NCBI GenBank assembly: GCA_017983955.1
Contig: JAGOAJ010000015.1
Location: 1-64,000, forward strand
Length of the DNA: 64,000 nucleotides
DNA from: Burkholderiaceae bacterium
Lineage (GTDB): Bacteria > Pseudomonadota > Gammaproteobacteria > Burkholderiales > Burkholderiaceae_B
Reading direction: 5' to 3'
The position numbers and the translations under genes were made by a program. Shown here piece by piece: positions 1 to 64,000 of the stretch (positions within the stretch are counted from its first letter, which is position 1; the number at the start of each line of letters is the position of its first letter). Under the pieces are notes generated by a model. That model saw nothing but the letters and a program-made list of their open reading frames with translations, made no database searches and had not been told where the DNA came from.

Positions 1-223
1 GCTCGATATTCTTAAACATACCAGCTAAATCAAATCCCATGTTGCCATCTCTTTCCTCCATTCGAGAGGAAATGACGCCGCCGACACTCAAATCGACTGT
101 GGCGGCGCTGGTGTACCAATCGTCTGATGCGGCATTCCAATGCTTGATATCCTCGGGCGTCGTATAGGCGTGCCAAACTTTCTCGATGGGTGCGTTCACG
201 GTGGTTTCAACGGCAATTTTCAT
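1..223 (-). CDS. SRPBCC / AHSA1-like domain protein (partial)
   Basis: Only the first 74 codons are in the window; the gene runs off the left edge. The peptide begins MKIAVETTVNAPIEKVWHAY and continues with a TPEDIKHWN segment and a basic-acidic turn. This is the N-terminal strand-helix pattern of the START/Bet v1-like SRPBCC fold (AHSA1 or polyketide-cyclase-like group). These small cytosolic proteins form a hydrophobic cavity, and their ligands are rarely known. The ATG at 223 is preceded on the minus strand by a GGAGAC ribosome-binding site. Its neighbour on the same strand is an SDR oxidoreductase 195 bp upstream. The family call is fairly safe; no specific function can be given. Confidence 0.75.
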   Translation of the reverse strand, partial: MKIAVETTVNAPIEKVWHAYTTPEDIKHWNAASDDWYTSAATVDLSVGGVISSRMEERDGNMGFDLAGMFKNIE

Positions 224-418
224 GGTGCGTCTCCTTTAGGGAATGCAGGCTACGGCAACGCCCTACTGCCACACAAGGCGGTTGCTTGCCGACACTTTCA
301 ACCGTATTAATTTCAATCGAATTCTGCCATGAGGAATGTCGCGAAAGCAGCAGCAAATTGATAGAGTATTTGACTGTCTATTTCTGGCCTAAAACAGCCT
401 TCATGGCAAATCTACCTG

Positions 419-1177
419 TTATGTCAACCGAACGGACATTCCACCGTCTACGACCATCGGACTTCCCGTCATGAAGCTGGAACGATCAGAAAGGAGGAAC
501 AAAGCTGCCTGCGCGATCTCCTTGGGGGTTGCCATCCGCCTTATGGGGTGCAAACTCGCGATGAACTCCAATGCTGCTGGGTTTCCTTCACCCCCGCTTG
601 GCGTGATTGTGCCGCCCGGCAATAGCGCATTGACGCGTATGCCCTCGACGGCATGGGCCAAAGCCAGCGACTGCGCCAAGCCGATCAATCCCGCCTTCGA
701 TGCCGCATAGGCTCCCATACCCGGCATGCCACCATTGCTGAAGCCCACAAATGACGATGTGAAGATGATCGAGCCTTTCCCACGCGTCTTCATTGCTGGT
801 ATCTGTGCCTTGGCTGCCAGGAACGAACCCGTCAGATTGACTGAAATTACATCGATCCAGTTACTCAGGCTCATATTCGGGACAGGCTGCATCTCGCCCA
901 CAATACCGGCATTGTTGAATGCGCCGTCCAACCCGCCGAACTCCTTGGTCGCCAGGTGGACAAGAGCATCGGCGTAGCCCTCATCTTTTACGTTGCCGGC
1001 CAAAAGTACGGCTTTACCATTGGCTTGATTAATCGTTTCCGCAAGGGCTTCAAGCTCTCTAGACCGGCGCGCGCCGAGCACCACATTAGCCCCTTCAGAT
1101 GCGAACAGCCACGCCGCCGCCGCACCAATCCCGCTACTCGCGCCGGTGATGATGATAGTCTTACTTTCTAGTTCCAT
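419..1177 (-). CDS. SDR-family NAD(P)-dependent oxidoreductase
   Basis: A 252-residue classical short-chain dehydrogenase/reductase, full length for the family. The cofactor motif TGASSGIG is at residues 11-18, NNAG at 88-91, the catalytic Ser near 141-142 and YAASK at 157-161 (Tyr157, Lys161). The C-terminal FLLSDRSSFMTG...VDGG segment is typical of the 3-oxoacyl-ACP-reductase-like subgroup. Start: the ATG at 1177 has an AGGAGAG site upstream. The substrate cannot be deduced. Ile codon use is low in ATA (3 of 17 by hand count), unlike the genes to the right of the tRNA, which fits an acquired segment. Not FabG itself, since no fatty-acid genes are adjacent. Confidence 0.9.
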   Translation of the reverse strand: MELESKTIIITGASSGIGAAAAWLFASEGANVVLGARRSRELEALAETINQANGKAVLLAGNVKDEGYADALVHLATKEFGGLDGAFNNAGIVGEMQPVPNMSLSNWIDVISVNLTGSFLAAKAQIPAMKTRGKGSIIFTSSFVGFSNGGMPGMGAYAASKAGLIGLAQSLALAHAVEGIRVNALLPGGTITPSGGEGNPAALEFIASLHPIRRMATPKEIAQAALFLLSDRSSFMTGSPMVVDGGMSVRLT

Positions 1178-1292
1178 GACGTGTCTCTCCTGAGCATTAC
1201 CTCATCGGAGTCTAGTCACGGGGCAAAAGTGCTGCTATCTGTTTCTTGCTAGCAAACGTCGGAAGACGGGGAGCACAGAGGGCTATGCAGGG

Positions 1293-1372
1293 ATGAGCGC
1301 ACGGGAGGTCTGCCCGCTTCTTAATCAGGATCTAAAAGCAATCAGGCATTCATTCCGGTATGGGGCTGGGAT
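1293..1372 (+). repeat. Diverged direct repeat, copy 1 (SAREV module)
   Basis: About 80 bp that resemble 1697-1777 at both DNA and protein level. In frame from the ATG at 1293 it encodes SAREVCPLLNQDLKAIRHSF; copy 2 encodes SAREVRQTLDGDLKSVRHSF. Conserved positions are SAREV, a Leu, DLK and RHSFRY. The pattern (small residue, helix, turn, basic helix) would suit a helix-turn-helix, but I do not recognise the family. The copy runs into the broken GNAT frame, so it is a fragment and not an intact gene. Confidence 0.5.
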
Positions 1373-1531
1373 GAAGACTAGCAGCGTAGAAATTTTGCAT
1401 CTGAGTTCGCCGCCACAACGACCTCTGTCATTGAAGTTAATGACCAAATTGCTGGGTACATCCAGATCCTTGACCAGGATAATCAAATGCATGTACAGAA
1501 CATTGCTATTTCAGTGGGGTTTCAGAGCAAA
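1349..1531 (+). pseudogene. GNAT acetyltransferase remnant
   Basis: Read in the frame of position 1349, the DNA encodes FIPVWGWDED, then a TAG stop at 1379-1381, then QRRNFASEFAATTTSVIEVN followed by DQIAGYIQILDQDNQMHVQN and IAISVGFQSK. This matches the central GNAT fold: W-x-W-D-E then Q-R, the VIEV-(D)-G-(x)-I-x-GY strand pair, and the strand ending just before the acetyl-CoA loop (Q-x-K). The expected GxGxG/A loop and C-terminal helix are missing: after QSK the frame becomes unrelated sequence leading into repeat copy 2. The 5' end also lacks a start in frame. With an internal stop and both ends lost, it is a pseudogene. Confidence 0.6.
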
Positions 1532-1696
1532 AGAGTCGATCAAAAACAAATCTACCAAAACGCCAATATCGAAGCTAGGCTTATTGTTGAGCGCTTCCGA
1601 AAGCATCAATCAGCCTCACGCCAAAGCCGAGAAGCTCGTTTGGGCAAACATGTTATAGCGCTATTACAGGAGCGTCAGGACGCTGACGTTGGGGGC

Positions 1697-1777
1697 TTGA
1701 GCGCACGCGAAGTCAGGCAAACACTTGATGGTGACTTGAAATCCGTTAGGCACAGTTTTCGGTACATTGGGGCTGCG
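1697..1777 (+). repeat. Diverged direct repeat, copy 2 (SAREV module)
   Basis: The partner of 1293-1372. It lies at the end of an open frame (1487-1798) whose last part reads HVIALLQERQDADVGG, SAREV..., RHSFRYIGAAIAATAS. The upstream LLQERQ...GGLSAREV looks like the start of a winged helix, so this copy preserves more of the parent protein than copy 1. No intact gene is supported: no ribosome-binding site or plausible start for a complete domain is visible. The rest of 1178-1990 holds no recognisable gene. Confidence 0.45.
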
Positions 1778-1990
1778 ATTGCTGCGACCGCCTCATAGGC
1801 AGGCAAGCAACAAACGCCACTATCCGCTGTATCGACCGGTTGAATTCAAGACCCTAAGCAGCCATTCAAAGTCAGGGTCAGCATGATCGTTGTTCGGATT
1901 TACTCGCTTGTATCATAAGTTTGTAGAAGTGAAAGAAAATACTGACAAGCCAAGCCCGAAGAAAGTGCTCTTCTCCAGGACTCGCATTAT

Positions 1991-3094
1991 TTACGCGGCG
2001 TAAGGTGCGTAGTCGGTATAGCCCTCAGAATGACCACCATAGTAGGTGGCCCGATCAGGGGTGATCAGCGGCCATTCGTTTTGCAGACGCTCGACCAGAT
2101 CCGGGTTAGCGATAAACGGCTGGCCGAATGCCGCCAAATCAATCAGGTCTTCTTTTACTAGGCGTAGAGCACGTTCTCGTGTCATGCCGCCCGCAAGGAT
2201 CAGGGTACCGGTATAGGTTCGACGGAATTGTGCAAGGAAAGCTTCGCCGATAACTGACGTCCCGAGCGCGTAGTTATCGTTCAAGTGCACATAGGCAATC
2301 TTGCGCCTGGACAGTTCCTCGGCCAAGTACAGATAGCTGGCTTCGTTTTCGGGATACTCAGGCATGTCGAACTGGCGGTTGTGTGGCGCTAGTCGGATAC
2401 CAACACGGTCGGCGCCGATATGTGCGCTGATCCCGTCAACCGTTCGCAGCATGAACCGCGCACGGTTTTCCAACGAGCCGCCGTAGCCGTCGGTTCGGTC
2501 ATTGATCAGTGGATTCAGAAATTGCTCGAACAAGTAACCATTGGCCGCGTGAATCTCGATGCCATCAAAGCCTGTCTCCATCGCATTCACTGCGGCATTG
2601 ACAAAGTCTTGCACCACTCTGGCGACTTCCTCAGTTTTTAGCGGGCGCGGCGTGCTTGGGTCGGCAAAACTTTGGGAGCCGTCGGCCAAATTTATGAATG
2701 CCATATTCTTTGGGTCTTTCGCGGGCGTTTTGTTGCTTGAACTTACCGGTAGGCCGCCGTTCGGTTGCAACGATGTATGCGACATGCGACCAACGTGCCA
2801 TAACTGCGCAAATATTTTGCCCCCTTCTTCATGCACGGCGTCCGTCACCAGCTTCCAACCGTCGACTTGCGGCTTTGACCAGATACCGGGTACGCCGATA
2901 TAGCCCTGAGCTTCCGGGGACACCGGAGTGCCTTCAGTGACCACAAGGCCAGCCCCGGCGCGTTGGCGATAGTAGAGCGCAGTGAGTTCATCTGCAATGC
3001 AGTCCGGGCGGCGTGCACGCGTCATGGGCGCCATGACGATACGGTTGCGCAGCAGCTGGCTGTCAAGGTTATACGGGTTAAACAGTTTAGACAT
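1991..3094 (-). CDS. Alkene reductase, Old Yellow Enzyme family (NemA-like)
   Basis: A 367-residue FMN-dependent ene-reductase of the NemA/OYE type, which reduces activated C=C bonds of enones, nitro-olefins or maleimides with NAD(P)H. Visible are MAPMTRAR near residue 21, the substrate-binding HAAN with His182 and Asn185, the proton donor Tyr187, and NDRTDGYGGSLENR directly after. I start it at the ATG at 3094 (MSKLFNPYNL) because it aligns with the family start; the open frame extends 20 codons further upstream without family similarity. It is divergent from a LysR gene at 3282, and the 187-bp gap between them is the likely control region. The physiological substrate is unknown. Confidence 0.92.
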   Translation of the reverse strand: MSKLFNPYNLDSQLLRNRIVMAPMTRARRPDCIADELTALYYRQRAGAGLVVTEGTPVSPEAQGYIGVPGIWSKPQVDGWKLVTDAVHEEGGKIFAQLWHVGRMSHTSLQPNGGLPVSSSNKTPAKDPKNMAFINLADGSQSFADPSTPRPLKTEEVARVVQDFVNAAVNAMETGFDGIEIHAANGYLFEQFLNPLINDRTDGYGGSLENRARFMLRTVDGISAHIGADRVGIRLAPHNRQFDMPEYPENEASYLYLAEELSRRKIAYVHLNDNYALGTSVIGEAFLAQFRRTYTGTLILAGGMTRERALRLVKEDLIDLAAFGQPFIANPDLVERLQNEWPLITPDRATYYGGHSEGYTDYAPYAA

Positions 3095-3281
3095 AATACA
3101 AACTCTCTTGATAAGAACAATTAACTGGATACAGGCATCACCGACCGCCAGCATGGTTGACCGCTACTGAGCGGGATGTACGGCGTTTTGGTGAGATCGA
3201 CATCTTTTAAGACACTATAGAGTAGAATTAATGGCGGATAAACAACCTCAATATCGCTACACTGTAGACCTTTAGGCGCCA

Positions 3282-4193
3282 ATGACTTCACCTGAAAACC
3301 TTACGGGCATTGCCACGTTCGTCACCGCAGCACGCTCCAGCAGCTTCACGCAAGCGGCGGAACGATTGCGCGTGAGCAAGTCCGCCGTCGGCAAGAGCAT
3401 CGCGAGACTTGAAGCAAGATTGGGGATCAAGCTGTTTCACCGCACCACCCGAACATTGACGCTGACCGTAGACGGTGAAGCCTATTTCGTCAGTTGTGCG
3501 AACGCGCTTGATGAAATCGGTTCAGCCGAGGCGGCATTGAAGAGCGGACAACATCGCCCTAGCGGGCGCTTGCGGATCGATATGCCGGCGTCATTCGGGC
3601 GGCGCGTGCTGCTGCCTGTGCTGTTAGATATTGCCGAGATTTATCCTAACTTGCAGCTCACCATCACGTTCACCGACCATCTCGTCGATCCGATCGAAGA
3701 GGGCATTGACCTGACGATCCGCTTCGGTGAACTCAAGGACTCCACTGGCCTAGTGGCACGTCAATTAACACGGCAGAAACTCGTGATCTGTGCGGCGCCC
3801 CGCTACTTAATGGAGCATGGCGAGCCCCTGACGCTGGATGACTTGAATGAACATCAGTGCATCTTGGGTTACCGTCGAGGCCAGCCACTTGGCTGGAATG
3901 TGTCCGACGCTGGCGGCAGCCCGCTGCACATTACACCGCTGGCCACCCATCAATTTGACGATGGCGACGCCATACTTAGTGCGGCGCTAGCGGGGCGAGG
4001 TATCTGCCAGTTGCCGCTCTCGATGGTGCGCGAATCGCTAGGAAACGACCGATTACAAGCGGTTCTTGTGCGCTACTCCGGACAGGATGTCAGCGTGCAT
4101 GCCGTTTGGCCTTCTACCCGCCATCTGTCGCCCAAAGTTCGATTTGTGGTGGATGAACTGGTCAGGCGCTCCGCAGCGGGTGCATTGGATTAA
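3282..4193 (+). CDS. LysR-family transcriptional regulator
   Basis: A 303-residue LysR-type regulator. The N-terminal winged helix-turn-helix (residues about 8-66) contains SFTQAAERLRVSKSAVGKSI and the RLEARLGIKLFHRTTR wing; the effector-binding domain follows from about residue 90. It is transcribed away from the ene-reductase gene, the usual arrangement for a regulator of its divergent neighbour, so I infer electrophile or quinone-responsive control of that gene. Only 1 of its 16 Ile codons is ATA, against 11 of 29 in the CoA-transferase gene at 7486, so its codon use differs from the core genes. Confidence 0.9.
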   Translation: MTSPENLTGIATFVTAARSSSFTQAAERLRVSKSAVGKSIARLEARLGIKLFHRTTRTLTLTVDGEAYFVSCANALDEIGSAEAALKSGQHRPSGRLRIDMPASFGRRVLLPVLLDIAEIYPNLQLTITFTDHLVDPIEEGIDLTIRFGELKDSTGLVARQLTRQKLVICAAPRYLMEHGEPLTLDDLNEHQCILGYRRGQPLGWNVSDAGGSPLHITPLATHQFDDGDAILSAALAGRGICQLPLSMVRESLGNDRLQAVLVRYSGQDVSVHAVWPSTRHLSPKVRFVVDELVRRSAAGALD

Positions 4194-4410
4194 GTACCGA
4201 ATCGACCAGGTGGCGGCTACATCCGACGGCTTCTACACCTAATAAAAACTCCGTGGTGCGGCGTCTATTTTTTCTCATTGAGACTTATCTCGGGAGGCCG
4301 CTTTTGGCCGAACGAAGCCTGTCGCCAACGTCGCCAAGCGACCCAAAGCCGACGTTTTTACTTGGCTCGATAGCGGAAAACTGACCGACTGTATGTAAGC
4401 CTAAATTGAG

Positions 4411-5202
4411 TTATCTGTGCGCCAGAGCTAGCGGACCATGTGGCAACGGGAATAATTTCGTGTAATCCCCGCTAAAAATTGGGCCCAGAGGCTCCGTTGT
4501 CACGATCTGTGGATATACAACCTGCCATAGGATCGCAATGGCAGCAAGCGTCTTTGAGGTCAGCTTACAACCTCGGTCGAAAAAGAGATCGTCAAATGCT
4601 GGTGAAACACCTGTGGTATTTATCGCTGTAACCGGGTCTCTGTTGTTAGCGAAGGCTGCTGTGTGGGTGTAGGCACAAAGATATTTGAAGTGCTTATGCG
4701 CGTATTCAACAATGTCTATGCCGTGGGCGCTTTCAAAACTCTTGACAGACGGCCGGCTTAGAATGAACGTCTTCATTTCCCCCCAGTTGGGGGTGTCTCG
4801 ATCACCTCGATCCCACTCGGCGAAGAAGCGGTTGTACGCCCCAGTCCTTGGGTCCGTATTCTCGCGGATTTGAAAGTATAAGGATGCAGTTGCAATGTCC
4901 AGCGCATTGCGTAGTGACGCCGCCGACGCTTTGTAGAACCCTGAAGCAAGAAGCCAAATCGCGCTAGCAAAGTCGGTTGACGTTTCTGAAAATGCCCAAT
5001 TCAGGATTTCGTCGTCAGTGTCTATGGTGGGGTCATCGATACGCTCATAACCACGAATGAATGTTTCTAACAACGAAACGGACTTTGCTAACTCATCCAG
5101 TCTACGAGACCGGTCAGGATCGGCAATTGTCTTGCCGAGTACGTCTTTGCAATACGGTATGAGATCATCTGTGATCGCTGTCGTGGAGGACCAATAAGCC
5201 AT
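4411..5202 (-). CDS. Hypothetical protein
   Basis: A 263-residue protein with no motif I can assign to a known enzyme. I start at the ATG at 5202 (MAYWSSTTAITDDLIPYC); an upstream extension to 5319 is Cys-rich, atypical and probably non-coding. The central part (FYKASAASLRNALDIATASL) is an amphipathic helix with an R-x-x-L-(D/E) pattern often seen in helical proteins of unknown function such as DUF5677-like or HEPN-like proteins. No signal peptide or convincing membrane segment is visible. It is the last gene before the 3' end of tRNA-Val, a place where island cargo is common. Function unknown; a defence or stress role is possible but unsupported. Confidence 0.6.
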   Translation of the reverse strand: MAYWSSTTAITDDLIPYCKDVLGKTIADPDRSRRLDELAKSVSLLETFIRGYERIDDPTIDTDDEILNWAFSETSTDFASAIWLLASGFYKASAASLRNALDIATASLYFQIRENTDPRTGAYNRFFAEWDRGDRDTPNWGEMKTFILSRPSVKSFESAHGIDIVEYAHKHFKYLCAYTHTAAFANNRDPVTAINTTGVSPAFDDLFFDRGCKLTSKTLAAIAILWQVVYPQIVTTEPLGPIFSGDYTKLFPLPHGPLALAHR

Positions 5203-5367
5203 TGTTGAATTTGTGAAAGTTAAAGATGGACAGACGTTCAATTCTCGTAAATCATTCGTGGATAGTCCAACGGCAGCTCCTGGCCGAAAGCAGCCATAAC
5301 AATACCAACTGTAACCCATACAACAAAGCTCAGCCTAAGCCAGCACACACACAAAACTAACACCCAT

Positions 5368-5392
5368 AAAAAACGGAACCCAATGGCTCCGT
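5368..5392 (-). terminator. Rho-independent terminator
   Basis: On the minus strand ACGGAGCC - ATTG - GGTTCCGT forms an 8-bp stem with one G-U pair, followed by a run of six T. It lies downstream of tRNA-Val and upstream of the hypothetical gene's 5' end, so it most likely ends the tRNA transcript. Confidence 0.65.
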
Positions 5393-5578
5393 CTTGTGTG
5401 CACCCTTATCCAGCAAAAACTATATATTCCATGCTCTTTCCCGAGCAAAACCCCTTACCCTATCACGCCAACCCCAATAAAACATAATGTGGCCAAACGT
5501 GAAATAAAGCATAAGCTGGCCGCTCGGCCACTTTATGCTTAACTGCACAAAAGGCCCGACATTTGAAGATGATGTATT

Positions 5579-5653
5579 TGGTGGGCGGTACAAGGTTCGA
5601 ACTTGTGACTTCCACCGTGTGAAGGTGGCACTCTACCACTGAGTTAACCGCCC
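5579..5653 (-). tRNA. tRNA-Val(CAC)
   Basis: The 75-nt minus-strand sequence starts GGGCGGTTAACTCAGTGG and ends ACCGCCCACCA, with the 3' CCA encoded. The acceptor arms GGGCGGT/ACCGCCC pair fully. The anticodon stem CCACC/GGTGG encloses the loop TTCACAC, giving anticodon CAC (codon GUG, valine). The T arm contains GTTCGAACC. A possible -10 box (TATACT, minus strand, 5696-5701) lies about 40 nt upstream. The 3' end faces the accessory strip at 1-5.5 kb. Confidence 0.95.
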
Positions 5654-5730
5654 GAAGTGCAGGACTGATGATCAGCCTGTAACTTGCAGGCCAGAAGTAT
5701 ACATCAACATTCACACATCATTTCTACCCA

Positions 5731-6636
5731 TCACACCACTCGTGGAAACATACCCGCCCGTGACAACATGCCAGGCACGGGCCTGCCCAGAGTGTCGGTC
5801 AACCACTGACCGGCATCTATTAGGGCCTCCAACGACACGCCCTTCAACATGCCCATGCGATCCAGCATGTAGGCGACATCTTCGGTGGGGATATTACCGG
5901 TAGCGCCTGGGGCAAAGGGGCAGCCACCGATTCCGCCGATGGCCGCATCGAACAGCGTGACACCAGACTGTATGGCCGCTGCCACGTTGGCCAAACCAGT
6001 GTTACGGGTGTTGTGAAAATGACAACGCAAGATGGCGTCGGGCACAGCCTGGCGCACGGCGGCGATACGGGCAGTCACATCAAAAGGCGATGCAACACCT
6101 ATCGAATCCGCCAGCACGATTTCGTCTGCACCTAATTCAGCGGCTTTAGCAGCAATTTGGCTGACACGATTTATGGGGACTTCGCCTTCGAAGGGGCAGC
6201 CAAAGGCGGCGGCTATGGTCAAGGTGCAGCCTATCCCATGGCGCTGGGCTAACTCGGCTACGTGCTCCCAGGCATCCAACGTCACTTGGGTGGGGCAGCC
6301 TTGATTGGCCTGGTTGTAGGTGTCAGATGCAACCACCACATAGTTGATTTCATGCACGCCAGCGTCTACGGCGCGCTGCGCACCACGTAGATTCAGCGCC
6401 AGGCCACTGTAGCGCACACCTGCAGGACGGGGCACGGCCAGCATCACGGCTTCGGCATCCGCCATTTGGGGAACTCGACGCGGGTTTACAAAGCTGACAG
6501 CCTCTATACGTTGCAGACCTGCCTTGATGGCATGGCTGATCAGCTCAATTTTTCGTTCCGTGGAAAGGACCTCGGGCTCGTTCTGCAGACCATCGCGTGG
6601 CCCAACTTCTATTAGCGTTACCTGTGTCTTATCCAT
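5731..6636 (-). CDS. Hydroxymethylglutaryl-CoA lyase-like enzyme
   Basis: A 301-residue TIM-barrel lyase of the HMG-CoA lyase family, which cleaves 3-hydroxy-3-methylglutaryl-CoA to acetyl-CoA and acetoacetate; relatives cleave citramalyl-CoA and similar compounds. GPRDGLQNE (Arg14, Asp15) carries catalytic and metal-binding residues. The family signature GGIGGCPFAPGATGN, near residues 234-248, has the catalytic Cys at about 239. I start at the ATG at 6636, preceded by GGGGA; the 32-codon upstream extension has no family similarity. It is divergent from a GntR gene that is followed by a class III CoA-transferase and a TRAP transporter. That context points to catabolism of an imported branched hydroxy-dicarboxylate. 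In other bacteria the enzyme also serves leucine breakdown, but no leucine-catabolic genes are nearby. Confidence 0.88.
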   Translation of the reverse strand: MDKTQVTLIEVGPRDGLQNEPEVLSTERKIELISHAIKAGLQRIEAVSFVNPRRVPQMADAEAVMLAVPRPAGVRYSGLALNLRGAQRAVDAGVHEINYVVVASDTYNQANQGCPTQVTLDAWEHVAELAQRHGIGCTLTIAAAFGCPFEGEVPINRVSQIAAKAAELGADEIVLADSIGVASPFDVTARIAAVRQAVPDAILRCHFHNTRNTGLANVAAAIQSGVTLFDAAIGGIGGCPFAPGATGNIPTEDVAYMLDRMGMLKGVSLEALIDAGQWLTDTLGRPVPGMLSRAGMFPRVV

Positions 6637-6661
6637 ATTTTCCCCGGGGTTTACCCTTGAT

Positions 6662-6757
6662 CGTATACAAAATCTGAATTTATGACTGACATTATGGCTA
6701 ATATTATGAATATTGAGCAAGAATTCAGCCAATCCACCCCATTATTGTATGCAAAAT
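6662..6757. promoter_or_regulatory. Candidate GntR operators in the divergent promoter
   Basis: Two copies of a 12-nt direct motif lie between the lyase and gntR starts: CGTATACAAAAT at 6662-6673 and TGTATGCAAAAT at 6746-6757. The second covers the gntR start codon (ATG at 6749-6751). FCD-type GntR regulators commonly bind TNGTNNNACNA-like palindromes, and the first copy with its upstream bases (ATCGTATACAAAAT) fits that. I infer autoregulation plus control of both transcripts. Confidence 0.45.
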
Positions 6758-7489
6758 CCTACTTTGCCTAGCACGCCTACTCCTCCCCTTGCTCGCCCAA
6801 AAGCCGGCGGCAATGCGGTGGAACGCGCCTACGATGGGATTAAGACGGCGATTTTTGCTCAGGAATTTGCGCCAGGTAGCCACCTGACCGAAGTCATGCT
6901 GACCAAAAGGCTGGGCATTAGCCGCACGCCGATACGCGAGGCTTTTCGCCGGCTGGGCGCTGAAGGTTGGCTAGAAATTTTGCCAGATCAAGGCGTGCGT
7001 GTTAGCGAATGGTCGCATCGCGATATTGACGAAATCTTTGAAATCCGAGTGTTGCTGGAATCGTATATTGCCCGCCGCGCGGCTGCTTGTATCAGCACCG
7101 CCGATATCGAACGCTTACGTGTTTATACCCAGCAAATGGAGGGCCTGCACAACCTGCAGCGTGACGATATGCTGGAACAACGCTCGGCCGCCAACAGTGC
7201 CTTTCACAACCTATTGGTTGAGGCTGCAGGCAATAGCAGGCTGCATAGAATTTTGCAGGTCATGATAGAAATTCCGGTGGTCAAGCGTACGTTTAAAAGC
7301 TACACCGCCGAAGAAAGCCAGCGCAGCGTGGCCCACCACTACGAAATTATCGCCGCTCTGGAAGCTGGTGACGGCGATTGGGCAGCAGCCATCATGCGCA
7401 GCCATATTCTGGCCGGGCGTCATGCCGTGGCTCGTCAACGTAATACAGCACCATCATCAACTCATACTGAACAAGGCATTACACAGTGA
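6749..7489 (+). CDS. GntR-family regulator with FCD domain
   Basis: A 246-residue FadR-subfamily GntR regulator. The N-terminal winged helix (about residues 25-85) contains HLTEVMLTKRLGISRTPIRE, typical of GntR. The C-terminal all-helical FCD ligand domain (about 90-225) has the FEIRVLLES entry helix and metal-binding-type His positions (FHN, later HHYEI and SHI). The start is placed at the ATG at 6749; an earlier in-frame start at 6713 would add 12 atypical residues. Its stop overlaps the next start by 4 nt (GTGA), so it is co-transcribed with the CoA-transferase and TRAP genes and probably senses the pathway substrate or its CoA derivative. Confidence 0.9.
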   Translation: MQNPTLPSTPTPPLARPKAGGNAVERAYDGIKTAIFAQEFAPGSHLTEVMLTKRLGISRTPIREAFRRLGAEGWLEILPDQGVRVSEWSHRDIDEIFEIRVLLESYIARRAAACISTADIERLRVYTQQMEGLHNLQRDDMLEQRSAANSAFHNLLVEAAGNSRLHRILQVMIEIPVVKRTFKSYTAEESQRSVAHHYEIIAALEAGDGDWAAAIMRSHILAGRHAVARQRNTAPSSTHTEQGITQ

Positions 7490-8697
7490 CTACTACCACC
7501 CCAGCCCAGGGCCCTTTGCAGGGTGTACGGGTTATTGAACTTGGACAATTAATTGCCGGCCCTTTCTGCGGCCAGCTGCTGGCTGACTTCGGGGCCGAGG
7601 TCATTAAAATCGAAGCGCCCGGCGTAGGTGATCCCATGCGTACCTGGGGACGCGAAAAAGCCCACGGTAAAACGCTGTGGTGGTCATTGATCGCCCGCAA
7701 TAAAAAATCCGTGACTTGCGATCTACGCACTGAACAAGGCCAGGCCATATTGAAAGGGCTGGTCAAAGACGCCGATGTCCTGATAGAAAACTTCCGCCCT
7801 GGTACGCTGGAAAAATGGAATATGGGCTGGGAAACGCTAAAAGCCATTAACCCTGACTTAGTGTTGGTCAGGGTGTCGGGCTATGGCCAGACCGGTCCCT
7901 ACTCATCGCGTGCCGGGTTCGGTTCTATAGGCGAAGCCATGGGCGGCCTGCGCTATGTGTGTGGCGACCCCTCTACCCCTCCGTCACGTATGGGTATATC
8001 CATTGGTGATACGTTAGCCGCCATGCATGCCGCGTTGGGAGCTGTGATGGCCTTGTTTGCCCGTTCGCGCATCAAGGGTGGGCAAGTGGTGGACAGCGCT
8101 ATCTACGAAGCTGTGCTGAATTTCATGGAAAGCACCATCATAGAGTATGACCAGACCGGCTATATACGCGAACGCAGTGGCGCGATACTGCCCAATATAG
8201 CACCCAGCAACGTCTACCCTACCGCCGACGGCTTGGATATAGTCATAGGCGCGAATCAAGACAGCGTATTCGGTCGCTTATGCACCGCCATGGATAGGCC
8301 GGAACTGGCCCAGGACCCACGCTACGTCAGCCACGAAGCACGCGGTAAACACCAAACCGAACTGGATGAATTGATTGCGGATTGGACTCGCGGTATCAGA
8401 GCCTCCGATCTTTTGGACCTGATGGAACAGCACGGCGTACCCGCTGGTGGTATTTACCGCGCCCCGGACATGATGGCCGACCCGCACTTCCAGGCTCGCG
8501 AAGCCATAGTCCGCGTACCCCACCCTGAATTCGGAGATGTGGCCATGCAAAACGTAGCCCCACGTCTGTCTGAAACACCTGGCTCCATCCGTCATTGCGG
8601 ACCGGAACTGGGGGAACACACCGATGACATTCTTAGCTCATTGCTGGGAATGGATCCCCGGCAGATTGCCGAACTGAAAGCCAGCGGCATTATTTAA
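7486..8697 (+). CDS. Class III CoA-transferase (CaiB/BaiF family)
   Basis: A 403-residue family III CoA-transferase, which moves CoA from a donor such as succinyl-CoA to a carboxylic acid. Visible are RVIELGQLIAGPFCGQLLAD at the N-terminus, GAEVIKIEAPGVGDP, ENFRPGTLE, and GISIGDTLAAMHAALG with the conserved catalytic Asp. The start is GTG at 7486, overlapping the gntR stop. The nearest functional idea is a SUGCT-like enzyme activating glutarate or 3-hydroxy-3-methylglutarate, because the divergent gene encodes an HMG-CoA-lyase-like enzyme. Other acids such as citramalate or itaconate are equally compatible with the family. Confidence 0.9.
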   Translation: MTTTTPAQGPLQGVRVIELGQLIAGPFCGQLLADFGAEVIKIEAPGVGDPMRTWGREKAHGKTLWWSLIARNKKSVTCDLRTEQGQAILKGLVKDADVLIENFRPGTLEKWNMGWETLKAINPDLVLVRVSGYGQTGPYSSRAGFGSIGEAMGGLRYVCGDPSTPPSRMGISIGDTLAAMHAALGAVMALFARSRIKGGQVVDSAIYEAVLNFMESTIIEYDQTGYIRERSGAILPNIAPSNVYPTADGLDIVIGANQDSVFGRLCTAMDRPELAQDPRYVSHEARGKHQTELDELIADWTRGIRASDLLDLMEQHGVPAGGIYRAPDMMADPHFQAREAIVRVPHPEFGDVAMQNVAPRLSETPGSIRHCGPELGEHTDDILSSLLGMDPRQIAELKASGII

Positions 8698-8716
8698 ACC
8701 ACCAACGGAGACAAAC

Positions 8717-9712
8717 ATGAAACTTATCATGAAGGCTTTTGCCGGCGCCACTTTGGCGCTAGGTCTAGCAGCAGGCGCACATTCCGCCCAAACCTTGCGC
8801 GTCACTTTGCAACTGCCCACTAAACACATCCTGGGCGAAAACGTCCTGGCCTTTCAAAAACTTGTCGAAGAAGGCAGCAAGGGCGAACTGAAACTGGAAA
8901 TCTACGATTCGGCTCAACTGTACAAAGGCACAGAAGTGCCGCAGGCGGTCAGTTCAGGCGCCATTGACATGGGCATAGTCGAACTGGGCGTGTTCGCTGG
9001 CACCATCCCAGCCGCTGGCGCGTTCTCCGTACCCTTCCTGTTCCCCACCGATGCTGCCATACGCAACGCCACCAGCCCCGAAAGCGAAGTGCGCCAGGCT
9101 GTGGATGGCGCCATCCTGAAAACCGGCTCGCGGGTACTGTGGTGGCAAGCCTATGGCGCAGTGCAAATGCTTAGCAAAAAAGAACCCGTACGCTCGCCAG
9201 CCGACCTGAAAAACAAAAAGGTCCGTGTTATCAGTAAGCCTATCGGTGAATTTATTGCCGATGTGGGCGGCGTACCTATCGTGATCGATGGTGCTGAACA
9301 ATTGTTGGCCTACCAGCGCGGTACCGTGGACGTGGGCATGTCGGGTACTACAGCGACCCAAAGCCGCCATATGTATGACGTCATGGACTTTATCACCATG
9401 ACCAATCACTCGGCGGTAGAGTTCCTGTTCATCATGAACGACAAGGCTTACCAGAAGCTGTCGCCCGAACACCAGAAATTGCTGATGGAAGCGGCACGCA
9501 CGGTTGAAACCGAACTGCGCGACAACACCGAACGGCTGAACCTTGAAGCCATGGAGTTCCTGCGCTCGAAAACCAAGATGCAAGTGGTTGAACTGACACC
9601 CGAAGAAATCGAAGTATGGCGCAAGGCGGCAGAACCCACTATGAAGCGCTTTGCTGAAGATAGCGGCCCATTGGCCAAACAGGTTGTGGAAGCAGCCCTT
9701 AAAAACCAATAA
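8717..9712 (+). CDS. TRAP transporter solute-binding protein DctP
   Basis: A 331-residue periplasmic binding protein of a tripartite ATP-independent transporter. A signal peptide ends near ...GAHSAQ (residue about 24). The body follows the DctP pattern: [34 protein letters not shown], then LKNKKVRVISKP and FITMTNHSAVEF. The conserved Arg that contacts ligand carboxylates is probably in the VRVISKP region. It lies 19 bp after the CoA-transferase gene, with an ACGGAGACA ribosome-binding site, and is followed by both membrane subunits. Cargo is likely an organic acid; the exact ligand is not readable. Confidence 0.92.
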   Translation: MKLIMKAFAGATLALGLAAGAHSAQTLRVTLQLPTKHILGENVLAFQKLVEEGSKGELKLEIYDSAQLYKGTEVPQAVSSGAIDMGIVELGVFAGTIPAAGAFSVPFLFPTDAAIRNATSPESEVRQAVDGAILKTGSRVLWWQAYGAVQMLSKKEPVRSPADLKNKKVRVISKPIGEFIADVGGVPIVIDGAEQLLAYQRGTVDVGMSGTTATQSRHMYDVMDFITMTNHSAVEFLFIMNDKAYQKLSPEHQKLLMEAARTVETELRDNTERLNLEAMEFLRSKTKMQVVELTPEEIEVWRKAAEPTMKRFAEDSGPLAKQVVEAALKNQ

Positions 9713-9777
9713 ATTCTTACTGAATTACCGGGCCGCCGCTGGCGGTGGCCCGACCACACTTGCTCCAGGAGCACCCT

Positions 9778-10284
9778 ATGTTGCTAGCTGAACTAGCTGA
9801 TCGTCTGTCCGTATTTATCGGCAGGCTGACGGGATGGTTGTTCTTTTTTATTGGCGTTGCGCTTACCTACGACGTCATCGCCCGTTTTCTGTTCCACTCG
9901 CCCACGTCATGGGCCGCTGATGTCTCTACCATTATGCAAATATGGGTGGTGTACGCCGGCATGGCCTATGTGCTGAAAGAACGCAACCTGATACGCATTA
10001 CGGCATTTGTTCGCATGGCATCGCCCTTCTGGCGCAAAGTCTCCGAAGCGCTTTCCCTACTGATCATAGGCCTTTTCTCTGCCATTATGCTGTGGGAAAG
10101 CATAGGCATCGTGGTTGAATCCATAGAACAGGGCCGACGCGCGGCCACCATGATAGAAACCCCCAGCTGGATACCCGAAATTGCCATACCAATAGGCTTT
10201 GGCCTATTGCTGCTGCAAGTCCTGGCCGACTTAGTACGCTTGCCCGGACGCCCTGCCCCCGAATTTGACGAAGAGGAAGTGTAA
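9778..10284 (+). CDS. TRAP transporter small permease DctQ
   Basis: A 168-residue integral membrane protein with four predicted helices, the usual DctQ size. It has the family-typical DVIARFLFHSPTSWAADVST and YVLKERNLIRI segments. The start is the ATG at 9778 with AGGAG just upstream; an earlier in-frame start at 9745 lies in the intergenic sequence. It sits between dctP and dctM. The stop codon directly abuts the dctM start, so translation is probably coupled. Confidence 0.9.
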   Translation: MLLAELADRLSVFIGRLTGWLFFFIGVALTYDVIARFLFHSPTSWAADVSTIMQIWVVYAGMAYVLKERNLIRITAFVRMASPFWRKVSEALSLLIIGLFSAIMLWESIGIVVESIEQGRRAATMIETPSWIPEIAIPIGFGLLLLQVLADLVRLPGRPAPEFDEEEV

Positions 10285-11562
10285 ATGACAACGCTGATCA
10301 TTATCGGCGGCCTGCTGGCCCTGCTGTTCGTGGGCGTGCCAGTAGCATTCACCCTGGCCACGCTAGGCGTGACCATGTTGTGGTTCAAAGGCTTCCCCCT
10401 AATTATTGCGGCGCAAAATCTAACTGGCAGTTTGGATAGCTTCATCTTGCTGTCCATCCCACTGTTCATATTGATGTCGAACATTCTGCTGAAAGGCGGT
10501 GTGGGCCGTGACCTGTTCAATGCTTTTCAAGCTTGGGTAGGACATTGGCCCGGCGGTTTGGCAACAGCTACCCTGATGGCGTCTGGCCTGTTCTCTACCA
10601 TTAATGGTAGCTCGGTAGCGACGGCAGCCACCATAGGCACGGTCGCCATCCCTGAAATGCAGCAGCGTGGCTACAAGCGTCCCTTTACCTACGGTCTGGT
10701 GGCAGCAGGCGGCACCTTAGGCATCTTGATCCCTCCGTCCATCCCCCTAATCGTGTATGGGGTGATTACCGAACAGTCTATTGTTGACCTATTCCTGGCT
10801 GGCATGATCCCTGGCTTAGTCTTGCTTAGTCTGTTCGCTGTATATTCATTTTTATACTGCCATTTTGGCAAGGCCTACACCCCTATGCCCAAACAAGGCT
10901 GGGACGAAAAAGGCCGGGCTACCCTGCGCGCATTGCCCACTTTGCTAATTGCGGGAATTATCATAGGCGGTATCTACGCAGGTATCTTTACCCCCACCGA
11001 AGCGGCTGCCATAGGCTTCTTTTGTTCTTTGGTGCTGACCGCTGGGTTCATGCGCACACTGACCTTGGCCAAACTTAGCGAGGCCGTCAAAGACACCATG
11101 AAAACCTCGGTGACTATTTTGCTGATCGTGGTTGGCGCAAAAATCTTTGGGCATGCTATTACCCTGTATCGCATTCCGCAGGAAGTCACCGCATTTGTCA
11201 CAGAAAATTTTCACCATCCACTTAGCTTTTTGTTGGCTGTGACTTGTGTGCTGTTAGTGATAGGCCTGTTCCTGGAAAGCCTGTCCATGCTGTTGATCAT
11301 GGTGCCGGTACTGTACCCATCGCTGGCCGCGCTGAATATAGACCCCATCTGGTTTGGCATTTACTTCGTGGTCCTAATCGAGGTGGCACTGATTACACCG
11401 CCGGTGGGAATGAACTTATTCGTTATTCAGGCGGTCACCAAAGCCAGAATCAACGAGGTCATCCAAGGCGCCCTGCCCTTTGTGTTTATTATGCTGGGCA
11501 TGGCGTTTCTGTTGTATCTGTTCCCTGATATGGCCTTATGGCTAGTACGCGTCATGAAGTAA
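10285..11562 (+). CDS. TRAP transporter large permease DctM
   Basis: A 425-residue polytopic protein of the IT superfamily, which forms the sodium-dependent transport channel of the TRAP system. Characteristic are PVAFTLATLGV, SLDSFILLSIPLFILMSNIL, the re-entrant NGSSVATAATIGTVAIPEM segment, GILIPPSIPLIVYG, and VEVALITPPVGMNLF-like ends (EVALITPPVGMNLF). Full length for the family. It is the last gene of the gntR-CoA-transferase-dctPQM operon and is followed by a strong bidirectional terminator. Confidence 0.94.
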   Translation: MTTLIIIGGLLALLFVGVPVAFTLATLGVTMLWFKGFPLIIAAQNLTGSLDSFILLSIPLFILMSNILLKGGVGRDLFNAFQAWVGHWPGGLATATLMASGLFSTINGSSVATAATIGTVAIPEMQQRGYKRPFTYGLVAAGGTLGILIPPSIPLIVYGVITEQSIVDLFLAGMIPGLVLLSLFAVYSFLYCHFGKAYTPMPKQGWDEKGRATLRALPTLLIAGIIIGGIYAGIFTPTEAAAIGFFCSLVLTAGFMRTLTLAKLSEAVKDTMKTSVTILLIVVGAKIFGHAITLYRIPQEVTAFVTENFHHPLSFLLAVTCVLLVIGLFLESLSMLLIMVPVLYPSLAALNIDPIWFGIYFVVLIEVALITPPVGMNLFVIQAVTKARINEVIQGALPFVFIMLGMAFLLYLFPDMALWLVRVMK

Positions 11563-11576
11563 AACACAACATGCGC

Positions 11577-11617
11577 AAAAAGGCCGGGTGCTGTAATGAC
11601 AGTAACCCGGCCTTTTT
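11577..11617. terminator. Bidirectional Rho-independent terminator
   Basis: AAAAAGGCCGGGT (11577-11589) pairs with ACCCGGCCTTTTTT (from 11604), with an inner CTGT/ACAG pairing around the loop. T runs follow the stem on both strands. It separates the convergent dctM and dnaQ genes. Confidence 0.9.
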
Positions 11618-11643
11618 TATTGCTGATAATGCAGAGTCCCGAC

Positions 11644-12354
11644 TTAGGTCCGCTGTATCTCGCGCCAGACGCAAGGTTTGCCCGCCGCCTTGTCCAAACC
11701 TTGCAAATAGGCTTCGTGAGCCGCCAAATCGGCGTCGCTGGCACTGGCGACTTTCAACGTCAAAGGATCAAAACGCTCTAGCTGTAAACCGTCGGCGCCC
11801 AGATCTTCGTCTTCGCCAAAATCCATGGTCAGACCGTCTTGGCCGCGCGTCATGGCCAGCCAGACATCGGCTAATAGCTCAGAGTCCAGCAACGCGCCGT
11901 GCAATACCCGATGGGCATTGGAAATTCCATAGCGGTCGCACAAGGCATCCAATGAATTGCGCTTGCCAGGGTGAATTTCGCGCGCATGCACCAATGAACA
12001 GGTGACTTTTTCGCACAACTGATCAAAATTAGGTTGGCCTATACGCTTGAGCTCGGCATTCAAAAACTTGATATCAAACGCCGCATTATGAATAATGACT
12101 TCGGCGCCCTGTACATAATCCACCAGTTCCTGCGCCACATCATTAAAGCGTGGGTGATCGGACAAAAACTTCGTAGTCAGGCCGTGTATTGCCAGCGCTT
12201 CGGGGTCACTGTCGCGATCTGGATTCAAGTACAAATGCAGATGGCGTCCTGTTAGACGACGGTTAACCAGTTCAACACATGCTACTTCTACCATGCGGTG
12301 ACCCTGAGCTGGGTCCAGTCCGGTGGTTTCAGTATCCAATACTATCTGACGCAT
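11644..12354 (-). CDS. dnaQ: DNA polymerase III subunit epsilon
   Basis: A 236-residue 3'-5' proofreading exonuclease of the replicative polymerase. ExoI DTETTG is at residues 7-12, ExoII HNAAFDIKFL in the middle, and ExoIII-epsilon H-x5-D in HRVLHGALLDSELLADV. The C-terminal tail after about residue 180 would carry the alpha-subunit contact. It lies downstream on the minus strand of rnhA, as in many gamma- and betaproteobacteria, but an RND efflux pair separates the two here. The start is the ATG at 12354. Confidence 0.95.
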   Translation of the reverse strand: MRQIVLDTETTGLDPAQGHRMVEVACVELVNRRLTGRHLHLYLNPDRDSDPEALAIHGLTTKFLSDHPRFNDVAQELVDYVQGAEVIIHNAAFDIKFLNAELKRIGQPNFDQLCEKVTCSLVHAREIHPGKRNSLDALCDRYGISNAHRVLHGALLDSELLADVWLAMTRGQDGLTMDFGEDEDLGADGLQLERFDPLTLKVASASDADLAAHEAYLQGLDKAAGKPCVWREIQRT

Positions 12355-12388
12355 AACTTCCTGTATTCAAAAATGCTAGCTATCTAAA

Positions 12389-15300
12389 CTAGGCGTGTTT
12401 AGGGCGCTGACGGCTGGCGATCAAGGTATAGGCCACGGGCACAACAAACAAGGTTAACACCGTACCCAAGGTCAATCCACCGACCAGCACCCAACCAATT
12501 TGCTGACGGGATTCCGCCCCGGCGCCTGTGGCATAAGCCAGTGGCAACACGCCTAACACCATAGCGCCTGTGGTCATCAGTATAGGACGCAGGCGCATGA
12601 CACTGGCCTCTATGACAGCCTCTGTCATTTCTGCGCCACCCGCCCGCAACTGATTCGCAAACTCCACGATCAGTATGCCGTGCTTGGTGATTAGGCCCAC
12701 CAAGGTGATCAGACCTATCTGACTATAAATAGACAAGGTGCCGCCCGATAACCATAAGGCCAGCAAAGCGCCTGTCATGGACAAAGGCACTGACAGCATA
12801 ATGATAAAAGGACTACGCCAGCTTTCAAACTGCGCCGCCAGCACCAGGTAAATAAAGGCCAAGGCCATTAAAAACACCAGATAGATGTTGCCCGACGAGT
12901 CACGGAATTCACGCGACTGACCATCCAAGTCAGTCTGCACCGTAGGCGGCAAGGTTTCCAGCGCCACCGTCCGCATGTGTTCCAGAGCTTCGCCCAAGGC
13001 ATAACCCGGCGCAATCGAGGCTTCAATTTTTACCGCTCGCAAGCGGTTGAAGTGGTTCAAGGACTGGGGCGAGACACTTTCCGACACTGTCAGGAAGTTG
13101 GACATCTGCACCATGCTGCCATCGCGAGTGCGTACATAGATATCAGAGATATCCGTAGGGTCGGAACGGTCTTTCTTCTTGACCTGAACGATAACATCGT
13201 ACTGTTCGCCACTATCCTGAAAACGGGTTACTTGGCGACCGCCCAGCATGGTTTCCAAAGTACGCCCCAGCACATCGACGTCAGTCCCCACATCAGCCAG
13301 CTTGTCACGGTCCACCACCACCCGCAATTCGGGGGTATTCAAACGCAAATCCGTGTCAATATTTTGCAGCCCTGGATACTCACGCAACTTGCTGACAAAG
13401 CCTTCGACCAGCTTGGCTATTTCTGGATAGCTGGCCTGGCTCATAACCACGAATTCAATGGGCTTGGACGTGGCCCGCTGCCCCAGCGAAGGCGGGTTGG
13501 TTGGGAAGGCCCTGACCCCAGGCAAGCCAGCAAATTTTGGCTGCAAACTAGCCGCTATGCTTTGCTGGGAACGACTACGCTGATCCCACGGTTTCAAGCG
13601 CAAAATAGCAAAGGAATCGGTAACCGTAGGAAAGCCAATTACGGACTGATAGCCTTCCATTTCCGGCAGTTCGGCGTAAAAGCCCTCGACCTGCTCTACG
13701 CTATGCAGGGTGTAATCCAGCGTCGATCCTTCAGGACCGCTAATTACACCAAACACCACGCCACGGTCTTCTATGGGGGCCAGTTCGCTTTTAACGGTTT
13801 TGAACAGCACGCCGCTTCCCGCCGCCACCAACAAACCCAACAAGACCACTATCATCCTGTGCCGCAAAGCACGCCCCAAACCCTTACGATAACGGCTGGT
13901 TAAACCCACCAGCAAGTTTTCTATCCAGGTGTAAATACGGCCATGGCTGGTCTGATGACGTAATAGGGTAGAACACATCATGGGGGTAAGCGTCAGTGCC
14001 ACGAAACCCGACACCAGCACTGCCCCAGCCAGCGTTAAGGCAAACTCAATAAACAAGCGACCCGTACGCCCGGTGGCAAAAGCCAGCGGCGCATATACAG
14101 TAACCAGCGTCAACGTCATGGCTACAATCGCAAACCCAACTTCCTTGGCCCCCAGGAAGGCGGCTTCCAAACGGGTTTTACCTTCTTCCATGTGCCGGAA
14201 AATATTCTCAAGCACGACGATGGCGTCATCCACCACCAGCCCTATAGCCAGCACCATGGCCAGCAAGGTCAGGGTATTGATGGAAAAGCCGAAAAGAAAC
14301 ATAATGCCAAATGCCCCCACCAGCGACACAGGTATCGTCACTATGGGAATCAGGCTGGCACGCACGTTGCGCAAGAAGAAGAAAATAACCAGTACCACCA
14401 GGATGACCGCCTCGATCACCGTGGCGTACACCGAGTCTATGGACTTCTGAATAAACACTGAACTGTCATATGACAGGTTCAGTTGCATGCCGGCGGGCAA
14501 ATTCTGGTTAATTAGCTCAACCTCTTTGTGCACCTCGCGCGACAAGTCCAAAGGGTTGGCAGTAGATTGTTTGGTGATACCTATGGTCAGGCTGGGCTGG
14601 CCGTTATAACGCGCCAGCACCCTGTCAGAGGCGGCGCCAATTTCCACGTCCGCCACATCGCTAAGACGCACAGGGTAGCCCTGGCTATTGGCGACGATTA
14701 CCTTGCCAAATTGCTCGACGGTCTGCAGATCGGTGGACGATACCACCGAGAACTCTCGTTCCAGTGACTCTATGCGCCCTGCCGGTATCAATACGTTCTG
14801 GGCGCGTAAAGCCGACTCCACGTCTTGGACTATCAGCCCATACGCCGCCAATTTGGTCCTGTCCACATACACCCGCATGGATGGCAGGCGTTCGCCAAAA
14901 ACTCGTACTTCGGCTGCACCCGGCAACACGGACAAGCGAGTTTTTATATAACGATTAATGTAGTCGGACGCTTCGAGCTGGGAATAATCACCTGCTGTCA
15001 CGCCTAGATAAATAATTGGCGTGGAATCAGCCTCGACCTTGCTGATGATAGGTTCGTCGACTTCGTCGGGCAGAAAGCGCCGTGCGCGAGACACCTTATC
15101 GCGCACATCGGCCGCCGCAGCGTCTGGGTCACGACTTAAATTAAATTTAATATTGATCAGGCTGCGCTCGGACCGGCTGCGCGATGTCATGACATCCACG
15201 CCCTCTATGCCAGATAGCTGGTCTTCAAGTGGCTTGGTCACCTGCGACTCCACCACCTCTGGGGACGCACCGGTATACGCGGTAACCACAGACACAACGG

Positions 15301-15427
15301 GTTCGTCGATGGCAGGATATTCCCGCACCGTCAGCCTGTCATAAGAGATCAGGCCGACCAACACAATAATCAGCGACAGTACCGTAGCAAAAACCGGGCG
15401 CTTGATGCAGGTTTCAGAGAGTTTCAT
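12389..15427 (-). CDS. RND efflux transporter, inner-membrane permease
   Basis: A 1012-residue AcrB/MexB-superfamily (HAE1) pump, with 12 predicted membrane helices and two large periplasmic loops. It starts MKLSETCIKRPVFATVLSL, typical of the shorter MexK/MdtB-like branch. The proton-relay pair is visible in LAIGLVVDDAIVVLENIFRH (two adjacent Asp in helix 4), and the C-terminal half repeats the pattern with GLITKHGILIVEFANQLR. It is paired with the periplasmic adaptor gene 15 bp upstream. No outer-membrane channel gene is linked, so it presumably recruits one encoded elsewhere. Substrates are unknown. Confidence 0.93.
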   Translation of the reverse strand: MKLSETCIKRPVFATVLSLIIVLVGLISYDRLTVREYPAIDEPVVSVVTAYTGASPEVVESQVTKPLEDQLSGIEGVDVMTSRSRSERSLINIKFNLSRDPDAAAADVRDKVSRARRFLPDEVDEPIISKVEADSTPIIYLGVTAGDYSQLEASDYINRYIKTRLSVLPGAAEVRVFGERLPSMRVYVDRTKLAAYGLIVQDVESALRAQNVLIPAGRIESLEREFSVVSSTDLQTVEQFGKVIVANSQGYPVRLSDVADVEIGAASDRVLARYNGQPSLTIGITKQSTANPLDLSREVHKEVELINQNLPAGMQLNLSYDSSVFIQKSIDSVYATVIEAVILVVLVIFFFLRNVRASLIPIVTIPVSLVGAFGIMFLFGFSINTLTLLAMVLAIGLVVDDAIVVLENIFRHMEEGKTRLEAAFLGAKEVGFAIVAMTLTLVTVYAPLAFATGRTGRLFIEFALTLAGAVLVSGFVALTLTPMMCSTLLRHQTSHGRIYTWIENLLVGLTSRYRKGLGRALRHRMIVVLLGLLVAAGSGVLFKTVKSELAPIEDRGVVFGVISGPEGSTLDYTLHSVEQVEGFYAELPEMEGYQSVIGFPTVTDSFAILRLKPWDQRSRSQQSIAASLQPKFAGLPGVRAFPTNPPSLGQRATSKPIEFVVMSQASYPEIAKLVEGFVSKLREYPGLQNIDTDLRLNTPELRVVVDRDKLADVGTDVDVLGRTLETMLGGRQVTRFQDSGEQYDVIVQVKKKDRSDPTDISDIYVRTRDGSMVQMSNFLTVSESVSPQSLNHFNRLRAVKIEASIAPGYALGEALEHMRTVALETLPPTVQTDLDGQSREFRDSSGNIYLVFLMALAFIYLVLAAQFESWRSPFIIMLSVPLSMTGALLALWLSGGTLSIYSQIGLITLVGLITKHGILIVEFANQLRAGGAEMTEAVIEASVMRLRPILMTTGAMVLGVLPLAYATGAGAESRQQIGWVLVGGLTLGTVLTLFVVPVAYTLIASRQRPKHA

Positions 15428-15442
15428 AAAGTGCGCCGCTAA

Positions 15443-16570
15443 TCAGGACGCTGACGCGCTAGCATCAGCCTTGGCTGCGGCTGACGGCAACACTTGAACC
15501 TGCCCGCCATCCAGAACTTTTTGCAATCCAGATATCACCACTTGATCCCCCGCCTGCAAACCGTCAAGTATTTCAACCATGCCTTCGCGACGCTGGCCAA
15601 CGCTGACCATGACGCGTTGGGCGGTATTTTGGCTGACTCGAAATACATATTGCGACTGGCCTGATGGCGACAAGGCCGTTTCCGGCACCACCAGCGATTC
15701 TGTATCCATAAACTTCAGTTGCACGCGAGCAAACATGCCAGGACGCAATGCGCCATCGGCATTGGGTACATTGGCGCGCAATAATATAGAGCGCCCACCC
15801 ACTTCGATCACGGGGCTGATGGCGGCGACCTGGGCTTCGCGCGCCTGACCCGGCAAGGCATCGAACGACAAGCTTATGCGCGTGCCTATACGTACCAGCC
15901 CTAAATACTGCTCAGGAATTCGGAAATCGGCCTTCAAAGGATCTATAGACTCTATGGGCACCAAATCAGAGCCAGGGCTGACATAGTCTCCGACTGAGAC
16001 ATTGCGCAACCCGGCCAGGCCATCAAAAGGCGCAACGATGGCGGTTTTACTCAATTGGGCCTGAGCCAGCGCCACTGCCGCCTGCTGCACGTTTAGTTGG
16101 CTGGCTGCTTCGTCCCTGGCTTGCTTGCTGATAAAGCCCTGCTTATTCAATTCAGCAGCACGCCTGTGCTGACTAGCCGCCAAATTAAGATTGGCCTGTG
16201 CCTGTTGTAATTGCGCCTGCAAAACACTATCGTCCAGGCGCACCAAGACTTGCCCCTTGGCAACCTTACCGCCTTCGTCAAAATTGATCTGGGCAATACG
16301 GCCAGTAATTTCAGAACGGAGTTCCACCGCATTTTCCGAGCGCAAGTTACCCACGGCAGCAACGCCATGCGGCAATGAAACCTGGGTCACGGTCGCCAAT
16401 TGGACATTGGCTGCGGCCTTAGCGGCTGATGTTGAGGACACCGGCGCAGTCGCCACTGCTTGAGAGGCTGACGTGCCCACATCGCGCTTAGCCAACCAGC
16501 GCGAACCTGCCACCCCAAGAGCGACGCCTATCACCAGCGTCACCACCACAACCATACGTGAATTTTTCAT
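15443..16570 (-). CDS. RND efflux periplasmic adaptor (membrane fusion protein)
   Basis: A 375-residue HlyD/AcrA-type adaptor. A single N-terminal membrane anchor (VVVVTLVIGVALGVAGSRWL) is followed by the barrel-sandwich/lipoyl motif (LRSEITGRIAQINFDEGGKV and the KTAIVAPFDGLAG half). Between them is a Gln/Ala-rich alpha-helical hairpin (QAQLQQAQANLNLAASQHRR). I start at the ATG at 16570; the longer reading frame overlaps the rnhA stop at 16599 and lacks family similarity. It works with the downstream permease to bridge inner and outer membranes. No regulator gene is adjacent. Confidence 0.92.
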   Translation of the reverse strand: MKNSRMVVVVTLVIGVALGVAGSRWLAKRDVGTSASQAVATAPVSSTSAAKAAANVQLATVTQVSLPHGVAAVGNLRSENAVELRSEITGRIAQINFDEGGKVAKGQVLVRLDDSVLQAQLQQAQANLNLAASQHRRAAELNKQGFISKQARDEAASQLNVQQAAVALAQAQLSKTAIVAPFDGLAGLRNVSVGDYVSPGSDLVPIESIDPLKADFRIPEQYLGLVRIGTRISLSFDALPGQAREAQVAAISPVIEVGGRSILLRANVPNADGALRPGMFARVQLKFMDTESLVVPETALSPSGQSQYVFRVSQNTAQRVMVSVGQRREGMVEILDGLQAGDQVVISGLQKVLDGGQVQVLPSAAAKADASASAS

Positions 16571-16598
16571 GTGTGCGACTTTACCATTCAGCAAGGGA

Positions 16599-17081
16599 TT
16601 ACAACACGCTTTCTTCGATGCGGGCACCGCGCATTTGCTCTACCCCCAGATTGGCCAATTCGTCAGCTCTTTCATTACCGGGATCACCCGCATGCCCCTT
16701 GACCCAGCGCCAAGTGACGGGTTGCTGCTGCACCAACGCATCCAGCTCTTGCCACAGGTCGGCATTTTTCACCGGCTTTTTATCAGCCGTACGCCAGCCG
16801 CGCCGTTTCCAGTTCGCCAGCCATTCATTCATGCCTTTTTGGACATACTGTGAATCCGTGTGCACCACAACCTCACAACGCCGCTTCAAGGCCTTTAGTG
16901 CTTGTATGACAGCCAGCAGTTCCATGCGATTGTTGGTGGTATGCAATTCCCCACCGTAAATTACCTTTTCGTGCTTGCCCTGACGCATCAGTGCGCCCCA
17001 GCCACCCACGCCAGGATTACCCTTGCAGGCGCCATCGGTCCAGATTTCGACACGAGAAAGTGCCATTTTCGACTGCGTCAT
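16599..17081 (-). CDS. rnhA: Ribonuclease HI
   Basis: A 160-residue RNase HI, which degrades the RNA of RNA-DNA hybrids. [20 protein letters not shown] carries the first catalytic Asp, [19 protein letters not shown] the Glu, [10 protein letters not shown] the second Asp, and [17 protein letters not shown] the His/Asp end. I give the ATG at 17081, 9 bp after the upstream stop; an alternative start at 17066 (MALSRVEIW) matches the usual N-terminus equally well. It lies directly after the yafS-like gene, as in E. coli. Confidence 0.95.
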
Positions 17082-17090
17082 CTTTATGCG

Positions 17091-17849
17091 CTATCCCTTG
17101 TTTGATAATGAATGTCGGCCCGCGACCACCGTAGCCCGGCGCATGCGCCGCCTGGAACGCTTCCATTGTGGTCCCACCAAACGCATACCCGCCACACGCT
17201 TGACCGCCGACACCACATACACGGCGCCGCACACCGGCCACCACCTATCCCCAGCGTTTTCCATGAAGCTCCAGCGATGCAGCCACGCGTCGCTTGCGCA
17301 GTGCGGAGCATAGCAACCGAAGCGTCCACGGTCCAGGTCAAAGGACAGCAATTTAAACCAGTCCTTCAAGCGCACCAAGGAAATCTGTAAATCTGCCGGC
17401 ACTGGCATCAAAGGATCCAGGCCTGGAATACGTTCACGTGCGCCCCATAGGCTCCAGGGATTAAAGCCGGAGATCACAACACGACCTTCAGGCATCAACA
17501 CCCTTTCCACTTCACGCAACACCTGATGCGGGTTATTAGAACATTCCAGCACATGCGGCAAAACCAGCAAATCTATGCTTTGCGTGTCAAAAGGCAGATT
17601 TTCGGGGTCCGCCACGATAACAGCGCCCTGCTGGGCCGCCCCTTCAAAAATTGCCCGGGTCCGCCCTTTGAACTGAATTCGGCTAGCCTGCAGGTAATCG
17701 TACTGGGGTAATCCGACCTGTATGGCGTGATAACCGAACACATTGGCCACCATACGATCTATCTGAGTTTGTTCCCAGTTATGCACATATTGACCTGGCG
17801 CGGACCCCAACCAATCGGCTAGCTCTATAATAAGCGGTTGGACGTCCAC
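17091..17849 (-). CDS. Class I SAM-dependent methyltransferase, YafS-like
   Basis: A 252-residue protein with the second half of a Rossmann methyltransferase fold: DPENLPFDTQSIDLLVLPHV then LREVERVLMPEGRVVISGFN, the post-motif-I acidic loop and motifs II-III. The canonical motif I (GxGxG) is absent; the corresponding place reads AIQVGLPQYDYLQ, so cofactor binding may be altered. The start is GTG at 17849, only 15 bp from the divergent gloB start. Position between rnhA and gloB matches E. coli yafS. The substrate is unknown. Confidence 0.8.
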   Translation of the reverse strand: MDVQPLIIELADWLGSAPGQYVHNWEQTQIDRMVANVFGYHAIQVGLPQYDYLQASRIQFKGRTRAIFEGAAQQGAVIVADPENLPFDTQSIDLLVLPHVLECSNNPHQVLREVERVLMPEGRVVISGFNPWSLWGARERIPGLDPLMPVPADLQISLVRLKDWFKLLSFDLDRGRFGCYAPHCASDAWLHRWSFMENAGDRWWPVCGAVYVVSAVKRVAGMRLVGPQWKRSRRRMRRATVVAGRHSLSNKG

Positions 17850-17864
17850 AATTCACTCCTAGTT

Positions 17865-18680
17865 ATGGTAAATACACTGCACTTGTCAGATCGCCGCGCC
17901 AGCCAGCTTATTGCCGTGCCAGCGCTAAGCGACAACTATATCTGGATGGTCTGCAAAGGCCAGCACGCCGTTGTCGTGGACCCCGGCGTGGCTGCTCCTG
18001 TACAGGCGGTGCTAGACCAACATAATTTAACGCTGGATGCTATTTTACTTACCCACCATCATGGCGATCATGTCGGCGGGGTCACGGCATTACAACAGCG
18101 AAACGGGGGTGTCGTCTATGGCCCAGCCACCGAAACCTTGCCCGCGTGCGATTTCCCTGTCATCGAGGGCCATAGTGTCAACTTACCCAACGTAGGCCTA
18201 ACCCTGCAGGTATTGGACATCCCAGGCCATACAGCAGGTCATATCGCATACCACGGCACTCTGGATAACGACCAACCTATAGTATTTTGTGGCGACACTT
18301 TATTTGCGGCGGGCTGTGGCCGCCTGTTCGAAGGCACGCCCGAACAAATGACTGCGTCACTGGCTAAACTGGCCGCGTTACCATTAGACACGTTGGTTTG
18401 CTGCGCCCATGAGTACACTTTAGCGAATTTGAGATGGGCCTTGCAGGTTGATCCTGATAATTCCGCATTACAAGAACAATGGCGTAACGCATCGCAATTG
18501 CGCGCTAATAACCAACCAACACTGCCCACCACTTTAAGTACTGAACTTGCCACCAACCCCTTTCTTCGTACAACAGCAGCCCCTGTAGTCGCCGCCGCTA
18601 CGGCTTATGCCGCCAGGCCGCTGGACTCAAATGTGGCAGTATTTGCCAGCTTGCGCGAATGGAAAAACAACTTCAAATAA
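17865..18680 (+). CDS. gloB: Hydroxyacylglutathione hydrolase (glyoxalase II)
   Basis: A 271-residue metallo-beta-lactamase-fold thioesterase that hydrolyses S-D-lactoylglutathione to glutathione and D-lactate, the second step of methylglyoxal detoxification. The binuclear metal motif THHHGDHVGG is near residues 63-72, the further metal His is in DIPGHTAGHI, the bridging Asp in FCGDTLF, and CAHEYT supplies the last His. The ATG at 17865 is preferred over one at 17838 because the latter lies inside the divergent methyltransferase gene. It is followed 10 bp later by mltD, the same neighbour as in E. coli. Confidence 0.94.
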   Translation: MVNTLHLSDRRASQLIAVPALSDNYIWMVCKGQHAVVVDPGVAAPVQAVLDQHNLTLDAILLTHHHGDHVGGVTALQQRNGGVVYGPATETLPACDFPVIEGHSVNLPNVGLTLQVLDIPGHTAGHIAYHGTLDNDQPIVFCGDTLFAAGCGRLFEGTPEQMTASLAKLAALPLDTLVCCAHEYTLANLRWALQVDPDNSALQEQWRNASQLRANNQPTLPTTLSTELATNPFLRTTAAPVVAAATAYAARPLDSNVAVFASLREWKNNFK

Positions 18681-18690
18681 ATTGCCGCTA

Positions 18691-20076
18691 ATGAAATGTT
18701 TACGACTATTCATGCTACTGATCGTAGCAGCGCTGGCAGGCTGTGCCACCTCCACACCCGACAGCCCCTATGCCTCCGGGAAAAAATTCTACAGCGCCGC
18801 TGAAACCTCGCGTACCGTTGACCTGACCAGTGCCCCACACGATATGTGGGACCGCATCAGACGGGGCTTCGCCATCCCCAACCTGGATAGCGAAATCACC
18901 GAACAATGGACCAACTACTACGCATCCCACCCGCAGTCTATGCTGCTCATGAGCCAGCGTGCGGGCAAATACCTGTATTACATCGTCGACGAACTGGACA
19001 GACGAGGTCTGCCCACTGAACTGGCCCTGCTACCCTTCGTCGAAAGCGCCTACAAACCCGACGCGCTGTCGCACGCCAAGGCATCTGGCCTGTGGCAATT
19101 CATCCCCAGCACCGGCAAGCACTACAACTTGAAACAGGACTGGTGGCACGATCAGCGCCGCGACCCCATTGCGTCCACCAATGCTGCCCTGGATTACCTA
19201 TCCTATTTGTATGAATTCCAAGGCGACTGGTATTTGGCGCTGGCCTCGTATAACTGGGGCGAAGGCTCGGTCAAGCGGGCCATAGAAAAAAACCTTACAG
19301 CAGGCTTGCTGGGTGACTACCAGTCCCTGAAAATGCCTGATGAAACACGCAATTATGTGCCCAAGCTACAGGCCATAAAAAACATTATTGCCAATCCCAA
19401 AAAATATGGTCTGACGCTACCTGACGTCAGCAACACGCCGTACTTCACCACCGTTCAGAAAAACGAAAACATCGACATCGAAATTGCAGCGCAATTGGCG
19501 GAAATATCCGTCGAAGAGTTCAAGTCCCTGAACGCCGTGCATAACCGGCCCGTAATAAGGCCACAAGACGATATTCCGCTGCTGCTACCCACCAACCGGG
19601 TAGACATTTTCAACGCCAACCTGCAGGCCTACAAAGGCCAATTAAGCTCTTGGCAGACTTACCAAAGCAAAAGCGGCGAATCCTACACAGCAATTGCCAA
19701 GATGCACGGCATCACTTTGGGCCAACTACGTGCTATTAACGGCTTAGGAAAAAAACAAACACGCGCGGTTGCCCAAACCCTGTTGGTGCCTGCCAGCGGC
19801 AAGCAGACCGGACTGCAACTGGCCTCCATGGAAGTTTCTACACCTAAGGCCCCCGTTGCCAAAACCACCACCCGCCGTAGCAAAGGCGACGTAGCCGTGC
19901 TACAACGCCAACCTGTGGTGCGTACTCACACCATCAAACAAGGCGAAACCCTGTTTGCGTTGGCCAAGCGCTACAACACCTCGGTGGACGAATTACGTAA
20001 ACTTAACAACCTGAAGGGCAATACACTGGCCAAGGGTAAAAAGCTACGCGTGCCTGGCACAGGCATACGCGGCTAA
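18691..20076 (+). CDS. mltD: Membrane-bound lytic murein transglycosylase D
   Basis: A 461-residue lipoprotein that cleaves peptidoglycan glycan strands to 1,6-anhydro products. The signal ends with the lipobox LAGC (Cys at about residue 18). The SLT/lysozyme-like domain follows, with the catalytic Glu in LPFVESAYKPDALSHAKASG and the conserved GLWQFIPSTGKHY. The C-terminal half has LysM-type repeats: a degenerate one at FTTVQKNENIDIEIAAQLAE, then YQSKSGESYTAIAKMHGITL, and the clearest at HTIKQGETLFALAKRYNTSV. The start is the ATG at 18691; the frame upstream overlaps gloB. Confidence 0.94.
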   Translation: MKCLRLFMLLIVAALAGCATSTPDSPYASGKKFYSAAETSRTVDLTSAPHDMWDRIRRGFAIPNLDSEITEQWTNYYASHPQSMLLMSQRAGKYLYYIVDELDRRGLPTELALLPFVESAYKPDALSHAKASGLWQFIPSTGKHYNLKQDWWHDQRRDPIASTNAALDYLSYLYEFQGDWYLALASYNWGEGSVKRAIEKNLTAGLLGDYQSLKMPDETRNYVPKLQAIKNIIANPKKYGLTLPDVSNTPYFTTVQKNENIDIEIAAQLAEISVEEFKSLNAVHNRPVIRPQDDIPLLLPTNRVDIFNANLQAYKGQLSSWQTYQSKSGESYTAIAKMHGITLGQLRAINGLGKKQTRAVAQTLLVPASGKQTGLQLASMEVSTPKAPVAKTTTRRSKGDVAVLQRQPVVRTHTIKQGETLFALAKRYNTSVDELRKLNNLKGNTLAKGKKLRVPGTGIRG

Positions 20077-20104
20077 GTCTTAAATAACAAAGGGATAGAA
20101 AAAA

Positions 20105-20887
20105 ATGGGATTCCTGACCGGTAAGCGCATCCTGATCACAGGCGTCATATCAAACCGATCCATTGCTTATGGCATAGCCCAGGCATGCAGGCAACAAGGC
20201 GCCGAACTGGCGTTTACCTACGTTGGCGACCGCTTCAAAGAACGCATACAAGAATTTGCCGCTGACTTTGGTAGCGACATCTTAATACCCTGTGACGTAG
20301 CGGACGACGATCAAATCACCAACGCCTTTGCCGAACTGGGCGAACGCTGGGATGGCCTGGACGGCCTGGTGCACTCGATTGGTTTCGCTACCCGCGAATC
20401 GATCGCTGGTGACTTTCTGGATGGCATGACACGTGAAGCCTTCCACATTGCGCATGATATCTCTGCCTACAGCTTTCCAGCGATGGTCAAAGCAGCCAGG
20501 CCCATGCTGCAGGGCCGCGACAGTGCAGTACTGACTTTATCCTACTTGGGCGCCGAAAAAGCCCTACCCAACTACAACACCATGGGTCTAGCGAAAGCAT
20601 CGCTAGAGGCCAGCGTGCGCTACCTGGCATCATGCCTGGGCCCTGAAGGCATACGTGCCAACGCGATATCAGCCGGCCCCGTTAAAACGCTAGCCGCCAG
20701 CGGCATCAAGGATTTCTCTACCATCCTGAAGTACGTGGCCACCCACGCGCCCATGCGTCGCAACGTGACCATAGAGCAAGTAGGCAACGCCGCAGCTTTC
20801 CTGCTGTCGGACTTGGCAGCAGGCATCACCGGCGAAATCACCCACGTCGATGGCGGATTCTCGGCGGTCGTGCCTGGAATGGAATAA
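20105..20887 (+). CDS. fabI: Enoyl-ACP reductase (NADH)
   Basis: A 260-residue divergent SDR that performs the last reduction of each fatty-acid elongation cycle. The NAD-binding [13 protein letters not shown] is at residues 13-25. The active site has Tyr147 and the FabI-typical Tyr157-x6-Lys164 (YNTMGLAK). Length and the C-terminal [11 protein letters not shown] match FabI. An AAAGGGATAGAAAAA region precedes the ATG at 20105. It would be the target of triclosan-type inhibitors. A 413-bp non-coding stretch with repeats follows. Confidence 0.96.
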
Positions 20888-20909
20888 GGCGTCACGGATT
20901 CTTCAGGGT

Positions 20910-21001
20910 ATCGGCCGTAATTTGTTGCGTGATTTCGTTTCTTTCGCACCATCGGCCGTCATTTGCTGTGTAGCTTTGTTTCTTCAGTAACATCGGCCGT
21001 C
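20910..21001. repeat. 41-bp tandem repeat, about 2.2 copies
   Basis: Unit 1 at 20910-20950 and unit 2 at 20951-20991 both begin ATCGGCCGT and share ATTTG-TG-GTG...TT-GTTTCTT. A third truncated copy starts at 20992. The segment just before unit 1 (TTCTTCAGGGT) resembles the end of unit 2, so the array may have begun earlier. No reading frame is involved. Confidence 0.7.
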
Positions 21002-21011
21002 AACCGTCAGA

Positions 21012-21300
21012 CTCACTCTGAGCCCCCGCGGAGGGTAAGGCTCTCCCGTGAGTCCAACGTTTGCCTGCCTGGTGGGCTGACAGAAGACTTCACTGGCGGT
21101 GCTTCAGCATGAATCCAGCGGGTGTTATCAATTCGCTTTGAACACCCGACCAGCCCAAGCCCAACCTTCCCCAAAAGACCTGCTCTGAACTTGCGACTAG
21201 ACCGTAGTGGCGGGACCTTGCGGGAGTGGCTTCGCGTAGCGGGCCACAGAGTAAGGAGCCTGCCACGAAAGGGCGCTGTAATTTAATATACCAACAACCC
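21012..21300. other. Structured non-coding stretch after fabI
   Basis: About 290 bp without a credible gene between fabI and the convergent glycosyltransferase gene. It contains several inverted repeats: GAGCCCCC with GGGtaaGGCTC near 21019-21043, CGGGTGTT (21119-21126) with AACACCCG (21141-21148), and GTGGC (21207) with GCCAC (21243). No T run marks a clear terminator. A minus-strand open frame of 86 codons crosses it but shows no protein-like pattern. It may be a structured RNA, a multicopy intergenic element or a degraded gene; I cannot tell which. Confidence 0.35.
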
Positions 21301-23712
21301 CTAATCAGCCCCGGGCCTTCCGCCGCAAAGACTCCAATACAGTTCCACATGCCTGTCCGCTATCTTCTGGACATCAAACTCCGCTTCGGCCAGCTCTCGG
21401 CCCGCCGCACCCATTTGCTGTCTCAACTGAGTATCCTCGGCCAAAGCGATAACAGCCGTCGCCAGGGCACGGGCATTGCGTGGGGGCACCAGCACCCCAG
21501 TAACGACGGGCTGTATGGCATCTCGACAACCTGGCACATCAGTAGTGACCACCGCCCGTCCGCAGGCTGCTGCCTCTACCAGCGACTTGGGCAGGCCTTC
21601 GCGATACGAAGGCAAAACCGCAATATTTGACTGCTGGTACAAAGCGGCAATATCGGTGCGCTCACCCAGATATTCCACCACCCCTTCCCGCTGCCAATTC
21701 AACAGCTCGCCATCGGTCACGCTGGCTGGGTTGCCGCGATCTGGGCTGCCCACCAACAGCCAGCGCAAACCGCTAGGGTGATCGTGACTAAGCCGGGCAG
21801 CCTCGACAAATTCCATCACCCCTTTATCGACCAATAGGCGGGACACCATGATGGCTACGGGTACGCCATCAGGTTCAGGCACGTAGTGGAACTCATCCAA
21901 CGCCACCCCTGAACCACGTATCAACACGGCTTGGCCACTACGCAATACGCCAGCTTGCTGCAAAACGTCGCGATCATTCTGATTCTGAAAAATGACACGA
22001 CTATTTTTATGCCCTAATGCCAAGCGGTACAACAAGGTGGCGGCCCAGCGCATGAAATCCATTTTTTGCGCTGGACGTGTAAAAATAAAGCCCAGCCCAG
22101 ATACGGCGGCAATATACGCGGGTACACCAGCCAAACGGGCAGCTATCCCCCCATATAAAACGGGTTTAATGGTGACGGCGTGGATCAGATCAGGGCGCAA
22201 CTGGCGAAATAATCGCCATAATGAATAGATGCTTTGTATCTCCATTACAGGATTTTTTCCACTGCGCGACATGTTAATCACATGGTGTGTCAGCCCATGC
22301 CCCACAATCACGGGCACAGAAGGTCCGTCCATAGTGGCGATGTGCACTTCAAAGCCATCGTCACGTGCTTTAAGCGCCAAGGGCAGGCGGTGGGATAGGA
22401 AAAACGCGGGATTATTGACCACGAATAATAGTCGTGGTCTACGCGCCACCGTAGCTTCTGTACTGTCATCCGCGACCACGGTCCAGCCCGTGGCATCACG
22501 ATACGGGGAATCCCCCTGTGCAGGGTCTATCGCCCGCCGCGGCGACGGGTAATCAGCTGCCAGGCGCGCCCACACTACATGGTAGGCATGCACCATAGTG
22601 TCCAGACTAAACAGGCTGGCGACACGCTGACGACCACGCTGCTGCCGATCCGTGGCCTCTGGCGATCCTAAAGTACCCAAGGCGGTATTCAACGCTTGGG
22701 ACAAAGCCAGCGCATTACGCGGCGGCGCCACCCAGCCTGTATCGTCCACAATACGAGCGGCGTCACCCACATCGGTGACCACACACAGGGTGCCACTCGC
22801 CATGGCTTCCGCCACCACATTGGGGAAACCCTCGGCGCGACTGGACAGCACATGGATATCCAAGGCGTTCATCCACTGCGGCACATCCGTGCGACGCCCC
22901 AGCAATATCACCCTGTCTTCTAGCCCATGACGCTGCAGCATGGCGGTCAGTTCGACATTGTGGCTATCCAAGCCCTCGCCTATTAAGACGCACCGTACAT
23001 CAGGGTAGGCTCTGGCACTTAACGCTAGGGCTTCCAACAAATTGTCGTGATCCTTGAGTGGATTCCATCTGGCGACACTGCCTATCAAGGGCGTATCGCC
23101 AGCCAGTCCCAGTTCCTGGCGCAAGGCAACCCGCGCTTGATTGTCAGGCTGCCATAGGCTTAGGTCATAACCATTAGCGATCACCAAAGTGCGATCGCCC
23201 CGGTATCCCCAACTGACATGGCGTTGGGCAGCATTATCCGCGCAAGCCACAATGACACCAGGCACTATGGCAGACAAGCGAGCGCAAACCCAGGCCAATG
23301 CCCTGGCAGTACGGCTACTTTTTTGTAAGTCAGCGCCGGAATTACGTATTCCCCACGCGACAGCCTTGATCCCCGCCAAACGGGCGACTATGCCGCCCAC
23401 CAAATCAGCGTGATACATCCAGGTTTGAACTACATCGGGGCGCAGTTCACGCAACAAACGATACAGCTGCCAGAAGCCACTAGCCATTCCCCTGACACCA
23501 CGCATTTCCAAGGGGTAAACGCGTATACCAGCCGCTTGCAGCTTGGGTCCGAACACACCCAGATCACCCATGGAGATCACGCAATGCCTATCGCTTTGCG
23601 ACGCCGCGGTCAGCAAACGGTGCAGAACGGTTTCAGCCCCGCCGTGCCCCAGGCCGGAAATAATATGCACTACATCCAGGCGTTTGTCGTTCTGGGAATA
23701 ATCGTGATTCAT
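21301..23712 (-). CDS. Two-domain glycosyltransferase (GT4-GT4 fusion)
   Basis: An 803-residue protein made of two complete GT-B glycosyltransferase family 4 domains. Domain 1 (about 1-385) opens LDVVHIISGLGHGGAETVLH and has the donor-binding E-x7-E segment in SSRAEGFPNVVAEAMASGTL. Domain 2 (about 425-800) opens PRLLFVVNNPAFFLSHRLPL, resembling transferases such as PglA-like enzymes that act on lipid-linked sugars, and has PSYREGLPKSLVEAAACGRA. The ATG at 23712 overlaps the upstream stop by 4 nt, which fixes the start. It is the last gene of the polysaccharide operon and should add two sugars to the lipid-linked intermediate in the cytoplasm. GT4 enzymes are usually single-domain, about 370-400 residues. 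Confidence 0.9.
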   Translation of the reverse strand: MNHDYSQNDKRLDVVHIISGLGHGGAETVLHRLLTAASQSDRHCVISMGDLGVFGPKLQAAGIRVYPLEMRGVRGMASGFWQLYRLLRELRPDVVQTWMYHADLVGGIVARLAGIKAVAWGIRNSGADLQKSSRTARALAWVCARLSAIVPGVIVACADNAAQRHVSWGYRGDRTLVIANGYDLSLWQPDNQARVALRQELGLAGDTPLIGSVARWNPLKDHDNLLEALALSARAYPDVRCVLIGEGLDSHNVELTAMLQRHGLEDRVILLGRRTDVPQWMNALDIHVLSSRAEGFPNVVAEAMASGTLCVVTDVGDAARIVDDTGWVAPPRNALALSQALNTALGTLGSPEATDRQQRGRQRVASLFSLDTMVHAYHVVWARLAADYPSPRRAIDPAQGDSPYRDATGWTVVADDSTEATVARRPRLLFVVNNPAFFLSHRLPLALKARDDGFEVHIATMDGPSVPVIVGHGLTHHVINMSRSGKNPVMEIQSIYSLWRLFRQLRPDLIHAVTIKPVLYGGIAARLAGVPAYIAAVSGLGFIFTRPAQKMDFMRWAATLLYRLALGHKNSRVIFQNQNDRDVLQQAGVLRSGQAVLIRGSGVALDEFHYVPEPDGVPVAIMVSRLLVDKGVMEFVEAARLSHDHPSGLRWLLVGSPDRGNPASVTDGELLNWQREGVVEYLGERTDIAALYQQSNIAVLPSYREGLPKSLVEAAACGRAVVTTDVPGCRDAIQPVVTGVLVPPRNARALATAVIALAEDTQLRQQMGAAGRELAEAEFDVQKIADRHVELYWSLCGGRPGAD

Positions 23713-24842
23713 GATACGGTTTCCTGAGTCGGATGGCCCTGCGCGCGTGCCATGGCGGCGTCCCATTGCTGCAATACCGTAGGTAGCTTATAGCGATGCC
23801 GCACGGATTCCGAGGCATGCCGTCCCAATACATTACGCAGGACCGGATCTTGCATGAGTTGCGACAAAGCTTGTTGCAGCGCTGCAGCGTCATTCACAGG
23901 CGTCAGCAAGGCTTCCTGCCCATTGTTGCTAAGCTCACGCGGGCCGCTGGGGCAATCCACAGACGCGCAAGGCAAACCCAGCGCCATGGCTTCCATCAGC
24001 ACATTCGGAAAGCCCTCGACCTGAGAGCTCAAGACAAAAACATCAGCCTGGGCCAGTTCAGCCCAGGGTTGATCGGTGCGTCCGGGAAGAAACACGCGCT
24101 GCTCCAGACCGGCCTGCGCAATCTGTTGAGTCAGTGCAGCACGTAAAGGCCCCTCACCCCAGATATACAAATCCCAATCGGGAAACTCGGCGGCAAGATG
24201 AGTCCAAATCTGTATCAGCCAGTCAAACCGCTTGGCGGACACCAAACGCCCCATCGCAAGCAAGCGATGTCTGCCTGTACCTGGTACTAAAGACAATGGC
24301 TGGATAGCCAGCAGATCAGGCGGCAAAGGATTAGGAATCACTACAACATCACGCAGGCCAGGGACCATATTCTGGAAGGCGGCTACGCTGTCGTGGGTTT
24401 GCAGGCAGACCACGCTAGCCCGCGGATACGTCATACGACGTAAGAATTTCAGTAGTCGGCCGGAACTCGCGCTGAAGGCGGGATTGGTACGCTCGCAGAC
24501 TATAACTGGCACCTTCATGCCATAGGTCGCCAATAACACGCTGACATTCACGTTTGTTAAAAACGACACAATAATGTCGGGTCGGGTTTCACGTATCAAA
24601 CGGCGTATGGCAAACCACTTAGCCACAGGGGCGAGCAGCTTGCGGCCTAAGGGACGCATCCGATCAGCCAGCCAGGCTAGCTTGACATCTTTATGCAAGG
24701 GATAAAAGCAATTGCCCCTACCCGTATAGGTTGGTGCAAGAACAACCTGATCTCCGCGCTGCGCCCAGGCACTGGCCAGCGTGCTTGCGACACGCTCGGC
24801 GCCGCCAGCATGCAAGGAGCTGACGAAAAAAAGTATCTTCAT
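23709..24842 (-). CDS. Glycosyltransferase, family 4
   Basis: A 377-residue GT-B enzyme. The N-terminus MKILFFVSSLHAGGAERVAS has the acceptor-side glycine loop. The C-terminal Rossmann half has RHRLLAMGRLVSAKRFDWLI, then LPGRTDQPWAELAQADVFVL and SSQVEGFPNVLMEAMALGLP with the E-x7-E nucleotide-sugar motif. Both ends overlap neighbours by 4 nt (ATGA), so it is translationally coupled within the polysaccharide operon. Closest in style to PglJ/PglH-type GalNAc transferases, which would suit the UDP-GalNAc pathway upstream, but donor and linkage are not readable. Confidence 0.92.
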   Translation of the reverse strand: MKILFFVSSLHAGGAERVASTLASAWAQRGDQVVLAPTYTGRGNCFYPLHKDVKLAWLADRMRPLGRKLLAPVAKWFAIRRLIRETRPDIIVSFLTNVNVSVLLATYGMKVPVIVCERTNPAFSASSGRLLKFLRRMTYPRASVVCLQTHDSVAAFQNMVPGLRDVVVIPNPLPPDLLAIQPLSLVPGTGRHRLLAMGRLVSAKRFDWLIQIWTHLAAEFPDWDLYIWGEGPLRAALTQQIAQAGLEQRVFLPGRTDQPWAELAQADVFVLSSQVEGFPNVLMEAMALGLPCASVDCPSGPRELSNNGQEALLTPVNDAAALQQALSQLMQDPVLRNVLGRHASESVRHRYKLPTVLQQWDAAMARAQGHPTQETVS

Positions 24843-25966
24843 GAGCGATTTTCAAACAAATGTCCCCACAGCGCCATAACCCGGGCTGTTGAGAATCGAT
24901 CCCGAACATCGGCAGCGCGGCGCGCATAGGCCATACGCTGCTGCGGATGCGCCATCATGTCAGACAAGTGTGCAGCCAGTGCCTCGTAATCTTCCGGCGG
25001 ATTGACCAGAACGCCATCTATACCATTACGTATGACTTCACGTGGGCCGGTAGCACAATCAAATGCCACTGGCGTCAAACCACTGGCCATAGACTCCAGC
25101 AAAGTGTTGGACAGGCCTTCAACCCGAGAACTAAGTACATACAAGTCAGACTGCATATACCACTCGCCTATATTTCCTACCCGCCCAGGCATGCTGATAC
25201 GCTCGCCCAGGTCTTGCTCATCAATTTGTTGTTGTAAGGCTTCCCGCTGCTCCCCTTCGCCCAGTATGACCAGGTCCCAGGTCGGAAAATGGCGCGCTAT
25301 CGATGCAAACGCCTGGATCAGGATGTCGAAACCCTTGACCGGGTGCAGCCGTCCTACGGCCAGCAAACGGTAACGCCCCTGGCGTGGGGGCGGTTCAATA
25401 ACAGGCTCGGCCCACTCCAGTGGCCACTGGACCGCATTGGGAATTACCGTCAGGCGTGAACCCGGCACATTGCTTTCCAGCCATGAGGCGGTTCCAGACG
25501 TTAGCGCCACCACCGCCATTGCCTGCGGATAAGCCCAACGACGCAGCCGCAGCCACATGGACGACAGCTTTTGTGCAGGCGGATGTGTGTGCTCTGTAGC
25601 GATGACCCGACAGTGCTGACCACGCGCAGCGATAATGGCCAGTATGGACGAGGTCGTCATCATGCCCAACACCACGGTAGGCCGCTGACGTTTCATTAGA
25701 CGACGCAAAGCCCATACGCGTCGTAAATTGGCCCAGATGCCCAGCAGTGTCTGTTTACTATCGCTGGCCAGGCCCAAGGCGTAACGCTCCACCCTGGGAT
25801 GCAGGACATATTTATCCGTACTGGCGTCGGCCTGTGTGACCACAGTCACCCGGTAACCACGCTGCACCCAATAGGCGCTGATATCCGCAGTCACTCGCTC
25901 TGCCCCACCGCCCTTGAGCGAATGAATAACTATCATCAAATGGGGTTGAAAACCTGTGTAATTCAA
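24839..25966 (-). CDS. Glycosyltransferase, family 4
   Basis: A 375-residue GT4 enzyme closely similar in layout to the next gene: HLMIVIHSLKGGGAERVTAD at the start, RYRLLAVGRLHPVKGFDILI and SSRVEGLSNTLLESMASGLT (E-x7-E) in the donor domain. The two probably arose by duplication. Two starts are possible: TTG at 25966, with an AGGT element 6 nt upstream, or ATG at 25936. I list the first because it leaves the normal few residues before the first strand. It lies in the same operon, 22 bp after the flippase stop. Confidence 0.9.
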   Translation of the reverse strand: MNYTGFQPHLMIVIHSLKGGGAERVTADISAYWVQRGYRVTVVTQADASTDKYVLHPRVERYALGLASDSKQTLLGIWANLRRVWALRRLMKRQRPTVVLGMMTTSSILAIIAARGQHCRVIATEHTHPPAQKLSSMWLRLRRWAYPQAMAVVALTSGTASWLESNVPGSRLTVIPNAVQWPLEWAEPVIEPPPRQGRYRLLAVGRLHPVKGFDILIQAFASIARHFPTWDLVILGEGEQREALQQQIDEQDLGERISMPGRVGNIGEWYMQSDLYVLSSRVEGLSNTLLESMASGLTPVAFDCATGPREVIRNGIDGVLVNPPEDYEALAAHLSDMMAHPQQRMAYARRAADVRDRFSTARVMALWGHLFENRS

Positions 25967-25988
25967 GACAATACCTGTGTTTCAAATA

Positions 25989-27338
25989 CTAAACGGTATC
26001 CAGTGGCTTGACCACTGGACGCATCGCCACTATTACGTAACAGACATAGGACGACGCATACATAGCGCTGGTCGCCAACATGATGCCAGCTGGCCCCATG
26101 ATAGGAGCCAGCACCAAATTCATAATGGCTTTAACCGCAAAATTGGCGATCGCAATGGCGGCCATGATGCGATAGCGATTTTGACTGGCCAGTAGCTGTA
26201 CCAGTATCAGCACGCCAAAATAAAATGGCAGCTGCAGCAAACCCCAACGCAGCACATGGGCTACCGTCACGGTATTCTGAGCGGTAAATTGACCTCGCTC
26301 AAACAGCAGGCTAACGCCCCACCCAGCCAGCAACCACCCTATAGCGGTAACCACGGCTCCGGCAAACAACATCAATACCGACCACTTCAAAGCCGTGGCA
26401 CGCGCATGCGCGGCATCGCCACGGCTTTGGATATCGGCCAGCACAGGTAGCGCCGCCCGCCCTACCGAGGCCGCACCCACCCCCAGCAACAAAGACAACA
26501 AGCGGCTGGCATAGCCCAAAGTGGCATTCGCATTCGCACCCAGATTGGCCGCCGTGTACTGATCTATAGGGCCTACGAAGCTCATGGCAACCTGCCCTAT
26601 CAGCATCACGCCAGCCGCCTTGACCAGGGCAGGCCATTGCTCTGAGGTGGCGCTAAAGCGGGGCCGCCCCCACATGCCATCGGCTCGGGCGGCCAACTTC
26701 AACAGCCATATCGACTGCACCAAATAGCCCACCAAAGTCCCCCACAGCAAGGGGCCTATATTATTTACCGAGCCCGCCAGCAACACCCAAGTCAATATGA
26801 CCACGGCGGGAACGCTGTCCAATAGTGTGTTGATATGCCGTTCATGAGCCCGCAAACGTGCTGCGCTGATGCCCGTCATCAAGGTCAACAAGGCAGCCGG
26901 GGCAAAGGCAAACATTAGCTCTGAGCTCATTAGCCGCGCCTGCTGGGGCAAGCCACCACCCGCCCAGGTCAACACCCAGGGCCAGGCCACATACAAGGCA
27001 ACGGCAAGTATCACCCCTATGGCGATCACCCATGCCTGGAGTTCACCCAGGAAACGAGCACGACTGGCTCTATCCTGCAAACGGGTGCGCACCAGCACCG
27101 GTATCAATACCACTGACAAAGCGCCCACTATAGTCAGAGGCAGCCAGTTCGCCATGGTCATGGTGAACTGATAGGCATCCACGGCGTCGCTAATCCCATA
27201 GCGGTAGGCCACCGCCATTTCCTTGAATGCACCTACCCCTTTGCCCAGCAGCAAAAAGAAAGCCACCCGCATGGCCCCAACCGCAATGCGGCGATGATCT
27301 GGGTGCAGGTGGTTGAGCCGCTGTTTCAGTGTTTTCAA
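25989..27338 (-). CDS. MurJ-like lipid-linked oligosaccharide flippase
   Basis: A polytopic membrane protein of about 449 residues and 12-14 helices in the MVF (MurJ) family of the MOP superfamily. Recognisable are GKGVGAFKEMAVAYRYGISD and AVDAYQF near the N-terminus and LLFERGQFTAQNTVTVAHVL in the second half, both MurJ-like. Within this operon it most likely flips the lipid-linked sugar unit rather than lipid II, the role Wzx usually plays. The start is uncertain: the frame stays open to 27461 inside the epimerase gene; I choose TTG at 27338, 1 bp after the epimerase stop, while an ATG at 27272 would truncate the first helix. Confidence 0.85.
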   Translation of the reverse strand: MKTLKQRLNHLHPDHRRIAVGAMRVAFFLLLGKGVGAFKEMAVAYRYGISDAVDAYQFTMTMANWLPLTIVGALSVVLIPVLVRTRLQDRASRARFLGELQAWVIAIGVILAVALYVAWPWVLTWAGGGLPQQARLMSSELMFAFAPAALLTLMTGISAARLRAHERHINTLLDSVPAVVILTWVLLAGSVNNIGPLLWGTLVGYLVQSIWLLKLAARADGMWGRPRFSATSEQWPALVKAAGVMLIGQVAMSFVGPIDQYTAANLGANANATLGYASRLLSLLLGVGAASVGRAALPVLADIQSRGDAAHARATALKWSVLMLFAGAVVTAIGWLLAGWGVSLLFERGQFTAQNTVTVAHVLRWGLLQLPFYFGVLILVQLLASQNRYRIMAAIAIANFAVKAIMNLVLAPIMGPAGIMLATSAMYASSYVCYVIVAMRPVVKPLDTV

Positions 27339-27339
27339 A

Positions 27340-28365
27340 TCAACGTAGGAATTGCGTGTACCACGGCATGGAGACTTCAATTCCCCGGACAATATCGTGC
27401 AAGGGCTCGTAGCCCAACAGCTCAGACGCCTTGCTGATATCCGCTTGGGAGTGTCTGACATCCCCGGCCCGGAATTCAGCGTGCACTGGACGCTTGTCGT
27501 AGACTATGCCGTTATTAGCCAAGGATTTGGCCAGGTAGTCGAATAGTTCATTCAGGCTGGTACGGGCGTTATACGCAACGTTATATACCTGGTTGACCCC
27601 TTCGGGCTGAGCCAGCGAACCCAGAATATTGGCCTGCACGACGTTATCAATAAAGCAGAAGTCACGGCTGGTTTCGCCATCGCCGTTAATTACAACGTCT
27701 TCGCCCCGTATCATGGCGGCTATCCATTTAGGAATCACTGCCGCATACGCGCCTTCAGGGTCCTGCCGTTTACCAAACACATTGAAATAACGCAGGCCAA
27801 CGCTGCCAAAGCCATAGGCCCGGCTGAACACATCGGCATACAGTTCGTTGACGTATTTAGTGACGGCATAAGGTGACAAGGGGCGACCTATGCGATCTTC
27901 GAATTTGGGGAGTTCTTCAAGGTCGCCATAGGTAGAACTGGATGCGGCGTACACAAACGACTGCACTTTGGCATCGCGCGCAGCCACCAGCATGTTCAGG
28001 AAACCACCGATATTGACGTCATTGCTGGCGATTGGGTTTTGCAATGAGCGCGGGACCGAACCCAGAGCAGCCTGGTGCAATACATGGTCCACGCCCTTGA
28101 GTACCTGATGGCAGGTATCCAGATCACGGATATCGCCTTCGTGGAAGGTAAAGCGCTTCCATTGATCTGGCGTCACAGCCCGCTGGACCTCGTCCAGGTT
28201 GTAGCTATGGCCTGTCGAGAAGTTATCCAGCCCGACCACCGCCTGATCCATTTGCAGCAAAGCCTCTAGTAAATTAGAGCCGATAAACCCCGCGCAGCCG
28301 GTGATCAACCATACTTTGGGTTCGGTCCGTAACTTAGTGACAACTTCCTGATAACGTGAGCTCAT
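27340..28365 (-). CDS. wbpP: UDP-N-acetylglucosamine 4-epimerase (WbpP/TviC type)
   Basis: A 341-residue extended SDR that interconverts UDP-GlcNAc/UDP-GalNAc or the corresponding uronic acids. The NAD motif GCAGFIG is at 23-29; catalytic Ser near 143; Tyr166-x3-Lys170 (YAVTK). Long stretches such as [23 protein letters not shown] and [14 protein letters not shown] match the WbpP/TviC group from memory, which supports this subfamily over a plain GalE. It stands 17 bp downstream of the wbpO-like dehydrogenase, the same pairing as in the Vi antigen and P. aeruginosa O6 clusters; together they make UDP-GalNAcA. Confidence 0.92.
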
Positions 28366-28381
28366 GATATACCTTTCGATG

Positions 28382-29656
28382 TTACAGCCGTAGATCGGAT
28401 TCGTGCTGTTGCAACACGTACTTCAGGTCGTACAGCACGTGTTCTGGCTTGCCCAGGCTACGTATGCCAGCTGCACCCATCGCTACGAACTGCTGATGGG
28501 CAACAGCAACAATGATGGCATCATATGTACCCGGCACAGGAGCGGCTATGGGGTTTATGGCGTATTCGTGAGCAGCCGCTTCCGGATCTACCCACGGATC
28601 GTGAACGTCCACATCAATGTTGTACTCGGCCAGTTCCCTGACAATATCAACGATACGCGTGTTGCGTAAATCGGGGCAGTTTTCCTTGAAAGCCAAACCC
28701 ATCAGCAACACCTTGGAACCCTGGACCTGTATGCGTCGCTTGGTCATGGCTTTGATCAGTTGCGACACCACATAACCGCCCATGGAGTCGTTCAGCCTGC
28801 GCCCTGCCAATATGATTTCTGGGTGATAGCCCAGGGATTGTGCTTTATGAGTCAGGTAGTAAGGGTCCACACCTATGCAGTGCCCGCCCACCAAACCTGG
28901 CCTGAAAGGCAGGAAGTTCCACTTGGTGCCAGCCGCTTCCAGAACCGCCTGGGTATCTATACCCATCTTATTAAAAATAAGCGCCAATTCATTGATAAGC
29001 GCGATATTCACATCACGCTGGGTATTTTCTATGACCTTGGCGGCTTCAGCGACCCGTATAGAAGATGCCATATGTGTGCCGGCAACAATAATTTCAGCAT
29101 ACAGGCTATCGATCAATTGGGCGATTTCTGGCGTAGAGCCAGATGTGACCTTTTTGATGTTGGCTACCCTGTGCGTCTTGTCGCCAGGGTTGATACGCTC
29201 GGGGCTATAGCCAGCGTAGAAGTCCTGATTAAAGTGCAGGCCGGAAATACGTTCCAATACAGGCACACACACTTCTTCTGTGGCGCCCGGATACACCGTG
29301 GACTCGTAAATCACGATGTCGCCACGTTTTAGCACTTTGCCTATGGTTTCACTGGCACGCACCAAAGGCGTCAGGTCAGGCTGCTTGTATTCATCTATAG
29401 GCGTGGGCACAGTGACCACATACACATTAGCCTCGGAGAGTTCTACCGCCTGATGGGTATAACGCAATCCCGAGGCCTGCGTCAGCTCATCCGGCTCCAC
29501 TTCCAAAGTGCGGTCCACACCGTTTTTCAGTTCGGCAATCCGATCCGCATTGATATCAAATCCCAGCACCGACCGTTTCTTGCCGAACTCAACCGCCAGC
29601 GGCAGTCCTACATAACCCAGGCCAACGATGGCAAGCTTCACGTCTTGAATTTGCAA
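28382..29656 (-). CDS. wbpO: UDP-N-acetyl-hexosamine 6-dehydrogenase (WbpO/TviB type)
   Basis: A 424-residue UDP-sugar dehydrogenase that oxidises C6 of UDP-GlcNAc or UDP-GalNAc to the uronic acid with two NAD+. The GLGYVG nucleotide loop is at residues 12-17, the [19 protein letters not shown] linker helix carries Lys207 and Asn211, and the catalytic Cys260 is in [15 protein letters not shown]. The [17 protein letters not shown] block opens the C-terminal domain. Sequence style and the adjacent wbpP-like gene favour WbpO/TviB over WecC or Ugd. It is the second gene of the polysaccharide operon, with a 50-bp gap after the initiating transferase. Confidence 0.92.
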
Positions 29657-29706
29657 CTCGATTCTCCAACTGTTCGTTTGATAGTTCTAGTTTACGGCGA
29701 AACCAC

Positions 29707-30846
29707 TTATTTGCGCCGGCTATGGCGGCCCAGCGAAGGCAATAGCAGCCAGGCAGGCCTGCGCCACGACACCAACCTGCGATACAACCAAATATACACA
29801 GAGGCAAACACCACCAGGCTGGCGCACAAGGCCCAGGCGTTGTCCCACCAAATCGTGGCAGGCACTAGCCCTATCAACGCCAACACCCACAGATAGGGTG
29901 ATGTCATGGCGTTGCACAAGGCCGGTACCGCATGACGCCCGTCGCGGCTGAATGTGACCCGCACCAAGCGGCGGAACACTAACTGGTGCAAGTGCAGCGC
30001 GTCTGGCTGATCCACAGGCGTGCCACGTTTGAAGCGGCGCCGCCAAATAGAGAACATGGTTTCGAAAACGGGGTAGAACAATACCGCCAATGCGTAAAAA
30101 GGCGATACGCTAGGATTACGCACGACCAGCTGCACAGCCAGTTCCGCCAGCATAAAGCCCAGAAAATAAGCGCCGCCATCCCCCAAGAACACCCGTCCGA
30201 ACGGAAAGTTCCAGACCAGGAACCCCAAGGTGGCCGACGCCAGGGCTGCCGCAATTAAAAAGATGGGAATATCCTGAACCTGCAATGCCACCAGCGCCAG
30301 GGACAAGGCCATCAGCGTAGCTATCATGCCCGCCAGGCCATTCATGCCATCGATGATGTTCAGTGCGTGGGTACAGCCGCCCACCGCCACCATGGTGAAT
30401 AGCAGCGAGATTGGCCAATATGACAGTATCCAGTCCGCCCAGCCCAGCCCAACGCGCGACACTCCACCCAATAACCACCAGGCGATCGCCGCCGACGCGA
30501 AGGCAGCCAGCAGACGCTTTCCTGAACCCACATCTTTCGTAATGTCTTCCAGCAAGCCGGCCACAAATACCGGCATCGCCGAAATAAACAGCACCGGCCA
30601 TAGCCAGGTCAGCGTCATATTACTGGGACCTAACACCAGTAGACCCGCCAGACTGCCGGCCACGACCGCCAAGCCACCCACCCGCGGCGTAGAGCGCGTA
30701 TGAGAAGCCTGGGGTTTATGTAAGTCGGTATCGCCGGTATAACGGCCATGCCAGCGTTCGGAGACCACAATCAGCCCCCCGACGCCAAAGGCGACTATAC
30801 AAATATAAACCCAGGTAAAAGATTCCCAAAGGTTAGGCGAGATCAC
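29707..30846 (-). CDS. Polyprenyl-phosphate HexNAc-1-phosphate transferase (MraY/WecA family)
   Basis: A membrane enzyme of about 379 residues and some 10-11 helices that transfers a HexNAc-1-phosphate from UDP to undecaprenyl phosphate, starting assembly of a glycan. The first cytosolic loop has LHKPQASHTRSTPRVGG, the catalytic loops are NIIDGMNGLAG and GRVFLGDGGAYFLGF, as in WecA/WbpL. The start is GTG at 30846 with GGGGA a few bases before it; another GTG at 30894 is possible. It is the first gene of the operon, about 150 bp downstream of the terminator at 30997-31029. Confidence 0.88.
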   Translation of the reverse strand: MISPNLWESFTWVYICIVAFGVGGLIVVSERWHGRYTGDTDLHKPQASHTRSTPRVGGLAVVAGSLAGLLVLGPSNMTLTWLWPVLFISAMPVFVAGLLEDITKDVGSGKRLLAAFASAAIAWWLLGGVSRVGLGWADWILSYWPISLLFTMVAVGGCTHALNIIDGMNGLAGMIATLMALSLALVALQVQDIPIFLIAAALASATLGFLVWNFPFGRVFLGDGGAYFLGFMLAELAVQLVVRNPSVSPFYALAVLFYPVFETMFSIWRRRFKRGTPVDQPDALHLHQLVFRRLVRVTFSRDGRHAVPALCNAMTSPYLWVLALIGLVPATIWWDNAWALCASLVVFASVYIWLYRRLVSWRRPAWLLLPSLGRHSRRK

Positions 30847-30996
30847 AGCATCCCCATGAATGATGACGTAGTCGGTGGCACATGAAGTACACACATCGAC
30901 CTTAAAAACAATCCGTATTATCCAATGTATTTGTAACTACGGGCCGTAATCGCACTAAAGAAGTGCAACAAGACATATTCTTGAAGAAAAAAAACC

Positions 30997-31029
30997 AAAA
31001 AAAAACCCGAGATCTTACGATCTCGGGTT
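30997..31029 (-). terminator. Strong Rho-independent terminator upstream of the polysaccharide operon
   Basis: On the minus strand AACCCGAGATC - GTAA - GATCTCGGGTT forms a perfect 11-bp stem with a tetraloop, followed by a run of 7-9 T. It lies 150 bp before the first polysaccharide gene and 275 bp after the coq7 stop. It ends the candidate RNA that starts near 31145. Confidence 0.9.
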
Positions 31030-31145
31030 AAATCCACCAAAGGAGGAGGGTGGAGGAGACAACCGGGGCAAGTCGGGCTACTAAGGTGGAACCTGAGCCT
31101 GCGTGTTGAGGGTTTACCCTTTGCAATCACGCTGCGACATCCAAT
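30997..31145 (-). ncRNA. Candidate small RNA or attenuated leader with anti-Shine-Dalgarno loop
   Basis: A predicted 149-nt transcript bounded by a near-consensus promoter and an intrinsic terminator, with no protein-coding pattern. Three stem-loops are visible on the minus strand. First, GCGTG...CACGC enclosing AGGGT/ACCCT. Then TCCACC (31049-31054) pairing with GGTGGA (31033-31038) around the loop CTCCTCCTTT, which is complementary to a Shine-Dalgarno sequence; a second CTCCTCC lies just before it. Last, the terminator hairpin. CU-rich loops of this sort are typical of sRNAs that block ribosome binding. Because the RNA points into the polysaccharide operon, it could equally be a prematurely terminated leader. 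Not matched to a named family. Confidence 0.6.
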
Positions 31146-31151
31146 AACTAA

Positions 31152-31180
31152 AGTATATAACTGCTTTTTGTGCGATGCAA
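31152..31180 (-). promoter_or_regulatory. Sigma-70 promoter of the candidate small RNA
   Basis: On the minus strand TTGCAT (31175-31180) and TATACT (31152-31157) are separated by exactly 17 nt, close to the sigma-70 consensus. AT-rich sequence lies upstream to about 31300 and could act as an UP element. The start of transcription is expected near 31145. Confidence 0.7.
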
Positions 31181-31305
31181 GATAAAAATGCAATTTTGTG
31201 GAAAAAATGTTGTTTTGTTGCTTTTTTAAGACGCCAATAAAACACAAAACAGCCACAACGTCATTAAGTATAAACCCTTGGACCATTTTGCGCCAGCACT
31301 ATCGA

Positions 31306-32037
31306 TTAAATACGATAGGCTGTGGTGGTCATAACCTTGGACATGGCCTTCATAGCGAACTTAACCAAACCTGGCAAGGCTTCAGCGCCATGCTGTTCGG
31401 CTGTCATCCTATGGCTGATTTCATCGTCGCGCATCTGGGTCACTATGGCACGAGAGCGCTGATCTACCAGGGGCAGATCCTGTAAATGACGTTCCAGATG
31501 GTCTTCTACCTGGCGTTCTGTTTCGGCCATGAAACCCAGATTCTTCCCTACCCCGCCGCGCCCCGCCAGCAGCCCCAAAGAAAAAGAACTTAAATACCAC
31601 AATGGGTTAAATACACTGGGCCTGCTGTTGAGTTCGACCAGCCTATCGTTACACCACACCAAATGATCAACCTCTTCGGCAGCTGCCTGCAACAAAACTT
31701 TTTGAATTGCTGCGTCGCGGCAAAATACTGCCTGACCACGATATAAAGCCTGAGCGCAGATTTCGCCCACATGATTGACGCGCATCAAACCGGCCGCATG
31801 CCGCCGCTGCTCATCGGTAAGCGCATCTGCGGCGGGCGACACAACTGCCGATGCTTGGGGGTCGGACGAGGCCACCGTCGCATGCACGCTAGACACTTGC
31901 AGCGCCGGATTAGGCCTGGCCGCATGCATAGTGCCTGCCAAGACTTGCATGGCGCGCCCTAATTCAGATAAAACACCATCCACCACGGTAATGCGGCGTG
32001 CAAAACCCGACTTGGCCGGTATATTGTCGATAACCAT
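31306..32037 (-). CDS. coq7: 2-polyprenyl-3-methyl-6-methoxy-1,4-benzoquinone monooxygenase
   Basis: A 243-residue di-iron hydroxylase of ubiquinone synthesis (C6 hydroxylation), the Coq7 type used by betaproteobacteria in place of UbiF. The carboxylate/His ligands appear in LMRVNHVGEICAQALYRGQA, AAAEEVDHLVWCNDRLVELN and MRDDEISHRMTAEQHGAEAL. The N-terminal 75 residues are Ala/Ser-rich and poorly conserved, as usual in this family. It acts at the inner membrane. It is divergent from the OsmC gene. Confidence 0.93.
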   Translation of the reverse strand: MVIDNIPAKSGFARRITVVDGVLSELGRAMQVLAGTMHAARPNPALQVSSVHATVASSDPQASAVVSPAADALTDEQRRHAAGLMRVNHVGEICAQALYRGQAVFCRDAAIQKVLLQAAAEEVDHLVWCNDRLVELNSRPSVFNPLWYLSSFSLGLLAGRGGVGKNLGFMAETERQVEDHLERHLQDLPLVDQRSRAIVTQMRDDEISHRMTAEQHGAEALPGLVKFAMKAMSKVMTTTAYRI

Positions 32038-32286
32038 AAGACGCTTTCCTAGTGACGCAGATAGAACCTGACCCTGTCTCGCTCAAGAAAAAGCCAGACT
32101 AAGGGTAAGGCTATAGCCAGTATAACCAGCCCGCGTCCCGTTTGCTCTTGATATAGCAAGCAACATTCCTGGTGTGTCCCGCTAGTTGGCCGCCGTGGGA
32201 TTGTCATCAAACAAGCGGGGTTTAAGCGTTTGCGCTTTCAGGGCGAATCGGTGATGATTTACACTAGCACTTATTCAGGAAAAATC

Positions 32287-32709
32287 ATGGAATGCACGAT
32301 AGATTGGGGCGGCCCCCAGGGAATGTTGTTCGTCGCACGAACAGGTAGCGGTCACGTCGCCACTATGGACGGCGCACCCGATGGCGGCGGTAATAACCTA
32401 GCACCACGTCCTATGGAAATGATGCTGGCAGGCGCAGGCGGTTGTGCCGCCTACGATGTCGTTTTAATACTGAAGCGCGGTCGCCACGACGTGACCGGCT
32501 GCCAAGTAAAGCTGACCGCTGAACGCGCCGACACCGATCCCAAAGTATTTACTCGTATTAACTTCGCGTTTGTGGTCACAGGCAAAAACCTGTCGACGCC
32601 CGCTGTCGAGCGAGCCGTGCAGCTTTCACATGACAAATACTGCTCGGCCTCTGCAATGCTGGCCAAAACCGCTGAAATCACGCACACAGTGCACATCCAG
32701 GAGCACTGA
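32287..32709 (+). CDS. OsmC-family protein
   Basis: A 140-residue OsmC/Ohr-fold protein; family members reduce organic hydroperoxides through two Cys. The first is in [20 protein letters not shown], the second in [16 protein letters not shown], both at the expected places. The ATG at 32287 has AGGA just upstream; earlier in-frame ATGs at 32230 and 32254 are possible but not supported by a site. It closely precedes thyA (2-bp gap), so the two are likely co-transcribed, although no functional link is known. Confidence 0.88.
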
Positions 32710-32711
32710 CC

Positions 32712-33506
32712 ATGCAGCAGTACGAAGACCTTATGCGACACGTGTATGAACACGGCCAGCTAAAAACCGACCGCACCGGCACTGGTACGCGTTCGGTATT
32801 CGGCCATCAGATGCGCTTTGACCTGTCGCAGGGGTTCCCGCTGGTTACCACCAAAAAGCTGCACACCAAAAGCATCTTCATAGAACTACTATGGTTTCTT
32901 AGTGGCAGCTCGAATGTGCGCTGGTTGCAGGAAAATGGCGTCAGCATCTGGAATGAATGGGCAGGCCCCGACGGTGAGCTAGGCCCTGTATACGGCGTGC
33001 AGTGGCGCTCTTGGCCTACCCCTGATGGCCGTCATATCGACCAGATCAGTCAAGTTTTGGAACAAATACAGCAAAACCCAGATTCCCGCCGCCTGATCGT
33101 ATCCGCCTGGAATGTAGGGGAAATACAAAACATGGCCTTGCCACCCTGCCATGCCTTTTTTCAGTTCTACGTGGCCGACGGCAAGCTGTCCTGCCAGTTA
33201 TATCAGCGCAGTGCAGATATTTTCCTGGGCGTCCCATTCAACATCGCCAGCTATGCACTGCTAACCCATATGGTGGCCCAGCAGTGCAACCTGGACGTTG
33301 GTGACTTCATCTGGACGGGCGGCGACTGCCATTTATATAGCAACCACATGGAGCAGGTCGCCCTGCAGTTATCTCGCGAACCCTACCCCTATCCGACTCT
33401 AACTATTAAACGCAAGCCTGAATCGCTGTTTGATTATCGCTACGAAGACTTCGAAATATCTAACTACCATCACCACCCCCACATCAAAGCACCTGTGGCG
33501 ATCTAA
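32712..33506 (+). CDS. thyA: Thymidylate synthase
   Basis: A 264-residue enzyme with the same length as E. coli ThyA. It methylates dUMP with methylene-tetrahydrofolate to give dTMP and dihydrofolate. The catalytic Cys146 is in [14 protein letters not shown], the folate and dUMP contacts in [10 protein letters not shown] and [20 protein letters not shown]. It is followed 6 bp later by folA, which recycles the dihydrofolate, a common pairing. Confidence 0.97.
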
Positions 33507-33512
33507 GCTGAC

Positions 33513-34004
33513 ATGAACACTCCTTTAGTACAACTTGTTGTCGCCTATGCCGACAATCGCGTCATAGGACGCGACAACACACTGCCTTGGCGCCTGCCAT
33601 CGGATCTTGCCCACTTCAAGCGCACCACCATGGGCTGCCCTATTATTATGGGGCGCAATACCTGGGAATCGCTGGGCCGTCCCCTGCCTGGCCGACCCAA
33701 CTTAGTGGTTACTCGCAATCCAGACTATATAGCGTCAGGCGCCACCACCTACGCATCACTGGACGCTGCGCTGGCGGCCTGCGCAAGCGCAGCCAGGGTC
33801 TGCGTCATAGGCGGCCAGCAGTTGTTTGACCTGGCGCTAACTATTGCCGATGAAGTCGTAGCCACAGAAATACACGCCGATGTAGACGGCGACACCTACT
33901 TTCCGCCACTGGACAGCGCGATCTGGCAAGAAACCTCACGTCAGCCCCAAATGCCGGAAAATGGCTTGGCCTTTGATTTCGTGGTTTACGAACGCATAAC
34001 TTGA
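33513..34004 (+). CDS. folA: Dihydrofolate reductase
   Basis: A 163-residue NADPH-dependent reductase of dihydrofolate. VVAYADNRVIGRDNTLPWRL contains the substrate loop, the acidic catalytic residue is Asp31 in LPSDLAHFKRTT, the NADPH site is MGRNTWESLGRPLPGR, and the second glycine loop is CVIGGQQLFDLAL. Trimethoprim target family. It pairs with thyA; the rplU promoter begins within its last codons. Confidence 0.96.
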   Translation: MNTPLVQLVVAYADNRVIGRDNTLPWRLPSDLAHFKRTTMGCPIIMGRNTWESLGRPLPGRPNLVVTRNPDYIASGATTYASLDAALAACASAARVCVIGGQQLFDLALTIADEVVATEIHADVDGDTYFPPLDSAIWQETSRQPQMPENGLAFDFVVYERIT

Positions 34005-34030
34005 CGCTGATTAAACTCCCGGGGTAGAAT
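34001..34030 (+). promoter_or_regulatory. rplU-rpmA promoter
   Basis: TTGACG (34001-34006) and TAGAAT (34025-34030) are 18 nt apart, a good sigma-70 match. The -35 box overlaps the folA stop. The start is expected near 34037, about 40 nt before the rplU ATG. Confidence 0.75.
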
Positions 34031-34036
34031 CGGGAG

Positions 34037-34061
34037 CTTGGCATATTTGGCCAAGATTTTT
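34037..34061 (+). promoter_or_regulatory. Hairpin plus T tract in the rplU leader
   Basis: CTTGGC (34037-34042) pairs with GCCAAG (34050-34055), followed by ATTTTT. It sits at the predicted 5' end of the rplU mRNA, ahead of the ribosome-binding site (AGGAA). It could act as a weak attenuator or an L21 binding site, by analogy with autoregulated ribosomal-protein leaders; this is inference. Confidence 0.4.
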
Positions 34062-34077
34062 CATTTAGGAATCCCAC

Positions 34078-34389
34078 ATGTACGCGGTCATAAAAACCGG
34101 CGGCAAACAGTATCGTGTTGCTGCAGGTCAAAAATTGAAAATAGAACAGATACCGGCAGACATTGGGCAAGAAATCACGCTAGACCAGGTATTATCGGTT
34201 GGCGAAGGCGAACAATTAAAAATTGGTACGCCTTTGGTCGACGGTGCCCTGGTCACAGCAACAGTTCTTGCGCAAGGCCGCCACGACAAGGTCATCATCT
34301 TTAAAATGCGCCGGCGCAAGCACTACCGGAAAACGCAAGGCCATCGTCAAAACTACACCGAAGTGCGCATCGACGCCATTACGGCCTAA
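34078..34389 (+). CDS. rplU: 50S ribosomal protein L21
   Basis: A 103-residue ribosomal protein, full length. It starts [20 protein letters not shown] and ends with the rRNA-binding [20 protein letters not shown]. Its partner rpmA follows 36 bp later, and obgE and proB come next, the standard order in betaproteobacteria. Confidence 0.98.
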
Positions 34390-34425
34390 CGACACGCTAA
34401 CGGATATAGACTTCAGGAGCTAAAC

Positions 34426-34686
34426 ATGGCACAGAAAAAAGGCGGCGGCTCTACGCGTAACGGTCGCGACTCAGAATCGAAGCGCCTAGGTGTAAAAGCC
34501 TACGGCGGTCAGCTGATCTCGGCAGGTTCCATCATAGTTCGCCAGCGCGGCACCCAGTTTCACCCCGGCGTTAACGTCGGTATCGGTAAAGACCACACAT
34601 TGTTTTCGTTGGTCACAGGCAAAGTTCAATTCGCCATCAAAGGCGCACTGAACAAGCGTACCGTATCGGTTGTTGCAGCAGAGTAA
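34426..34686 (+). CDS. rpmA: 50S ribosomal protein L27
   Basis: An 86-residue protein starting [20 protein letters not shown], whose flexible N-terminus reaches the peptidyl-transferase centre. [20 protein letters not shown] is the conserved core. AGGAGCTAAAC gives a good ribosome-binding site. A terminator follows 20 bp after the stop. Confidence 0.98.
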
Positions 34687-34705
34687 GCCCTGCCGCTATA
34701 GCTAT

Positions 34706-34740
34706 AAAAGCCCTGCCGCTAAGGCGGGGCTTTTTGTTTT
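34706..34740 (+). terminator. Rho-independent terminator after rpmA
   Basis: AAAGCCCTGCC - GCTAA - GGCGGGGCTTT forms a stem with one G-U pair followed by TTTTTGTTTT. It separates the ribosomal-protein unit from obgE, 82 bp downstream. Confidence 0.88.
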
Positions 34741-34809
34741 AGAATATCCAAAAGGCCTGTGGCTTTCCCACGGGACTGCATTGTGGGCGCGGACTCGCCC
34801 TATTTTTAG

Positions 34810-35928
<1,119 letters not shown>

Positions 35929-35955
35929 CGACATCACTCTCGCCACACAAACGCT

Positions 35956-37125
35956 ATGTCTGCTTCTCCTTTATCTGTGCCCTCAGTCGCCACGTCAAAA
36001 CGCTTGGTCGTTAAGGTTGGTTCCTCGCTAGTCACCAATGAAGGACGTGGCATAGACCTGGACGCTGTGGCCCAATGGGCCAGACAAATTGCCGGGCTAC
36101 ATAGCCAAGGCAGGCAGATGGTGCTGGTGTCCAGCGGCGCCATTGCTGAGGGCATGGCACGACTGGGCTGGCCACGCCGTCCCAACGCCATGCATGAACT
36201 CCAGGCCGCCGCCGCCGTCGGTCAGATGGGCTTGATACAAGCCTACGAAGTGGCCTTTGCCCGCCATGGCATACGCACAGCCCAAATTCTGCTGACTCAC
36301 GAAGACTTGGCTGACCGCAACCGCTATCTGAACGCGCGTAGCACCCTGTATACCTTGCTGGGTCTGGGCGTAGTGCCCATAGTCAATGAAAACGACACTG
36401 TCGTCACCGACGAAATTCGGCTGGGCGACAACGACACCCTAGGCGCGCTGGTCACCAATCTGATAGAAGCCGAAACGCTGATCATACTGACCGATCAGTC
36501 CGGGTTATATAACGCCGATCCACGCAAAAACCCGGACGCACAGCTTATTGCTGTAGGCCAGGCTGGCGACCCCACCCTGGAAGCCATGGCGGGCGGTTCA
36601 GGCAGTGCCATAGGCACGGGTGGTATGTTGACCAAGGTGCTGGCAGCCAAACGTGCCGCCAACAGCGGCGGCCATACTGTGATTGCCTCGGGGCGTGAGC
36701 CCGATGTCTTGTTGCGCTTAGGTCAGGGCGAATCCATAGGCACAGAATTACGAGCCAGCATCCCCGTGCGCTCGGCGCGTCAGCGCTGGCTGGCCAACCA
36801 CCTACGCCTACGCGGACGCCTGACCTTGGACCAAGGCGCGGTCGCCGCCTTGACCCATGACCACAAAAGCCTGCTGGCTATAGGCGTCACCGCGGTCGAA
36901 GGTGAATTCGAACGTGGTGATGTTGTTGCCTGCGTTGACGAACACGGGGTCGAGTGCGGGCGCGGGCTAATCAATTACTCGGCAGCCGACACACGGCGTA
37001 TAAAAGGCCAGGCCAGCAAACGTATTGCAGACATCTTAGGCAGCATGTCCGATCAGGAACTAATGCATAGGGATAACATGGTTTTCATTTCGGCCAGCTC
37101 GGCCAAGAAAGCCAAAAAGGACTGA
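35956..37125 (+). CDS. proB: Glutamate 5-kinase
   Basis: A 389-residue enzyme for the first step of proline synthesis. The amino-acid-kinase domain (about 1-260) opens [20 protein letters not shown] and contains [10 protein letters not shown] and [22 protein letters not shown]-terminal PUA domain (about 280-370) contains the [13 protein letters not shown] and [20 protein letters not shown] segments. It follows obgE with a 27-bp gap. proA is not in the window. Confidence 0.96.
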
Positions 37126-37207
37126 CAAGGGCTATCAATTAGTTCACAATGACGGCTCCTGGCGGCGATTTCTGCAGTGACCGCGGGGCCTCACATAAGG
37201 TTCGGCT

Positions 37208-38464
37208 ATGAAAATTATCGTTCTGGGCGCTGGTGTCGTTGGTGTTGCTAGCGCTTACTATCTGGCGCAACAAGGTCACCAGGTCACCGTCATCGAGCGT
37301 GAGCCCGCCTCTGCTCTGGAAACCAGTTTCGCTAACGCCGGGCAAATCTCGTTCGGCTATTCATCGCCCTGGGCCGCCCCCGGTATTCCCCTGAAAGCCA
37401 TTAAATGGATGTTCGAAGAACATGCCCCTTTGGCGTTTCGTCCCGATGGCAGCTGGCAACAAATACAGTTCATGCTACGCATGTTGGCCAACTGCACTGC
37501 TGCACGCTATGCCGTCAACAAAGAAAGACTATTGCGCATGTCCAACTATAGCCGTCAGTGCCTAGAGGCCTTGCGCGAGGCTACAAACATACAATACGAA
37601 GGACGACGCAAAGGCACCTTGCAGCTTTTCCGCACTCAGCAGCAAATGGACGCTGCTGGCGCCGATATAGCCGCGCTAAGCGATGCTGGTGTGCCCTACC
37701 AACTGCTACAAGCCTCTGAATTGCATCAGGTAGAGCCTGCCCTGGCCCATACTCGCGATAAGCTGGTGGGTGGTTTACGTACGCCTACTGACGAAACCGG
37801 CGATTGCCATATGTTCACAACGGCATTGACAGCCATGGCAGTGAAGCTGGGCGTAGAGTTCCGCTATGACACCACCATACAGGCGGTGCACGTCATGGGC
37901 AGTACAGTATCTGGCGTAGAGTGCAACCACGAGCTACTGACGGCAGATGCTTATGTCATGGCTCTGGGATCCTATTCCACGCGCTTGATGAAACACATAG
38001 AGGCTTTGCCCGTGTATCCCCTGAAGGGCTATTCCATTACCGTACCCTTGCTGGATGAAACCCGCGCACCGGTATCTACCTTGCTGGACGAAACTTACAA
38101 GATAGCCCTGACCCGCTTTGATCAACGCATACGCGTAGGCGGGATGGCAGAAATTGTCGGTTACGACACATCATTGAACGACAAACGCCGACAAACACTG
38201 GAAATGGTGCTGAATGATTTATTCCCAGGCAGTTACACCCCAGGCAGCGACGTGTCTTTCTGGACTGGATTACGTCCCAAAACACCAGACAGCACACCCA
38301 TAATCGGCCCAACCCGCATTGATAAGCTGTACCTCAATACCGGTCATGGCACCCTAGGCTGGACTATGGCCTGCGGCAGCGGTCAATTGATTGCGGATAT
38401 TGTGTCAGGCAAAGAAACCGCTATACGCGCCGACGACCTAAGCATCAGGCGCTATTACAACTAA
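37208..38464 (+). CDS. dadA: D-amino acid dehydrogenase
   Basis: A 418-residue FAD-dependent, membrane-associated dehydrogenase that oxidises D-alanine and other D-amino acids to keto acids, feeding the quinone pool. The FAD loop [20 protein letters not shown] begins at residue 7, followed by [20 protein letters not shown] typical of DadA. The C-terminus has the second FAD block [20 protein letters not shown]. The usual partner alanine racemase (dadX) is absent here. An AAGGTTCGGCT site precedes the ATG. Confidence 0.94.
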
Positions 38465-38481
38465 GGCCAAGAGCCCCAGCG

Positions 38482-39231
38482 TCAAAGTTGACCTGAGAAC
38501 ATATACCCCCAGCGGTGCACTGACTTCAAGGGCAAATCAACATCATGCTGATGGCACTTGGTGCGCAAACGACTGACCATGACACTAAGACGGCTTTGGC
38601 GGCGATCAGATTCGGGCAAGGCATCATAGGCAAGATTAATTGCCGCTATCAGATCGGCATGCGATGCGCGGTGCTCTGGGGCGTTCAACAATGTGACCAA
38701 AAATGCCCGCTCGCCTGTGGTTAGGGAAATACGTTGGCCTTCTGGACTGTTAATCACCCAATCCTGGTCAGATAACGACCAACGGCCAGTCGCTGAAATT
38801 TCTGTAGACGGTGGCGTGGGGGCCGGGGGGCGCTGCCCTGCCCGCGCCAGCATGCGAAACAAGATGGTCGTCACCAAGGCAGCAGAGGCGTCACGAGCGC
38901 AAGTATTATCTACTCCGCTTTGCAACAGCCGTATCAAACTACTATCGTCAGTCTTTTCCGACATGGCCAGTATGCCTAGGTCAGGGTGCAAGGTACGCAG
39001 ATAATTTGCCGTAGCGCAATTTTCTGCAGTTTCTGCTGCTAGCACAGCCATCACGTGACGGTCGGGTAGTGTGTGCAAACGCGCCTGCTGCGTTAACTGA
39101 GGAAGACTACTGCATCTTATCGTCTGGAAACCATTGGCTTCTAAGGAGGCAAGCGCAACCGGGCTGGCACCATCATCAGGAAGAGAGGGCTGAAAAATTA
39201 ATGCTATGGGAGAAAGCGTCACGGAGTTCAT
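38482..39231 (-). CDS. OmpR/PhoB-type DNA-binding protein with degenerate receiver domain
   Basis: A 249-residue protein. The C-terminal 100 residues are an OmpR-type winged helix: ISLTTGERAFLVTLLNAPEH, then LSVMVSRLRTKCHQHDV and VHRWGYMF. The N-terminal 130 residues keep the alternating strand-helix outline of a receiver (IALIFQP, HVMAVLAAET, LGILAMSE, GVDNTCARDAS) but have lost the acidic pocket at strand 1 and the phospho-acceptor Asp (AAET at the expected site). It is therefore unlikely to be phosphorylated, and no histidine kinase is adjacent. It is transcribed away from an XRE regulator, with a perfect inverted repeat 27-60 bp before its start. Targets unknown. Confidence 0.75.
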   Translation of the reverse strand: MNSVTLSPIALIFQPSLPDDGASPVALASLEANGFQTIRCSSLPQLTQQARLHTLPDRHVMAVLAAETAENCATANYLRTLHPDLGILAMSEKTDDSSLIRLLQSGVDNTCARDASAALVTTILFRMLARAGQRPPAPTPPSTEISATGRWSLSDQDWVINSPEGQRISLTTGERAFLVTLLNAPEHRASHADLIAAINLAYDALPESDRRQSRLSVMVSRLRTKCHQHDVDLPLKSVHRWGYMFSGQL

Positions 39232-39257
39232 CCAAAAAATACATGTAAAACCTAAAC

Positions 39258-39291
39258 AAAGTAAGGTAAAAATGTACTTTTACCTTACTTT
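39258..39291. promoter_or_regulatory. Perfect 14-bp inverted repeat, candidate operator
   Basis: AAAGTAAGGTAAAA (39258-39271) and its exact reverse complement (39278-39291) flank a 6-nt spacer. Further half-site-like TTTACC, GGTAAT and ATTACC words occur at 39292-39370 in the very AT-rich gap. Dyads of this type are common XRE repressor sites. It lies in the promoter region of the divergent pseudo-receiver gene, and is also upstream of the XRE gene. Confidence 0.65.
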
Positions 39292-39401
39292 GGTAATGTT
39301 TTAATACATATTACTAAACTAGCACCTACTTTACCTAAAAACACTACATAAGTAATCAGCATTATTACCAATGTATTTGCAATAAGTCGTTCAATCTTAA
39401 T

Positions 39402-39806
39402 GTGGATACATTTGCCAAACGCCTTCGTTATGCTCGTGAGCAACGTAAGTTTAGTCAGGCTGCGCTAGCGCGCGCGACTGGACTGTCTCAGGGCGCCATT
39501 TCAAGTTATGAAACAGGCAATCGCAAATCCACGAAAATCATCTTCAAGCTGGCACAGATATTGAATGTTAATGCCACTTGGCTTAGCCTAGGCACTGGCC
39601 CGATGGACATACACCCGCATCAGCCTATCTCACCAGCGGCATCAGCTCAGAAAGTTAGCGACGCACTGCCTGCCGACTTGCCATTAACAAACAGCTGGCC
39701 CTTTCAAGAGCTAAGTGAAACGGATTATTGGTCTTTGAGCGAGCAGCAACGGCGGATGGTAGATAGCATGGCTGCTGCTTTGGTCAAAGTCATGCACGCT
39801 GGTTAG
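39402..39806 (+). CDS. XRE-family transcriptional regulator
   Basis: A 134-residue protein with a Cro/CI-type helix-turn-helix at residues 4-60: FAKRLRYAREQRKFSQAALA, RATGLSQGAISSYETGNRKS and KLAQILNVNATWLSLGTGPM. The C-terminal 70 residues contain a short linker and an acidic/amphipathic segment but no recognisable peptidase domain, so it is not a LexA-like repressor. The start is GTG at 39402; no clear ribosome-binding site is seen and it may be weakly translated or leaderless. It probably binds the dyad at 39258-39291. Confidence 0.85.
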   Translation: MDTFAKRLRYAREQRKFSQAALARATGLSQGAISSYETGNRKSTKIIFKLAQILNVNATWLSLGTGPMDIHPHQPISPAASAQKVSDALPADLPLTNSWPFQELSETDYWSLSEQQRRMVDSMAAALVKVMHAG

Positions 39807-39893
39807 AATACTACCCATCAGCCGGATATGCCATAGGGAACCATTAGTCCTAGTGCATTGTTATTTTATTCTTTTTTCAGACTTGATACAAAA

Positions 39894-39925
39894 TTGGGAA
39901 GGTAGCGCCTAGCTAGCCTTCCCAA
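39894..39925. terminator. Hairpin between convergent XRE and OmpA-type genes
   Basis: TTGGGAAGG (39894-39902) pairs with CCTTCCCAA (39917-39925) around a loop with further TAGC/GCTA pairing. Only the minus strand has a short TTTT after the stem, so it is most likely the terminator of the OmpA-like gene. Confidence 0.5.
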
Positions 39926-39954
39926 TCAGCACTTTTCAGCTTAGGTAGTGAATA

Positions 39955-40617
39955 CTACTGCTGGACTGCATACAAATAAAGTTCTACCCGACGGTTCATT
40001 GCACGGCCTTCGGCGGTGCTGTTGTCGGCTACTGGACTGCTGGCGCCACGGCCTTCTGCCGTCAGAACCCCAACAGATACGCCTTGTTGACTTAGGTAAT
40101 TAGCCACGGCCCGCGCACGGTTCACCGACAGGGTCTGATTGGTCGCATCTGAGCCTGTGCTGTCTGTATGACCTATGGACTTCGCACGCAGTTCGGGGTG
40201 TTGGACCAACGCTCGCGCTACGCTATCCAAAACGGGCAGCAGTGCTGGCTTAAGCGCGTACTTGCCGGTGTCAAAAGATACATTGCTGGGGATATTTACG
40301 CGCAAGGAACCATCCGGCATTTCCGTGACATCTATACCTAGACTGCTGGCGCCGGATTTCTGCACATCATTTTTTACGCCTGACCAGTTATAGCCGACGA
40401 TGCCGCCCGCCACTGCGCCTATACCAGCGCCTATCATGGCCGCCTTACTGCTATCACCAAAGATGGCACCTAGCCCGGCCCCTGCAGCCGCGCCTACGCC
40501 CGCACCGGTCGCAGTGCGCCCTCCAGTACCCATTTGATCGATAGTGGCGCAGCCCGCCATTAAAGCCACTACAGCAACTGCCGAGGTCAAACGACCTGCA
40601 CGCATTGATACTTTCAT
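39955..40617 (-). CDS. OmpA-family lipoprotein with glycine zipper (YiaD-like)
   Basis: A 220-residue outer-membrane lipoprotein. The signal ends at the lipobox MAGC (Cys23). Residues about 30-80 are a Gly/Ala zipper (GAGVGAAAGAGLGAIFGD, GAGIGAVAGGIVGYNW). The C-terminal OmpA domain (about 110-216) has the peptidoglycan-binding IGHTDSTGSDATNQTLSVNR and ARAVANYL, with the Asp and Arg that contact diaminopimelate. It should tether the outer membrane to the wall. Strand and distance exclude an operon with the genes on either side. Confidence 0.92.
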   Translation of the reverse strand: MKVSMRAGRLTSAVAVVALMAGCATIDQMGTGGRTATGAGVGAAAGAGLGAIFGDSSKAAMIGAGIGAVAGGIVGYNWSGVKNDVQKSGASSLGIDVTEMPDGSLRVNIPSNVSFDTGKYALKPALLPVLDSVARALVQHPELRAKSIGHTDSTGSDATNQTLSVNRARAVANYLSQQGVSVGVLTAEGRGASSPVADNSTAEGRAMNRRVELYLYAVQQ

Positions 40618-40771
40618 AGAGTTCCCCTGATTGGAAATAACAAATTACTTAGTACACCAATGGTGATGCTATCAAGCTGTAGTAGATTGTAGTGTTACAT
40701 TTTGGTTCAGCGCACCCAGTCTTGACCATAGTTGACCTTTAGTTAACTAAAACTATCGCGTGTCCGCCCAT

Positions 40772-40804
40772 AAAAAATGCCGCTAGCGTCAGCTAAGCGG
40801 CATT
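40772..40804 (-). terminator. Rho-independent terminator of the aap-bug operon
   Basis: On the minus strand AATGCCGCTTAGC - TGAC - GCTAGCGGCATT with one bulge, followed by TTTTT. It starts about 23 nt after the Bug gene stop. Confidence 0.82.
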
Positions 40805-40826
40805 CAATGTTTTTAGTTACCAGCGC

Positions 40827-41831
40827 TTAAAACAATTTAGCGCCAGACACCTCAACAATTTCCTTGTACTTGGCCAAATCATGGCGTACAAGTTCGGCAA
40901 ATTCAGCAGGTGTTGTACCTTTACTGTCCGAACCCATGGTTAGCAGGCTTTTGCGCACTGCGGGGTCTTCCAGTGCCTTGACGTAGGCAGCATTCAAAGT
41001 ATTGACCACATCAGCAGGTGTGCCGCCTGTAGTGAATACGCCAAACCAGGTGCCGATATCAAAAGACTCTATGCCGGCTTGCTGCATGGTGACCAATTCA
41101 GGAAAAATGCTGGAACGTTCCGCGGTAGTCACAGCCAGGGCCTTCACTTTGTCCTCGGTAATCAAAGTAGCAGCCGATGCCAGATTATCGAACATATAGT
41201 GAATTTGCCCAGACAACAACGCCAGCTTGGCGGGCGCTGCGCCTGCATAGGGAATATGCACAGTGTCAGTGCTGGCGCGCACGTTCATTAATTCGCCCGC
41301 CAGATGCCCTGCGCTACCATTACCACCTGAACCAAAATTCAGCTTACCCGGATGGGCTTTGGCATAGGCGACCAGATCCTGAACAGATGCGATTTTATTA
41401 TCTGTTGCAAAGTCGCCATTCAATATCAGCACATTGGGCACAGAGGCCACCAGCGTGACGGGCTCAAAGCTTTTGATGGGATCAAACGGCAGCTCGGAAT
41501 AGAGCCAGGGATTGATGGCGTTGGTGGCTACAGCTCCCATCACCAAGGTATAACCATCGGGTTTGGCCTTGGCCGCCATCCCTGCGCCGATATTACCGCC
41601 TGCGCCAGGACGATTTTCAACCACCACCGTTCCCAGATCGTCTTTGACTTTCTCAGCCAACAAACGCGACACGCTATCCAAAGGACCGCCGGGCGCGTAA
41701 GGAACAATAAACTGTAAAGGTTTGACGGGAAACTTATCTGCCGCCACAGCAGGCGCAATCAGCGCAGAACCAGCAGCCAAGCCTATGGCAGCAGTCACGG
41801 TAAGTGACCACGATTTAATACCAGACAACAT
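40827..41831 (-). CDS. Bug/TctC-family tripartite tricarboxylate transporter binding protein
   Basis: A 334-residue periplasmic binding protein of the Bug group, strongly expanded in Bordetella and relatives. A signal peptide ends near APAVAADK. The family pattern is clear: FPVKPLQFIVPYAPGGPLDS, VVENRPGAGGNIGAGMAAKA, GYTLVMGAVATNAINP and LNFGSGGNGSAGHLAGELMN. It lies 29 bp after the aapP stop, so it seems part of the amino-acid ABC operon; no tctA or tctB is present. The ligand is unknown, usually a small carboxylate or amino acid. The start is the ATG at 41831. Confidence 0.92.
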   Translation of the reverse strand: MLSGIKSWSLTVTAAIGLAAGSALIAPAVAADKFPVKPLQFIVPYAPGGPLDSVSRLLAEKVKDDLGTVVVENRPGAGGNIGAGMAAKAKPDGYTLVMGAVATNAINPWLYSELPFDPIKSFEPVTLVASVPNVLILNGDFATDNKIASVQDLVAYAKAHPGKLNFGSGGNGSAGHLAGELMNVRASTDTVHIPYAGAAPAKLALLSGQIHYMFDNLASAATLITEDKVKALAVTTAERSSIFPELVTMQQAGIESFDIGTWFGVFTTGGTPADVVNTLNAAYVKALEDPAVRKSLLTMGSDSKGTTPAEFAELVRHDLAKYKEIVEVSGAKLF

Positions 41832-41860
41832 GTTAAATACCCTGTGATAAAACAAATAAA

Positions 41861-42601
41861 TCAGTGCAGAATCTGACTGAGGAATAGTTTGGTGCGCTCA
41901 TTTTCGGGATGATCGAAAAACGCATCCGGGGTGTTTTCTTCGATGATTTCACCCTGGTCCATGAAAATAACACGGTCCGCCACCTTACGCGCAAAACCCA
42001 TTTCATGGGTAACACACAACATGGTCATACCGGTTTCTTCTGCCAACCCCACCATAACATCCAACACTTCTTTGACCATTTCCGGATCCAGTGCCGAGGT
42101 GGGTTCGTCAAACAACATGATTTTAGGATTCATGCACAATGACCGCGCAATGGCGACACGCTGCTGCTGTCCACCAGAAAGCTGACCCGGATACTTGCTG
42201 GCCTGATCGGGTATACGGACGCGCTCAAGGTATTTCATGGCCGAGGCTTCGGCTTCTGCCTTGGATTTCTTCAGCACCCAGACTGGGCCTAAGGTCAGGT
42301 TCTCCAGTACTGTCAGGTGCGGAAACAAATTGAAGTGCTGAAACACCATGCCCACATCCTTGCGTATGGCTTCGATGTGCTTAAGGTTGTTGGTCAGCTC
42401 CACGTTTTCGACCACGATGCGCCCTTTCTGGTGTTCTTCCAGACGATTTATGCACCGTATCAGGGTGGACTTTCCCGATCCTGATGGACCGCAAATAACA
42501 ATGCGCTCGCCAGATGCTACGGTAAGGTTAATATCACGCAAGACGTGAAATTGGCCGTACCATTTATTGACGTCTTCCATGCGGATTACGGCCTCAGACA
42601 T
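41861..42601 (-). CDS. aapP: Amino-acid ABC transporter ATP-binding protein
   Basis: A 246-residue ATPase of the polar amino-acid transporter family. Walker A is GPSGSGKST, the signature [15 protein letters not shown], Walker [15 protein letters not shown], followed by the switch His in CVTHEMGF. The start is the ATG at 42601 with GGGAG upstream. It drives the AapQM permeases just upstream. Confidence 0.94.
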
Positions 42602-42655
42602 GCCTGTACTCCCATAATTGATTCCCAGCATTGATTTTCATGTTTACCGTCACGA

Positions 42656-43753
42656 TCAGCGTTGATATCCAGTTTCCAGATGCCGCTCCAGGGACTGGCT
42701 ATAGCGGGAAATAGAAAAGCAGAAAATAAAATAAATAAAAGCAATAAACAGATAGGCCTCGGCGCTAAAGCCCCGCCATGCGGCGTCTGCCACAGCTGTT
42801 TTAGCCGCTTGGGTCAAGTCGAAAATACCAATAATGACCACCAGCGATGTGTCTTTGAACAAAGCAATAAAGATACCAACCAGCGGTGGAATAACCACCT
42901 TCAAGGCTTGAGGCAAAATGATTTTTCGCATTTGCTGCCAGTAGGTCAAACCCAGCGAATCGGCGCCCTCGTATTGGCCCTTGGGTATCGCCTGTAAGCC
43001 ACCCCGTACCGTTTCAGCGATATAGGCAGCGGCAAACAAAATGATGGCGATCTGGGCGCGCAACAGCTTGTCTATGCTGAAGCCTTCAGGTAGAAACAGT
43101 GGCAGCATGACCGAGGACATGAACAGCAGACTGATCAACGGCACGCCGCGAATAAGTTCGATGTAGACCACGCACACGGCCTTGACCGCAGGCATATCAG
43201 AGCGACGCCCCAAAGCCAGTAGCAGCCCGAAAGGAAATGCCACAGCAATGCCGAAGGTAGCTAGTATCAAGGTTAGCGGTAGCCCACCCCAACGGTCATT
43301 TTCGACATAACTAAGGCCGAAGATACCGCCCCACATCAGTATGCCCACGATTACCAGCCCGACCACCCAGAGCAGCGCCAAGGAGGGTCGCCAGAACCAG
43401 CGCACGCAACTGCAAACGATAACGGCGATAAGCACTATGCTGGCCAGCAACGGCCGCCATTGTTCTGCGTAAGGATAAACGCCGAACAAGATAAGGCGAT
43501 GCTTTTCAACAATAAATGCCCAGCAGGCGCCACCCGAGGCTCGGCATTCCTGAGCCGTAGTGGCGTTAAAGTTGGCCTTAATGAACAGCCATTCAACCAA
43601 GGCTGGTATCACCATTAATAATAACCAGGCGATCAGGACAGTCAGCAAGGTATTTAGCGGCGATGAAAACAAGCGGGTACGGAACCAGCCTATAAACCCT
43701 TCGTGCGTGATAGGCGGCGACGACGTGCTGGTAGTTGCAGTATTCGTGACCAT
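42656..43753 (-). CDS. aapM: General L-amino-acid ABC transporter permease
   Basis: A 365-residue inner-membrane permease. The C-terminal 220 residues form the HisM-type domain with the EAA loop EGADSLGLTYWQQMRKIILP. The long N-terminal extension with three further membrane segments and a periplasmic loop is characteristic of AapM and distinguishes it from short glutamine permeases. It forms a heterodimer with the upstream AapQ-like protein; the genes are one base apart. Confidence 0.9.
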   Translation of the reverse strand: MVTNTATTSTSSPPITHEGFIGWFRTRLFSSPLNTLLTVLIAWLLLMVIPALVEWLFIKANFNATTAQECRASGGACWAFIVEKHRLILFGVYPYAEQWRPLLASIVLIAVIVCSCVRWFWRPSLALLWVVGLVIVGILMWGGIFGLSYVENDRWGGLPLTLILATFGIAVAFPFGLLLALGRRSDMPAVKAVCVVYIELIRGVPLISLLFMSSVMLPLFLPEGFSIDKLLRAQIAIILFAAAYIAETVRGGLQAIPKGQYEGADSLGLTYWQQMRKIILPQALKVVIPPLVGIFIALFKDTSLVVIIGIFDLTQAAKTAVADAAWRGFSAEAYLFIAFIYFIFCFSISRYSQSLERHLETGYQR

Positions 43754-43754
43754 A

Positions 43755-44942
<1,188 letters not shown>

Positions 44943-45041
44943 AAGTTTCAAGTTGGTTGGAGCGCACAAAGGCTACGCCCCTGATCCATAGCCAGACCGC
45001 TTACCAGCGGCCTGGCCATTGACTACAAAAGAACTGGTTGC

Positions 45042-46058
45042 CTAGCGGATAGGCCAGGCATACATCAGACCACCTTTCTGCCACTGGCCATTCAGGCCGC
45101 GTTCCAGCTTCATTGGCGATTCCAAGCCAATGTTGCGCTCGAACGATTCACCATAGTTACCGACCTGTTTGACGATGTTGTAGGCCCATTTGTTATCTAG
45201 ACCCAGACCCTTGCCCATTTCACCGGTCACACCCAGAATGCGCTGGATGTTAGGGTTGGGGCTTTTCAACATTTCGTCAACGTTTTTGGACGTGATGCCG
45301 TACTCTTCGGCTTCTATCATGGCGTTCAATGCCCAGCGCACCACCATGAACCAAGGATCATCACCCTGACGCACCATAGGACCCAATGGTTCCTTGGAGA
45401 AGTCTTCGGGCAGTATCTGGTGCTGTTCGGGATCGTTCAACGTAGAACGTATGGTTGCCAGACCGGATTTATCCGTCGTGTAAGCATCACAACGACCCGC
45501 TACGTAAGAACGCATGGCTTCGTCTGGGCTATTGATAACTACGGGCTTGAATTCCAGTCCGTTAGAGCGGAACCAGTCTGCCAGGTTCAGCTCTGTCGTC
45601 GTGCCAGGCTGTACGCAAATTGCAGCACCGCCCAGTTCTTTGGCGCTTTTGACATTCAGGTTTTTGTTGACCATGATGCCCTGGCTGTCGTAATAGTTAA
45701 TGCCAGAGCTCATTAGACCCAGTGTGGTGTCACGAGTCAGGGTAGCAGTAGTGTTACGTGTCAAGACATCAATTTCACCCGACTGCAGTGCGGTAAAGCG
45801 CTGCTGGGTAGTAACCGGCGTTGCCTTGAACTTCGTGGCATCGCCAAACATCATGGCAGCAACGGCCTTGCACACGTCAACGTCTATGCCAGCCCATTCG
45901 CCTTTACTATCAGCCAGTGAAAACCCAGGTAGTCCGGTATGCATGCCACACTGAACAAAACCTTTCTTCTTAACTGAATCGAATGTCTCCCCTGCCTGGA
46001 CTGCTGTTCCCATAAAAAACAGCGAGACGCCTATGGCGGCTGCTTTAATGAATTTCAT
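45042..46058 (-). CDS. aapJ: General L-amino-acid ABC transporter binding protein
   Basis: A 338-residue periplasmic binding protein. The signal peptide MKFIKAAAIGVSLFFMGTAV ends at QAGE. The mature start GETFDSVKKKGFVQCGMHTG and SLADSKGEWAGIDVDVCKAV match AapJ/BztA. It is the first gene of the aapJQMP-bug operon. The ATG at 46058 has AAGGGGC upstream; the frame extends 33 codons further without family similarity. A CGTATACG palindrome and a TTGTATGC word lie 40-60 bp upstream, resembling the motif at the gntR locus. Confidence 0.93.
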   Translation of the reverse strand: MKFIKAAAIGVSLFFMGTAVQAGETFDSVKKKGFVQCGMHTGLPGFSLADSKGEWAGIDVDVCKAVAAMMFGDATKFKATPVTTQQRFTALQSGEIDVLTRNTTATLTRDTTLGLMSSGINYYDSQGIMVNKNLNVKSAKELGGAAICVQPGTTTELNLADWFRSNGLEFKPVVINSPDEAMRSYVAGRCDAYTTDKSGLATIRSTLNDPEQHQILPEDFSKEPLGPMVRQGDDPWFMVVRWALNAMIEAEEYGITSKNVDEMLKSPNPNIQRILGVTGEMGKGLGLDNKWAYNIVKQVGNYGESFERNIGLESPMKLERGLNGQWQKGGLMYAWPIR

Positions 46059-46220
46059 AGATTGCCCCTTTGAGTGTGGTCTTGAATTATGAACACGGCA
46101 TACAATCACGTATACGACCGTTTGGGATGAAATCGTAGCGGTTGCAGCCGGTTTCAAATATGAGGGATATCCCTTGCGAACGCTAAATTCTTCTTATACA
46201 GGCCTTAAATCTCAGCCACT

Positions 46221-46892
46221 ATGATCGAATTCCAGCACGTTTTTAAGTCCTATGGACGTAGTCATAACATCCTGGCTGACATTAATTTCAGAATAGAGCC
46301 GGGCGAATTTATCTTTGTGTCCGGGCCTTCCGGTGCGGGTAAATCGACCTTGCTTAAACTGATAGGCGGGCTGGAGCCGCCCAGCCGTGGTTCAGTTCAG
46401 GTTAATGGTCACCGCATCGACAAAATGCCGCCGCGGGCACGCCCCTATCTACGCCGCGCGGTCGGCGTCATCTTGCAAGACACCCATCTGCTGTATGACC
46501 GTAGTGCCATAGACAATGTTTTGCTACCGCTGGCGGTGGCAGGGCTAGGCAGCGCCTTGGCCGCAACACGCGCCCGCGCCGCCATGAAAAAAGTCGGTTT
46601 GTCGGGTAAAGAAGATCTGACCCCTATAGAAATGTCTGGCGGCGAACAACAACGCTTGGCCATCGCCCGCGCCATTGTGAATCGACCCGCCATTCTGATC
46701 GCCGACGAACCCACCGCCAATCTGGATCAGGAAAGCGCACGCCGTATCATGGAGGTTTTCCGTGATTTTAATCAGGTCGGCGTCACCACACTGATAGCAT
46801 CACACGACGAGGCGCTAATGGCGCGTTACGCCAATCGCACACTGCGTATAGACGCTGGCCGTTTCTCTGATATTGCTGGAGTCGCTGTATGA
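46221..46892 (+). CDS. ftsE: Cell division ATP-binding protein FtsE
   Basis: A 223-residue ABC-type ATPase that with FtsX activates septal amidases. Walker A is GPSGAGKST, signature MSGGEQQRLAIARAI, Walker B ILIADEPTANLD. It starts MIEFQHVFKSYGRSHNIL and overlaps ftsX by 4 nt (ATGA). Confidence 0.96.
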   Translation: MIEFQHVFKSYGRSHNILADINFRIEPGEFIFVSGPSGAGKSTLLKLIGGLEPPSRGSVQVNGHRIDKMPPRARPYLRRAVGVILQDTHLLYDRSAIDNVLLPLAVAGLGSALAATRARAAMKKVGLSGKEDLTPIEMSGGEQQRLAIARAIVNRPAILIADEPTANLDQESARRIMEVFRDFNQVGVTTLIASHDEALMARYANRTLRIDAGRFSDIAGVAV

Positions 46893-47797
46893 ACCGTTGG
46901 TTGCGTCATCATCGTTACGCCTTGCTGGTCGCCTTGCGCCGCCTGACTTCTCAACCTTTCTCCACTCTGTCAAATATTCTGGTCATCAGCCTGACGTTGT
47001 CCATACCCATGATTACTGCCGCGGTGCTGATGTCAGCTCAACCTGTGGTGCGGCAAATCCCGGTGTCTCCAGAAGTCACCCTATTCCTGAAAAGCCAAGC
47101 CACTTTGGACCAGGCCAAGCAATTGGCCACGCAATTGCAGCGGAACCACAGTGACGAAGTAGAGGATGTGCGCGTAGTGGCGCGCGATGACGCTTTGAAT
47201 ACGCTAAAAAGCAATCCTTCATGGGCCGAGGCCCTGGCCGTCCTACCCGGCAATCCTTTGCCTCACGCCTTGGTGATTACTTTGCGCGACGCCCCCGAAC
47301 TAGCAGCCCGCGCAGCCGCTTTGGCCAGCCAATGGCGTAATCACGAACAAGTAGGCGCTGTACAACTGGACAGTGTTTGGGTCAGACGTCTGGAGTCCAT
47401 TATTAGCTTTCTACGTGCCGGGCTAGGCCTGCTGGCGCTAGGTGTCGCGCTGGTGGTGCTAGCCACCGTCTTCAACACAGTGCGCATGCAGGCCCTGACA
47501 CAACGCGAGGAAATCGGCGTAGCTCGTCTGGTGGGTGCTACCGAAGCTTTTGTACGTCGCCCCTTTTTGTATCTGGGCGCCCTGACAGGCGTACTGGCCA
47601 GCCTGCTAGCCATAGGTCTGACCGCTTTGGCCCTGTACCCACTGAACAGCGCTCTGGCCCGCGTCGCCAGCAGCTATGGCACTCAGATAGCCCTGCAGCT
47701 GCCTGACGCCTTGAGCCTGCTATTATCAGTGATTATGGTCGCCATACTGGCTGCATTGTCAGCTCGCTGGTCGGTGACACGCAACACACGATTCTGA
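46889..47797 (+). CDS. ftsX: Cell division protein FtsX
   Basis: A 302-residue inner-membrane protein with four helices: one near residues 30-55, then three after about residue 175. The periplasmic loop between them (about 60-170) would contact EnvC/amidase partners. The GLLALGVALVVLATVFNTVR and REEIGVARLVGATEAFVRRP segments are typical. It transmits FtsE ATPase action across the membrane. Confidence 0.95.
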   Translation: MNRWLRHHRYALLVALRRLTSQPFSTLSNILVISLTLSIPMITAAVLMSAQPVVRQIPVSPEVTLFLKSQATLDQAKQLATQLQRNHSDEVEDVRVVARDDALNTLKSNPSWAEALAVLPGNPLPHALVITLRDAPELAARAAALASQWRNHEQVGAVQLDSVWVRRLESIISFLRAGLGLLALGVALVVLATVFNTVRMQALTQREEIGVARLVGATEAFVRRPFLYLGALTGVLASLLAIGLTALALYPLNSALARVASSYGTQIALQLPDALSLLLSVIMVAILAALSARWSVTRNTRF

Positions 47798-48891
47798 TGC
47801 CACTAAACGCTACACCCGCTTACGATACCTTTGCCACCCGCGTCGTCACCTGGCAAAAGCAGCATGGTCGCCATCAACTGCCTTGGCAACAAACCCGCGA
47901 CCCTTACCGGATATGGCTGTCGGAAATCATGTTGCAGCAAACCCAGGTCAGCACGGTGCTGGGTTATTACCAACGTTTTCTGGAACGGTTCCCCACGGTG
48001 CAGGCGCTGGCCTTGGCCAGCCAGGACGACGTCATGCCCTATTGGGCAGGCCTGGGTTATTACGCCAGGGCACGCAATCTACATCGTTGCGCCCAAGAAC
48101 TGTGCACCCAATGGGAAGGCCAATTTCCACGACGACCAGAACAGATTGCGACCCTGCCCGGCATAGGCCGGTCCACGGCAGCAGCTATCGCCGCTTTTTC
48201 ATGGGGCGAGCGCAGCCCCATTATGGATGGGAACGTTAAGCGGGTTTTTACCCGGTATTTTGGGATTTATGGACAGCCGGGCCTGACTGCTACAGAAAAA
48301 ACCTTGTGGCAAACTGCAGATACCGTATTGCAGCATGCACCAAAGCAGTTAGATATGACGGCCTACACCCAGGGTCTAATGGACCTGGGCTCTATGCTCT
48401 GCACGCGCAGCAACCCCAACTGTGCTAGCTGTCCCTTAAGTACATCCTGTTATGCGCAGGCCTTGTCGGTGCAACACGAGTTACCTGTGCGCAAAACCAA
48501 GAAAGCCGTACCCGAGCGCCATTGCGCCATGCTGATCTTAAATAATCAGGACAGCATCTTGCTGGAGCAGCAGCCATCACCCGGTATCTGGGGCGGACTA
48601 TGGAGCCTGCCCCGCTATGATGATGCTGACAGCCTGCGTATAGCCTGCACCCATATGGGGCAACATACCCATGACGCACAAAAAATGGCGCCCATGCTGC
48701 ATGTCTTTTCACACTTCAAGCTACATATTGAACCTTGGCTAGTGCAGTGCCACACCCCGGTATTGGCCCAAACAGACCCTACACGTTCCTGGGTAAAAAT
48801 AGATCAATTAACCCAGACTGCCCTGCCCGCTCCTGTAAAGAAGCTGCTTGACGGCCTATATCCAGAACTAGCCAACGCTAGCCTAGCCTAG
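47797..48891 (+). CDS. mutY: Adenine DNA glycosylase
   Basis: A 364-residue base-excision enzyme that removes A mispaired with 8-oxoG. The helix-hairpin-helix LPGIGRSTAAAIAAF is followed by the catalytic Asp in PIMDGNVKRV. The 4Fe-4S ligands are in CTRSNPNCASCPLSTSC (C-x6-C-x2-C-x5-C). The C-terminal NUDIX-like domain recognises 8-oxoG. The ATG is at 47797, overlapping the ftsX stop by one base. Confidence 0.96.
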   Translation: MPLNATPAYDTFATRVVTWQKQHGRHQLPWQQTRDPYRIWLSEIMLQQTQVSTVLGYYQRFLERFPTVQALALASQDDVMPYWAGLGYYARARNLHRCAQELCTQWEGQFPRRPEQIATLPGIGRSTAAAIAAFSWGERSPIMDGNVKRVFTRYFGIYGQPGLTATEKTLWQTADTVLQHAPKQLDMTAYTQGLMDLGSMLCTRSNPNCASCPLSTSCYAQALSVQHELPVRKTKKAVPERHCAMLILNNQDSILLEQQPSPGIWGGLWSLPRYDDADSLRIACTHMGQHTHDAQKMAPMLHVFSHFKLHIEPWLVQCHTPVLAQTDPTRSWVKIDQLTQTALPAPVKKLLDGLYPELANASLA

Positions 48892-48892
48892 C

Positions 48893-50029
48893 CTAGCGAC
48901 GCGCAGGTCGGTAGCGATGTATGCTCATAAGCATTCCGCAGGCTATGCCTAGGGTCAACAGGGCTGTACCGCCATAACTCATAAAGGGCAAAGGCACGCC
49001 CACCACCGGTAGTACCCCGGTCACCATGCCCACATTCACAAAGACGTAGACAAAAAACATCATAGCCATAGAGCCAGCCAACAAACGACCGAATTGCGTC
49101 TGTGCGCTGGCGGCGATCGCCAAACCCCGAACTATGATCAAGGCGTACAGCACCAGCAACATGATGCCGCCATACAGGCCGAACTCTTCTGCAAAAACAG
49201 CGAAAATAAAATCGGTGGTGCGCTCGGGGATGAAGTCCAAATGCGACTGCGTTCCCAACATATAGCCCTTGCCATAAACACCACCGGAACCCACAGCTAT
49301 CATGGACTGTATGGTGTGAAAGCCTTTACCCAGTGGGTCTGAGCTGGGGTCCAGCAAGGTGCAGACCCTGTATTTTTGATAGTCATGCAGAACCATCCAA
49401 TCGACCTCAGGCATACATATCTGATCTTCGTAGTAGATCAGCATGCCCAGTCCCAGCAGCAGAGCGATGGCTAGCGGTGCCAGTAGTCGAAACGACAAGC
49501 CGCCAAAATAAATCACGCAAAAACCGGATGCAAACACCAGCAATGCCGTACCCAGGTCGGGCTGCCTGACAATCAGGATAAAAGGCAAAGCCAGCAGCAC
49601 CCCAGCCACCAGAAAATCCAACACCCGCAGCCGCCCCTGATTGCGGTGAAAATACCAGGCCAACAACAAGGGAACTGCAATCTTCAGCATCTCGGAGGGT
49701 TGTATCCGTACCACCCCCAGATCTAGCCAGCGTGTCGCGCCTTTGCTGGTTTCCCCAAAAAACTCTACACCTAGCAGCAAGACCAGCCCTGAGGCATACA
49801 CATATGGGGCCATCCGCATCAACCACGGTATGGGCACCAGCGCAACAGCCCACATAACCATAAAGGCAATCAGGAAGTTGCGCGACTGGTCGGCAAAACG
49901 CCAGTCGGGCTCACCCACTGCCGAGTGCATGACAGTCAACCCCAGCACCGCCATCAACACCAACAGCGCCAGCAATGGCCAATCAAATACCGTCAGCGCT
50001 TTAATGCCCCAGGTCAAAAACCGTTTCAT
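48893..50029 (-). CDS. rodA: Rod-shape SEDS glycosyltransferase RodA
   Basis: A 378-residue polytopic SEDS peptidoglycan polymerase of the elongasome, about 10 helices. Typical blocks are DLGVVRIQPSEMLKIAVPLL, RQPDLGTALLVFASGFCVIY (conserved Asp), HLDFIPERTTDFIFAVFAEE and PFMSYGGTALLTLGIACG. Its start overlaps the mrdA stop by 4 nt. It pairs with PBP2, encoded just upstream. Confidence 0.95.
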   Translation of the reverse strand: MKRFLTWGIKALTVFDWPLLALLVLMAVLGLTVMHSAVGEPDWRFADQSRNFLIAFMVMWAVALVPIPWLMRMAPYVYASGLVLLLGVEFFGETSKGATRWLDLGVVRIQPSEMLKIAVPLLLAWYFHRNQGRLRVLDFLVAGVLLALPFILIVRQPDLGTALLVFASGFCVIYFGGLSFRLLAPLAIALLLGLGMLIYYEDQICMPEVDWMVLHDYQKYRVCTLLDPSSDPLGKGFHTIQSMIAVGSGGVYGKGYMLGTQSHLDFIPERTTDFIFAVFAEEFGLYGGIMLLVLYALIIVRGLAIAASAQTQFGRLLAGSMAMMFFVYVFVNVGMVTGVLPVVGVPLPFMSYGGTALLTLGIACGMLMSIHRYRPARR

Positions 50030-51966
50030 GGCAGCTCCGTAACAGTATCTGGGTCGTCAGCCATAGCCTGCGCAGCATCGTCCTGGCTTTGATCAGGAGG
50101 CAGTATCCCCTCAAGGCGGTTATCACCTGTTAACCAATAGTCAAATACCTTACGAGCCACCGGTGCGGCAACAGTCGCCCCCCAACCCGCATTTTCCACG
50201 ATCAGCGCCACCGCAATTTGCGGATCATCTACTGGCGCATAGGCCATGAACAAGGCGTGATCGCGCAGACGTTCGTCCACCGTATTGGCGTTATATTTTG
50301 CGCCCTTAAGACTATAGACCTGAGCTGTACCTGTTTTCCCTGCAGCCTGGTAGCTTGCGCCCGCAAAGGCACGGCGCGCCGTGCCGCTACGCATAACATC
50401 CACCATGGCTTTACGTATCACATCCAAATTTTCCGGCTTCAAGGGAATGACATAAGACGGTTCAGTAACCGTGCGCACGGCAGTACCTGTTTGTGGGTTT
50501 TTTACCAGGCTGACCAGATGCGGCTTCATATAAGCGCCATCATTGGCCAGTACCGCCGTGGCCTGTGCCAACTGCAGCAAGGTGAAGTTGTTATAGCCCT
50601 GCCCCACAGTAACCGACACGGTTTCACCGGCGTACCAGCGCTGCTGGGCAGCCGTCTTGTAGTTAAGCCGCTTCCATTCGGTAGATGGTAAAACCCCGCG
50701 TTTCTCGCCTTCCAAATCGATACCGGTAATTTGGCCAAAGCCAAACTGCTTGCTGAAGTCGTGTAAAGCATTTACGCCAATTTCCGGTCCCAACGAAAAA
50801 AAGTAGGTATCTGAAGACACCACAATGGCACGATGCATATCCGTAGGCCCATAAACGGCCCCGCCCGCATTACGGAAACGCTGTCCGCCAAACTCAAAAT
50901 AGCCAGGATCAGGGATGCGCTGGGTGGCGGTGCGCTTACCCAATTCCAGCGCGGCCAAGCCAACAAAGGGCTTATAAGTGGACCCTATGGGATACGTGCC
51001 ATAAAGGGGGCGATTGATTAACGGGTGATCGGGCGATTCGTTCAGCTTGCGCCAATTTTCCACATCAATCCCGTCAATGAATAGATTAGGATCAAATGAA
51101 GGCGCCGATACAAAGGCCAGGATATCGCCCGTTTTAGGCTCTATGGCGACCAGGGCGCCACGACGCCCCTCGAACTGGCGCTCAGCTTCTTTTTGCAGAC
51201 CTATATCTATGGACAACACCAGATTAGAACCCGGCACCGGATCAATGCGACTTAAGGTACGCACTGGGCGTCCCGACGCGGTGACCTCGACCTCTTCGAT
51301 ACCGGTTTTGCCATGCAAGGCGGTTTCCCAGGTTTTTTCCAGGCCCTTTTTACCTATGGTGTTACTCCCCCGGTAATTACCCAGTTGCCCACTGGCCTCT
51401 AGGTTAGTCAGATCACCTTCGGATATTCTGCCCACATAACCCATCACATGCGCCGCTGCTGCGCCCTGGGGATATTCACGCACCCAGCGCGCCTTCAGTT
51501 CAACACCAGGGAAGCGGTAGGAATTGGCGGCGAACCACGACGCCTCGGTTTCATTCAGGTTATTGCGCAGAATGACCGGGGTATAGCGTCCACCCTGCCC
51601 CACGCCCTGTATAAAGCGCCGTCGGTCGGACTGGCTCACATAAACCAGCTCGCTTAGGTTGTCGATGACGTCTTCAAGACTGCCGCCTACGTTGGCTGGA
51701 GTCACTTCTAGCGTGTAGTCACGGTAGTTACGCGCCAATACCACGCCACTGCGATCTACGATCTCACCACGTCGCGGCGGTATAGGCACTACGGCCATGC
51801 GGTTCTGATCGGCACGTGCAGCCAAACCTTCATAGCGCACCACCTGCAAATACCACAAGCGCCCCACCAGGGTACTGAAACACAACAAGGCAAACACACC
51901 CGCCACCCAAACGCGCAGCAGTATCCGGCGTTTCTGATGTTGGTTGGTTTTCTTAAATTCGAACAT
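50026..51966 (-). CDS. mrdA: Penicillin-binding protein 2
   Basis: A 646-residue class B transpeptidase of rod elongation. One N-terminal membrane anchor (LLRVWVAGVFALLCFSTLVG), then a pedestal domain starting VVPIPPRRGEIVDRSGVVLA. The transpeptidase domain has the active-site Ser in GSTYKPFVG, the SxD/N motif in VSSDTYFF, and KTGTAQ. It works with RodA. The acidic tail ends QDDAAQAMADDPDTVTELP. Confidence 0.96.
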   Translation of the reverse strand: MFEFKKTNQHQKRRILLRVWVAGVFALLCFSTLVGRLWYLQVVRYEGLAARADQNRMAVVPIPPRRGEIVDRSGVVLARNYRDYTLEVTPANVGGSLEDVIDNLSELVYVSQSDRRRFIQGVGQGGRYTPVILRNNLNETEASWFAANSYRFPGVELKARWVREYPQGAAAAHVMGYVGRISEGDLTNLEASGQLGNYRGSNTIGKKGLEKTWETALHGKTGIEEVEVTASGRPVRTLSRIDPVPGSNLVLSIDIGLQKEAERQFEGRRGALVAIEPKTGDILAFVSAPSFDPNLFIDGIDVENWRKLNESPDHPLINRPLYGTYPIGSTYKPFVGLAALELGKRTATQRIPDPGYFEFGGQRFRNAGGAVYGPTDMHRAIVVSSDTYFFSLGPEIGVNALHDFSKQFGFGQITGIDLEGEKRGVLPSTEWKRLNYKTAAQQRWYAGETVSVTVGQGYNNFTLLQLAQATAVLANDGAYMKPHLVSLVKNPQTGTAVRTVTEPSYVIPLKPENLDVIRKAMVDVMRSGTARRAFAGASYQAAGKTGTAQVYSLKGAKYNANTVDERLRDHALFMAYAPVDDPQIAVALIVENAGWGATVAAPVARKVFDYWLTGDNRLEGILPPDQSQDDAAQAMADDPDTVTELP

Positions 51967-51990
51967 AGTCCCGTCTTGGTCTGATCAGCC

Positions 51991-52569
51991 TTATACCGAG
52001 CTGGAGTCAGCCTCGTCCAGGCGTCGCTGCGGCATATGCAACAAAATATCGGCCACTGGCCATAAAGCCGCCGTAAACAAGGCCGACCATAGCCACTGCC
52101 AGCCTGCCCACTCGCCTGCCAGCCAGGCATGAGTCAGGGTAGAGACCGCCGCCGCGATCACAAAAACCGGCGCCATATGTATGGCCTGGATAACAGCATC
52201 AAAACGCTGCAAACGTCGTCTTAGAGTAACCGCCCCATAAGCAACCAGCGTGAAGACCAAGGCGTGCTCGCCCAGTAAAGCGCCATCATGTACATCCAGC
52301 AGCAGGCCAAAACAAAACGCCGTCAGCATGCCCACGCGCTGCGGTTCATTCAGACACCAAAAAGCCAATACCAAGAGTAGCAACTCCGGTGCGGGCTGCC
52401 ACAAGCGCCAGGGCAGCAGAGAGATAAGCCACACGGCAATAATGGTGAACCACAGGAACAACCCCGACGCAGGCCGCCGAAAGGGTGCATCGTCTATGGG
52501 CTGCAACCCCTTAAGAGGCGAATGTCGCGCTGCCGATACCAGCGCGCTATTATTCGTCTTGTGAACCAT
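51991..52569 (-). CDS. mreD: Rod-shape-determining protein MreD
   Basis: A 192-residue membrane protein with five to six predicted helices and the PAPELLLLVLAFWCLNEPQR and GLLLDVHDGALLGEHAL blocks of MreD. The start is the ATG at 52569, overlapping the mreC end by 20 bp; a longer frame lies wholly within mreC. Gene order mreB-mreC-mreD-mrdA-rodA is the standard one. Confidence 0.9.
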   Translation of the reverse strand: MVHKTNNSALVSAARHSPLKGLQPIDDAPFRRPASGLFLWFTIIAVWLISLLPWRLWQPAPELLLLVLAFWCLNEPQRVGMLTAFCFGLLLDVHDGALLGEHALVFTLVAYGAVTLRRRLQRFDAVIQAIHMAPVFVIAAAVSTLTHAWLAGEWAGWQWLWSALFTAALWPVADILLHMPQRRLDEADSSSV

Positions 52570-53437
52570 CCAACAGGCCCTCCGGGTTAGATGCTTGCGT
52601 AGCCACATCGACACGCAACACCAAAAAATGGCGATAGCGCTCGGGGTGGGACAAGGGGGACGCCACAGCCACCCCAAAGCCCGACGCCGCATCGCGTTCT
52701 ACGCGTTCAATGCGAGCCACGGGCAAGCCCGCCGGGAACAAACCACCTATACCGCTAGTAACCAGCGTATCGTCGGCTTCTATATCGACATCTGCCGTCA
52801 AATAACGTACTTCGACCTTACCCGACACATTGCCGCCGAAGGCGATCAGCCGCAAACCGTTGCGTAACACCTGTACAGGTATAGCCACCTGATCATCCGT
52901 CAGCAAGGCGGCCTCGGAGGTAAATGGGGTAACTCGTACTATCTGCCCAACGATACCGCCCTCGTCGATGACAGGCATGCCGGGCAAAATACCGCTGGAT
53001 GTGCCTTTGTTAAACACCAGGTGATGCGAAAAGGCATTAGGGGGTTCATACAGGACCTGAACTGCAATGGCAGGCTGACTACCCGTGTCCGCTACGTTCA
53101 GTAAACGCCGTAACTGCTGATTTTCAGCGGCCAGCTGAGCCGCATGAGTAGAAATCTGGGCCAGTTCTATGCGCTGACGCTGCAAGGCCTCTTTTTCAGT
53201 GCGTGCCAAGGCCGCCGCATCCGTCCAGTCATTGATGCGTTCCAACACGTCGCGTGGTGCAAACATCAAACGTTGAAAAGGATAAAGCGCCACCGATACA
53301 GCTTGGCGTGCTGGTTCCAGCGAGCGCCAACGAGAATCAACAATCAGCAAACTAAGTGCGATCAGGACCAGAACAACTAACCGGAGTTCAGCCGTAGGAC
53401 CGCGCTTGAATAATCTGATGGTGCCATTTTCTTGCAT
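52550..53437 (-). CDS. mreC: Rod-shape-determining protein MreC
   Basis: A 295-residue protein with one N-terminal membrane segment (LRLVVLVLIALSLLIVDSRW), a coiled coil around residues 65-110 and a beta-rich periplasmic domain (LVFNKGTSSGILPGMPVIDE). It links MreB to PBP2. It lies 71 bp downstream of mreB. Confidence 0.95.
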   Translation of the reverse strand: MQENGTIRLFKRGPTAELRLVVLVLIALSLLIVDSRWRSLEPARQAVSVALYPFQRLMFAPRDVLERINDWTDAAALARTEKEALQRQRIELAQISTHAAQLAAENQQLRRLLNVADTGSQPAIAVQVLYEPPNAFSHHLVFNKGTSSGILPGMPVIDEGGIVGQIVRVTPFTSEAALLTDDQVAIPVQVLRNGLRLIAFGGNVSGKVEVRYLTADVDIEADDTLVTSGIGGLFPAGLPVARIERVERDAASGFGVAVASPLSHPERYRHFLVLRVDVATQASNPEGLLDGSQDE

Positions 53438-53508
53438 AAGATAGCCGCACCAGCACCTTGATATACCTGGCCCGCCACCGGGCGCGCCAGGCGTTTACGG
53501 AGCTAGGC

Positions 53509-54558
<1,050 letters not shown>

Positions 54559-54657
54559 TCAGTATGTGTAAAGTGAAAAAGATGAATTCGTGCCGAGGTT
54601 TCTAGCGCAGTTGTGGCCGCAAGAAATAGATGGCGAATTAAACCGCTTATGATAACT

Positions 54658-54663
54658 TATAAT
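54658..54663 (+). promoter_or_regulatory. Candidate -10 box of gatCAB
   Basis: A perfect TATAAT at 54658-54663 stands 118 bp before the gatC ATG, in the divergent gap with mreB. The -35 region 17 nt upstream (GAATTA) is poor, so this is a tentative promoter. Confidence 0.4.
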
Positions 54664-54780
54664 TGTGCATCTATAAGGTTGAATTGGCGTCTGTTATGTT
54701 CCGTAACCGGTTCATGGCATAGGACCTGTCTGTATGTGCACACGCCACCTTACAACTTCTATTCTGAAAGCAAGAACCTA

Positions 54781-55089
54781 ATGGCAATTACCGAGCAAGA
54801 TGTGGACCGCATTGCGCGGCTCGCGCGTATTCAACTTACGCCCGAACAAAACGCCCGTTCACAAGAAGAACTGACCGGCATTTTAAACCTGATGCAGCAG
54901 CTACAAGCTGTAGATACATCAGGCATAGAACCCTTGGCGCATCCCTTGGCCGACCGGCAAGACGTGATCCTGCGTCTGCGCCCTGATGTCGCCCGCGCCA
55001 CTGCAACCCAGGACGAGCGCCAGGCCCTGATGGCCAACGCTGCTGGCCAACAAGACGGCCTATTCCTAGTGCCTACGGTTATCGAGTAA
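54781..55089 (+). CDS. gatC: Asp/Glu-tRNA amidotransferase subunit C
   Basis: A 102-residue small subunit that stabilises GatA. It starts [20 protein letters not shown] and contains the belt-like [20 protein letters not shown]. The ATG at 54781 is chosen on family length; the upstream frame is non-coding promoter sequence. gatA follows 4 bp later. Confidence 0.95.
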
Positions 55090-55093
55090 TCCC

Positions 55094-56626
55094 ATGTCCA
55101 GTACACCCCTACACACACAGTTTGCCAGCATAGCTGAGCTAAACCAAGCCTTGCAGACCCGCCAGCTTAGCGCCCGCGAATTGGCGGTCAGCGCCTTGGA
55201 CGCGATTGCAGCGCACAGTGATCTGAATGCCTTCGCGCAAACCGACGCCGAACTGACCCTGGCACAAGCGGACGCTGCCGACCTGGCGCTGGCCAGTGGC
55301 AAAGTATCGCCCTTAACCGGCATACCCATTGCTCACAAAGACCTTTTCGTCACTAAAGGCTGGCGCACTACTGCCGCCAGCAAAATGCTGGCGAATTATG
55401 TCAGTCCCTTTGACGCAACCGTGGTCAGCCTGCTACAAAATGCTGGCGCGGTGTCGCTGGGCAAGCTGAACTGCGATGAATTCGCCATGGGCTCCAGTAA
55501 CGAAAACTCCATTTTCGGCCCTGCCAAAAACCCCTGGGACCCTAGCCGCGTGGCAGGTGGGTCTTCGGGCGGCTCGGCAGCAGCCGTAGCAGCCGGGCTC
55601 ATCATGGGCGCCACTGGCACCGATACTGGCGGCTCTATACGCCAACCCGCCGCCCTGTGTGGCGTCAGCGGCATCAAGCCCACCTACGGCACGGTATCGC
55701 GCTTTGGCATTATTGCTTATGGTTCAAGTCTGGATCAGGCCGGTCCCATTGCGCGCCATGCACAAGACCTGCTGGAATTGCTAGATCCCATCAGCAGCTT
55801 CGACACGCGCGACTCCACCAGCCTGGAAAACTGCGACGGTACGCCCAATCAACCCGGACGCATCCGGCGCGACTTCCAGGCGGCCCTGGCAACCCAGGAC
55901 AGCCATGGCAGTCAGCCCCTGAAAGGCCTGCGCATAGGCATACCCCAGGAATACTTCAGCAAAGACCTGGACCCCGATATTGCCAGTGCCATTGAAGCAG
56001 CGCTAACCACCTTCGAATCCTTGGGTGCAGTACGCGTCAGCATTTCGCTACCCCTGACCAAACTCTCCATACCGGCCTATTACGTTATAGGTCCTGCCGA
56101 AGCCTCAAGCAATCTGTCACGCTTTGACGGCGTACGCTTCGGGCACCGCACCGCCGACTACAGCGACCTGGCCGACATGACCAGCCGTTCGCGCTCGGAA
56201 GGCTTTGGCACCGAAGTGCTGCGTCGCATCATGGTGGGCACTTATGTACTGTCGCATGGCTATTACGACGCCTATTATTTGCAGGCACAACGCGTGCGCC
56301 GCTTAATTACACGCGATTTCCAGCAGGCGCTGGACCAGCAATGCGATGTCATCATGGGCCCAGTCACACCCAAAGTCGCAAAGACCATAGGCAGCAAAAA
56401 CGCTGATCCAGTGACCGACTGGTTGGGTGACATCTACACACTAGGGGTGAATATGGCGGGCCTACCCGGCATGTCCATACCCTGCGGCTTTAGCAACACC
56501 ACCCAGCCCCTACCCATAGGGCTGCAGATCATAGGTAATTACTTCAGCGAAGGCAGCTTGCTGGCTATCGCTGACCGCTATCAGCAACTAACTGACTGGC
56601 ATCAACGCAAACCGGGGCAGCAATAA
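55094..56626 (+). CDS. gatA: Asp/Glu-tRNA amidotransferase subunit A
   Basis: A 510-residue amidase-signature enzyme that releases ammonia from glutamine for tRNA amidation. The Lys of the Ser-cisSer-Lys triad is in [13 protein letters not shown], the cis-Ser in [16 protein letters not shown] and the nucleophile in [16 protein letters not shown]. It overlaps the gatB start by one base. Confidence 0.96.
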
Positions 56627-58086
56627 TGGAATGGGAAACCGTCATCGGCCTGGAAGTGCATACGCAACTTTCTACCGAATCAAAAATATTCTCTGACAGC
56701 AGCACTCGCTTCGGCGCGGCCCCAAATACTCAGGCCAACGAAGTCGATATGGCCTTGCCAGGCACTTTGCCCGTCATGAACAAAGGCGCGGTCGAACGCG
56801 CCATACAATTTGGCCTGGCCGTGGGTGCGACTATCGCGCCGCGCTCCATCTTCGCCAGAAAAAACTATTTTTATCCTGATCTGCCCAAAAACTACCAGAT
56901 CAGCCAGTTTGAAATTCCTGTTGTTCAGGGCGGCACGCTGACCTTTTTTGTAGGCGAGCAGGAAACCACCATCAATCTGACCCGCGCCCACCTCGAAGAG
57001 GACGCCGGTAAATCCCTGCACGAAGACTTCACTGGCCCGCACGGCGAATCATCCACCGGCATAGACCTGAACCGCGCGGGCACCCCCCTGCTGGAAATCG
57101 TCTCTGAACCGGAACTGAGGTCGGCTGCCGAAGCCGTAGCCTACGCCAAGACCCTGCACGGTTTAGTAGTATGGCTGGGCATATGCGATGGCAATATGCA
57201 GGAAGGCTCATTGCGCGTGGACGCCAACGTATCTGTACGCCCCAAGGGCCAGCTAAAGCTGGGCACGCGTTGCGAAATCAAAAACGTGAACTCCTTCCGT
57301 TTCCTGGAGCGCGCCATACAGTACGAAATACGTCGTCAAATCGAACTCATCGAAGATGGCGGCACAGTGGTCCAGGAAACCCGTCTATATGACTCCGACC
57401 GTGACGAAACCCGTAGCATGCGCAGCAAAGAAGATGCGCACGACTACCGCTACTTTCCTGACCCCGACCTGCCGCCACTGGCGATATCGGCTGAATGGAT
57501 ACAACGCGTCCAAGACGCCATGCCTGAACTTCCCGCCCACAAGCGCCAGCGCTTTGAACAGGAGCTGGGCCTTAGCGGTTACGACGCGGCCCAGTTGACC
57601 ATGGCGCGCGCTACTTCTGACTATTTTGAAGCGACCGCTGAAAAATTGCCTAAGGATCAAGCCAAACTGGCAGCCAACTGGGTGCTGGGCGAATTGTCAG
57701 CCGCCTTGAATCGCGACGACCTCAGCATAGACCTAAGCCCGGTGCGCCCGGATGCCTTGTCTGGCTTGATCATCCGTATTATTGACGGCACGATTTCCAA
57801 CAAAATGGGTCGGGAAGTGTTTGCTGCGCTATGGGCGGGCGAACACGGTAATGACGCTGACGCCATCATAGAGGCACGCGGTCTGAAACAAATCAGCGAC
57901 AGCGGCGCCATCGCAGCCATGATAGACGGCGTGCTGGCAGCCAACCCAGCCATCGTCGAGGAATATCACGCAGGCAAGCAAAAGGCGTTTAACTCCCTGA
58001 TTGGTCAGGTAATGAAAGCAGCCAAAGGCAAAGCCAACCCGCAACAAGTCAACGACTTGCTGAAGGAGAAACTAGGCAGCGCCTAG
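56626..58086 (+). CDS. gatB: Asp/Glu-tRNA amidotransferase subunit B
   Basis: A 486-residue subunit that binds mischarged tRNA and performs the kinase/amidation step. The N-terminal cradle has [20 protein letters not shown] and [18 protein letters not shown]; the C-terminal YqeY-like tail ends [14 protein letters not shown]. Presence of GatCAB implies that Asn-tRNA and/or Gln-tRNA is made indirectly. Confidence 0.96.
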
Positions 58087-58122
58087 AACAACTAGGCAAG
58101 ACCTAGCGTTAGTGTGTTGCTG

Positions 58123-58150
58123 ATCCGGCCTGTATTCCTACAGGCCGGAT
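58123..58150. terminator. Perfect 12-bp hairpin between convergent gatB and pyrE
   Basis: ATCCGGCCTGTA - TTCC - TACAGGCCGGAT, a perfect stem with a tetraloop. No T run follows on either strand, so it may stop transcription only weakly or protect mRNA 3' ends. Three CTAGG words at 58083-58105 precede it. Confidence 0.5.
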
Positions 58151-58175
58151 TCGTATCTGCCGAACCATCGTCAGC

Positions 58176-58847
58176 TTATACGCCGTATTTAGCCCTATAC
58201 GCGGCTACTGTCTGACGGTGCTCTGCCAGTTCAGCATTGCCATCCAATTCGGCCATAATGTCGGCCAACGACGCTATGCTGACAACGGGAATGCCGTAGG
58301 TGTGAGCTACATCCTGCACCGCAGAGTGCGCCGACAAGGCATCGTCTGCCCCTGCGCGCTCCATGCGATCCAACGCGATTAACACTGCCGCCGGCTCAGC
58401 ACCCGCCTGGCGTATTATTTCCACAGACTCGCGTACCGATGTACCTGCGGTAATAACGTCATCAATAATCACCACCTTGCCTTGCAAAGGCGCACCTACC
58501 AGCGTGCCACCCTCGCCATGGGCTTTGACTTCCTTGCGATTAAAGGCAAACGGCACGTCACGACCATGCAGGCCTTCATGCCCAGCCAGGGCTACCGCCG
58601 TTGCCGTAGACAAAGGTATGCCCTTATAGGCAGGGCCAAACAGCATATCGAACGAAATACCTGCATCCACCAGCGCCTGGGCGTAAAACTGCGCCAAACG
58701 GCCCACCGACAGACCAGAGTTGAAAAGACCGGCATTAAAAAAGTAAGGGCTGATACGCCCTGACTTGACCTTGAACTGGCCAAAACGCAAAACACCCTGT
58801 TGCAGGGCAAAACGCACGAATGCCGCGCGATTAGTAGTATCAGTCAT
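58176..58847 (-). CDS. pyrE: Orotate phosphoribosyltransferase
   Basis: A 223-residue type I phosphoribosyltransferase that makes OMP in pyrimidine synthesis. [18 protein letters not shown] is the substrate loop, [14 protein letters not shown] the flexible catalytic loop, and [17 protein letters not shown] the PRPP-binding motif. The ATG at 58847 is chosen; the longer frame adds 13 unrelated residues. Confidence 0.96.
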
Positions 58848-58891
58848 GATGGTGACGCTAGTAGGAAAACCGGTATTATCAATCATATTGG

Positions 58892-59773
58892 CTACGAACC
58901 CAACGACGCGGTCAGAAAGTCGATGAAGGTACGCACTTTAGGCGTTAGGTATTTTCGACTAACGTAGGTGGCATACAAGGTTAGCGGCGCCTGCTGATAT
59001 TGCGGCATCACACGCAGCAAATTTCCTGTAGCCAAGTCGTCACCCACCAGCCAGTCCGGCAAGAAACCTACGCCCAGGCCCGCACACACAGCATGGTATG
59101 AATAGGTAGAGTCATCCGACTTCATGACGGGCTTCAGATGAATCTGAACTTTACCTTTAGGGCCCTCGAATTCAAACCCCTCGACACCCAGGTAATTAGG
59201 CACTATGCCACGGTAGCGGACCAAATCGGCAACGCTGGCCGGTTCTCCCATCATCTGAAGATAGCTAGGCGCAGCCACCAAATAAAACTGGATCTCGCAA
59301 ATTGGCCGTACGATTAAATGCGGCGATGGGTCACGGGTTACCCGTAGCGCCAGATCAAAACCTTCAGCAGCCAAATCCACCTTACGATTCGAGAAGCCCA
59401 GGTCCAGCACCACCTCTGGGTATTGTTCCTGGTATGCCGCCAGCACACTGACCGTTCTAGGGTTGGCAAACCACACCGGGGCCGTTATTTTTAACGTGCC
59501 CCGTGGATCTTCTACGCTACGGCCTATGGCAACCGCCGCCAACTCCAGGGTGGTCAGCGCCTCGCGGCATTGCTCGTAATACAAGGCACCCGCTTCGGTC
59601 AGGCTAATACGACGGCTGGTGCGATTTAACAAACGCGCACCCAACTGTGCCTCCAGGTGAGCCATATGCTTGCTGACCATAGGCGCTGATAGCGACAAGC
59701 GTTGAGCCGCAGCCATAAAGCTACCCGCTTGAACGATTTCACTAAACACCCGCAAGCTTAATAAAGTATCCAT
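58892..59773 (-). CDS. LysR-family transcriptional regulator
   Basis: A 293-residue LysR-type regulator with the N-terminal helix-turn-helix [20 protein letters not shown] and the wing [20 protein letters not shown]. It is divergent from a DoxX-dioxygenase pair with a 108-bp gap. By the usual LysR logic it should control that pair, possibly in response to an aromatic or quinone compound. The effector is not readable. Confidence 0.9.
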
Positions 59774-59881
59774 GGTTTCCTAATAGGAAATGAATTGATA
59801 ATAATTCTAGGCTATATTTCCTGACGTTATTCATTTAAGATTTCTGCTGTTCGCCCTTATTAATAAACACAGGAGTTGACT

Positions 59882-60289
59882 ATGACTACCGCTTACACGA
59901 CCTGGACACCACGTCTACTTAGCATCTTGCGCATTGTCAGCGCGTACCTATTATTGGTGCATGGCACAGCAAAATTATTGGGCATACCGCACGTCACCAT
60001 GTTCGATAGCTTGCAGATCGCCTCTATGTATGGTGTGGCAGGGCTGATTGAACTGATATTTGGCGCACTACTGCTGGTTGGCTTGTTTTCACGAGTCTCC
60101 GCCTTTATTGCATCGGGCTTTACCGCAGCAGCCTACTTTATCGGCCACGTAGCCGCTAGTGGCAACCTACTGCTACCCATCCTTAACAGCGGCGAAGCCG
60201 CAGTATTGTTCTGCTTCGTCTTTTTATACCTAGCCGTAGCGGGTCCCGGCCCCTGGAGCCTGGACGCTATGCGCAACACATCCAAATAA
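59882..60289 (+). CDS. DoxX-family membrane protein
   Basis: A 135-residue protein with four membrane helices. SAYLLLVHGTAKLLGIPHVT and GLIELIFGALLLVGLFSRVS match the DoxX/YqjF pattern. ATG at 59882 with AGGAG seven bases upstream; an in-frame TTG at 59876 is less likely. DoxX proteins are often tied to redox or electrophile stress. It precedes the dioxygenase gene by 56 bp. Confidence 0.88.
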   Translation: MTTAYTTWTPRLLSILRIVSAYLLLVHGTAKLLGIPHVTMFDSLQIASMYGVAGLIELIFGALLLVGLFSRVSAFIASGFTAAAYFIGHVAASGNLLLPILNSGEAAVLFCFVFLYLAVAGPGPWSLDAMRNTSK

Positions 60290-60300
60290 GTGTAGGACCT

Positions 60301-60324
60301 CCCCCTGCGCGCATATGCAGGGGG
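60301..60324 (+). other. Intercistronic hairpin between doxX and the dioxygenase gene
   Basis: CCCCCTGC (60301-60308) pairs exactly with GCAGGGGG (60317-60324) around an 8-nt loop. No T run follows, so it is probably not a terminator. It could adjust the relative expression of the two genes through mRNA processing or partial read-through. Confidence 0.45.
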
Positions 60325-60345
60325 ATATAACATCGGGGTAAAACC

Positions 60346-61155
60346 ATGACATTTCCTAGCTATTTCATTTCCCATGGCGGCGGCCCCTGGCCATACATTC
60401 CCGATATGCAGGCCAGCAACGCCGCACTGGCAGCTTCTTTAGTGGATATTCCCAAGCAGCTAGGTCGCAAGCCCGCCGCCATACTGATGGTGTCGGCGCA
60501 CTGGGAGACCAATGGCGTATTCAAGGTCATGGCCAACCCTAAGCCACCCATGATGTACGACTACTCTGGTTTTCCACCACATACCTACACCATCGAATAC
60601 CCAGCCCCTGGCAGTCCTACGCTGGCGGAACACGTAGCCCAACTGCTAGACCAGGCAGGTTTGCCGGTGCAGCTTGACACACAGCGTGGCTTTGACCACG
60701 GTGCCTTCGTGCCTGCCTACGTCATGTATCCACAGGCCGATGTACCCATGGTGCAGTTATCCATAGACAACCACTACGACCCCGAACGCCATCTGGCTCT
60801 GGGCCGTGCGCTGGCGCCTTTGCGCAACGAAGACATACTGATCATAGGCAGTGGCCTAAGCTATCACAATTTGCGTCAAATCTATGGCGGTGGCGCGGCT
60901 GCATCGGCACAATTCGATGCTTGGCTGCAGCAGGCATTGCTGACAACAACGCCTGAACAGCGCATAGCCAGCCTGTTACAATGGTCTGACGCACCCGCCG
61001 CCAGACTGGCGCATCCCCGTGAAGACCACCTGATCCCACTTATGGTGGCTGTGGGTGCAGCCCAAAATGAAACCGCCACTTGCGTGTATCACGAAGCTCA
61101 CGCGTTTGCCAATATCACCGTATCCAGTTTTAGATTTGGCGCTCTGCCGGACTAA
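60346..61155 (+). CDS. DODA-type (LigB-fold) extradiol ring-cleavage dioxygenase
   Basis: A 269-residue class III extradiol dioxygenase-like protein of the 4,5-DOPA dioxygenase/YgiD group. Metal ligands are likely the His in FISHGGGPW and the His in VSAHWET, with FDHGAFVPAYVMYPQADVPM and GSGLSYHNLRQ further on. YgiD-type enzymes open catechols with Zn or Fe. It is paired with doxX under a divergent LysR gene, a layout I know from other proteobacteria. The natural substrate is unknown; a catechol or quinol is plausible. Confidence 0.88.
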   Translation: MTFPSYFISHGGGPWPYIPDMQASNAALAASLVDIPKQLGRKPAAILMVSAHWETNGVFKVMANPKPPMMYDYSGFPPHTYTIEYPAPGSPTLAEHVAQLLDQAGLPVQLDTQRGFDHGAFVPAYVMYPQADVPMVQLSIDNHYDPERHLALGRALAPLRNEDILIIGSGLSYHNLRQIYGGGAAASAQFDAWLQQALLTTTPEQRIASLLQWSDAPAARLAHPREDHLIPLMVAVGAAQNETATCVYHEAHAFANITVSSFRFGALPD

Positions 61156-61179
61156 ACCTGTACAAAAGAAAACCATATT

Positions 61180-61962
61180 ATGCTACGTGTCATATCTGCC
61201 AACCTCAATGGCATACGCTCCGCCGTCAACAAAGGCTATCTGGATTGGGTCGCCAAGCAAAATGCCGACTTCATCTGCATGCAGGAACTCAAAGCCCAAG
61301 CCGACAACCTGACGCCAGAAATGGCCAACACCCAGGGCTACCACGGCTATTTCCATTACGCCGATAAAAAAGGCTATAGCGGCGTAGGTGTGTATGCACG
61401 CCAAGAGCCCTTGCGCGTTATAGAAGGCTTGGGCGTACCGGAAATTGACGCTGAAGGCCGCTATTTGGAACTGGTGTACGACAAACTGTCGATAATATCC
61501 TTGTATCTACCATCCGGTTCCAGTGGCGACCACCGTCAGGCCGCAAAATACGTATTCATGGAACATTTTTTCGGTCACTTGGCCGAACTGGCGAAATGCG
61601 GGCGCGAAGTCATACTGTGCGGCGACTGGAATATTGCCCACCATGAAATCGATCTGAAGAACTGGAAAGGCAACCGTAAAAACAGCGGCTTTCTGCCCGA
61701 AGAACGCGAATGGCTGAGCAAGGTTCTGGACGAGCAAGGCTGGATGGATGTTTATCGCAGCCTTTACCCTGACACCACAGGCGACGCCTATACATGGTGG
61801 AGCAACCGCGGCCAGGCCTGGGCGAATAATGTAGGATGGCGCATAGACTACCAAATCGCCACGCCCGGCATAGGCGCCACGGCCAAACAAGCGTCTATAT
61901 ACAAAGACGAACGTTTCAGCGATCACGCACCGCTAACCATAGACTATGACTGGGGTTCCTAA
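61180..61962 (+). CDS. xthA: Exodeoxyribonuclease III
   Basis: A 260-residue AP endonuclease/3'-5' exonuclease of base-excision repair. Metal and active-site motifs: RVISANLNGIRSAVNKG, the Glu in CMQELKAQ, CGDWNIAHHEIDLKNWKGN, WRIDYQIATPG and the terminal Asp-His in FSDHAPLTIDYDW. It lies 24 bp after the dioxygenase gene on the same strand, probably by chance. Confidence 0.95.
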   Translation: MLRVISANLNGIRSAVNKGYLDWVAKQNADFICMQELKAQADNLTPEMANTQGYHGYFHYADKKGYSGVGVYARQEPLRVIEGLGVPEIDAEGRYLELVYDKLSIISLYLPSGSSGDHRQAAKYVFMEHFFGHLAELAKCGREVILCGDWNIAHHEIDLKNWKGNRKNSGFLPEEREWLSKVLDEQGWMDVYRSLYPDTTGDAYTWWSNRGQAWANNVGWRIDYQIATPGIGATAKQASIYKDERFSDHAPLTIDYDWGS

Positions 61963-61982
61963 GCCCTTGCTACTTGAACTTC

Positions 61983-63473
61983 ATGAGCACTGATACCGCT
62001 AGCATGGGCTGGCGCGTCAATATTAGAAGCAACGTGCTGGCAGGACTAACTTCTTCGTTTGCCCTGGTTCCCGAATGTATTGCTTTTGCACTGGTTGCCC
62101 AGCTTAACCCACTGATGGGTCTGTACGGCGCCTTCATCATTTGCACCCTCACCGCCTTATTCGGCGGCCGCCCCGGCATGATTTCCGGCGCTGCTGGCTC
62201 TATGGCCGTAGTGATTGTTGCGCTGGTCGTACAACACGGTGTGGACTATCTATTAGCGACGGTCGTGCTAAGTGGCATCTTGATGCTGCTATTCGGCGCG
62301 TTTCGTCTGGGAAAACTAATTCGCATGGTGCCGCACCCAGTGATGCTGGGCTTCGTCAATGGCCTAGCGATCATTATTGCCATGGCCCAACTTGCGCATT
62401 TCAAGCAGCTAACCAATCATGGCCAGCAATGGCTATCTGGTCCAGAGCTCTATGTGATGTGTGCACTGGTGGCACTGACCATCTGCGTAGTCTACTTGCT
62501 ACCAAGATTGACAAAAGCCGTTCCCTCGGCGCTGGTAGCGATCATCGGCATTGGGTTGCTGGCCCAACTATTAGATTTACCGACCCGTACTCTTGGCGAC
62601 ATGGCCCACATAGCTGGCGGCCTGCCCAGCTTCCACATTCCACATGTACCATTGACACTGGAAACCCTACGCATTGTGCTGCCCTATGCAGTACTGATGG
62701 CCGTCGTCGGCCTGCTGGAAACTCTGCTCACTTTCAACCTGACTGACGAAATAACCGAGAGCCGGGGCCAACCCAACCGTGAGTGCCTAGTGCTGGGAGC
62801 TGCTAATGTGACCTCGGGTCTGTTCGGCGGCATGGCCGGTTGCGCCATGATAGGGCAAACCATGATTAACCTGAGTTCTGGCGGCCGCTCGCGACTGTCC
62901 GGCATTACCAGCGGCGTCATGATATTGTTATTCATCCTGTTCCTGTCACCGTTGATAGAACGCATTCCATTGGCGGCGCTTGTGGGCGTGATGTTGGTCG
63001 TGGCCCAACAAACCTTTGCGTGGGGCTCTTTGCGCGTCTTAGGAAAGGTCCCCCGCAACGATGCATTGGTGATTGTCGCAGTAACCGTAATTACGGTCTT
63101 CTCGGATCTGGCTGTTGCCGTGCTGTGCGGCATAATATTCGCCGCATTGAATTTCGCTTGGCAGCATGCCCGTGAAATACATACCGATATCGAGATCGAT
63201 CAGGCAGGCTGCAAAACTTACACTCCTCGCGGAACGCTATTTTTTGCGTCAACAACGCGTTTTCTGGGGCTATTTGACCCAATGAAAGACCCGCAGCAAG
63301 TAACACTAGACTGTCGCAACCTGCACCTTGCTGATCATTCGGCCATTGCTGCCTTAGAAAGGCTATATGAGCGCTACACCAAGGCGGGCAAGCAATTACA
63401 GGTAGATAACCTGTCAGCACGGAATGAAATCTTGCTGCAACAAGCTGGCCTAGCTTACGCGAAGGTGCAATAA
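61983..63473 (+). CDS. SulP-family anion transporter with STAS domain
   Basis: A 496-residue transporter. The membrane part (about 1-385) starts LAGLTSSFALVPECIAFALV and has GGRPGMISGAAGSMAVVIVA, then RMVPHPVMLGFVNGLAIIIA. The C-terminal STAS domain (about 395-496) contains VTLDCRNLHLADHSAIAALE. Members move sulfate, bicarbonate or dicarboxylates; the cargo is not readable. The start is the ATG at 61983; an in-frame TTG at 61974 is less likely. Confidence 0.9.
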   Translation: MSTDTASMGWRVNIRSNVLAGLTSSFALVPECIAFALVAQLNPLMGLYGAFIICTLTALFGGRPGMISGAAGSMAVVIVALVVQHGVDYLLATVVLSGILMLLFGAFRLGKLIRMVPHPVMLGFVNGLAIIIAMAQLAHFKQLTNHGQQWLSGPELYVMCALVALTICVVYLLPRLTKAVPSALVAIIGIGLLAQLLDLPTRTLGDMAHIAGGLPSFHIPHVPLTLETLRIVLPYAVLMAVVGLLETLLTFNLTDEITESRGQPNRECLVLGAANVTSGLFGGMAGCAMIGQTMINLSSGGRSRLSGITSGVMILLFILFLSPLIERIPLAALVGVMLVVAQQTFAWGSLRVLGKVPRNDALVIVAVTVITVFSDLAVAVLCGIIFAALNFAWQHAREIHTDIEIDQAGCKTYTPRGTLFFASTTRFLGLFDPMKDPQQVTLDCRNLHLADHSAIAALERLYERYTKAGKQLQVDNLSARNEILLQQAGLAYAKVQ

Positions 63474-63544
63474 CCTTGGCTTAAAAAGGGCATCTGGATT
63501 GCAAAACACATTAGCGTAGTCAAAAAAATTACTTGCTGAATACT

Positions 63545-64000
63545 ATGCGCATTCGCCCCTACACTTCCGGTGAAGAGAATATTCTTCTGGCCATCTTTCA
63601 GTCAGCCGTCCACGGTCTGGCATCCGGTGACTACACGGTACAACAGATCGAGGCCTGGGCACCAAGCGCTGTAAGCGAGGAGTTTCGCACGCAATGGGCC
63701 TATCGTATTCAAGCCAACCAGCCTTGGGTGGTCGAGATAGATGGCCAATTAGTGGCCTTTGCCGACTTGCAGCCTTCAGGTTATATCGACCACTTCTTTG
63801 TCGCCGCAACGTTTGCCGGCCAGGGCATAGGATCTGCTTTGATGCGTCATTTGCAGGAACATGCCATCTGTCGCGACATCCCCACATTATTCGCCCATGT
63901 CAGCCTGACTGCGCAACCACTCTTTCAACGTTTCGGCTTTGTTGTGGAGAAAGAACAGCATCCAGTCATCCGCGGTGTAGGGCTACGAAATGCAGTAATG
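63545..64000 (+). CDS. GNAT-family N-acetyltransferase (partial)
   Basis: 152 codons are visible; the gene runs off the right edge. It starts MRIRPYTSGEENILLAIFQS, has WVVEIDGQLVAFADLQPSGY and then the acetyl-CoA loop FFVAATFAGQGIGSALMRHL, and near the end LTAQPLFQRFGF, the C-terminal GNAT motif. By that pattern it is nearly complete. Small GNATs acetylate amines, often antibiotics or protein N-termini; the substrate is unknown. It is an intact counterpart to the broken GNAT at 1349-1531, but a different subgroup. Confidence 0.88.
   Translation, partial: MRIRPYTSGEENILLAIFQSAVHGLASGDYTVQQIEAWAPSAVSEEFRTQWAYRIQANQPWVVEIDGQLVAFADLQPSGYIDHFFVAATFAGQGIGSALMRHLQEHAICRDIPTLFAHVSLTAQPLFQRFGFVVEKEQHPVIRGVGLRNAVM

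What the first reader, a model, noticed from the sequence alone, without database searches (positions are those of the whole stretch)
30997..31180. Candidate sRNA or attenuated leader with a Shine-Dalgarno-blocking loop upstream of the polysaccharide operon
Seen: on the minus strand TTGCAT-N17-TATACT, then about 149 nt with no coding pattern, a hairpin presenting CTCCTCCTTT in its loop, a second CTCCTCC beside it, and an 11-bp terminator stem with a T run. Known: sRNAs with CU-rich loops repress translation by pairing with ribosome-binding sites. Inference: either a free trans-acting sRNA, or the 5' leader of the 30.8-21.3 kb operon whose terminator must be overcome for surface-glycan expression. 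Position and orientation allow both.
Basis: partly seen in the sequence, partly recalled or inferred. Interest (0 to 1): 0.75.

Follow-up and report, generated by a model that had tools for sequence, protein, structure and literature searches.

The report
Conserved small RNA, probably PHB-controlled
This is the local copy of a known family of small RNAs that bind the ribosome-docking sites of messages, and its promoter carries a conserved likely landing site for the protein that senses stored carbon plastic (PHB), which suggests that the RNA helps throttle nutrient uptake when the carbon store is full.

Summary
On the minus strand TTGCAT-17-TATACT is followed by about 149 nt ending in an 11-bp terminator. 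The last 65 nt are Rfam RF02278 (68 bits; cut-off 50). The gene sits between coq7 and a WecA-like transferase gene, like the experimentally studied Bordetella pertussis S17. So it is very probably a trans-acting, ribosome-site-pairing sRNA, new only as a member. The attenuator reading is not supported: 12 of 41 loci from 40 genera keep sRNA and terminator without the transferase downstream.

What looks new is the control. The -35 lies inside TTGCATCGCAC, a TGC-N3-GCA palindrome like the operator of the PHB-sensing repressor PhaR. In PhaR-encoding family genomes 128 of 131 sRNA promoters have it; 0 of 3 PhaR-less ones do. Across the order it is 37 of 40 against 1 of 19 genomes read. The same motif precedes 29 of 30 phasin genes. 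A leader helix, supported by covariation, ends just before the predicted RNase E site.

Predicted mechanism: PHB titrates PhaR, the sRNA is derepressed, and translation of uptake and catabolic genes falls. Binding and expression in this organism are untested. Sinorhizobium MmgR is a known parallel.

The parts
31170..31180 (-). Predicted PhaR operator TTGCATCGCAC (core TGC-ATC-GCA, 31179-31171), containing the -35 hexamer (31180-31175)
   Evidence: Read; TTGC[AG]N[CT]GCAN in 128 of 131 PhaR+ and 0 of 3 PhaR- family genomes; order level; phasin promoters
31152..31157 (-). -10 hexamer TATACT, 17 nt after the -35
   Evidence: spacing of 17 in most of the loci listed
30997..31145 (-). Predicted primary transcript (S17L-like), about 149 nt
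   Evidence: Promoter and terminator positions; B. pertussis S17L starts 7 bp downstream of its promoter; not measured here
31135..31142 (-). 5' arm of leader helix (GGATGTCG)
   Evidence: Consensus fold and pair counts on 29 sequences; one U-U mismatch in the window
31067..31075 (-). 3' arm of leader helix (CGACTTGCC), ending 5 nt before the predicted cleavage site
30997..31061 (-). RF02278 core; predicted processed short sRNA (S17S-like), about 65 nt
   Evidence: cmscan 68 bits, model 1-64 of 64; S17S of 67 nt mapped by 5'-RACE in B. pertussis
31052..31060 (-). Site 1, GUCUCCUCC, SD-complementary, partly single-stranded
   Evidence: near-invariant; Site 1 needed for repression of one target in B. 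pertussis
31033..31054 (-). Hairpin with SD-complementary loop CUCCUCCUUU (Site 2, loop 31048-31039)
31004..31029 (-). Intrinsic terminator stem-loop, 11 bp, T run 31005-30997
   Evidence: compensatory changes in the stem
31306..32037 (-). coq7 (NF033656, 283.5 bits), conserved upstream neighbour
29707..30846 (-). WecA-like glycosyltransferase family 4 gene, downstream neighbour (start proposed at GTG 30846; longest ORF from 30894)
   Evidence: (TIGR02380 77.4 bits, below its cut-off)

Best explanation
The feature is the orthologue of Bordetella S17 (one copy found in this genome), a member of RF02278 ('Betaproteobacteria toxic sRNA'). A sigma-70-type promoter makes an RNA of about 149 nt. Its 5' end folds back onto the stretch just before the core, and RNase E probably cuts near 31061 to release a stable RNA of about 65 nt with two exposed SD-complementary sites and a terminator hairpin. 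With Hfq it pairs with ribosome-binding sites of many mRNAs (mainly uptake and catabolic genes) and blocks translation. The promoter is predicted to be repressed by PhaR bound to TTGCATCGCAC over the -35. Shown here: family membership, synteny, conservation, operator co-occurrence with PhaR, leader-helix covariation. Shown by others in relatives: transcription, processing, Hfq dependence and RBS pairing (S17). Inferred: all activity in this organism, PhaR binding, the PHB signal. My confidence is about 0.97 for the RF02278/S17 identity and 0.75 for PhaR control.
For: RF02278 68 bits against cut-off 50; one copy in own genome; in 139 of 151 family genomes. Same coq7/glycosyltransferase position and TTGCAT-17 promoter as S17. 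Operator motif within 250 nt: 128 of 131 PhaR+ against 0 of 3 PhaR- family genomes (5 of 139 genomes dropped because the core pattern missed them), and 11 of 12 PhaR+ congeners of those three keep it. Within 160 nt 120 of 134 family promoters have YGCRNYGCR, against 6.5% of shuffles. At order level it is in 37 of 40 PhaR+ and 1 of 19 PhaR- genomes (loci: 43 of 59 and 1 of 26); the reversed motif in 1 of 40 and 0 of 19; 13% of shuffled PhaR+ loci. The motif is in 29 of 30 phasin upstreams (reversed 2 of 30), 27 with two or more sites, 22 with a pair 55-57 nt apart, against 55 of 262 other windows. This agrees with the footprinted PhaR/PhbF motif TG[N]TGC[N]3GCAA of Herbaspirillum and, but for one position, the S. 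meliloti motif. Own genome has PhaR, two phasins, a PHB synthase about 1 kb from PhaR and Hfq. Leader helix: 99.1% of cells paired, 3 pairs with double changes, 0 of 500 shuffles on both and on the covariation score, 25 of 500 on further pair types. B. cenocepacia homologues rise in glucose medium, starvation and biofilm, two of three in stationary phase, compatible with a PHB-relieved repressor.
Against: No binding, transcript or phenotype data for this organism. The motif is short: in the own genome TTGCANYGCAC occurs 13 times against 10 for the reversed control, and the 12 other sites all overlap long open frames. The -35 itself supplies TTGC. With the looser core TGC-N3-GCA the order contrast weakens to 34 of 40 against 4 of 19 genomes. 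Most PhaR- order loci share another promoter element (22 of 26) and may be one or a few clades, so they are not independent; only three within-genus losses are clean. G288, G241 and G287 have PhaR but no motif in the copies read; G270 has the motif without a detected PhaR (85% complete, sister genomes have it). Several copies in multi-copy genomes lack it. G014 and G012 match only at unusual places. Three family genomes keep the sRNA without PhaR, and many order genomes do, so PhaR is not needed for the sRNA. In B. pertussis S17 follows the Bvg state, with no PHB link in the parts I read. The rise in starvation is not an obvious PHB signal. Overexpressed S17S did not slow exponential E. coli, so the family name may mislead.
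Confidence: 0.78

Rival explanations
1. The same trans-acting sRNA, but the conserved TTGCATCGCAC is only an extended -35/UP context, or the site of another regulator that is lost together with PhaR.
For: The -35 overlaps the motif; the motif is short; PhaR loss often goes with other losses and genome reduction.
Against: PhaR-less G106 and G118 keep TTGC but lose the second half-site. The same palindrome class, mostly doubled, sits before 29 of 30 phasin genes, the classical PhaR targets, and matches footprinted PhaR sites of a relative.
Confidence: 0.2
2. 5' leader and attenuator of the glycosyltransferase operon: the terminator must be overcome for surface-glycan expression.
For: Orientation and closeness (about 150 nt from the terminator to the likely start codon).
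Against: sRNA plus terminator without the transferase downstream in 12 of 41 loci, incl. one with the transferase on the other side in the other orientation; a separate conserved block in front of the transferase; the consensus fold shows no competing pairing, though alternatives were not searched; the orthologue S17 acts in trans.
Confidence: 0.03
3. A toxic decoy of the ribosome's own anti-SD function: the RNA titrates SD sequences globally and works as a growth brake or toxin rather than through selected targets.
For: CCUCC repeats complementary to any strong SD; family named after toxicity in E. coli; overexpressed ncS27 slowed growth of B. cenocepacia.
Against: [quoted passage not shown] coli.
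Confidence: 0.12

Closest known systems
S17 sRNA of Bordetella pertussis (PMC11722255; I read Results, Discussion and figure legends)
   Same: Same position between coq7 and a glycosyltransferase gene, same -35 TTGCAT and 17-nt spacer, same RF02278-type core with Sites 1 and 2 (their Fig. 3 not seen; 27-nt conservation stated in the text), terminator at the 3' end
   Different: Shorter precursor (about 149 against 190 nt), -10 TATACT against TACTAT; in the window no ATG just before the processing site (GACTTGCC where most relatives have an ATG, as in GACATGCC); PhaR control not proposed in the parts I read
RF02278 double-hairpin sRNAs ncS03/05/27/62 of Burkholderia cenocepacia (PMC5688073, passages)
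   Same: Two hairpins, two CU-rich SD-complementary sites, processing of ncS27
   Different: Four copies in that genome; one copy found here
MmgR of Sinorhizobium meliloti (seen in PMC12542648 and PMC8401924, passages)
   Same: Hfq-dependent trans-acting sRNA whose promoter carries a PhaR palindrome and is bound by PhaR in vitro
   Different: Alphaproteobacterial family; shared ancestry not tested; acts on phasins and PHB level, not known for this sRNA
NmsR/RcoF sRNAs of Neisseria (RF02877)
   Same: CU-rich RBS-pairing sites in a betaproteobacterium; 34.4 bits to the window
   Different: Below the family's cut-off of 52; occur in tandem (statement of PMC5688073)

Membership tests
RF02278 Betaproteobacteria toxic sRNA | Covariance score over the curated cut-off of 50 bits | tested here: met
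   68 bits, full model 1-64
RF02278 Betaproteobacteria toxic sRNA | Two hairpins, the first with an SD-complementary loop, the second a terminator | tested here: met
RF02278 Betaproteobacteria toxic sRNA | Growth inhibition when expressed in E. coli | not testable with these tools
   Reported for members; not in exponential growth for S17S
S17 | Location between coq7 and a glycosyltransferase gene | tested here: met
   S17 location
S17 | Sigma-A promoter TTGCAT with 17-nt spacer | tested here: met
   for the sequence; promoter activity and start were not measured
S17 | RNase E processing to a stable RNA of about 67 nt and Hfq dependence | not testable with these tools
   Core and flank conserved; Hfq gene present
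PhaR regulon | TGC-N3-GCA palindrome in the promoter | tested here: met
   TGCATCGCA at 31179-31171; 8 of 9 specified bases of TG[N]TGC[N]3GCAA by my reading of the opposite strand (consensus)
PhaR regulon | PhaR encoded in the genome | tested here: met
   TIGR01848, E 1.2e-42 at G000:C46:4743-5063
PhaR regulon | Operator absent where PhaR is absent | tested here: met
   Present in 0 of 3 PhaR- family genomes and 1 of 19 PhaR- order genomes read; with the looser core 4 of 19
PhaR regulon | Direct binding and derepression by PHB | not testable with these tools
   None here
Cis-acting attenuator of the polysaccharide operon | Conserved linkage to the downstream operon | tested here: not met
   12 of 41 loci without the gene downstream
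Cis-acting attenuator of the polysaccharide operon | Alternative terminator/antiterminator folds | tested here: inconclusive
   None in the one consensus fold; alternatives not searched
MmgR (alpha-r8) | Sequence or structure homology | not tested
   MmgR sequence not fetched

The most novel reading that the evidence does not exclude
The 'toxic' RF02278/S17 sRNAs are the RNA arm of the PHB-sensing PhaR regulon across much of Burkholderiales: PHB granules titrate PhaR, the sRNA is released, and transporters, catabolic genes and sigma-54 activators are translationally silenced. Alphaproteobacteria have the same wiring with another sRNA (MmgR), so storage-polymer-to-sRNA control is conserved or convergent across two classes. 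PhaR would then be a candidate for the unknown repressor postulated for the B. pertussis S17 promoter.
Probability: 0.7. Interest if true: 0.68.

Novelty: new member of a known kind. Interest (0 to 1): 0.5.

Why it matters
The RNA itself is a further copy of a known, very conserved family whose physiological signal I found nowhere stated; the S17 authors postulated an unidentified repressor of its promoter. The comparative evidence here names a concrete candidate, the PHB sensor PhaR, and makes the question testable with one gel shift and one deletion. If right, it gives a physiological meaning to a family named for toxicity in E. coli, and ties carbon storage to translation of uptake genes across an order of bacteria.

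Tried and rejected
Attenuator of the glycan operon: rejected. Conserved leader peptide: the short frame at ATG 31140 (MSQRDCKG by my reading) overlaps the leader-helix arm, and helix covariation explains the conservation better; ATG is also lost in the sister genome L032 (GGAAGTCG). The S17 paper mentions a 32-residue frame across the processing site; which ATG it starts from is not in the text I saw, and I saw no ATG just before that site in the window.

Targets: five strong sigma-54 activator genes of the own genome (of 8 PF00158 matches) showed no convincing Site 1/2 complementarity at likely starts; the best duplex was -10.7 kcal/mol, for L308, with uncertain start codons. Exact GGAGGAGA before ATG gives 4 hits at 3 places (reversed control 2), among them a periplasmic substrate-binding protein and a SoxC-like oxidoreductase, named by eye from the translations. 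This is weak evidence; no genome-wide target list was made.

Genome-wide enrichment of the operator in the own genome: uninformative (13 against 10).

Literature: searches, several of them capped lists. I saw no title or abstract start in them, and no passage in the papers I opened, that links PhaR to RF02278/S17/ncS27. The term 'phar' also matches words such as pharmacy. The 2019 ncS27 paper was not looked for by id; Kimelman 2012 and Lagares 2017 are not held; supplementary files could not be read. Prior mention cannot be excluded.

Rows dropped or not read: one search dropped 5 of 139 sRNA-bearing family genomes because the core pattern did not match (G110, G143, G095, G115, G134) and used one copy per genome; L166 (second copy of G012) was fetched but not counted. 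G129 (25 nt upstream) is inside the 131 and was dropped. G021 (split, below the cut-off) and G098 (cut by a stop) are counted as PhaR+. Order-level tests used 85 loci from 59 of the 128 genomes with a match (loci over the cut-off only, not all of them, and not every copy of multi-copy genomes; six genomes of the window's own family left out). PhaR absence there is read from not being among the 136 genomes listed with a match. mis-placed three loci (G255, G293, G329); corrected. One search used 30 of the 43 phasin matches, two near contig ends. Alignment A2 used 28 of the 40 genus loci plus the window (35 passed a length filter, 7 dropped by hand for divergent leaders), which favours finding the helix.

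Full report
The minus-strand promoter TTGCAT-N17-TATACT, the CTCCTCCTTT loop, the second CU-rich stretch and the 11-bp terminator are all at the stated coordinates. Rfam identifies the last 65 nt (31061-30997) as RF02278, Betaproteobacteria toxic small RNA, at 68 bits against a cut-off of 50. Weaker, sub-threshold similarity to NmsRb, anti-hemB and ncS16 fits a wider class of CU-rich sRNAs.

It is the orthologue of a studied sRNA. B. pertussis S17 lies between a glycosyltransferase gene and coq7, starts at a TTGCAT-17-TACTAT promoter, and is processed, by RNase E as judged in E. coli mutants, from 190 to 67 nt. It is bound by Hfq and represses a sigma-54 activator by pairing with its 5' UTR (preprint PMC11722255). 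In the window coq7 lies upstream and a WecA-like transferase downstream. RF02278 was found in 139 of 151 genomes of the family and 41 of 43 genera. Contig lengths place Achromobacter (G003) and Bordetella hinzii (G147) in this family set; the B. hinzii promoter reads TTGCATCGCAC with -10 TACTAT. In 41 loci from 40 genera (the window and its sister genome share one), coq7 is within 450 nt upstream on the same strand in 33 of 41, and the transferase lies downstream on the same strand in 29 of 41; the other 12 keep sRNA and terminator without it, within about 3 kb. The core TGTCTCCTCCACCCTCCTCCTTTGGTGGAT is nearly invariant. This, and a second conserved block between terminator and transferase in most of the 16 loci aligned, argue against an attenuator.

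New here, first: the precursor leader. In 29 aligned precursors the 5' end GGATGTCG pairs with CGACATGCC, which ends 5 nt before the conserved cleavage region. RNAalifold found this helix without being given it. In counts 99.1% of cells pair and three pairs show changes on both sides; no shuffle of 500 reached these or the covariation score, 25 of 500 reached the number of pair types, and slid versions pair in 20-44% of cells. In the window's own genus the 3' arm has T where most have A, and the sister genome L032 has the matching T-to-A change in the 5' arm, whereas the window keeps one U-U mismatch. The helix may present the RNase E site or protect the precursor; that is inference. The alignment was restricted to loci with an alignable leader.

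New here, second: the promoter. The alignment shows conservation beyond the -35, TTGCAYYGCAC. TGC-N3-GCA is the core of the operator of PhaR, the repressor that is titrated by PHB granules: TG[N]TGC[N]3GCAA in Herbaspirillum with a DNase footprint (PMC3206438, passages), and YGCRNYGCR within a longer motif in Sinorhizobium with gel shifts, including one on the promoter of the sRNA mmgR (PMC12542648, passages). I tested this prediction. PhaR (TIGR01848) is encoded in 137 of the same 151 family genomes, the window's included. Among 134 readable sRNA promoters, TTGC[AG]N[CT]GCAN within 250 nt is present in 128 of 131 with PhaR and 0 of 3 without. The three PhaR-positive exceptions are one cut contig (G129), one with a single mismatch (G124) and one with a TGCATTGCA farther upstream (G085). 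Within 160 nt 120 of 134 have YGCRNYGCR, against 6.5% of shuffles. In two of the three PhaR-less genomes (G106, G118) the TTGC of the -35 remains while the second half-site is gone; 11 of 12 congeners with PhaR keep the site. These are the cleanest contrasts. G014 and G012 match the pattern only at unusual places.

At order level the contrast is 37 of 40 PhaR+ genomes against 1 of 19 PhaR- genomes for YGCRNYGCR within 160 nt, with a reversed control of 1 of 40 and 0 of 19. By loci it is 43 of 59 against 1 of 26. With the looser TGC-N3-GCA it is 34 of 40 against 4 of 19 genomes. Fisher's p for the first contrast is 3.6e-11, but relatedness is not corrected. As a positive control, 29 of 30 phasin upstream regions have the motif, 27 of them at least twice and 22 with a pair 55-57 nt apart, against 55 of 262 other windows of the same loci. 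In the window's genome the sites TTGTTGCGGCGCAACAA and TTGTTGCGGTGCAGCA flank a TTGACA-16-TAGAAT promoter, much like the two PhaR sites reported for Ralstonia phaP. The genome also encodes a PHB synthase about 1 kb from phaR and Hfq.

PhaR loss and sRNA loss also go together: 11 of the 12 family genomes without RF02278 lack PhaR, out of 14 lacking PhaR. Seven of these 11 are reduced 0.7-0.9 Mb genomes, so this is weak by itself. Outside the family many PhaR-less genomes keep the sRNA, so PhaR is not required for it. There 22 of 26 promoters read carry another element (TATTAGA or TCTAATA), seen in 1 of 59 PhaR+ order loci and 1 of 133 family loci. It looks like a different operator, but these lineages may be few and related.

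Mechanism proposed: carbon excess leads to PHB granules, PhaR is titrated, the sRNA is made, trimmed, loaded on Hfq, and it masks ribosome-binding sites of uptake and catabolic genes. This fits the expression of B. cenocepacia homologues, which rise in glucose medium, starvation and biofilm (PMC5688073, passages; starvation is not an obvious PHB signal), the growth effects of ncS27 on particular carbon sources (PMC10987360, passages), and the S17 authors' postulate of an unknown repressor of a promoter that needs no activator in vitro. It does not by itself explain the Bvg dependence of S17.

Verdict: the sRNA is a new member of a known kind; its likely control by PhaR is a new, well-supported and easily tested prediction. 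I saw no statement of it in the listings and passages from searches, but at least three relevant papers were not readable or not opened, so prior mention cannot be excluded.

Noticed in passing
Upstream of RF02278 loci L182 and L194-L218 (PhaR-less genomes of the order): A different conserved element, by eye TATTAGATAATNCTAATA over the -10; TATTAGA or TCTAATA is present in 22 of 26 loci; possibly another regulator's operator.
   Followed up: partly
L237-L239 and L244-L246 (multi-copy genomes G323 and G156): Several extra RF02278 copies share, by eye, an upstream box like GAATATCTGATATCA instead of the PhaR-type site; perhaps the 'common upstream motif' of Sass 2017, whose figure I did not see.
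   Followed up: no
window 30972-30912, minus strand: Conserved block TTGTTGCA...GTTACA...GATAAT between the sRNA terminator and the WecA-like gene, probably that operon's own promoter region; spacing does not fit a simple sigma-70 promoter.
   Followed up: partly
window 31227-31217, minus strand: A-rich AAAAAAGCAAC block upstream of the operator, similar in many aligned loci, perhaps an UP element.
   Followed up: no
L059 (G043), also G072, G095, G115: Pairs of RF02278 copies about 380-580 nt apart on the same strand in four genomes of one genus.
   Followed up: no
L065 (G010): coq7 is separated from the sRNA by about 2.1 kb, while the transferase stays in place.
   Followed up: no
window 28382-29656 and 27340-28365, minus strand: TviB-type dehydrogenase (NF011729, 688 bits, over its cut-off) and TviC-like epimerase (below its cut-off) next to the WecA-like gene: a Vi-like GlcNAc-uronate pathway.
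   Followed up: no
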